Origin: a virus
Virus record (IMG/VR): IMGVR_UViG_3300000115_000066
Location: 1-27,776 of that record
DNA: 27,776 nucleotides
Reading direction: 5' to 3' (one strand)
Position numbers and translations under genes: made by a program. Positions 1-27,776 of the stretch are shown here, one piece after another. The first letter of the stretch is position 1, and every line of letters begins with the position of its first letter. Below the pieces are notes generated by a model. That model was not told the origin of the DNA, did not search any database, and saw nothing but the letters and a program-made list of their open reading frames with translations.

Positions 1-168
1 GCAAACCTTTTACATTTTGACCATCTGTTACATTTATTACTAACCCTCCACTTATTATTTCATCGTAAGCTCCTACACCATCACCATTAACAGTTAAGTC
101 ACCATCAATAGTTAAATCTCCAAATATTTTTCCTCCACCTGTTAGTGAAGCTGATCTACTTATTGCCA
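1..168 (-). CDS. Tail-fibre-like protein, N-terminus only (cut by window edge)
   Basis: The gene starts at an ATG whose complement lies at 166-168, preceded by AGGAG on the minus strand, and reads without a stop to base 1, giving 56 residues. The visible protein begins MAISRSASLTGGGKIFGDLT and continues with GDLTIDGDLTVNGDG. Short Gly/Asp/Thr strand repeats of this kind are common at the start of phage tail-fibre or appendage proteins, where a beta-rich stem follows. It is the last gene seen in the leftward late block, 10 bp after the 102-aa protein, which fits a host-contact structure after the neck genes. No catalytic or receptor-binding part is visible, so the fibre assignment rests on repeat style and position only. 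Confidence 0.6.
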
Positions 169-178
169 TAATAAACTC

Positions 179-487
179 CTAGAGTATTCCAATGATTGAA
201 AAAGTAGATTCTGCACCGCCCATTTTAAAACTATCTACAGCAAATGGTATAATAGAACCTGCGGCAAACATTGCGTTTATAGCATCTTTATTTGGCAATA
301 CTAAAGTTCCCCCAGCGGCAAGCGTAAGAGTTAAGGTAACTGAGTTTGCACAAGCGGTCATACCTATAATTCCCCTTGTAGTAGTTGTAAAAGAAACATC
401 GCTGGTTCCATTTGCTGTTTTTATTTCAGCAGCTACAATTGGTGCCTGTGATTCTTTTACTGTATAATCTTGTATTCCTTTTGCCAT
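179..487 (-). CDS. Small beta-rich virion protein, unknown
   Basis: This 102-aa protein starts MAKGIQDYTVKESQAPIVAA and is rich in Thr, Ala, Gly and Ile with alternating hydrophobic residues (for example SVTLTLTLAAGGTLVLPN), which suggests an all-beta fold. It has no signal peptide, membrane helix or cysteine pair typical of an enzyme. A good ribosome site (AAGGAGAAACAAG before ATG) supports the start. It lies between the 219-aa neck/tail protein and the fibre-like gene in the late operon, so a minor tail or decoration component is likely. I do not recognise a family. Confidence 0.7.
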   Translation of the reverse strand: MAKGIQDYTVKESQAPIVAAEIKTANGTSDVSFTTTTRGIIGMTACANSVTLTLTLAAGGTLVLPNKDAINAMFAAGSIIPFAVDSFKMGGAESTFSIIGIL

Positions 488-502
488 CTTGTTTCTCCTT
501 TG

Positions 503-538
503 TATGCCTTACCGAGCTTGACAATTCTCATGGGCATA
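503..538 (-). other. Weak stem-loop between late genes
   Basis: A 6-bp inverted repeat (TATGCC at 503-508, GGCATA at 533-538) with a 24-nt loop occupies the only gap between the 219-aa and 102-aa genes. It has no U-tract on the leftward transcript. It may be an mRNA processing or stability element, or chance. Confidence 0.25.
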
Positions 539-542
539 TTGG

Positions 543-1202
543 TTAATTTGTTTTACTATATATATCTAAACTTTTAGCGTATTGAGCTTCCATTAATTGC
601 AATTGAGTTTGTGCAGCTTGTACTTCAAGCATTTCTGTTTGAGCCATTTCTGGATCTTCATCTGTCTGTACATATGATAATAATTTAGTTCGCCTATCTG
701 CAATTGCACGTTGCAAGCATCGAATAGCTCCTCCTAATACAATTAAAGGGATTCCATCTTTAGGAAAATGCTCTACAGAAGTAGATCCATGAACGATAAC
801 ATTGTCTCCATCATGTGTTGGTACATTAGGTATAAAGTGAAGTACTCCACTTGTTTCGTTTCCTGAAGCAGCACCAATAACAAAAACAGATTGTGCTTCT
901 ACATAATAAACAGGATCTGTATCAGCTGATGCATAAATACTTCCTGTATCTTTGTATTTAGCTTTATCACTTGCTCCTATTTCTTTAGCAATGTAATCGC
1001 CTTTTTCTACTGTTATAATTTTTTTACTAGCAATATTTAAACCACTGCTAGATATAGCAGTAGTTTTTATATAATTTTTTAATTTTTGTATTGGACTTAC
1101 GCTTACTAGCTCTGCTCCAATATCTTGAATAGCACTTGAAATAAGAGTGTCATCTGCTACATCTCCAATTAAATCTTCTATTTGTATTTTAAAACTTTGC
1201 AT
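543..1202 (-). CDS. Neck or tail-completion protein candidate
   Basis: The 219-aa product starts MQSFKIQIEDLIGDVADDTL, helical in character. Its middle is beta-rich, with a repeated small-residue pattern (SVFVIGAASGNETSGVLHFI). The C-terminal third, from about residue 150, is helical and Gln/Glu-rich (EMLEVQAAQTQLQLMEAQ) and could form a coiled coil. Helix-beta-helix proteins in this position of podovirus late operons often sit at the head-tail interface. Its start overlaps the preceding gene's stop as TAATG, which indicates translational coupling. The family was not recognised and the role is inferred from order. Confidence 0.65.
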   Translation of the reverse strand: MQSFKIQIEDLIGDVADDTLISSAIQDIGAELVSVSPIQKLKNYIKTTAISSSGLNIASKKIITVEKGDYIAKEIGASDKAKYKDTGSIYASADTDPVYYVEAQSVFVIGAASGNETSGVLHFIPNVPTHDGDNVIVHGSTSVEHFPKDGIPLIVLGGAIRCLQRAIADRRTKLLSYVQTDEDPEMAQTEMLEVQAAQTQLQLMEAQYAKSLDIYSKTN

Positions 1203-1516
1203 TATGTTATATTCACTTCAGTGTAGTTAGCTCCTAAAAGATAATATGCTTTTTCATAAACAGGAAATCCTGTTTCAAGTAATCCATCTCCTTCCCAAAA
1301 ATTTAACACACCAGAAAGGGTATTTGTACTTGTGTTATTACTTGTATATGTAAGAGTCTGCACTTTACCTAAAGTATCTTTAAAAACAACTTCACCATTA
1401 CTAGGAAAATTAGAAGTATTTACTAACTGTATAGAGTCTTGATCGTTTTCAAAATCTCCAGCTGATACACCTTTTACTTGACCACCTTGTTTATGTAATT
1501 CAGAAAATATTGTCAT
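1202..1516 (-). CDS. Small late virion protein, unknown
   Basis: This 104-aa protein begins MTIFSELHKQGGQVKGVSAG and is beta-prone with many Thr, Asn and Gly residues. It contains VVFKDTLGKVQTLTYTSNNT and ends EVNIT. It abuts the stop of the 131-aa gene with no gap and shares TAATG with the 219-aa gene downstream, so it belongs to a block of coupled neck genes. It has no recognised domain. A role in head-tail joining or the tail hub is inferred only from the neighbourhood. Confidence 0.65.
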   Translation of the reverse strand: MTIFSELHKQGGQVKGVSAGDFENDQDSIQLVNTSNFPSNGEVVFKDTLGKVQTLTYTSNNTSTNTLSGVLNFWEGDGLLETGFPVYEKAYYLLGANYTEVNIT

Positions 1517-1912
1517 TTAAAAATCGTGTTGTTGTATGTGGTAGCTTGAGCCATCTCGTTGTTTATTTGCATATGTTTTTCCTTCAGAAATTTGTTCTTT
1601 CCATAAACCTCTCCAAAAAACAGAAGCTTGTAATGTTTCAGGTTTTAATTCATACCCTTTTGCTATAACGTAATATGTTAATCCTTCGTGAAACTCTTCA
1701 GGAATAATAGAAGACTCATCCATTGATATACCTGAACCAGAAGCAACAAATTTTTCATCTGTTTTAACTGCATGTACATTTATTGTTTTAACTTCAGTTA
1801 CAGATACATAATCTGTACTTGTATCGCTATCAGATCGTTGTGCAATTGCTATAGCATCTCTTTCAATCCAATATACTTTTTTTAATGCACTTGTTCTTTC
1901 GTTACTTGACAT
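1517..1912 (-). CDS. Late virion protein, unknown (neck block)
   Basis: The 131-aa protein starts MSSNERTSALKKVYWIERDA and has a structured C-terminal half containing EGLTYYVIAKGYELKPETLQ, then an aromatic, Lys/Gly-rich end finishing in a DF dipeptide. I have the impression that this C-terminal pattern recurs in uncharacterised phage structural proteins, but I cannot name a family. The start codon shares TAATG with the stop of the 88-aa adaptor-like gene. It probably forms part of the connector or tail, and is not an enzyme judging from the absence of conserved catalytic residues. Confidence 0.65.
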   Translation of the reverse strand: MSSNERTSALKKVYWIERDAIAIAQRSDSDTSTDYVSVTEVKTINVHAVKTDEKFVASGSGISMDESSIIPEEFHEGLTYYVIAKGYELKPETLQASVFWRGLWKEQISEGKTYANKQRDGSSYHIQQHDF

Positions 1913-2178
1913 TATACATCCGTATCTATTTTTTCTGGTTGACCAACTAATCTAGGTATTTGATAATTATCGTAGTCTACTCTTTTTACTTCTACAATTG
2001 CATCATCGAGGTTATAATATCTTTTTCCTGCAACAGTATTAAAAGTGTACAAAGTTTCAAGTACTCTAGTTTTTCTACAAAATTCTTTCATAGCGGTATT
2101 CAAATGTATTCTTATTTGAGTATCCGATAAGTTTGGATGATGTTGCTTTACTGTTTCTATTAATTGTTGTTGTGTCAT
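1912..2178 (-). CDS. Putative head-tail adaptor protein
   Basis: This 88-aa protein begins MTQQQLIETVKQHHPNLSDT. The layout is an N-terminal helix, a turn, a second helix with NTAMKEFCRKTRVLE, then a beta segment. A helical pair with a pattern like ALxEFxRRT is typical of small phage adaptors that bind the portal base. It starts the neck block downstream of the decoration-like gene, from which it is separated by a strong stem-loop. The assignment is a pattern judgement. An alternative is another small connector protein. Confidence 0.5.
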   Translation of the reverse strand: MTQQQLIETVKQHHPNLSDTQIRIHLNTAMKEFCRKTRVLETLYTFNTVAGKRYYNLDDAIVEVKRVDYDNYQIPRLVGQPEKIDTDV

Positions 2179-2187
2179 ATGTTCAAT

Positions 2188-2214
2188 GTTAGGGGAGCAT
2201 TACACTCCCCCAAC
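2188..2214 (-). terminator. Stem-loop after the capsid genes
   Basis: A 10-bp stem (GTTAGGGGAG at 2188-2197 against CTCCCCCAAC at 2205-2214, one G-U pair) closes a 7-nt loop in the gap between the decoration-like gene and the adaptor gene. The GC-rich arm stands out in this AT-rich DNA. There is no clear U-run on the leftward side, so it may be a partial terminator or an RNA-processing and stability element that sets capsid gene dosage apart from the neck genes. Confidence 0.6.
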
Positions 2215-2226
2215 TTGTTTTGTTTA

Positions 2227-2637
2227 TTAACTAATCGTTATACCAGCTGCGACTTTTCCAAGTCCTCCAACTATGTAGAAGTTTGTACCATCAGATACTA
2301 ACTTTACATAATCACCAGCAACTGCTTGACCATCAACAAAAGTAATAGTAGTATCACTACCATCACTTGTATCTGCAACGTCATCAGCTGCACCAGCACT
2401 AACGGAACCTAGTATTGCACCAGAAGGAGCAACTATTGTGTAACTAGCACTAGAAGGAGCTGCTTTCACAATAAAAGTAGCTTCCCAACCTGTGTTACTA
2501 GGAGCAGGTAATGTAGTAGCAAATTCAGTAGCTGAATTAAGCATAAACACTTTCCCACTATCAGCACTACTTAAAGTAGATACTGCTGTTAGCTCTTTGA
2601 TACCTGCACTTGAACCACCTAAATAAGGTCTAGCCAT
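2227..2637 (-). CDS. Capsid decoration or head-fibre-like protein
   Basis: The 136-aa product starts MARPYLGGSSAGIKELTAVS and is a low-complexity Ala/Ser/Thr/Gly/Val protein with many short predicted strands and no cysteines. This composition and the position directly after the major capsid gene are usual for head-decoration proteins or short head fibres. The 11-bp gap to the capsid gene contains its ribosome site (AGGAGGCTAATT before ATG, very strong), consistent with high expression. No fold is recognised from sequence, so the role is an inference from position and composition. Confidence 0.55.
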   Translation of the reverse strand: MARPYLGGSSAGIKELTAVSTLSSADSGKVFMLNSATEFATTLPAPSNTGWEATFIVKAAPSSASYTIVAPSGAILGSVSAGAADDVADTSDGSDTTITFVDGQAVAGDYVKLVSDGTNFYIVGGLGKVAAGITIS

Positions 2638-2648
2638 AATTAGCCTCC

Positions 2649-3998
2649 TTACGCTGTGATTTTAAACAAGTGATGACTTTCAATTAGCTGTATTCCTACA
2701 CCTTCATCAGACATGTATTGATCTTTAACACCATCAAAAGCATTGTCTTGCTTAATGTTAGTCTGATACATAGAAGGTCTATAAATAGCATGGAATAGAT
2801 TTTCATCAGAAACAACAGCCATGTATTTATTGTAAGGCCCACGTAATGCTGGAGTTGGAATTAACTGCAACATACCATGAGGTGTTTCTAATACACGATA
2901 ATTGAAACCAAGTCCATCACGCTTCATGTCTCCAAGATTGACTGACCAACCTGAGTTGCCAGCTAATCCTGAGTCACCTGCCATCTTAGACCAGTAACCT
3001 AAAGCACCAGCACCACAAAAAGCACGTTTTACACCTGCTTCTGGGATATACTGAAATACTTTTTCCATGTCATCAACAAAACTACCATAGCTATAAGTTG
3101 AGTCTACAGAAAACACGTTTTGAGCATCATGACTAGATGTAGAGTTACCGTATTTATCTAAAGCGGAAATAATTCCGTATGTAGTCCTAATAAGGTTTCC
3201 ATCAGAATCTGCTCTTCCACCATCAGCTAAAACACCTTCCGCAGGATCTGAACCCAAGTTACCAGCATCATACGATGCATCTCCAAGACCAGTTCCACCT
3301 ACTCTTTGACCAAACAAAAATGCTTTTTCTTTTTGCATTTTATGTTCTTGAGCTTTCATTCTACGAAGTCTAGCTAACTCAGAAGACTCACCTCTTAGTA
3401 CTGCCGCTTCTAGCGTACCAGTAACTTGTAAAGGTGTTTTAAAAATCTGAGTTGAGTTGTAAACAACATCTAATTCATCAGACCATGCATCTGGAGATGA
3501 ACTACCTTCACCATGTGCGTTACCGATAACTAAGTAGTAATCATCATCTACTAAAGTGTAATTACTTCCACTTTCAGTGCTAATAATTTTTACTTTTATC
3601 TCATCTGCATCTACACTAGATGAAATAAGTGCTGTTGCTTTTTTACTGTCTTTTGCAGAGTTCCATATTTCAACAACAAGTCCTACATAACTACTGTCAA
3701 CACTAGATGCTAATCCCTGTATGTTATCAATGTTTAATGCTGCACTCTCTGTTCCATCAACTGCCAATGTTACTGTTTCACCAGCATTTTGAAACTCTTG
3801 TTTTACCCAAGGATTACGATGTTCAAACATCTTAAACACTGGATCTGGAACGTTACGTTGCTCTTGATTACTAATCATTGTAGTAAAAGGTGCAACGTCT
3901 GTCCATAGCTCCTTAGTGACCTGCGGATCTACGTAAAAATTCCGTCTATCCGTATAAAGTACACCAGAAGCTTTTAGTAGCTTTTCTGTAGCTGCCAT
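2649..3998 (-). CDS. Major capsid protein (HK97-fold type, inferred)
   Basis: The 449-aa protein begins MAATEKLLKASGVLYTDRRN and lies directly after the scaffold gene, the canonical place for the major capsid protein. Features typical of large phage capsid proteins are an N-terminal arm followed by PFTTMISNQEQRNVPDPVFK, an inserted beta-rich domain from about residue 85 to 185, and a long basic helix (ELARLRRMKAQEHKMQKEKA, about 205-225), then VGGTG. The length suits capsid families that keep an insertion in the A or E-loop region. The insert is Ser/Asp-rich. Ribosome site GGGAG is present. Scaffold dependence is likely because a separate scaffold-like gene precedes it. The exact family (for example SU10-type) is uncertain. 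Confidence 0.85.
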   Translation of the reverse strand: MAATEKLLKASGVLYTDRRNFYVDPQVTKELWTDVAPFTTMISNQEQRNVPDPVFKMFEHRNPWVKQEFQNAGETVTLAVDGTESAALNIDNIQGLASSVDSSYVGLVVEIWNSAKDSKKATALISSSVDADEIKVKIISTESGSNYTLVDDDYYLVIGNAHGEGSSSPDAWSDELDVVYNSTQIFKTPLQVTGTLEAAVLRGESSELARLRRMKAQEHKMQKEKAFLFGQRVGGTGLGDASYDAGNLGSDPAEGVLADGGRADSDGNLIRTTYGIISALDKYGNSTSSHDAQNVFSVDSTYSYGSFVDDMEKVFQYIPEAGVKRAFCGAGALGYWSKMAGDSGLAGNSGWSVNLGDMKRDGLGFNYRVLETPHGMLQLIPTPALRGPYNKYMAVVSDENLFHAIYRPSMYQTNIKQDNAFDGVKDQYMSDEGVGIQLIESHHLFKITA

Positions 3999-4060
3999 TT
4001 TATAACTCCCATTTTAATTTTACTCTTTTGCAGAGCATATTTTAGTTTACTTTACAACTA

Positions 4061-4933
4061 TTACCTTCCTAATAACGCATCGCTAAACATCTGCTCATCC
4101 GAACGTGGTTGTTCAGCTTTACCAGTCTGCACTGCGGCAGTTTTAGGTATTGCTAAACGTTGTGCTTGGTTTTGCATTTCTTGTGTTTTTTGTTGCACTA
4201 CTGGGTTAGTACTAGTTCTTAATTCAAACAACTTAGCTAAATTATCCATCGTTAGATTGTCAGGGTTTTGTGCCCACTGAACAAATTCATTTGCTTTATT
4301 AGCATCGTACCCATAAGCATTTACAGCGTGGCTGTGTGCCTGTGTCTGCATCATTTGAGTTTGTTGCTGTTGCATTTGAGCTTGGTATTGTGTTTGCAAT
4401 TCCTTCTCTCTTATTTGATCTTTTTTTTGTAAAAAACCAAGATAATCATCTCGATATTTTTCTTTAGCTAGTCTATGCTTAAACGATTCAGATTCTGGAT
4501 CATTTAATGCATCTACTTCGCTGTATGAAAGTGGTCTTTCAGGTGCTGATGGCTCCTTCAGTGAAGTCTCTTGAAATCCGTTTGGGTATCCTTGAGCTTG
4601 TCCATTGGAGGGTGACTGTTCTAATTGGTTCAGAACTTCAGGATTACTACGAATCATCTGCTCTACTGGAGCAAGACTATTCTTATAATAATCTAGTTCA
4701 TTCCGAATTGTACTTAATTCACCCTTGGCTTTATCAGCTTGTGACTGCCAATATTCAAAACGAGTTGTCTCATCAGGGGTAGTCTCTGGTGTTGCTTCAT
4801 TCGTAATTGGTTCAACCACGCCTGTGTTATTTACAGGTGCTTCCCCTGACAAAATGCTAGGTTGCTCTACTGGCACACTAACATTCTCTGTCTGTGGTTG
4901 ATCAGCATTACGTGTTTCTAAGATATTCTCCAT
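4061..4933 (-). CDS. Scaffold-like capsid assembly protein
   Basis: The 290-aa protein starts MENILETRNADQPQTENVSV. Its first 60 residues are acidic and disordered (Pro/Thr/Glu). Next come helical segments and a Gln-rich coiled coil at about 180-205 (YQAQMQQQQTQMMQTQAHSH), and a basic-then-acidic tail ending MFSDALLGR. Acidic disordered N-terminus, central coiled coil and helical C-terminus, together with a place between portal and major capsid genes, fit a phage scaffolding protein that binds capsid subunits through its C-terminus and is lost on maturation. No protease motif is visible. Ribosome site AAAGGAAAAGTA precedes ATG. Confidence 0.8.
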   Translation of the reverse strand: MENILETRNADQPQTENVSVPVEQPSILSGEAPVNNTGVVEPITNEATPETTPDETTRFEYWQSQADKAKGELSTIRNELDYYKNSLAPVEQMIRSNPEVLNQLEQSPSNGQAQGYPNGFQETSLKEPSAPERPLSYSEVDALNDPESESFKHRLAKEKYRDDYLGFLQKKDQIREKELQTQYQAQMQQQQTQMMQTQAHSHAVNAYGYDANKANEFVQWAQNPDNLTMDNLAKLFELRTSTNPVVQQKTQEMQNQAQRLAIPKTAAVQTGKAEQPRSDEQMFSDALLGR

Positions 4934-4985
4934 TACTTTTCCTTTGCGATTTGGATATTTCCAGCAACCGCTTTCTTCAATTCTT

Positions 4986-5399
4986 TTATCTAAAATCTTC
5001 TGACATCATTTGATTGCCAGATGGTAAATCTTTTGTAAAAGGATTAGCATACTCTAAAGCACTAGGTATATAGTCTTCTTTTGCTTTAGGGTTACCTGAT
5101 ATTCTCATCCATTCTTTAGATCTCCATAAAACATCATCTGTATCACTTGCTCTATTTTTTAATATTTGTGCTTTTTCACTTAAACTAGCATTAAGAAAAC
5201 TTTTATAATCATTACCTTCAGGTTCTCCTACAAACGTAGACCATAATATTTCATGATCTTTTTCTTTAGATTCTGTTAATTGTTTTAATCTGCTTTGTTC
5301 TGGATATGAAGTAAAAGTTTCACCTTCTCCTTCATTTAGAAGAGCCATTGCTCCCATCCCACCACCAATCATTCCTAATGTTCCTTTTAAAAAACTCAT
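4986..5399 (-). CDS. Small protein between portal and scaffold, unknown
   Basis: This 137-aa protein begins MSFLKGTLGMIGGGMGAMAL, a Gly/Met-rich hydrophobic stretch that could insert in a membrane or form an amphipathic segment. A charged helical part and a C-terminus with NPFTKDLPSGNQMMSEDF follow. Its ATG shares TAATG with the portal stop. Small proteins here can be internal head proteins or portal-associated factors. The hydrophobic Gly-rich start would suit an ejected, membrane-active peptide, but that is speculation. Confidence 0.7.
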   Translation of the reverse strand: MSFLKGTLGMIGGGMGAMALLNEGEGETFTSYPEQSRLKQLTESKEKDHEILWSTFVGEPEGNDYKSFLNASLSEKAQILKNRASDTDDVLWRSKEWMRISGNPKAKEDYIPSALEYANPFTKDLPSGNQMMSEDFR

Positions 5400-7624
5400 T
5401 ATTCCTCCAGCCTTAGCATTTCTTGATTCATTTCTCTAGAAGTATTTCTACGTTGATCAAACTCTGCTATATCATCTTTAGCCAGTTTAAGATCATCTGC
5501 TAAACGTGTTTGATATAGTTTAGCTGCCATCTCTACTTTTGCTTCTGCTTTTGCAAGCTTCTTTTCAAATTCTTTTACTTCTACACGCTTACGATCATGT
5601 AAGGATTCACGTTGTGCTGTCTGTAAGTCTCCTTTAAGATCTTTAATCTGTTCAGCTTGTGCTTGAACCTGTTGTTGCATTTGTTTCATCTGTCCTACTC
5701 TTTCTAATACACCTTCCATATCTGCAACATCTGTTTGCTTTAGCACTTCAATCTGATCAATTAAACCTGAAGAGTATAACTGCATGTAGTACTCAAAACG
5801 TGCCCACCTATTAGAAGGAAGAGTAGAACCAGATAACACAATAACATCGTATTTACCAATAGTTATATCGTTTACTTTACCCATTAGATTACCAACGTCA
5901 TCATAAAGGGGATGATTAATCTGTATTTCGGTAGGGCGATTATTAGGTTGCATTAACCTGAATACTTTTTGATCTGTATATACGTATTGAATAAGGCTAA
6001 CCACCACTTTTGCAAGTTGATTAATACATTCTTCAATATCATCACGCTTTGATTTAATTCTTCTTTGTCCGTACTCATCTAGAGCAACAGTTCCTTTATA
6101 GGTTTGAGGTGCTCCTCCCTGATCGCCTTGCATTAACGCATAAATACCTAAGATACGTTCTATGTCTGCACGAGCATCTGCTTCATTTTTATATAACTCA
6201 TTAGGCAAAGGAACTGGAGCTGCTACAATTGGTTGTCCTAATTCAGGATCAAATTCAATAACAGCAGTACCTGCTTTTCCCCATTCTGCTTCAAGGTTTG
6301 CTTTGTTCATACTACCACGAGGTATTAATAATTTTACATTAGTAGAACTGGAAGCATGAGCAACAATAAGAGAACGTATTTTATTTACGTACTCCTGTAA
6401 TCCTTTTACTAGTCGTACATCGCTCATAGGGTATGGATTACGATTAAACCCATTCATAAATGGCACAATAGGATATTCTTCAATAGGGAGATCTACCATA
6501 TATAATTGATGATCTCCTACGCTAACACATTGCTGTACGTTAGTTACTTCTATCTCATTTACCATAATTTCTTTACTTTCAATAAGGTCTCCTTTGGTAA
6601 GAAGATCTATTGTTGTAGTAGAGTTTGGAATAGAGCCACTGTGCTCTTCTCCAGCCATAGGTACATTTTGCCCTGTTTGAGGATCCATCATTAAATGAAA
6701 TTTAGAAGATCCTAATTCTTGTATAATTTGAGTGTATGTAGTGACATTTTGTTTGTCTGTATAAATTGTTTCCCCTTCTGCATTAGACACTACAATTACT
6801 GGTTCTTGCTTGTACTCTTCATATTCTACTTCATTTAAAACTTTTTCATCATTACTACGAGGATCATATATTTTAAAATAAGGATTTTTTACTTTTGTAT
6901 AACGCTCAAATAGTTCAATTTCTCTTTCTCCTGTAATAGAAGAACCTGTCTGTCTACGCTTCATAGTAACATCTTCACTGTATAAAGAGTGCCTTGATTC
7001 AGAAACTGTGTTTAAATAACTGGTTTCAGAACTCTCTCTAATGACGCTTTCAAACTCTGGATACATAGAAATCAATTGAGTTTCAGATACAATTTTTCCT
7101 ACAATAATATGAGCTGCATCTCTGCAAAAAGGATCTTTACTACTAGGATCAATAAATAATTCTAATGGATTGATTGCCTGTACTTTTACTTCCCCTGCAC
7201 CAAAATCAGCTTCAGGATCAATATATGCCATCATCGCTCCCATGCCCATTACATAGTAATCATCAATAGATTGTTTTAGTTCTACGTTTCCATTAGAGCT
7301 ATCCCAAACATATGCCATTAAATCAGAAAACATTCTACCTACTTTAGCATCGCTGTTTTCTCTAGCAGTAGATTGGAATTTGGGATTGTTTGCAGTAAGC
7401 ATTGCTTTTGCTTGCTCTACCGCACTATATACTACATTGACAACCAATGGCTCTTGAGCACGTTTGCGTAGAGCAGTTACTTGATCATCTGTCCATTGTT
7501 TTCCATTACGGAACTCATTGTCTTCAACAGCTTGCTTTATCCAATTCTGTCTTGCAGATGAATAATCAGACAATAAATCTTGGGTAAGTTGGACTTCTTT
7601 TGATTTAGGGGCGTTATTATGCAA
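5399..7624 (-). CDS. Portal protein (P22-type, long)
   Basis: The 741-aa product is the size of P22-family portals (about 725 aa). It forms the dodecameric vertex through which DNA enters and leaves the head. The N-terminal part contains FRNGKQWTDDQVTALRKRAQ, a typical portal clip/wing start, followed by ALxANNPKF and by INPLELFIDPSSKDPF, a segment characteristic of this family. From about residue 640 to the end the sequence is a long charged coiled coil (QQQVQAQAEQIKDLKGDLQT onward), matching the C-terminal helical barrel that protrudes into the head. It lies directly after TerL and couples to the 137-aa gene. Confidence 0.93.
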   Translation of the reverse strand: MHNNAPKSKEVQLTQDLLSDYSSARQNWIKQAVEDNEFRNGKQWTDDQVTALRKRAQEPLVVNVVYSAVEQAKAMLTANNPKFQSTARENSDAKVGRMFSDLMAYVWDSSNGNVELKQSIDDYYVMGMGAMMAYIDPEADFGAGEVKVQAINPLELFIDPSSKDPFCRDAAHIIVGKIVSETQLISMYPEFESVIRESSETSYLNTVSESRHSLYSEDVTMKRRQTGSSITGEREIELFERYTKVKNPYFKIYDPRSNDEKVLNEVEYEEYKQEPVIVVSNAEGETIYTDKQNVTTYTQIIQELGSSKFHLMMDPQTGQNVPMAGEEHSGSIPNSTTTIDLLTKGDLIESKEIMVNEIEVTNVQQCVSVGDHQLYMVDLPIEEYPIVPFMNGFNRNPYPMSDVRLVKGLQEYVNKIRSLIVAHASSSTNVKLLIPRGSMNKANLEAEWGKAGTAVIEFDPELGQPIVAAPVPLPNELYKNEADARADIERILGIYALMQGDQGGAPQTYKGTVALDEYGQRRIKSKRDDIEECINQLAKVVVSLIQYVYTDQKVFRLMQPNNRPTEIQINHPLYDDVGNLMGKVNDITIGKYDVIVLSGSTLPSNRWARFEYYMQLYSSGLIDQIEVLKQTDVADMEGVLERVGQMKQMQQQVQAQAEQIKDLKGDLQTAQRESLHDRKRVEVKEFEKKLAKAEAKVEMAAKLYQTRLADDLKLAKDDIAEFDQRRNTSREMNQEMLRLEE

Positions 7625-7662
7625 TATAAAGATCGACTTTGTTAAGTTAAACGTTTACTTTA

Positions 7663-7680
7663 ATAAAAAGTTCCACGTTA
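7663..7680 (-). promoter_or_regulatory. TGGAACT element, copy 1 (candidate late-gene signal)
   Basis: On the minus strand, CGTGGAACTTTTTATT begins at the TerL stop and lies about 40 bp upstream of the portal ATG. A close relative, CATGGAACTTTATT, occurs at 10612-10628 upstream of the whole late block. The GGAACTT core resembles the -35 element of extracytoplasmic-function sigma factors. I see no convincing partner -10, so the call is tentative. Confidence 0.25.
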
Positions 7681-9156
7681 TGATATTTTCCAACTTATAT
7701 CATCTACATGATTAAAGTCTAGGTTTTTCTTTTGTGCTTTTTCTACACTTTTATGATGAGGTACAAAACATTTTTTCATAGCATAAAATAAACCATCCAG
7801 TAAATCATCGTGCTTTCCACGAGGATATAACAGCAACTCATCTTTTAGTTCTTCCATTGATTTTAGCATAAACATTTTCTTTTGAGCAAAGTAAGGTTGC
7901 ATTGTTTCTAATCGTGAAGATTTACTTGTACGTGGATTTTCTTTTATCTCTAATCCTGATATAAATATTTTTTCTTCATCACATCGTTGCTTTAAGTACT
8001 CTCGTAGCATCTCTTGATAGCCGACACTCTCTACTCGCACTTTTACTGGTTTAAATAGCTTAAAGTACTCAATAATACTTTCTGCTAGTTGCATAGGGGT
8101 TGCTCTCTGGCGGTAATACTGGAGAATATACCTATTGTTGTTTTCGTCTACTGCTACAGGCATGATTACAGAGTAATCTGCTGTCTTGCGTACCGAAGAA
8201 GCTGGATCAACCCCCATGAACACATTGACAGGGATTTCTTTTTCCCCATCGGTTAAATAATGATTATCTGAGCTATCAATCTTTAGCGTATAATCATGAT
8301 ACTGGATATAAGACTGCTGAAACAATTGATCTTCATCTCCAACAATTTGACACATGTACTCTCTGTAAAACACAGAGGAACGTCCAATAGATTCCAGTTC
8401 TCTTTTCTTTTGTAATAATTTATCAATAGGTTGCCACTCTTCCCACAAAGCTTTCTTTTTATCTAAGTCAGGACTAAAGTGCATGTTTACCCAACCTTCC
8501 ATTTGTTTTAATATTTCTACTAAACATCGCTGGTGCTGAGGAGTACCAATAACAATAATCTTTCCTTTTTGCGGATCTAAAGAAGGAACAGCACTCTGTA
8601 GCAACCAACGAAGATTTTGCTCCATTGCTTCTGCTGTTTTAGTATTATTCTCATCTTCAGGATCATCTACAATAATAAGAGTAGGGCGTTGGCTACCTAC
8701 TTTAATACCACGAAGCTGTTGGCCTGTGCCTTTACAAATAATCATAGACCCATCTTTTAGCTCTATCTCTGTCTTTGACCATTGCTTTGCACTATGTTGC
8801 CCCCAATATCCGTAGACCTGTCGAAAAGTTTCTGAGTACTCTATTGTATCTTTTATTGTACCCAATAGCTTAATCGCATGATCTTGGGTTCTAGACACTA
8901 ATACAATAAGTTTTGCCCCACTGTCATTCATAATATGGAATAAAGGATATACACCTCCAACGATAGAGGATTTAGCGTGACCACGTGGGGCAATAATGTT
9001 TACTTGTTTTTGAGAGTGGTCTACTAAAGACTCTGCTATTTTGTAATGAAAATCAGGGGAAGCAGCAGAAAACATATTAGACATAATTACTTTTCCAAAC
9101 ATAATCATGTTTTTGCTTAATTTCTTTTTTATAAAGTCTTGGTCTTTTTTTGCCAT
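7678..9156 (-). CDS. terL: Terminase large subunit (TerL)
   Basis: This 492-aa protein is the ATPase-nuclease motor that packages DNA into the prohead. The ATPase part shows an unusual Walker A, APRGHAKSS, at 56-64 (Lys62), Walker B LIIVDDPEDE at about 160-169, and the coupling motif IVIGTPQHQ at about 201-209. The RNase H-like nuclease shows the expected acidic residues: FMGVDPASS (Asp317), VRVESVGY (Glu376) and KHDDLLDG (Asp450, Asp451, Asp454). All key residues are present, so it should be active. It ends 53 bp before the portal gene and starts 2 bp after a 50-aa protein. ATG at 9154-9156 follows a run of A/G-rich leader. Confidence 0.97.
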   Translation of the reverse strand: MAKKDQDFIKKKLSKNMIMFGKVIMSNMFSAASPDFHYKIAESLVDHSQKQVNIIAPRGHAKSSIVGGVYPLFHIMNDSGAKLIVLVSRTQDHAIKLLGTIKDTIEYSETFRQVYGYWGQHSAKQWSKTEIELKDGSMIICKGTGQQLRGIKVGSQRPTLIIVDDPEDENNTKTAEAMEQNLRWLLQSAVPSLDPQKGKIIVIGTPQHQRCLVEILKQMEGWVNMHFSPDLDKKKALWEEWQPIDKLLQKKRELESIGRSSVFYREYMCQIVGDEDQLFQQSYIQYHDYTLKIDSSDNHYLTDGEKEIPVNVFMGVDPASSVRKTADYSVIMPVAVDENNNRYILQYYRQRATPMQLAESIIEYFKLFKPVKVRVESVGYQEMLREYLKQRCDEEKIFISGLEIKENPRTSKSSRLETMQPYFAQKKMFMLKSMEELKDELLLYPRGKHDDLLDGLFYAMKKCFVPHHKSVEKAQKKNLDFNHVDDISWKIS

Positions 9157-9158
9157 TA

Positions 9159-9311
9159 CTACTTTCGTTTTTTAGGCTTATTAGGACACTTTGTCATATT
9201 CACTATTTTACTTTCTAATAAAATTCCCGTTTTAAGACCGCAATGTGTGTTATCCTTATACTTACCTGCAAACACACAGTTTTTCTCTTTTAAGGCACAA
9301 TATGCAGCCAT
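9159..9311 (-). CDS. 50-aa cysteine-containing protein between terminase genes
   Basis: A short frame starts at an ATG complement at 9309-9311 and stops at 9159-9161, giving MAAYCALKEKNCVFAGKYKD and a basic end NKPKKRK. Cysteines lie at residues 5, 12, 24 and 42, with His23 next to Cys24, so a small zinc-binding fold is possible. Support for the gene is position: its ATG shares TAATG with the stop of the 71-aa gene, and it fills the gap to TerL with 2 bp left. The same junction style joins many genes here. No known function. It could be a terminase accessory protein. Confidence 0.6.
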   Translation of the reverse strand: MAAYCALKEKNCVFAGKYKDNTHCGLKTGILLESKIVNMTKCPNKPKKRK

Positions 9312-9526
9312 TAAAGATGATCTGTAATAAAGGTATCATAGTAATAACCAGATGTCTCCATTTCTTTCAAGGCATCAATAGCTACTGTAGACATAAACGC
9401 AGGATCTCCTTCATGCATCACAGCAATTACGTGTAATGCTCGTACTGCTATTTCAATTTGCTCGTGAATAAGATTATTCTCGTCTAAGCCTTCGTATTCG
9501 TTGTCTATATCACTCGGCTGGTTCAT
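9311..9526 (-). CDS. Small acidic protein between TerS and TerL, unknown
   Basis: This 71-aa protein starts MNQPSDIDNEYEGLDENNLI, an acidic disordered leader. A helical core with EIAVRALHVIAVMHEGDPAF and a short tail follow. Its start overlaps the end of the TerS-like gene by 17 bp, and its stop overlaps the next start as TAATG. Small acidic proteins between the terminase genes are common in phages, but none of the families I know fits securely. Confidence 0.65.
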   Translation of the reverse strand: MNQPSDIDNEYEGLDENNLIHEQIEIAVRALHVIAVMHEGDPAFMSTVAIDALKEMETSGYYYDTFITDHL

Positions 9527-10283
9527 TTGTTTCTGATTTCCGTTGTAAGGTTACCTTTTTCTCTTCTTTGGCTATAGTATCTGCTATTTGTTTCGTAACA
9601 TCTACTTGAACTGTGTCTGTAATCATTTGTTTGTTTGGCTTCATCTCTAATAAGTCCATTAGATAGTCATTTGCCTTTAAAAAATTGTTTACATCCCCTT
9701 TGTCTTCTGCCATTGCTAATGCACGTACAATATTATCTAGTGCAAATTCTTTGTTAATAGATTTATCGTGCAGTAATTCTTTAATTTTCTTTTCAACCAT
9801 GCGTTTTGTCACTTTTTGCTTGAGGAATCTTCGGACGGTGGCTGCTGGAGTTTGTTGGTTAGGTCTATAGATTTGTCCAAGAACATTAAAGTCAACCGCA
9901 TTGCTCCCCAATAGCATATTTGCGTAAGCATTAACAGTATTTTTACTCCTCGTTTTACCATTTTCTTCCTCATCCCATGTTCGTTTAGGGTTTGTTTTAC
10001 TATATACTCCATATTCGTGATTTACCAAAAAATTTATTTTAGAAAAACTAGAATCCCATCCTACTCCACACGTAAGCTTAATAAACGTTTTAACGTGTCC
10101 AGCTTTATCGGTATAACTCTTGCGGTCAAAACATTCAGATACGTAACCATCATCTGTTAACGCCCATTCTCCTACCTCTGCTTGTTTCCAAGGCACGTAT
10201 TGAATCTTTTTTGCTGATGCCTCTTCCTTGCTGTATACAGGGTAATGATTTGTTTTTCCTTTAATTTTTCTTTTTATTTTCAC
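9510..10283 (-). CDS. Putative terminase small subunit (TerS)
   Basis: The 257-aa protein precedes TerL in the packaging block, the usual place of TerS, the DNA-recognition subunit. The basic N-terminus (MKIKRKIKGKTNHYPVYSKE) is followed by a 100-residue domain that could bind DNA. From about 160 a helical region (RMVEKKIKELLHDKSINKEF, then ALAMAEDKGDVNNFLKANDY and LLEMKPNKQ) resembles the central oligomerisation helices of TerS proteins, with a C-terminal tail that would contact TerL. It is longer than most TerS (about 150-200 aa). No ribosome site is obvious, and a 12-bp palindrome lies 3-14 bp before the ATG. Alternative: another DNA-binding late protein. Confidence 0.65.
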   Translation of the reverse strand: MKIKRKIKGKTNHYPVYSKEEASAKKIQYVPWKQAEVGEWALTDDGYVSECFDRKSYTDKAGHVKTFIKLTCGVGWDSSFSKINFLVNHEYGVYSKTNPKRTWDEEENGKTRSKNTVNAYANMLLGSNAVDFNVLGQIYRPNQQTPAATVRRFLKQKVTKRMVEKKIKELLHDKSINKEFALDNIVRALAMAEDKGDVNNFLKANDYLMDLLEMKPNKQMITDTVQVDVTKQIADTIAKEEKKVTLQRKSETNEPAE

Positions 10284-10285
10284 AA

Positions 10286-10330
10286 GTGTAGCTACACTAC
10301 CATATAGCTATATGTTAGTATACTATATGG
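10286..10330. promoter_or_regulatory. Palindrome cluster in front of TerS
   Basis: Within 45 bp lie three perfect palindromes: GTGTAGCTACAC (10286-10297), CATATAGCTATATG (10301-10314) and TAGTATACTA (10316-10325). CCATATAG (10300-10307) also pairs with CTATATGG (10323-10330). A TA-repeat follows at about 10333-10346. The first palindrome covers the place where the TerS ribosome site should be. Candidate roles are an operator for a late repressor, a translational hairpin, or part of a cos/pac packaging site, which often lies by terS. Confidence 0.5.
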
Positions 10331-10351
10331 TTATATATATATATACTATTA

Positions 10352-10561
10352 TTAATCCATACTCTTTTTATCAGAATGATCTACTCCAATCTGCTGAGCT
10401 ATAATCTTTGATACGATTTCATACTCTGCTTCAATAGCTTCTAAGTTCTTTTCTTGGTTATTCAATATATCTTCATATTGGTTTTCTGTCATAGTCTTCT
10501 GCTCCCACTTGCCAGTATTGACATTCAGTACTTCGTATTCTCTGTTACGTTTTTTATCCAT
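10352..10561 (-). CDS. First gene of leftward late block, unknown
   Basis: The 69-aa protein begins MDKKRNREYEVLNVNTGKWE and consists of a short beta start followed by a long charged helix (NNQEKNLEAIEAEYEIVSKI), so it may dimerise through a coiled coil. It is the first leftward gene after the divergent control region, which could suit a regulator or a terminase-associated protein. There is no strong ribosome site. It is separated from the TerS-like gene by the palindrome cluster. Family not recognised. Confidence 0.6.
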   Translation of the reverse strand: MDKKRNREYEVLNVNTGKWEQKTMTENQYEDILNNQEKNLEAIEAEYEIVSKIIAQQIGVDHSDKKSMD

Positions 10562-10994
10562 GTTCTACTTTAAGTTAATATTGCTATCTATATTAATACA
10601 ATGATTTAATTGGAATAAAGTTCCATGTACTCCTTTAGAAAGTTATTTTAGAATGTGAGTGGAAGGAACATGTTACATGGTACCCCCTATGTTTTGGGTT
10701 GCACGTTACTTATTAGGTTGAGTTGACTTTTTTAGTTCCACTTAACTACTGGGTGTAAGCGAGCTTACCCTAAGAGCTACATTTAACCCACCCTTACGAT
10801 CCTCGTATCTTACCCCTGCTCATACTTCGCAGCCGATACAGAGTGATCATTTACACTTTATGCGTATACACGCACGTAAGTATCTACTAATCCATACACA
10901 TCTACCATGTACATGCACACATATTACCACTTACAATACGCTTCCTTTATCTCTGATAATACAATAAGTATTACAACTTAACAAAGGAGCAAAA
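10562..10994. promoter_or_regulatory. Divergent control region (433 bp, no gene)
   Basis: No convincing reading frame exists here, and genes diverge from both ends, so it should hold the promoters for both blocks. Seen: TGGAACT on the minus strand at 10619-10625 and 10734-10740; an inverted repeat CCATGTA (10623-10629) / TACATGG (10674-10680); a hairpin GGGTGTAAG-CGAG-CTTACCC (10751-10770) with a 2-nt bulge; a TTGACT hexamer at 10723-10728 without a good -10; and, before the first rightward gene, CTTCCTTTAT (10941-10950) followed by GATAATAC, a possible -10. The stretch 10745-10940 is less AT-rich than the surroundings. Promoter positions are guesses. Confidence 0.55.
10612..10628 (-). promoter_or_regulatory. 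TGGAACT element, copy 2 (candidate late promoter)
   Basis: Minus-strand CATGGAACTTTATTCC lies about 55 bp upstream of the first leftward gene and matches the element at 7663-7680 in the core TGGAACTTTNATT pattern, allowing a 2-nt difference in the T-run. A third TGGAACT sits at 10734-10740. If it is a -35-like site, the following AT-rich stretch would carry the -10. Confidence 0.3.
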
Positions 10995-11255
10995 ATGGTA
11001 ATCGAATTTACTGATATATCAACTGGCAATGTAACTGGATACAATAAAATATATGTTTATGCAAAGGATTATAGTGAGGCTACAGAATTGCTTAGAAAAC
11101 AATTTCCATTTGTAATTAACGAGTACAATTACGATGAAGAAACTGGCGAAGACCAATACTCATGGCAAAAGCTTGAAAAGATATATCCTCATATGTATGC
11201 AAGACCAAACTACTTAATCATCAATAACCCTCATCAAACAAGGAAGAAAAAATAA
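10995..11255 (+). CDS. First early-block protein, unknown
   Basis: This 86-aa protein starts MVIEFTDISTGNVTGYNKIY and looks like a compact alpha/beta domain: two strands, a helix with SEATELLRKQFPF, then strands and a polar tail ending in KKK. The ribosome site AAAGGAG lies 6 bp before ATG. It opens the rightward block after the divergent control region, so it is likely expressed at once on infection. First-expressed small phage proteins often act on host enzymes, but nothing in the sequence names a target. Its stop overlaps the next ATG as TAATG. Confidence 0.75.
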   Translation: MVIEFTDISTGNVTGYNKIYVYAKDYSEATELLRKQFPFVINEYNYDEETGEDQYSWQKLEKIYPHMYARPNYLIINNPHQTRKKK

Positions 11256-11347
11256 TGGAAATATTACAACTAATAGCATACACGTGTGGACTAACAGTTT
11301 ACATTATGATAGGTATGCATTTATACAAATTAATTAAACGTAAATAA
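11255..11347 (+). CDS. 30-aa membrane peptide
   Basis: A short frame, coupled by TAATG to the 86-aa gene, encodes MEILQLIAYTCGLTVYIMIG followed by MHLYKLIKRK. It is one predicted transmembrane helix (about residues 4-24) with a basic C-terminus (KLIKRK) that would stay in the cytoplasm. The ribosome site AAGGAAGA is inside the upstream gene. Phage early regions often carry such single-span peptides. It may act on the cell envelope or membrane enzymes, though this is only inference. A terminator-like stem-loop follows 16 bp later. Confidence 0.6.
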   Translation: MEILQLIAYTCGLTVYIMIGMHLYKLIKRK

Positions 11348-11363
11348 AATAACTATACAAATG

Positions 11364-11398
11364 TAAAGGGAATAGCTCTTCTAGAACTGTTTCCTTTA
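11364..11398 (+). terminator. Stem-loop with CCTTTAT 3' arm (copy B)
   Basis: TAAAGGGAA (11364-11372) pairs with TTTCCTTTA (11390-11398), 9 bp with one G-U, closing a 17-nt loop. It follows the 30-aa gene and resembles the other early-block stem-loops whose 3' arm ends in YTTCCTTTAT. The downstream bases are T-rich, so termination is plausible. Confidence 0.6.
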
Positions 11399-11429
11399 TA
11401 TTTGGTTTTTACTTAATCAACTTAACATC

Positions 11430-11519
11430 TTTATGCTTGTCTACAAAAAGTGGTTCTATCAACGTAATGTCCTCCCACATTTAAAGGGTAATGATAGATA
11501 GTAATGTGGCAAGCATAAA
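11430..11519 (+). ncRNA. Structured 5' leader, possible pseudoknot
   Basis: Upstream of the 68-aa gene, TTTATGCTTG (11430-11439) is perfectly complementary to CAAGCATAAA (11510-11519). Directly inside, CCACATT (11475-11481) pairs with AATGTGG (11503-11509), so the two helices would stack end to end. TCTATC (11455-11460) can also pair with GATAGA (11493-11498), which lies in the loop of the second helix and would form a pseudoknot. The element ends 4 bp before the AGGA ribosome site (11523-11526). This fits a cis-acting leader controlling the next gene, or a small RNA. There is no match to a riboswitch class I know. Confidence 0.45.
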
Positions 11520-11532
11520 CAAAGGAATAATC

Positions 11533-11739
11533 ATGAAAGATATTAAAGAGTCATTAAAACTAACTGGCTGGTATGCACTAGGAGCTACTGCCATTGGAGT
11601 AAGTAAAGTAATCAACAAAGGTAGAGCTATAGCACTAGAATTAAAGAAAGGCACACCTCAAGAATTTGTACGCTATACCAATCAAGATATAGCAAAAACA
11701 TTTAAAAACAAATTCAGCAAAGCTAACCCTGAAACATAA
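11533..11739 (+). CDS. Small protein with hydrophobic segment, unknown
   Basis: I place the start at 11533 (MKDIKESLKLTGWYALGATA) because AAAGGA sits 6 bp upstream. An in-frame ATG at 11491 would lie inside the leader structure with its AGGG only 2 bp away. The product has 68 aa. Residues 10-25 (LTGWYALGATAIGVSKV) are weakly hydrophobic and could touch the membrane, and the rest is basic and helical (KGRAIALELKKGTPQEFVRY). It stands alone between two structured non-coding stretches and is followed 15 bp later by the 64-aa gene. No family recognised. Confidence 0.65.
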   Translation: MKDIKESLKLTGWYALGATAIGVSKVINKGRAIALELKKGTPQEFVRYTNQDIAKTFKNKFSKANPET

Positions 11740-11754
11740 TTAAGGAGAATAATA

Positions 11755-11949
11755 ATGGATAAACTAAAACATTTTATTATAAATGATATAATAAAAAATG
11801 CAGATTGTAAAATGGTATTAGCTGGTCAAACTATTTATGATAAAAAGATGCAAGAAGAAGATTGTAAAAATCAATTAAAAATAGACCTTGAATCATTAAG
11901 CGTAACATCATTGTATATATTATACTCAACTGTTTTAAACAAAAATTAA
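11755..11949 (+). CDS. Small helical protein, unknown
   Basis: This 64-aa protein begins MDKLKHFIINDIIKNADCKM and is predicted as three helices. A strong ribosome site, AAGGAGAATA, precedes the ATG. Two cysteines (residues 18 and 37) are too far apart to be a zinc knuckle. Its stop codon lies inside the 5' arm of the following stem-loop, so translation and hairpin folding compete at the end of the gene. Function unknown. Confidence 0.65.
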   Translation: MDKLKHFIINDIIKNADCKMVLAGQTIYDKKMQEEDCKNQLKIDLESLSVTSLYILYSTVLNKN

Positions 11950-11987
11950 AGGGAGAAATGCTTCCTTTATGTCTGGCAATTATGCCA
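11947..11987 (+). terminator. Tandem stem-loops (copy C) before the 121-aa gene
   Basis: TAAAGGGAG (11947-11955, containing the stop codon of the 64-aa gene) pairs with CTTCCTTTA (11961-11969): 9 bp, one G-U, 5-nt loop. Five bases later TGGCA-ATTA-TGCCA (11974-11987) forms a second perfect hairpin. The first belongs to the CTTCCTTTAT family. There is no U-run, so it may be a processing site rather than a classical terminator. Confidence 0.55.
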
Positions 11988-12012
11988 CTTAACCAAAGTA
12001 CAAGGAAATAAC

Positions 12013-12378
12013 ATGAAAACACTAAAACAAATACTAACAGAAATGAGATCTAAAGCTGTAGAAAGTGCAGAGCTAGGATATAATAATGTATGGATCAGAA
12101 GATCAAAGCAAGATCCAGAAAATAGCAAAGCATATATCAATGAAAATGCTAGTATCTCTCAAGCTTCAGAAGATAAAACTACCGAATGGATTTATAATCT
12201 TTGGGTAAAAACTACTGAAGAGGGACTAGAAGAAATGGACACATTTGTAGAAACAGAGCTAATACCAAAAGGCATGAGTCTATTTATTGATAAAGATACT
12301 AATGAACCAATAGAAGTCTTATCAAAAGACAAAGGTTCAGTACGGTTCATGATAGCTAGGTCTAATTTAGTGTCATAA
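12013..12378 (+). CDS. Early protein of 121 aa, unknown
   Basis: The product starts MKTLKQILTEMRSKAVESAE, a positively charged helix. A beta-rich middle (NNVWIRRSKQDPENSKAYIN) and an acidic helix-strand C-terminal half (ETELIPKGMSLFIDKDTNEP) follow. A ribosome site, AAGGAA, lies 7 bp before the ATG. It is isolated between stem-loop copy C and a strong terminator, so it is probably transcribed as a single unit. Its predicted soluble alpha/beta fold and lone position suggest a host-takeover factor, but I recognise no domain. Confidence 0.7.
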   Translation: MKTLKQILTEMRSKAVESAELGYNNVWIRRSKQDPENSKAYINENASISQASEDKTTEWIYNLWVKTTEEGLEEMDTFVETELIPKGMSLFIDKDTNEPIEVLSKDKGSVRFMIARSNLVS

Positions 12379-12386
12379 CATCTAAG

Positions 12387-12422
12387 AAAAGAAGTACAGG
12401 GAGAAATCCTTGTATTTCTTTT
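12387..12422 (+). terminator. Strong intrinsic terminator
   Basis: AAAAGAAGTACAGGG (12387-12401) pairs over 15 bp, with two G-U pairs, with CCTTGTATTTCTTTT (12408-12422), closing a 6-nt loop. The 3' arm ends in a T-run followed by TTATT. This is the best classical terminator in the early block, 8 bp after the 121-aa gene. Confidence 0.8.
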
Positions 12423-12653
12423 TTATTAAGGTGCTAACGCACGTTATTTTATTATTTAAAAGGTGCTTCGCTCAGTACTTTTAATTTAAGAACAGATGAA
12501 CAAGCTTCTGAGTACAAATATAAATAGTTTGTTATGAACATATATGTTACATTATGAGGCGTTTTAAGGGATATAACAAGAAAGTAATAAAGGACAATTT
12601 ATACTCTGGTTAAGTATAGGTAATGGTCTATTATGACTAACTAAATTACCATG
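12423..12653 (+). other. Non-coding stretch with stem-loops
   Basis: Between the terminator and the next operon I see no gene with a ribosome site. Seen: GTGC-TAAC-GCAC (12431-12442); TTAAAAG (12456-12462) pairing with CTTTTAA (12478-12484), followed by AT-rich DNA; and GGTAAT (12619-12624) pairing with ATTACC (12645-12650). The bases 12485-12618 hold no clear structure. The stretch probably carries the promoter of the 12720-15230 operon, and could encode a small RNA. Confidence 0.4.
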
Positions 12654-12685
12654 AGGGAGCAGTTTATTTATTTAGACTGCTTCCT
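12654..12685 (+). terminator. Stem-loop (copy D) before the 12.7-15.2 kb operon
   Basis: AGGGAGCAGT (12654-12663) pairs with ACTGCTTCCT (12676-12685), 10 bp with one G-U and a 12-nt loop. The 3' arm runs into CTTCCTTTATTTCTAATAATATAAATGGGAG. The TAATAATATAAAT right behind may be a -10 element, so this site may join a terminator to a promoter. The same arm sequence GCAGT/ACTGC recurs at 15241-15310. Confidence 0.6.
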
Positions 12686-12719
12686 TTATTTCTAATAATA
12701 TAAATGGGAGTTACAACAT

Positions 12720-12935
12720 ATGAAATGCACTATACATCCGTATACATCAATACAATACCAAGAAGTTATAAAAGAAAAAAGACTGCCTTGGTCTGATGAA
12801 TTTGTAAAAACCTATCACGATACACCATATTGTTCTGATTGTTTTGAAGAATATACAAAAACAGGTGTTTATATTAACAACTTAACCAACGATACTAGGA
12901 GTAATTATGCAATATACAAAAACGTTACAAAATAA
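12720..12935 (+). CDS. Small cysteine-containing protein, unknown
   Basis: This 71-aa protein starts MKCTIHPYTSIQYQEVIKEK. Cys3, His6, Cys38 and Cys41 (YCSDC) could bind one zinc ion, a pattern of a split zinc knuckle in which a short loop joins CxxH to CxxC. The remainder is polar with aromatic residues. The ribosome site GGGAGTTACAACAT is good. It is the first gene of a run of nine overlapping genes ending in the DUF932 protein. Zinc binding is inferred from residue spacing alone. Confidence 0.65.
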   Translation: MKCTIHPYTSIQYQEVIKEKRLPWSDEFVKTYHDTPYCSDCFEEYTKTGVYINNLTNDTRSNYAIYKNVTK

Positions 12936-13152
12936 TAACATTAAAAACGTGTACGATAGAGAAGCATTATCAGATGCAATTATAGATCTAGGATGCGTAC
13001 CAAATGATTTAAATAGCATTAGTCAACAATTAGATGACTTGTATTATCAAGCAACAAAAATACAACATACAATAACATTGGTAAACAAGGAACTAATACG
13101 TGTAATAGATCAAATAAAAAAAGATTCAGATAAAGCGAGGTATAGTTTATGA
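12907..13152 (+). CDS. Small helical protein, unknown
   Basis: The 81-aa product starts MQYTKTLQNNNIKNVYDREA. After a short leader it has two helices, the second with a heptad-like pattern (QQLDDLYYQATKIQHTITLV), so a coiled-coil dimer is likely. It begins 28 bp inside the preceding gene with a ribosome site, AGGAG, 4 bp from its ATG, and ends in an ATGA overlap with the next gene. No family recognised. Confidence 0.65.
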   Translation: MQYTKTLQNNNIKNVYDREALSDAIIDLGCVPNDLNSISQQLDDLYYQATKIQHTITLVNKELIRVIDQIKKDSDKARYSL

Positions 13153-13403
13153 GTACAACAGAAACAGATTACATTTTTGATAAACTGTATGAACACACTG
13201 AAGATTATATGGAAGAACGTATGAACGACATAATGAGTGATTTAAAAGAAGATTTTCATGTAAGCGAAGATGTGTCTAGAAAATTATTTTACTCGTTTCT
13301 AGAGAACAAATACAACGTTAAACATAGTTTACCAAATTATAACAATACAATAGATAAACTAAATGAATTAACTATAATAAAAAACAATAAGGAGTCTGTA
13401 TGA
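13149..13403 (+). CDS. Small acidic protein, unknown
   Basis: The 84-aa protein begins MSTTETDYIFDKLYEHTEDY and is acidic, mostly helical, with MEERMNDIMSDLKEDFHVSE in the middle. Both ends overlap neighbouring genes as ATGA. No membrane segment, cysteines or known motif appear. Acidic small phage proteins sometimes mimic DNA or bind host regulators, but no specific evidence is present here. Confidence 0.65.
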   Translation: MSTTETDYIFDKLYEHTEDYMEERMNDIMSDLKEDFHVSEDVSRKLFYSFLENKYNVKHSLPNYNNTIDKLNELTIIKNNKESV

Positions 13404-13678
13404 GTAAGCTAGGAACATTTACAGCAGTTGCTAAAGGTGCAAGCTATTTAGGAATGGCATTAAATCAAATGGTAAAATTAGCAGCTCATGGAACAAGGAC
13501 TGCTGCTGATTTTGTTATTGATAAAAAACGGTATGACGTTGAATTACTTGTAGGTGGAGCTACTATAGAAACTAAACATAATCAATCAGGTGCACAGCTA
13601 TCTAAACTTGTAAGAATTATGGGTGATGTAGGTGTAGAACAAGCAATTATAACCGATGTTAAAAAGGAGAAAAAGTAA
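13400..13678 (+). CDS. Small protein with Gly/Ala-rich start, unknown
   Basis: The 92-aa protein starts MSKLGTFTAVAKGASYLGMA, a mildly hydrophobic stretch, followed by a basic central section and a strand-rich C-terminus (YDVELLVGGATIETKHNQSG, then VGVEQAIITDVKKEKK). AGGAG precedes the ATG. The layout, an amphipathic helix followed by a small alpha/beta domain, is unusual for a soluble enzyme. It may attach to a membrane. Its stop overlaps the next start as TAATG. Confidence 0.65.
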   Translation: MSKLGTFTAVAKGASYLGMALNQMVKLAAHGTRTAADFVIDKKRYDVELLVGGATIETKHNQSGAQLSKLVRIMGDVGVEQAIITDVKKEKK

Positions 13679-13812
13679 TGGTCATTATTGATATACCAAA
13701 CTGGATGTTGTACATCTCATGGTTTATAGGATCTAACATAATAGTAGTTATTACTCTTTTGTTATGGATGTGGTTTTTAAACTGGAAAGATACTCGCAAG
13801 GAGACATCATGA
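13678..13812 (+). CDS. 44-aa single-span membrane protein
   Basis: The frame starts at ATG 13678 (TAATG overlap, AAGGAG upstream) and gives MVIIDIPNWMLYISWFIGSN and then a very hydrophobic stretch ending in LWMWFLNW. One transmembrane helix covers about residues 9-37, with charged residues (KDTRKE) after it. It lies between two soluble small proteins and overlaps the next ATG as ATGA. It is too short for a holin pair judgement, and a lysis gene in the early block would be unusual. Confidence 0.65.
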   Translation: MVIIDIPNWMLYISWFIGSNIIVVITLLLWMWFLNWKDTRKETS

Positions 13813-14039
13813 GTGAGCCTTGGTTAGAACTAGGATATGATATGGATACATACTACAAAGAAATGCATGTAGCTAAAAAACTAAAAGAACTTGAAAAACT
13901 AAAAAAAGTAATGAATTTAGTTAAAGAAAATCTTATAACAATAGATACATCATTAACAATGGAAGTTGCAAAAAAACATATGATTAAAAACACAATTAAA
14001 ATAATAAATAAAACAGAAAAGGAGTCGATAACATTATGA
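13809..14039 (+). CDS. Small coiled-coil protein, unknown
   Basis: I place the start at 13809 (MSEPWLELGYDMDTYYKEMH) because AAGGAGACATC precedes it and it forms an ATGA overlap with the membrane-peptide stop. A longer frame from 13764 would overlap that gene by 49 bp. The 76-aa product is Lys-rich and almost wholly helical (KKLKELEKLKKVMNLVKENL), likely a coiled coil. Function unknown. Confidence 0.65.
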   Translation: MSEPWLELGYDMDTYYKEMHVAKKLKELEKLKKVMNLVKENLITIDTSLTMEVAKKHMIKNTIKIINKTEKESITL

Positions 14040-14302
14040 ATAGAATACATTCAAATGAAGAAACCCAATCATTGCAAATAGAATATGATAAAATGGAGCA
14101 TGCTGCTTATACGCAAAATGAATTACTTCTTAATAGAGAACAAGACATAGCTGAGTTAAGACTTGGTTTATTAAAAATTCGTTCTCAATTAGAAATAAAT
14201 CAAAAAGAATACAAAAAGAAACATATAGATAAAACAGCTTTGTATTGGGATATGGTAAACGATATAAAAAATATTGTATCAGAAACGCTTAAAATATTGT
14301 GA
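14036..14302 (+). CDS. Small helical protein, unknown
   Basis: The 88-aa protein starts MNRIHSNEETQSLQIEYDKM and is predicted as long charged helices (ELLLNREQDIAELRLGLLKI), like its upstream neighbour, so the two may form a hetero-coiled-coil. An AAAAGGAG element lies 14 bp before ATG, rather distant, but the start is coupled by ATGA to the previous stop. It ends in a GTGA junction with the next gene. Confidence 0.65.
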   Translation: MNRIHSNEETQSLQIEYDKMEHAAYTQNELLLNREQDIAELRLGLLKIRSQLEINQKEYKKKHIDKTALYWDMVNDIKNIVSETLKIL

Positions 14303-14493
14303 AACAAGTTAAAGCTCCAGACAAAAGACCAGCATTAGCTTTTGATTCTCAAGAAGAAGCACAGTTAATAGCTGATTCACTAAGTGCATACAGATATAGT
14401 CATGTAGTTAGTGCGGAACTCAACGAAAAAATACGAACATTATGTGACGTAGTATTTAAATGTCAAGAAATGTTTAACAAAAAAGAGGAATAA
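14299..14493 (+). CDS. Small protein with GTG start, unknown
   Basis: The 64-aa frame starts at a GTG that overlaps the preceding stop (GTGA). No ribosome site is evident, so translation must depend on coupling. The product (MKQVKAPDKRPALAFDSQEE at the start) has two amphipathic helices, with YRYSHVVSAELNEKIRTLCD in between. It stops 5 bp before the DUF932 gene. Family unknown. The lack of an ATG is the main doubt. Confidence 0.55.
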   Translation: MKQVKAPDKRPALAFDSQEEAQLIADSLSAYRYSHVVSAELNEKIRTLCDVVFKCQEMFNKKEE

Positions 14494-14498
14494 AGAAT

Positions 14499-15230
14499 AT
14501 GAATAGCACATTTTTAATGCATTGTGGCGGTAGACCAATAGGGTTTGATGATCCTGCTTTATCATTTGTACCACAAAAAACAAATACATATGAGCCAGTA
14601 TCATTTGGTGAATTATTATTAAATACAAAAAGAGTATGTGATGATTTATTAGATATGGAATTTGTAGATCAAAAAATAGCTGTATCAGCAAAAGATCAAC
14701 GAATGTTTGGATTATTGCAATATAGGAAAGATGAACAAGATCAAATAGGACACGCTGTAGGAATACGTAGTAGTCATGATAAAAGTATGTCTATTGGATT
14801 CTGTTCAGGAGCTACGCTATTTGTTTGTGATAACATGGCCTTTACTGGTGAAGTAACGTACATGAGAAAACATACAAAAAATGTATTTGACGATCTAAAA
14901 GAAAAGCTAGTAACTACAATATACAATAGCAAAGATAAGTTATTTAATATTGAAGAAGACGCTGAAAAACTAAAGAATATTGAAATAAACAATGATGATG
15001 CATATGCGTTTATTGGTAAAGCTTTAGGACACAAAACTCTACTAGCTAGACAAGCTCAAAATGCTATTAAACATTGGAACAATCCACCATACGCAGACTT
15101 TATGAATAAAGATGCATGGTCATTATACAATGCTAATACAGAAGCTCTAAAAAGTACACAACCTAATAAGATAATAGAAAAGCATATTGATCTACATAGT
15201 AGAATATTAGATCATTTTGGAATAGGTTAA
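14499..15230 (+). CDS. DUF932 family protein
   Basis: This 243-aa protein matches the DUF932 pattern, found in phages and plasmids near replication and recombination genes. Hallmarks are an N-terminal helical part, then AVGIRSSHDKSMSIGFCSGA at about 88-107, followed by LFVCDNMAFTGEV, and a C-terminal AWSLYNANTEALK at about 205-217. Its biochemical role is unsettled in the literature I know. It closes the 12720-15230 operon and is the longest gene there, 1 kb ahead of ERF. Known phages often carry DUF932 beside single-strand annealing genes, which suits a role in DNA processing. No catalytic residues can be named. Confidence 0.85.
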   Translation: MNSTFLMHCGGRPIGFDDPALSFVPQKTNTYEPVSFGELLLNTKRVCDDLLDMEFVDQKIAVSAKDQRMFGLLQYRKDEQDQIGHAVGIRSSHDKSMSIGFCSGATLFVCDNMAFTGEVTYMRKHTKNVFDDLKEKLVTTIYNSKDKLFNIEEDAEKLKNIEINNDDAYAFIGKALGHKTLLARQAQNAIKHWNNPPYADFMNKDAWSLYNANTEALKSTQPNKIIEKHIDLHSRILDHFGIG

Positions 15231-15487
15231 TTATAAATATGGAAGCAGTGCATCCTCATGTTATTACCTCGGTTAAGAGACTCCGCATCTCTACACTTTG
15301 TACTGCTTCCTTTATTGTTAGTTTAATCACCGATGAACAGAACATAGAATCAAAAACTATCATAACTCTGTAAAAATGCTGGGCAATAACCTTATGACGA
15401 TAAGTATGCCAACTATAAACACACACGGTTACAGAAACATTTGCGTTTCTAGGGGCTAATTAAACTAATACAAAAAAGGATAAAAAC
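15231..15487 (+). other. Structured intergenic region (copy E stem-loop)
   Basis: After the DUF932 stop, GGAAGCAGT (15241-15249) pairs perfectly with ACTGCTTCC (15302-15310), enclosing 52 nt that contain AGAGA (15276-15280) / TCTCT (15288-15292). The 3' arm runs into CTTCCTTTAT (15307-15316). Further on, CTTAT-GACG-ATAAG (15391-15404) is flanked by GGCA (15382-15385) and TGCC (15407-15410), and AGAAAC (15433-15438) pairs with GTTTCT (15445-15450). This looks like a terminator or processing hairpin followed by a leader for the histone-fold gene. A small RNA is possible. Confidence 0.5.
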
Positions 15488-15685
15488 ATGAACAAACCAA
15501 CAAAAACAAACATTAAAAAGATCTTTAGTAATACTGGAATACAATTAACACCTGATTCTACTGAAATGATAGAAAGAGAATTAGTAACTGTTGTAGAACG
15601 TATGGCTAAACGATGTGTTGATGGTAATTTAAAACGATTAACACCAGAGCTATTTTACGTAGCAATGGGAAGGTTAAACATGTAA
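15488..15685 (+). CDS. Histone-fold-like small protein
   Basis: The 65-aa protein has the length and order of a single histone fold (archaeal HMf has about 68 aa): helix 1 in TNIKKIFSNTG (residues 7-17), loop IQLTP, a long helix 2 from DSTEMIERELVTVVERMAKR, loop with KRLTP (about 49-53), helix 3 in ELFYVAMGRL (about 54-63). The KR-x-T and downstream Glu are reminiscent of the conserved Arg-Thr pair and acidic partner of histones (compare RKTxxxED in HMf and RKTVTAMD in H4). By analogy it could dimerise and coat phage or host DNA. A ribosome site, AAGGATAAAAAC, is present. Alternative: a generic three-helix protein. Confidence 0.55.
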   Translation: MNKPTKTNIKKIFSNTGIQLTPDSTEMIERELVTVVERMAKRCVDGNLKRLTPELFYVAMGRLNM

Positions 15686-15987
15686 TGAATAAACAAATTG
15701 TAAAACTTATTGAACAACGATTGGAAAAAGGTAAAAAAGAATATAATGAAGAACTAAATGTTAATGATGGTCGTGATTGGTTACAAGAAGCATTAGAAGA
15801 ACAATTAGATGGAATGGTGTATATAACAGCAAAACTACTCCAACTAAAAAAAGCTGAAACTGATTATCAATCTTTAGATGCAAAATGGAATGTATTGTTA
15901 AGCAAATCTGAAGAAATAGAAGATTATGCTAATGATATACAGCAAATGTCTGAAGACCTTAGAATTTATGTAAAGGACATTACATGA
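15685..15987 (+). CDS. MazG-like small protein
   Basis: The 100-aa product starts MNKQIVKLIEQRLEKGKKEY. The segment DWLQEALEEQLDGMVYITAK (about 30-49) resembles small phage MazG-type helical proteins, which hydrolyse nucleoside triphosphates to monophosphates with metal held by acidic residues; here Glu34, Glu37, Glu38 and Asp41 could serve. A coiled C-terminal half from residue 55 is not part of that core. It is coupled by TAATG to the histone-fold gene. A role in nucleotide control is inferred. Full MazG shows a second ExxD helix, which I cannot place with certainty. Confidence 0.45.
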   Translation: MNKQIVKLIEQRLEKGKKEYNEELNVNDGRDWLQEALEEQLDGMVYITAKLLQLKKAETDYQSLDAKWNVLLSKSEEIEDYANDIQQMSEDLRIYVKDIT

Positions 15988-16292
15988 AAACTAAACAGCC
16001 AGAACCACCTATGATAATTGATTGCAAAGTAACCGCAACGTGGAATACTGGATTAACAGAAGAAATAACAACAGGCAGTAATCAATTCTTAGATACTTTC
16101 TTAGAAAGTGTAGAATACACAGAACGAGAAGATAATTGGAATTTATGCGAAGGTTGCTTTGAGTATGTACATATAGATTATACTTACAGCAACGAACAGC
16201 CTTGGTGTCCAGATTGTGCCACTTCACCTTGTTGTGGTGCTGAAATAATTGTAGACCATAACATATGTAAACAATGTAAGGAACATATATAA
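15984..16292 (+). CDS. Zinc-ribbon protein
   Basis: This 102-aa protein has an N-terminal beta domain of about 50 residues (MIIDCKVTATWNTGLTEEIT) and a C-terminal metal-binding half with CEGC (about 54-57), CPDC (about 75-78), CC (82-83) and CKQC (about 96-99). That gives four Cys pairs, enough for two zinc sites. Phage zinc-ribbon proteins of this type often act in DNA or RNA binding or protein contacts. It overlaps the MazG-like gene by 4 bp (ATGA). ERF follows after 19 bp with its own ribosome site. Confidence 0.7.
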   Translation: MKTKQPEPPMIIDCKVTATWNTGLTEEITTGSNQFLDTFLESVEYTEREDNWNLCEGCFEYVHIDYTYSNEQPWCPDCATSPCCGAEIIVDHNICKQCKEHI

Positions 16293-16311
16293 AATAACAA
16301 TAGGAGTTAAA

Positions 16312-16938
16312 ATGAAAGACATGAGTATTCATGAAAAACTAAATGTAATACAGACCTCACTAAAAGTAGAAAAAGGTCATACAAATAACTTTGGTAAATA
16401 TAACTACAGAAATTTAGCAGATATATTTGAAGGAATAAAACCATTGCTAAATGAAACTGGTTGTTACCTTACTGTATCTGATGAAATTGTAGGAGTTAAT
16501 GGATTCAACTATATCAAAGCAACAGCTACTTTTGGTGATGGAAACGATTCTATTACAACTGAAGGATGGGCAAGAGAAGCTGTAAACAAAAAAGGTATGG
16601 ACGACAGTCAAATAACAGGTGCTGCTTCTTCATATGCAAGAAAATATGCTTGTAATGGTTTGTTTGCTATTGATGATACAGCAGATACAGACAGTATGGA
16701 CAACAGAAAAGAAACCTTAATCAATGGTAAACCAGCTACAAAAGGACATATTACTGTTAATCAGAATGTAAAACTAGAACGTTTAAGCAGAGATCCTGTT
16801 TTTAATGGAACAGATATGCCTAAAAAAGTACGTACTTTAATTAACGATAATGTAACAGAAGAACGTGCTCAACAAGCTATTGATAAAATAAGTAAACAAA
16901 TAAAAGAACTACGTAAACAAAATAAAGGAGTTAAATAA
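16312..16938 (+). CDS. erf: ERF-family single-strand annealing protein
   Basis: The 208-aa protein matches the ERF family of single-strand annealing recombinases (P22 Erf type), which pair complementary single strands during phage recombination and replication. The signature is an N-terminal KYNYRNLADIFEGIKPLLNE at about 29-48 and the strongly conserved GAASSYARKYACNGLFAIDD at about 103-122. The basic C-terminus from 170 (KISKQIKELRKQNKGVK) is helical. AGGAGTT lies 5 bp before ATG. It shares TAATG with the SSB-like gene, and the pair is a common recombination module. Confidence 0.92.
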   Translation: MKDMSIHEKLNVIQTSLKVEKGHTNNFGKYNYRNLADIFEGIKPLLNETGCYLTVSDEIVGVNGFNYIKATATFGDGNDSITTEGWAREAVNKKGMDDSQITGAASSYARKYACNGLFAIDDTADTDSMDNRKETLINGKPATKGHITVNQNVKLERLSRDPVFNGTDMPKKVRTLINDNVTEERAQQAIDKISKQIKELRKQNKGVK

Positions 16939-17501
16939 TGAATGGTGGATTTGAAACAACTGGTACAGTTAAATCTGTACAAATAGAGTATGATGCAGAA
17001 AAACAATGGGGAACATACAATCCTACATTTGACATGTTTCTAACCATAGAATATAATGACGGACAAGACTGGGATAAAACATTAACTATTCATGGTAATG
17101 TTAAAAAAGATCTTCCTATAACAGATTCTAAATCTTGGGGTGCTGGATTTAAAGTACGAACATTCTTTGAAGCTACTTTAAATAAAAAGAATCTATTAAT
17201 GAATGATGATTACACACTTCCTGAATCATGGTTAGATGATGTTGTTGGTAAACAGTTTATGGTTTGTAGTTATAAAACAAATAAAATGAAAAAAACTGGT
17301 AAGAATTTCTGGAACACATATCAAATTGTTGCTCCAGCAGGATCACCAGCAGGTACATTAAAAAATAAAGTAATTAAAGATGTACAAGATGGTTGGATTA
17401 AAGATGCAGCAGAAGATGATTCTAGTCCTTCTTTTACCGCTCCATCTACACCACCACCTACAGTTACACCTACTAATGTTGACACAAGCTTTGACATTTA
17501 A
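16938..17501 (+). CDS. SSB-like DNA-binding protein candidate
   Basis: The 187-aa protein has a beta-rich core to about residue 140 with many aromatic and basic residues (ESWLDDVVGKQFMVCSYKTN, then KTGKNFWNTYQIV), consistent with an OB-like ssDNA-binding domain. A Pro/Thr-rich linker (TAPSTPPPTVTPTNVD) and an acidic-hydrophobic end, DTSFDI, follow. An acidic tip after a flexible linker is the usual layout of bacterial and phage SSBs that recruit partners. It follows ERF directly and precedes the primase-helicase. I judge the fold by layout, not by a named domain. Another DNA-binding ERF partner is the alternative. Confidence 0.55.
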   Translation: MNGGFETTGTVKSVQIEYDAEKQWGTYNPTFDMFLTIEYNDGQDWDKTLTIHGNVKKDLPITDSKSWGAGFKVRTFFEATLNKKNLLMNDDYTLPESWLDDVVGKQFMVCSYKTNKMKKTGKNFWNTYQIVAPAGSPAGTLKNKVIKDVQDGWIKDAAEDDSSPSFTAPSTPPPTVTPTNVDTSFDI

Positions 17502-17503
17502 TT

Positions 17504-17776
17504 ATGAAAAAGCCAACTGTAAGTCACATTATTAAAGAATGGTTGAGTAACAGATTGGAAAGTGGTATAGATACAGTGGCATCCCACGAAATCGAAACTA
17601 CATTAGTCGAGTATGGCAAAGAGTATTGGGGGAAACAACATTCCCCTAGTACTTGGAGCAGAGCTTGGAGAACATTAAAAGCTGGAAACGAACTCGATGA
17701 AATAGATGTTACGTCCATTGAACCCATTAACACTGAAAGTGCGGAGACTACATGGAGAATAAAAACTGGTACATAG
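17504..17776 (+). CDS. Small putative winged-helix protein
   Basis: The 90-aa product starts MKKPTVSHIIKEWLSNRLES and has three helices with SHEIETTLVEYGKEYWGKQH, then SPSTWSRAWRTLKAGNELDE, and a strand at the end (TTWRIKTG). Helix-helix-helix-wing is the order of winged-helix DNA-binding domains. There is little ribosome site; the start lies 2 bp after the SSB-like stop, which suggests coupling. Its end overlaps the primase-helicase start by 25 bp. The wHTH reading is tentative. Confidence 0.6.
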   Translation: MKKPTVSHIIKEWLSNRLESGIDTVASHEIETTLVEYGKEYWGKQHSPSTWSRAWRTLKAGNELDEIDVTSIEPINTESAETTWRIKTGT

Positions 17777-19578
17777 AATACGCAACTGGAAGTATTAGTA
17801 ATCGTAATCAATTGTGCAAAATAAACGAATTTGCAGAAATAGCAAAAAACAATATTGGTAAAGAAATATATAGATCTATGTTTTTATATGATGAAACTAT
17901 TGTTGACTTTGTATCTAAAAATCAAACAGTAGTTGGTTTTAACGGTGTACAAAGCATAGATAAACTTGTTGTTGATGTTGATTATATAATTAATGATAAC
18001 GAACTAGGAAACCAAACACGTAAAAAAGTAATGGATGTAGTAGATGTAATGGAAAAACTAACTATAGATCCTACACATTATAACCTTTGGTTTTCTGGTA
18101 AAGGTTTTCACATTCATCTAGCAAACGTATATGAGTTTAAAGATTCAAATCAAATAGCAAAACAAGTACGTGCAACTATGCAACGTGATTTTGGGGAGCA
18201 TATTGATTTAATCTACGATAGCAGAAGACTTATACGTGCTGGATTTTCATTAAATAAAAAAACTGGATTATATAAAATTCCTGTTTCTTTTGAAGAGTTA
18301 GAAACTCTTAGTTATCAACAAATTGCAGATTTGGCTAGAGAACCTAGACAAGACTACAAACCGCATAGAATAAAACAAGAAAAACTAGATGCATTAGAAG
18401 CAATGGACATGAGTCGTAAAAACATTGCAGAAATACGTAAAGTATTTGATAATGCTAAAGGTGAAACCACTCGTTTTATTACATGTGCTCAACACATATA
18501 TAATGCTGGACACGTACCAAGTAAAAGACATAAACACTTATTAGCTCTCGTGAGCATATGGCGTAAAAAATACGCATTTGATAAAGTAGGTTGTGATTTT
18601 CTTGCTCGTGCATATATGTCAAACATGGATAAACCTTTACCTTCTGTTGAAGTAAGCAAAATAGTAAGTGACGTATTTAAGAATGATTACTATTATGGTT
18701 GCAATCATCCAGATTTACAACCATATTGTGATAGTAAATGTATGTTATATAAATACAAGAACTTAGACGAAGAAGCAAACGTATTAACAGCAGAAGATAT
18801 GATTAACAATCTAATTGACCATTATCAATCTGACTATACAAATAGACAATTTGATCTAAAATCAGTATTTCCATTTATGCAACAATCACACTTGTTTACT
18901 ACAGGTCAACTAGTAACATTAATTGGAGACACTGGTTTAGGTAAAACTGCTTTTGTAAGTTACTTGATAACACAATTACCACATCTTAAAACATTATTTT
19001 TATCATTAGAAGTTGATGAGTTTACAATGTCAAGAAGGCTGCTTCAAGCTTCTTTAAATAAATCAAAACCTGAAATCATACAATTTCTAAAAGATAGAGA
19101 TATGGATTTAATACGCAAAGCAAATGAAAAAATAGATCACATTAAACTTGAATGTAGTAGTCCAGACATACAAGATTTAGCAAGTCATGTGTCAGAACAT
19201 GAAGCTAAAATATTAGTAGTAGACACAATAGATCGTGTTCCTGCTAAATATGCTGGTAAAGACGATTTTGCTAGACAGGAAGTAATAGCAAATGGTTTAA
19301 AGGATTTAGCAATGCAAGAAGATATAATGGTAATAGCTGTACATCATATTTCAAAATCAGCCTCGTTTAATCTAAAGCAAACTAACACTTTAGATGTGCA
19401 TAGTGGTAAAGGCAACAGTGCCATAGAACAAAAATCAGACCAGTTTATCACATTTACAGGAAAGAATCCACGAGGAAAACAACGTGTTGTAAAGTCTGTC
19501 AAAGCTAGAGATGAATCTACATTTGAGATATTGCTCAATTTTGATTGGAACACATTTACTTTTGACAAAAGAAACTAA
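17752..19578 (+). CDS. Primase-helicase: AEP primase fused to SF4 helicase
   Basis: The 608-aa protein joins two replication activities. The first 200 residues show the three motifs of archaeo-eukaryotic primases (AEP): VVDVDYI at 73-79 (metal-binding Asp75, Asp77), FSGKGFHIHL at 114-123 (SGxGxH), and DSRRLIRAGFSLNKKTG at about 156-172 (RxxR plus basic residues). A Cys/His cluster at 317-330 (GCNHP then YCDSKC) could bind zinc. The RecA-like SF4 (DnaB-type) helicase has Walker A GDTGLGKTA at 392-400 and Walker B ILVVDTID at 487-494. It should prime and unwind at the fork. The ribosome site GGAG and ATG lie inside the previous gene. Confidence 0.9.
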   Translation: MENKNWYIEYATGSISNRNQLCKINEFAEIAKNNIGKEIYRSMFLYDETIVDFVSKNQTVVGFNGVQSIDKLVVDVDYIINDNELGNQTRKKVMDVVDVMEKLTIDPTHYNLWFSGKGFHIHLANVYEFKDSNQIAKQVRATMQRDFGEHIDLIYDSRRLIRAGFSLNKKTGLYKIPVSFEELETLSYQQIADLAREPRQDYKPHRIKQEKLDALEAMDMSRKNIAEIRKVFDNAKGETTRFITCAQHIYNAGHVPSKRHKHLLALVSIWRKKYAFDKVGCDFLARAYMSNMDKPLPSVEVSKIVSDVFKNDYYYGCNHPDLQPYCDSKCMLYKYKNLDEEANVLTAEDMINNLIDHYQSDYTNRQFDLKSVFPFMQQSHLFTTGQLVTLIGDTGLGKTAFVSYLITQLPHLKTLFLSLEVDEFTMSRRLLQASLNKSKPEIIQFLKDRDMDLIRKANEKIDHIKLECSSPDIQDLASHVSEHEAKILVVDTIDRVPAKYAGKDDFARQEVIANGLKDLAMQEDIMVIAVHHISKSASFNLKQTNTLDVHSGKGNSAIEQKSDQFITFTGKNPRGKQRVVKSVKARDESTFEILLNFDWNTFTFDKRN

Positions 19579-19584
19579 AAACCG

Positions 19585-19613
19585 TAAGGCACAGACTAGC
19601 AATTTGTGCCTTA
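19585..19613 (+). terminator. Stem-loop after the primase-helicase
   Basis: TAAGGCACA (19585-19593) pairs perfectly with TGTGCCTTA (19605-19613) around an 11-nt loop, 6 bp after the primase-helicase stop. Bases after it are TTACAC, without a U-run. The arm ends CCTTA, like the other early stem-loops. Termination or processing before the next small-gene run is likely. Confidence 0.7.
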
Positions 19614-19636
19614 TTACACATACAAAAGGTATTAAG

Positions 19637-19837
19637 ATGGCTATTGTAGAAATACATATAAAAAATAATACAATTGAAAAAGTATCTGGTGAGAATACAA
19701 TTGTATATATTCACGATCACGATTCAAAAATAACTACAACAATGTTATTTAAAAAACAGGAACAAAAATATGAACAACGGACACGTACTAACTCTCTTTG
19801 GTTTTCCGATATTGAAGAGATTGTTAATAAAAAATAA
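19637..19837 (+). CDS. Small beta-rich protein, unknown
   Basis: I use ATG 19637 (MAIVEIHIKNNTIEKVSGEN). An upstream in-frame ATG would start inside the primase-helicase and translate the terminator. The 66-aa product has strands in its first half (TIVYIHDHDSKITTTMLF) and a short helix at the end (DIEEIVNKK). The ribosome site is weak (AAGGTATTAAG, GG 8 bp before ATG). It overlaps the next frame by 68 bp. No family recognised. Confidence 0.6.
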   Translation: MAIVEIHIKNNTIEKVSGENTIVYIHDHDSKITTTMLFKKQEQKYEQRTRTNSLWFSDIEEIVNKK

Positions 19838-19991
19838 AGAACATACAACATATAAAATAACTTTATTTAGAATCTTTATGATTAGTGTAGGTTTTTCAAC
19901 ATATCAAGGAGAAAACATACACGTAATGCTAGGATTTACTAAATTAGAGTTATTTACTTCATTTACAATTAAAAATAGGTGGTTACGATGA
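19770..19991 (+). CDS. Overlapping small hydrophobic protein, doubtful
   Basis: A frame starts at ATG 19770, 68 bp before the end of the 66-aa gene, with CAGGA about 8 bp upstream. It ends in ATGA with the next gene. The 73-aa product starts MNNGHVLTLFGFPILKRLLI and carries a semi-hydrophobic middle (ITLFRIFMISVGFSTYQGEN). The 150-bp part not shared with other genes has no other candidate, and both junctions look like the coupled junctions elsewhere. The long overlap makes me cautious; the true start could be an internal ATG. Confidence 0.5.
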   Translation: MNNGHVLTLFGFPILKRLLIKNKEHTTYKITLFRIFMISVGFSTYQGENIHVMLGFTKLELFTSFTIKNRWLR

Positions 19992-20191
19992 AAAAACCAA
20001 CACAAATAAAACCAATGCCAAAAAATAAACGTATGGCAAATCTTATAGAGAATTTAGCAAATTTAGAAGCTGCTGATTATGACAGATTAAGCAATGATGG
20101 AAAAGAATCATTGGGTAAAATATGGAATTTATTAGGTATGCCTAGTCAAGAAGCATTAAATAAGGATAAAAATAATGAAAAAAAAGATTAA
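19988..20191 (+). CDS. Small basic protein, unknown
   Basis: The start is ATG 19988 (MKKPTQIKPMPKNKRMANLI), with AGGTGG 5 bp upstream and an ATGA overlap with the previous stop. A GTG at 19979 in the same frame would lie on the ribosome site. The 67-aa product has a Lys/Pro-rich leader and a helical part (NLEAADYDRLSNDGKESLGK). It overlaps the next gene by 17 bp. No family recognised. Confidence 0.65.
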   Translation: MKKPTQIKPMPKNKRMANLIENLANLEAADYDRLSNDGKESLGKIWNLLGMPSQEALNKDKNNEKKD

Positions 20192-20396
20192 AATTGGTAA
20201 TTGGGTAACATTTAAAGCAGACATAGAACAAACTGGTAAAGTTGTCGCTATTAAAGGTTCTGGAAGATACGCTATGTTAACTTTATCCTCAGATGACACT
20301 TATGGTTTTGACGGAGATTATCTTAACGGAGAAACTGTTGTTGAAATGGAAGCTAAAAGATGTTGGTTATTTGAAGATGAGTCTTATGAGTGCTAA
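20175..20396 (+). CDS. SH3-like small protein, unknown
   Basis: The 73-aa product starts MKKKIKIGNWVTFKADIEQT and reads as a small beta-barrel: strands around GNWVTFK, GKVVAIKGSGRYAMLTLS and ETVVEMEAKRCWLFEDES. This KOW/SH3-like pattern (xGxxVxFxxxxxxxGKVVxI) is common among small phage proteins near recombination genes. Role unknown. It overlaps both neighbours (17 bp and 11 bp), and AAGGAT precedes the ATG. The fold assignment is by strand pattern only. Confidence 0.65.
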   Translation: MKKKIKIGNWVTFKADIEQTGKVVAIKGSGRYAMLTLSSDDTYGFDGDYLNGETVVEMEAKRCWLFEDESYEC

Positions 20397-20718
20397 ATCA
20401 TCAAAAGCAAAAGGTAGAAGATTGCAAAATTTAGTACGAGATAAACTTAGATCTAAATTTACTATCTTAGAAGAAGATGACATTAAATCTCAAACAATGG
20501 GGATGACAGGAGAAGATATAGTTCTTTCTCCTGCTGCACGAAAATTAATACCGTATTCTATTGAATGTAAAAACGTAGAAAAACTAAACATCTGGAAGTC
20601 GTTAAAACAAGCAGAAGCAAATGTACATAAAGATGCAACTCCTGTATTAATTATTACTAGAAACAACACACCAGTTTACGTAATAGAAGATATAGATAAA
20701 TGGTTAGAAAGAATTTAA
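20386..20718 (+). CDS. PD-(D/E)XK nuclease, resolvase-like
   Basis: The 110-aa product starts MSAKSSKAKGRRLQNLVRDK. The motif series fits a PD-(D/E)XK nuclease: a helix with GRRLQNLVRD (10-19), GEDIVLSPAA with Asp44, IECKN with Glu60 and Lys62, and Gln75 on the next helix (KSLKQAEAN). The strand-end TPVLIITRNNTPVYVIED completes the core. Small phage nucleases of this shape are usually predicted Holliday-junction resolvases, which suits a genome that recombines by ERF. An in-frame ATG at 20377 would add three residues. The frame before that is read in the previous gene. Confidence 0.8.
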   Translation: MSAKSSKAKGRRLQNLVRDKLRSKFTILEEDDIKSQTMGMTGEDIVLSPAARKLIPYSIECKNVEKLNIWKSLKQAEANVHKDATPVLIITRNNTPVYVIEDIDKWLERI

Positions 20719-20787
20719 AGATATGACAGTCTTTAAATACCTTTTAGTCCAATTATAGCTTAGCTTAGGATAATAGGTAAAAAGGTA
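20714..20787 (+). ncRNA. Two tandem stem-loops downstream of the nuclease
   Basis: TTTAAAG (20714-20720, over the nuclease stop) pairs perfectly with CTTTAAA (20731-20737). The next base begins a second, longer hairpin: TACCTTTT (20738-20745) with AAAAGGTA (20780-20787), then CCAATTAT (20749-20756) with ATAATAGG (20770-20777, one mismatch), and a 13-nt loop AGCTTAGCTTAGG. This compact fold in a non-coding gap could be a small RNA or a 3' stabiliser. Confidence 0.45.
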
Positions 20788-20800
20788 GCAAATGAAACAG

Positions 20801-20835
20801 TAAAGGGCACAAGGTTGGCGTCTTAGTGCCCTTTA
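20801..20835 (+). terminator. Strong perfect stem-loop (copy F)
   Basis: TAAAGGGCAC (20801-20810) pairs perfectly over 10 bp with GTGCCCTTTA (20826-20835), loop 15 nt, ending in CCCTTTATAAC. It closes the nuclease transcript 27 bp before the next gene. The ACATAGGAGTTACAAATG stretch downstream carries the next ribosome site. Confidence 0.75.
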
Positions 20836-20861
20836 TAACTATTTTAACATAGGAGTTACAA

Positions 20862-21026
20862 ATGATTAATACTAAAAATAAAGTATCAGAAGAACAATTA
20901 TGGAAAAAATATGATATAGTAATTGATGCTTTAGATAAAATAATAACAACTCACGCAGATAGTGGAACACTTAAAAATATAGCTAAAAAAGCTATAAAAG
21001 ATTCAAAGCTAACGTTAGGAAATTAA
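20862..21026 (+). CDS. 54-aa helical protein, unknown
   Basis: The frame starts at ATG 20862 with AGGAG 6 bp upstream and encodes MINTKNKVSEEQLWKKYDIV followed by IDALDKIITTHADSGTLKNI. Two or three amphipathic helices are predicted. It is the first gene of a run that includes a zinc knuckle and an AbrB-like protein. No family recognised. Confidence 0.65.
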   Translation: MINTKNKVSEEQLWKKYDIVIDALDKIITTHADSGTLKNIAKKAIKDSKLTLGN

Positions 21027-21028
21027 TA

Positions 21029-21244
21029 ATGGAATATTATAAACCTAAAGAAAATTGGTTATTAAAAGGAGAAGTACCAGAAAAAAGAAAAAAAAGTAAT
21101 AAGAAGTACACATTAAAATATTGCATTAAATGTGAAAAAACATGGGAAATAGATTGCACTAAAACGACAATGAGATATGGAAGCTTACCTACTTATGGAT
21201 TAAAAAGAAAAACTTGTAAATATTGTAAAAAGGAAAACAAATGA
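21029..21244 (+). CDS. Zinc-knuckle protein
   Basis: The 71-aa product starts MEYYKPKENWLLKGEVPEKR, with a basic linker and a metal-binding half: CIKC (about 32-35) and CKYC (about 63-66), plus Cys43. CxxC-x27-CxxC is a zinc-ribbon spacing, and the flanking Lys/Arg-rich stretches (KRKTCKYCKKENK) would suit nucleic-acid binding. Its end overlaps the AbrB-like gene as ATGA. It might be a transcription factor of the early block. This is inferred. Confidence 0.7.
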   Translation: MEYYKPKENWLLKGEVPEKRKKSNKKYTLKYCIKCEKTWEIDCTKTTMRYGSLPTYGLKRKTCKYCKKENK

Positions 21245-21402
21245 ACATTGCAAAATTAAAAATAGACAAAAGAGGAAGAATAAGTCTTCCACTTCAATTT
21301 CTAAAAGCTAACAATATAATACCAGATGAGGTTGAAGTAGTAATTAAACCAACTAATTCTGATTTTATAAAACTATATTTTGACAAAAAGGAGAAAAAAT
21401 GA
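21241..21402 (+). CDS. AbrB-like (SpoVT/AbrB) DNA-binding protein
   Basis: This 53-aa protein, MNIAKLKIDKRGRISLPLQF at the start, shows the swapped-hairpin pattern of AbrB/MazE DNA-binding domains: strand KLKID, turn RGRISLP, strand, then EVEVVIKPTNSDFIKLYF. Known relatives bind DNA as dimers, as transition-state regulators or as antitoxins. No toxin gene is adjacent, so a phage regulator is more likely than a toxin-antitoxin pair. It starts in the zinc-knuckle gene (ATGA) and ends in ATGA with the membrane peptide. A close promoter operator cannot be pointed out. Confidence 0.7.
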   Translation: MNIAKLKIDKRGRISLPLQFLKANNIIPDEVEVVIKPTNSDFIKLYFDKKEKK

Positions 21403-21524
21403 CACCATATATATTATATGAAATAGCAACAACGCAAGTGTTTGATAATTTATTTATTGGATTTTGCATTGTAATCTTTTACTATTTAAATAAAATGGAC
21501 AGAAGAAACTATCATAATAAATAA
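21399..21524 (+). CDS. 41-aa single-span membrane protein
   Basis: The frame starts at 21399 (ATGA overlap, AAGGAG upstream) and encodes MTPYILYEIATTQVFDNLFI, then GFCIVIFYYLN and a basic end (KMDRRNYHNK). One transmembrane helix covers about residues 16-31. It is the third tiny membrane protein of the early block, after 11255-11347 and 13678-13812. Function unknown. Confidence 0.6.
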   Translation: MTPYILYEIATTQVFDNLFIGFCIVIFYYLNKMDRRNYHNK

Positions 21525-21539
21525 CGTTAACTAAACTGA

Positions 21540-21582
21540 AGCAGGAAACAGTAGAACACGCTAGCCTTCGACCTTTCCTGCT
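21540..21582 (+). terminator. Stem-loop (copy H) with long loop
   Basis: AGCAGGAAA (21540-21548) pairs perfectly with TTTCCTGCT (21574-21582) around a 25-nt loop. Outside it TAAAC (21532-21536) can pair with GTTTA (21586-21590). Its place after the membrane-peptide stop fits a terminator or processing site. There is no U-run, but an A-rich stretch follows. Confidence 0.6.
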
Positions 21583-21604
21583 GACGTTTAAAAAAGGATT
21601 TACA

Positions 21605-21769
21605 ATGATTTACTATATTAAAAAACCAAAATACTATCCTATATACGAATTACACGTTAAAGGATCGTGTTACACTATTAGAAAAGAAAATAAAATAGTA
21701 AAATACTTAGATGGTGCTTATGGTCATAAAAAATGTTTAAATGATGCACTAAAATGGGTAAGGAGTTAA
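21605..21769 (+). CDS. 54-aa basic protein, unknown
   Basis: The frame starts at ATG 21605, with AAAGGATTTACA before it, and encodes MIYYIKKPKYYPIYELHVKG and later YLDGAYGHKKCLNDALKWVR. Aromatic and basic residues dominate. Two short strands followed by a helix are predicted. The next ATG follows 1 bp after its stop. No family recognised. Confidence 0.65.
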   Translation: MIYYIKKPKYYPIYELHVKGSCYTIRKENKIVKYLDGAYGHKKCLNDALKWVRS

Positions 21770-21770
21770 T

Positions 21771-22103
21771 ATGTTTGAACATGAAAAAAACATGGAACAT
21801 CCTATGTATAAAAAAGGATTTCAATATGTATTTGATCATTATGGAGTTCCTGAAAAACCATCAGAAGAATTAATTAGATTAAAAAAAGAACTTAATTTAA
21901 GAAAAGAAACTATTAAAATTCTTAATGAAATAAAAAATAACAATATTACATTAATAAAAATTAATTCTAAATTAGATCTTAGTCGTAATTATTATAAAAA
22001 AACTCTTAATAAGTTAAGAGCAAAACATAAAATACTTACGTCTAAATGGTACGTAAAACTATTTTTATATTTAGAAAATAAAATTAGATATATTAATAAC
22101 TAA
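21771..22103 (+). CDS. Putative helix-turn-helix protein
   Basis: The 110-aa protein starts MFEHEKNMEHPMYKKGFQYV. A helical leader contains EELIRLKKELNLRKETIKIL. The segment TLIKINSKLDLSRNYYKKTL (about 63-82), followed by NKLRAKHKI, has the spacing of a helix-turn-helix: helix, LDLS turn, recognition helix with Arg/Asn/Tyr, then a third helix. A basic, aromatic end follows. It is the last rightward gene before the convergent stem-loop. A regulator of late genes would suit the position, but this is inference. AAGGAG precedes ATG. Confidence 0.6.
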   Translation: MFEHEKNMEHPMYKKGFQYVFDHYGVPEKPSEELIRLKKELNLRKETIKILNEIKNNNITLIKINSKLDLSRNYYKKTLNKLRAKHKILTSKWYVKLFLYLENKIRYINN

Positions 22104-22106
22104 CAA

Positions 22107-22149
22107 TAGGGCATAGTAACTTTCGTTATTTTAACGTTACTGTGTCCTA
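22107..22149. terminator. Convergent stem-loop (probable bidirectional terminator)
   Basis: TAGGGCATAGTAAC (22107-22120) pairs over 14 bp (two G-U) with GTTACTGTGTCCTA (22136-22149), loop 15 nt. It sits alone between the last rightward gene and the end of the leftward giant gene, 35 bp from its stop. A hairpin here would end transcripts from both sides, although U-runs are only moderate (GTAATTTTAAA on the right). Confidence 0.75.
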
Positions 22150-22184
22150 GTAATTTTAAACAACAATCCTTTTGTATTTTTTTA

Positions 22185-25100
22185 CTAATTTAAATACTCT
22201 TTTATTTCTCTACGTTTTCTGTTCTCATCTTTCATTCGTTTGATTCTGCTACGAACTTGTTGATTAGGTAAACGTAATAATATTTCAGGTGCACGCTCTA
22301 AACCACGTTTTGGTCTGTCATCTGCTAATTGTTTAATTTGCCTAATACCTCTACCAAATGGTAACATAGTATACATAGTGTAATTAGTAAAGTCTTCTAC
22401 GTTTCCTGTAAGCAGTTCTCCAAACGCTTCTGGAACTCTTGCAATAGGTGGTTTAAGGACGTTTAGTGGGCCAAGTTTAGAATCAAAAAAAGCCATTTCT
22501 TTTTCTTTCTTGTCTCCAAATGTATAATCAGCTAATGCTTGTACCCAATCCCAAGGTGGTGGTAATGTAGTGTCAAATAAACTAAACATAAACGCACTAC
22601 CTAGTGCATACATAAACATATCTATAGCAAAAGTATCTTTGAATCTATTGTACGATTCACTTCCTTCTCTAAAACCATTTAACTTTGCTTGTCTGTAAAA
22701 TTCTTTACGCATACGAATACTATTAAATACAAATAATTTAAACCTACCTAATACTTTACCAGTAGACGTTCTCATAAAAGCAGGTCTTGCTGCATTTTGA
22801 TATAAAAACTGTGTCATTTCAATACCACGTTCAGCACGTTCAAATACATATTGATCAGCTAATGATAAATCTTTACCAGCTTCTTTAAATCCTTCTACTG
22901 CTTGCATACCATGAGATATAAATGCATTTAATCTATTAACACGTTCACTTTGTTTCATTAAGTATCCACCAGCATTAAGCATTACATCTGAAACACCGTA
23001 ACGTTTAACAACTTCACGAACACTCTCGTCACGATTTCCTTTTTTACTTTTAGCTGCTTTAATAAAATCACGCTGAAAATCTTTTATGTTAACACCTACA
23101 TTCTTTAATTGAGTTTTTAAGCCTTCATTATATTCAAACTCGTTTTTAATATAGTTCTCTATAACGCCACGTTCTTCTAAATATGTCATTAACTCTTTAC
23201 GATTCTTAACAAACTCTCCATTAAATAATTTTAATACAGGTTTACCTTTAGAATCAGAAAGTAATGTTCTATATACTCGATCATTATTAAAAGAGTTCAT
23301 ATAATTTTTAACACCAGCACTACCTACAGTCATTGTAGCACCACCAAATATATTAGTAGACCACGTTCCAGTATTTGCTAGTAAACTAAGTAATTGGTAT
23401 TGAGCTTCTAATCTTCCAAGATTATGAATCTTTCTACTAAAATACTCTTTTCTAGCTTCTCCATCTTTAGGAACAGCTTGATTGTCAAAGAAAGATATTT
23501 TCTTTCCTTTGCCTAATTTTTTTTGATACAACTTTTCTAATTGTTTAATCATTACAGCATCTGAAGTAACATAATGCATGTTCTTTTTATTAAGGTGTAA
23601 TAATTGTTTTCCTTGAGAAGTTAACATTTTTTCACTATAAAAAGACTGAAATCCTAATGCATCTCTAGCATATAGCCTTACATAATCTGTCCATACATCT
23701 TTATAGTCTTTATAGCGTAAACTTTCAGGTATAGCACCAGCACTGCCTTTATATAAGCTTTTAAAATATTTTTCTTCTTTTGTACTTGGTTTGTATTCAA
23801 AATTATTTACTAATAAATCAATTTCATTTTGAGCTTTTAGTTTTAAAATATTTTTAAAATATCCAGAAATTAAATTATTTTGATAATCTATTATAGAATC
23901 AAAGCTACGTTTATAAGGAGAATTACCCTGTGCAAGAAACGGGCTTTCAAACATTTTATTTACACTAAGATTAGATTCTCCTTTTATAGGAGTAGAAGAT
24001 GCTATATCTATTACATCATTTAAATTAAAAAATGGATTATTCTGTTCCATACGTCTCGCTAATCTTAAATACTCTGCTTTAGGTAGTGTTTTCTTTTGCT
24101 CTGCTAACCATTTTATTTGCTCCAATAATAACTTTTCATTAGAATTTTTAAAAGAATGATGCATAAACGTTTCATATTTACGTGGTACAAACATGTCAAA
24201 TTTGTTATCAGCTCTGTATTTTTCACGATACGCTTTTGCATCTTCTGGTTTATCATGCTTCAATGATTTTTCTAACTTATATTCATAACGATAACGTAAT
24301 ACTCCTTCTATACCAACATCTTTAATTATATTTTTAGTTTGTTCACGAGCATTTATAACTTCACGTTCAAATGTTTTAAAATCAAATTTACCATTACGAT
24401 CATATTTAATATATTTGTTAACATTTTCATACTTAAAATCTTTATCTATACTTGACCAATTAAATCTTTTGCTATTACTTTTTGTAGTAATCCATTGATT
24501 TTCTTGCTTTATCCAAAAGTCTGTAGTTTCATTATTAAACTTTTCAAACTTTACTCTGTTTATTTTAGGATCAAGTTTATTTAATGTTATTTCACCTTCT
24601 CTAAGTTTAAATATATTTTCCATATACAACTTTTGTTCTGCTATAGACAACTGACTATGTATTTGTTCTAACTTAGCACGTTCTACATGAGAAGTATTTT
24701 TATATCGTTCTGATCCTGCTTCACTTTTTTTAGCAGCATTAGCAATTTTACCAACAGGAGAAACTGCTACTTTAACATTTCTTTTAACAAAACCTTTACT
24801 GGTTTGTACTGGAGCATTAATAATTGTATGGTAACTATTAAACATGCCTTTTGCTACCATTTTTTCGTTTATAGTTTTAGGGTGTACATACCAATTACTT
24901 AATTTAAAATCTAATTCTTTATTTGTATTTATAGATTCTAAGTATCTATTTACCATACGTATGCCATTAATATCTAATGTAGTAGCATCTTTAGCTATAT
25001 AATTCTCACTGTTGTTTAAGGTAAATCCTTCATACCATTGGTTAAAATCTTTTTTCATTTCTGGATGCACATCAATTGCAGATTGAAACTTTTTAATTTC

Positions 25101-27776
25101 TTTAAGGTCACCTTTAAATAAAGCCAATCCTTCTAAACTTTTGTTACGAATAGCATCGTTTATTTTTGTTGTAAGCTCTCTGCCTTCTGCAATAGTAGTT
25201 TCATTCTTAACAGCTTCTATATCAGCTTGTTTTATATCTAAACTACCTTCCATTTTCATAGCACGATCATAAATAGTATCCATGCGTTGATAAAATGTTT
25301 TTTTAGCAGCCATAGGTATCATAGGTGAACCATGAATTAATTTATTATATTGAGGTTGGTTTACGCCTTTCTGTAATTCACGTATAGGACTTAACAACCA
25401 ATAATTAAAATAATCCTGCAACATCCCTTCAGGCAATTTTTGAGCAAGTTCTAATTGTAATAATTCATTTTGAGTCTTTACTATTTTAGCATCTATATCG
25501 TTATTAAGAACATTGTCTCTTTCTTTTTTATTAGAAAGTTTATCTGCTAATCGCTTTACTTCATAAGCTCGTTCTTTTATCTGAGGAATAAATTCAGAAA
25601 CACTATTAACATTTTTATTTTGTTTTGCAAATTCTGTTTGGACTTTAACATACTGGTCTGATAACAATTCTATAGTAGCGTATTGACCAAGTTCTTTACC
25701 AATAAAATCTAATCCTTCTTCAATCTTTTTTGTATCACCCTTAAACAATTCTTCTATTCTTTTAGGAGTTGCAAATGAAAGCTCTTTAGCAATTATTTTA
25801 TAAAAATCTTGCAATTCCTTAGAAGTTACATTGTTTCTTATTTCAAAATTTCCTTCAATATTTTTAAACAAACCATTAGGAGATAATATATTTTCATATA
25901 ATACTCTTTGAGCATTTTGTAAATTTTTAAACTGATATGATTCTTTATCAAAACCTAAACGTTGCATTTCAAATTGTATTTTAGGATTTGTAGAATTAAT
26001 ACCTTTTGTTTTTTCTAGTATTCTATTTGATGAGTCTACTAATTCTAAAGCTTCAAATAAAGTTGGAGCCTTACGATTACCTTCATTGTCAAATATTTTT
26101 TGATGAGGTTTTACATTGTCGTTAGATATTTTCAATGCTTCAAATGCAGTGCCTTTAGCCATCTTCATAAAGTCTGTATATTTAATAAACTTTTTATTAT
26201 TTACTTCAAAAATAGAATTAAACAAAGTATCTCTGTATGTATTGTATGCTTTTAAATTAGGATCCTTACTGGCATCCGCTGATACGTTAACAATCTTAGT
26301 ACCTAAATCTAAAAAATGTCTATGGGCACTTATGCTTGAATCAGGTGATTGAGTCCGTAACGTTACTTTATGCTTACCAAAAGAAACCCTACCGCCATTT
26401 GCTTGTACATAATCATACATATTTTGCATTGCAATTTTTGCAGATAATCCGTATCCTAATCCTTGTTTACCTGTTGCAGAATTTCTTGCTGCTTCAAAAC
26501 GAAAACTAGGCGAAAACATCATAGCTTTATTGTTATTATAATCTTTAACAGATATTTCTGGTAGGTTTCCTTCAAACATTTTGTCTATCATTATTTGATA
26601 GTCTGACTTAGAACCGTTTTTATTAAACCAGTGACTTCTTTCCTTAGATACGCTTTCAAAATGTTTTATAACTTCTTTGTTTATGTTCTGAAATATTTTG
26701 ATGCTGTCTGCATCTTTGTCTGCTCCACCAAGATAGATGTTGTCTTTGTGATGGGTGAAAGAACCCGCCCCTTTCTGATTTGTAAAACCTCTGAATCGTA
26801 ATTTACGAGTACCAGACATCGAGTCAGCTGGTGTACGAATAGCAAGCAAAGTAAACACGTCATTCCACTCTGCCTTAGTTGGAGTTTTAACACCTTCAGG
26901 CATGGGTTCTTTCCCAGTATACATATCCCAAATCTTGCCAAGAGTGTATCGTTCACCGAACAATACCACAGGCATTTCTCGAAAACCGTTGTCAAGATAT
27001 ATTTCCCCCTCTTTCAAAGTTCTTGGAGACCATTCATTAATAAGCTTAACTAATCGAACTGCATGGCTATCTTTTGCTTCAGGTTTAAAATAACCTAGGG
27101 GTCTACCAGATAATTTTCCAGATCTAATATCGTTTAATATTACATCTCTTTTATCTGGCATATATCCTTTGTCAGTTTTACCCCTTAACCAACTTTCGTA
27201 TCTTTCTATAGCTTCTTTTGTGCTCCCAGTTCTTATAAATCTTTTATTTTTATAATAAGATGGACTCTTATCGTAAACAGAGGGTATGATAAAAGGGTTT
27301 CCATACTTAGAGCCCCTCATTATATTTATAGAATTTGCTGAATCAGGCTTTACTATAGTGGTTTGAGTAATAGAATAAGGATCTATGTCAGCATAGTTTA
27401 ACATCTCAGGTCTATAACCCTTTAACCAAGACTTACCAGCAGTTTCAATATGAGGATTAGACATACGTTTTGTTACGTATTTACGCAATGCGTTAAAATA
27501 ATTGTTTTTATTAAACGTCATAGAATGTTTTGCTACAAACGTTCCTTCTAATGCATTAGCCAATAATCTATTTACATCATGATATTCTCTAAATGCAGAA
27601 TCTGAATCAAATTCAAAAGATTCGTTTGCAGTTTTTTCTAACTCTCCTTTTAAATCTAATTTCATTAACCTATCAGATAAAAACTTTCCTATTGGAGTAT
27701 CAGGCTCTACTGTTAATTTTTCTAATACAAAATCTAAAGGTAGTTCTTCTAACTTCAATTCTGCTTTTTCGTATTC
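22185..27776 (-). CDS. Giant polyvalent internal virion protein (5' end beyond window)
   Basis: The frame is open from base 27776 (no start seen; a TTG at 27758 need not be the start) to a stop at 22185, giving 1863 codons before the stop. Counting from the TTG codon: residues 146-243 resemble DUF4326 (RGSKYGNPFIIPS, later GRPLGYFKPEAKDSHA), but the usual Cys residues of its C-terminal motif are replaced. Residues 301-356 (LLAIRTPADS, then LGGADKDADSIKIF) look like the catalytic barrel of two-barrel RNA polymerases with Asp347, Asp349, Asp351. A long Lys-rich helical middle follows, then GKVLGRFKLF (about 1667-1676) and one membrane helix (about 1712-1728). Size, multidomain make-up and membrane segment fit an injected polyvalent protein. 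A convergent stem-loop ends the transcript. Confidence 0.85.
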   Translation of the reverse strand, partial: EYEKAELKLEELPLDFVLEKLTVEPDTPIGKFLSDRLMKLDLKGELEKTANESFEFDSDSAFREYHDVNRLLANALEGTFVAKHSMTFNKNNYFNALRKYVTKRMSNPHIETAGKSWLKGYRPEMLNYADIDPYSITQTTIVKPDSANSINIMRGSKYGNPFIIPSVYDKSPSYYKNKRFIRTGSTKEAIERYESWLRGKTDKGYMPDKRDVILNDIRSGKLSGRPLGYFKPEAKDSHAVRLVKLINEWSPRTLKEGEIYLDNGFREMPVVLFGERYTLGKIWDMYTGKEPMPEGVKTPTKAEWNDVFTLLAIRTPADSMSGTRKLRFRGFTNQKGAGSFTHHKDNIYLGGADKDADSIKIFQNINKEVIKHFESVSKERSHWFNKNGSKSDYQIMIDKMFEGNLPEISVKDYNNNKAMMFSPSFRFEAARNSATGKQGLGYGLSAKIAMQNMYDYVQANGGRVSFGKHKVTLRTQSPDSSISAHRHFLDLGTKIVNVSADASKDPNLKAYNTYRDTLFNSIFEVNNKKFIKYTDFMKMAKGTAFEALKISNDNVKPHQKIFDNEGNRKAPTLFEALELVDSSNRILEKTKGINSTNPKIQFEMQRLGFDKESYQFKNLQNAQRVLYENILSPNGLFKNIEGNFEIRNNVTSKELQDFYKIIAKELSFATPKRIEELFKGDTKKIEEGLDFIGKELGQYATIELLSDQYVKVQTEFAKQNKNVNSVSEFIPQIKERAYEVKRLADKLSNKKERDNVLNNDIDAKIVKTQNELLQLELAQKLPEGMLQDYFNYWLLSPIRELQKGVNQPQYNKLIHGSPMIPMAAKKTFYQRMDTIYDRAMKMEGSLDIKQADIEAVKNETTIAEGRELTTKINDAIRNKSLEGLALFKGDLKEIKKFQSAIDVHPEMKKDFNQWYEGFTLNNSENYIAKDATTLDINGIRMVNRYLESINTNKELDFKLSNWYVHPKTINEKMVAKGMFNSYHTIINAPVQTSKGFVKRNVKVAVSPVGKIANAAKKSEAGSERYKNTSHVERAKLEQIHSQLSIAEQKLYMENIFKLREGEITLNKLDPKINRVKFEKFNNETTDFWIKQENQWITTKSNSKRFNWSSIDKDFKYENVNKYIKYDRNGKFDFKTFEREVINAREQTKNIIKDVGIEGVLRYRYEYKLEKSLKHDKPEDAKAYREKYRADNKFDMFVPRKYETFMHHSFKNSNEKLLLEQIKWLAEQKKTLPKAEYLRLARRMEQNNPFFNLNDVIDIASSTPIKGESNLSVNKMFESPFLAQGNSPYKRSFDSIIDYQNNLISGYFKNILKLKAQNEIDLLVNNFEYKPSTKEEKYFKSLYKGSAGAIPESLRYKDYKDVWTDYVRLYARDALGFQSFYSEKMLTSQGKQLLHLNKKNMHYVTSDAVMIKQLEKLYQKKLGKGKKISFFDNQAVPKDGEARKEYFSRKIHNLGRLEAQYQLLSLLANTGTWSTNIFGGATMTVGSAGVKNYMNSFNNDRVYRTLLSDSKGKPVLKLFNGEFVKNRKELMTYLEERGVIENYIKNEFEYNEGLKTQLKNVGVNIKDFQRDFIKAAKSKKGNRDESVREVVKRYGVSDVMLNAGGYLMKQSERVNRLNAFISHGMQAVEGFKEAGKDLSLADQYVFERAERGIEMTQFLYQNAARPAFMRTSTGKVLGRFKLFVFNSIRMRKEFYRQAKLNGFREGSESYNRFKDTFAIDMFMYALGSAFMFSLFDTTLPPPWDWVQALADYTFGDKKEKEMAFFDSKLGPLNVLKPPIARVPEAFGELLTGNVEDFTNYTMYTMLPFGRGIRQIKQLADDRPKRGLERAPEILLRLPNQQVRSRIKRMKDENRKRREIKEYLN

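Follow-up and report, generated by a model that had tools for sequence, protein, structure and literature searches.

Clade-specific palindrome arrays before the small-terminase gene in a family of phages as candidate packaging-initiation sites

Introduction

In a viral record of the IMG/VR database, a cluster of short palindromes lies directly before the predicted start of a gene for a small-terminase-like protein (TerS), which raises the question of what reads it. By what means a small terminase recognises its own genome is described as still unclear in the available passages of PMC9611059. The original prediction for this locus allowed for either a packaging site or a late operator near terS and named AbrB-like and helix-turn-helix (HTH)-like phage proteins as possible binders besides TerS. 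Here, we analysed the window, i.e., the whole stretch of 27,776 nt (positions 1 to 27,776 of the 39,859-bp record IMGVR_UViG_3300000115_000066), together with the rest of the record and a set of relatives.

Results

The palindrome cluster in the window

The minus strand of the window carries, in this order, a 69-aa ORF, a 68-bp gap, a 257-aa ORF for the small-terminase-like protein, two small ORFs, and the genes for the terminase large subunit (TerL) and the portal protein. The palindromes lie in the gap:

10285 to 10298, minus strand: perfect palindrome AGTGTAGCTACACT of 14 bp, 1 nt away from the terS start codon
10301 to 10314, minus strand: perfect palindrome CATATAGCTATATG of 14 bp, the array motif of clade A, to which the window belongs
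10316 to 10325, minus strand: palindrome TAGTATACTA of 10 bp, forming with the 8-bp inverted repeat a third, degenerate unit
10300 to 10307 with 10323 to 10330: 8-bp inverted repeat CCATATAG/CTATATGG, read from the sequence
10332 to 10345, minus strand: (TA)7 tract, separating the array from a conserved element (see below)

The predicted GTG start of terS at position 10283 of the minus strand bears out the position assigned to the cluster, directly before the gene. Palindromes of 12, 14 and 10 bp and an 8-bp inverted repeat had been proposed; those of 14, 10 and 8 bp are present as described, while the one given as 12 bp is 14 bp long. The (TA)7 run falls just beyond the interval of 10286 to 10330 originally assigned to the cluster, and its place is taken in many relatives by an AT-rich stretch with a TATATAA-like word. 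The 50-bp segment with the highest palindrome density of the entire record coincides with the cluster, (TA)7 included, with 41 of its 50 bases lying in palindromes of at least 10 bp, compared to a maximum of 33 per 50 bp in 60 dinucleotide shuffles of the record. Likewise, a local test over 120 bp gave 38 of 46 bases in palindromes, whereas the maximum in 2000 shuffles was 28 (the observed value being reached by none of them). The usual ribosome site is missing, as predicted: none of six Shine-Dalgarno (SD)-like tetramers searched for occurs 4–13 nt before the GTG codon. A search of the window against Rfam at gathering thresholds gave no match.

Arrays of changing sequence at the same place in relatives

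Relatives were collected by TerS searches of IMG/VR, taking at most 80 loci per search among the matches listed, from up to 184 relatives. After removing duplicates, the sample comprised at least 67 distinct upstream sequences including the window (66 and one added later). Because the relatives were collected via terS, arrays without terS could not have appeared among them. The TerS proteins encoded beside the arrays are about 59–100% identical. Inspected by eye, the gap before terS is AT-rich and contains short inverted repeats in 67 of 67 distinct upstream sequences. Fourteen of 18 representatives exceeded 95% of shuffles, 11 of them by palindromic coverage and three that failed this test by inverted-repeat coverage; the remaining four (L124, L132, L146 and L160) showed neither palindrome nor inverted-repeat content above shuffles. 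In nine of the ten records scanned, several of them partial and the window's included, the array is the densest palindrome cluster of its record, the exception being the 10.9-kb record G018.

The sequence of the array varies by clade, and we sorted the arrays into six types, using regular expressions set up after the sequences had been inspected and assigning type G by hand:

Type A: CATATAGCTATATG
Type B: ATTACTAATTAGTAAT or ACTACTAATTAGTAGT
Type C: ATTACTATATAGTAAT
Type E: GTTACTnnnnAGTAAC
Type F: based on AGTACT
Type G: based on GTAGCTAC

Most dyads of clades A, B and C have a self-complementary centre as well, and in one member of clade B (G012), two 16-bp dyads together form a single perfect palindrome of 34 bp; clade E keeps the dyad arms and varies the centres. 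The dyad symmetry is thus largely retained while the array sequence shifts between clades. One 6-mer recurred within the array more often than in 95% of shuffles in six of 17 cases (L011, L027, L029, L048, L125 and L146), the window not being among them. Across six long records, the array motif was not enriched elsewhere. A constant layout with a group-specific mirror sequence would fit sites evolving together with their reader protein, for which the packaging protein is the likeliest candidate. No description of such arrays was found among the matches listed in the literature searches, which covered open-access text, titles and the openings of abstracts.

Some contigs of the sample are unusual in themselves. 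In the 45,606-bp contig G014 (loci L076 and L077), terS aligns only from residue 62 (L059) and the array is offset, which may reflect a frame break or an assembly error at the terS start; the L076 row entered the shuffle and codon tests with this offset or broken N-terminus and an uncertain register. The contigs of L094 (88,986 bp) and L166 (73,241 bp) are far above the approximately 44-kb unit of the other relatives and may represent dimers, chimeras or a larger genome.

The dyads as probable double-stranded DNA sites

The inverted repeats could also act as hairpins in the leader of the terS mRNA, and the folding energy is indeed low in most arrays tested. However, RNA folding of the 18 representatives lacks any strand bias, with mean z-scores of −2.78 for the sense and −2.79 for the antisense strand, which stand out from shuffles equally on both strands, as expected of double-stranded DNA sites. 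Single mismatches compatible with G-U pairing are slightly commoner on the sense strand (30 vs. 20 on the antisense strand), which would suit hairpins and amounts to no clear bias. The constant arms and variable centres of clade E likewise resemble hairpin stems and loops, but the self-complementary dyad centres of clades A, B and C are unneeded in a hairpin loop. On balance, mRNA hairpins are the least probable of the explanations weighed here, and we regard them as scarcely credible.

Covariation was analysed in 12 aligned arrays of clade A. Four of 21 dyad pairs are altered on both sides, which shuffles reach in 6 of 500 cases, and the covariation score of 0.061 (vs. 0.026 ± 0.008) was reached by none of 500 shuffles, a control that the relatedness of the sequences can inflate. 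After sliding the pairing by three columns, the score was 0.062, though only 35% of the cells were paired compared to 87% in the unshifted register. As for further pair types, 102 of 500 shuffles reached the observed level, and four of the 21 pairs are broken in five to seven of the 12 sequences.

A near-invariant element and its second copy upstream

On the side away from terS, the array is bordered by a second type of signal, for which the window shows the following features:

10352 to 10364, minus strand: proximal copy of the conserved element, GAGTATGGATTAA, which overlaps the 3' end (codons Ser-Met-Asp-stop) of the 69-aa ORF
10352 to 10561, minus strand: conserved 69-aa ORF just upstream of the array
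10887 to 10899, minus strand: distal copy of the element core (GTGTATGGATTAG) in a noncoding divergent region
10352 to 10899, minus strand: interval between both element copies, a putative direct terminal repeat as suggested by the pairing, the homology of TerL to that of phage N4, and PMC3896407

The array is flanked in all 67 sequences by GAGTA(T/G)GGATTA(A/G), an element that reads GAGTATGGATTAA at the end of the 69-aa ORF in 55, GAGTAGGGATTAA in 11 and GAGTATGGATTAG in one of them. After dropping one of 66 rows with a truncated ORF, its serine codon was AGT in 65/65, its aspartate codon GAT in 65/65 and its stop codon TAA in 64/65 cases, whereas the remaining well-covered conserved residues of the 69-aa ORF with several possible codons use two to four codons each. 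This single-codon usage indicates that the nucleotide sequence itself is held constant. Each of nine records contains exactly one copy of AGTA(T/G)GGATTAA. The shorter core GTANGGATT(A/T) has a second copy on the same strand 434–576 bp upstream in all 59 sequences whose flank extends to 760 bp or more, a pairing found in 80 of 11,800 shuffled segments. Its variable base is matched between the copies if it is G in the near one (G in the far copy in 10/10 cases), and a near T is accompanied by a far T in 27, A in 18 and G in four cases. Besides the pair, six long records contain zero to three further scattered core copies, and ten more records, which overlap with the 59 sequences, all contain the pair and again zero to three other copies.

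Paired elements on the late strand ahead of the late genes could also be late-promoter elements, with the array as a downstream regulatory region and no role in packaging. AT-rich words following many of the copies and the conserved blocks in the noncoding leader between them would suit such promoters, but no −10/−35 boxes were recognised by eye at a fixed distance, and the distance between the element and TATATAA varies by approximately 8–9 bp across clades. Sigma-70-like sites are not in excess in the window either (six vs. a shuffle mean of 4.3, sd 2.1). Family searches named no RNA polymerase among the ORFs searched of the record, which may be incomplete and includes ORFs of 1857 and 997 aa without a clear family. 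We consider late promoters distinctly improbable.

The tandem repeats beside a (TA)n tract also recall the iterons and AT-rich unwinding tract of a replication origin, and in three records the cumulative GC skew passes through a local minimum no more than about 1.6 kb from the array. However, a change in transcription direction at this place also turns the skew, the array adjoins terS rather than helicase or ERF genes, and no initiator was recognised, making an origin a very remote prospect.

Two further observations concern the surroundings of the distal element. An alignment of the noncoding leader between both elements (window positions 10570–10897, minus strand) with 11 other records (L011, L022, L030, L033, L041, L045, L048, L116, L132, L142 and L146) shows invariant or nearly invariant blocks amid variable sequence, namely AACTCAAC, a G-run followed by TA, CTCAC.C.CA.TCT, GTA...GGAAC and TTAA.TTAA, possibly reflecting a late leader RNA or a terminal-repeat function. 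On the early strand, upstream of window position 10995, several of ten relatives have a conserved word ahead of the distal element (CCATAGATAAAGGAAG and variants, as read on the late strand). This word may mark the early promoter region. The 1857-aa ORF (22185–27758, minus strand) is matched over much of its length in five long relatives, and its own family match is weak and limited to a short stretch (phrog_464, DUF4326).

The small-terminase-like protein

The candidate reader of the array is encoded just behind it:

9510 to 10283, minus strand: 257-aa small-terminase-like ORF with an N-terminal beta domain (residues 1–76) and an HTH region (108–174)

With two small ORFs in between, its gene precedes terL and the portal gene, the place of a terS gene upstream of terL in a packaging module. 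Matches of the protein to family libraries are weak or unnamed. Its sequence and that of the L049 homologue gave no match in INPHARED by tblastn, a pattern search of genome contigs gave 71 matches with no relative among them, and no match was obtained by a PDB sequence search. Two AlphaFold2 models with modest pLDDT values of 68.4 and 66.8 contain a confident beta domain (1–76) and a helical HTH region. A Foldseek search of the PDB gave no match at E ≤ 0.001, which says little about families missing from its list; phBC6A51 was listed at E 4.3 only and rose in a later structural alignment, and matches in BFVD named terminase small subunit had E-values of 0.018 or weaker. In both models, the HTH region (about residues 105–174) aligns to phBC6A51 (2ao9) with Z-scores of 7.9 and 8.3 over 62–63 residues, and in the second model only to the small terminases of an SPP1-like phage (3zqq, Z 5.5) and PaP3 (6w7t, Z 4.6); these are middling values, and below the top match unrelated folds score alike. 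The protein from pHBC6A51 is counted among the small terminases in the available passages of PMC11331095. Because three of the structural matches are small terminases and the gene lies where one is expected, we call the 257-aa protein TerS, its HTH being predicted to have a small-terminase fold. It shares this fold at residues ~105–174 with the proteins of phBC6A51, the SPP1-like phage and PaP3, but differs from them by an additional beta domain of about 76 residues at the N-terminus, and the aligned parts are only 6–8% identical.

PxATVRRFLKQ, a segment of the HTH, scarcely changes despite the variation of the array, which makes a classical HTH reading of the array unlikely; the variable N-terminal domain of TerS would have to recognise it. 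The column that best tracks the array type is residue 77, just after the invariant CGVGW. In 33 sequences, it ranked first among the 346 variable columns of TerS, TerL and the 69-aa ORF, with a normalised mutual information (NMI) of 0.94, and in 59 TerS sequences first of 132 columns (NMI 0.86). The first of these column analyses and the tree analysis were restricted to 33 and 38 rows, respectively, incomplete and near-identical rows having been removed; of 66 rows, 57 were complete in the former. Residue 77 is not a clean code: E arrays go with G (12), C (3) or A (1) and G arrays with V (3) or A (1), and V is common to types B and G. On the TerL tree, the array type changes six times and residue 77 seven times, mostly between clades, so that shared ancestry can explain their association. 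One locus with an F-like array and C77 (L045) stands apart from the other F members on this tree, and the array distance correlates with TerL (0.510) as well as with TerS residues 1–76 (0.506). The link of residue 77 to the array type is suggestive rather than conclusive.

A possible operator for another regulator

The main rival of a packaging site, and a serious one, is a plain transcriptional operator. A regulator other than TerS, from the phage or the host, would occupy the dyads and prevent transcription or translation of terS and the late operon from starting. In favour, the 5' end of terS lies under the array, and an SD-like tetramer precedes terS in only 16 of 67 upstream sequences, 51 being without one. 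A dyad spacing of 16–18 bp is typical of cooperative repressors, and several small conserved phage proteins are candidate regulators. However, repressors usually control their own gene as well, the array motif is not enriched at other places in the six records, and the paired invariant elements would be left unexplained. The two proteins originally named as binders fit poorly: the AbrB-like ORF (21241–21402) has a match in none and the HTH-like ORF (17504–17776) in only one of five long relatives (39–48 kb, some incomplete), all of which contain the array, whereas matches to TerS, TerL, portal and capsid are present in 5/5. As no match was found in most of these relatives, neither is likely to be its general binder. 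Altogether, we judge an operator alone to be rather unlikely. The AbrB-like ORF codes on the plus strand for a 53-aa AbrB/MazE-like protein that matches PF04014 with an E-value of 0.017, short of the family cut-off, occurs only in this record among nine scanned by motif pattern, and has no recognised partner.

The large terminase and possible genome ends

The paired elements may be related to genome ends, which leads to the remaining genes of the packaging module:

7678 to 9156, minus strand: terminase large subunit (phrog_38), of a family that also matches gp68 of phage N4
5399 to 7624, minus strand: P22-like portal protein, by family match

TerL of the window matches phrog_38 with an E-value of 1.8e-83 and N4 gp68 does so with 6.1e-106; the two proteins are homologous, with 23% pairwise identity (E 2e-24). 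As 707 phage records match TerL, the match to phrog_38 alone is not specific. In N4, gp69 and gp68 point leftward close to the right end, from which gp69 is separated by three small genes of rightward direction, and the early genes are read rightward starting at the left end; gp69 matches a family without assigned function. The early and late genes of the window's family diverge at an N4-like junction, where the elements bracket 434–576 bp. The available passages of PMC3896407 and PMC3670811 give terminal repeats of 390–440 bp for N4 (PMC3896407), direct terminal repeats of 397–1,120 bp for other N4-like phages and about 1,974 bp for phiJA1. The interval between the elements is thus of fitting size for a direct repeat of 0.4–2 kb. 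The record itself, with 39,859 bp, is much smaller than the approximately 70-kb genomes of the Schitoviridae. Members of that family also have an RNA polymerase encapsulated in the virion, for which the ORFs of 1857 and 997 aa may still be considered in the window's record.

Long contigs of relatives show permuted gene orders, with shifts of about 42.5–45.7 kb, which fit headful packaging, terminal repeats or concatemers alike. The ends of 50 contigs do not cluster at either element, and an assembler could pass through a terminal repeat; since they are spread over distances of 57 to 5780 bp upstream of terS, contig ends were rejected as a terminus marker. Neither array nor element was found at the corresponding place in N4 and three records matched by the capsid protein, one of which (CRP-810) has a lone 14-bp palindrome there, and the segments compared around two mapped ends of IME11 have no common word of six bases. 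The terminal-repeat reading accordingly draws on layout, size and pairing. A motif placed by PMC3670811 at both ends of the phiJA1 repeat had been considered as a precedent for two flanking copies and was dropped, because the stretches of the phiJA1 record covered contain it once, at the 3' end.

Discussion

We propose, tentatively and with slightly less than even confidence, that packaging of this phage starts at a site whose recognition array is the palindrome cluster. The TerS protein encoded just downstream would bind the tandem dyads, bend or load the AT-rich DNA next to them and place the large terminase at GTA(N)GGATT(A/T). TerL might then cut at both copies of the element, which would turn the 434–576-bp interval into a direct terminal repeat as in N4-like phages; this is the weaker part of the proposal, and the paired elements are candidate repeat ends by their layout, size and pairing. 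With the array extending over the 5' end of terS, TerS bound to it would also repress its own gene. The array would thus probably be the TerS-binding part of a packaging site that overlaps and represses terS. Of the two possibilities raised originally, which are partly supported, the packaging site gains from the position, the lack of motif enrichment elsewhere in six long records, the paired element and the small-terminase-like HTH. The AbrB-like and HTH-like binders named with them fit poorly.

A more specific version is doubtful. Here, TerS would read the dyads via its N-terminal beta domain, with residue 77 and its neighbours co-evolving with the array, and the invariant element would mark the TerL cuts at both repeat ends. 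The family would then be a natural series of specificity-switched packaging sites, related phages not packaging each other's DNA. A symmetry-marked putative site at a fixed place, in six sequence types beside related TerS proteins, offers ready-made swap experiments. If the paired element does bound a terminal repeat, the genome ends of uncultured family members become readable from sequence alone.

Among known systems, the cos site of phage lambda is laid out as cosN, R sites and terS. In HK97, as proposed for the window, cut site and TerS site lie within tens of bp, the 15-bp TerS site beginning 15 bp from the cut; the available passages of PMC11331095 describe no tandem palindrome array there. 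TerS sites described in the literature passages covered are not palindromic arrays.

The N4-like phages (Schitoviridae) resemble the window's family in having a TerL of phrog_38 and in the terminase and early genes flanking a similar junction. They differ in genome size (70 kb in N4 vs. about 44 kb), in the three extra genes of N4 between gp69 and the right end, and in the corresponding stretch of N4 lacking both an array and GTANGGATT.

A close parallel is the pac region of SPP1, whose terS gene is reportedly self-repressed. As proposed for the window, the recognition region of SPP1 (pacL-pacC-pacR) overlaps the promoters, ribosome-binding site and start of terS, with the TerS protein gp1 binding pacL and pacR and TerL cutting between them in pacC (PMC6316719, available passages). 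SPP1 is a headful phage, however, and the same passages describe neither family-wide, clade-specific dyad arrays nor a second copy of the cut element. Our best reading of the locus is a bipartite packaging site similar to SPP1 pac as described there, in which a near-invariant element would serve for cutting or positioning and a fast-changing dyad array for recognition by TerS.
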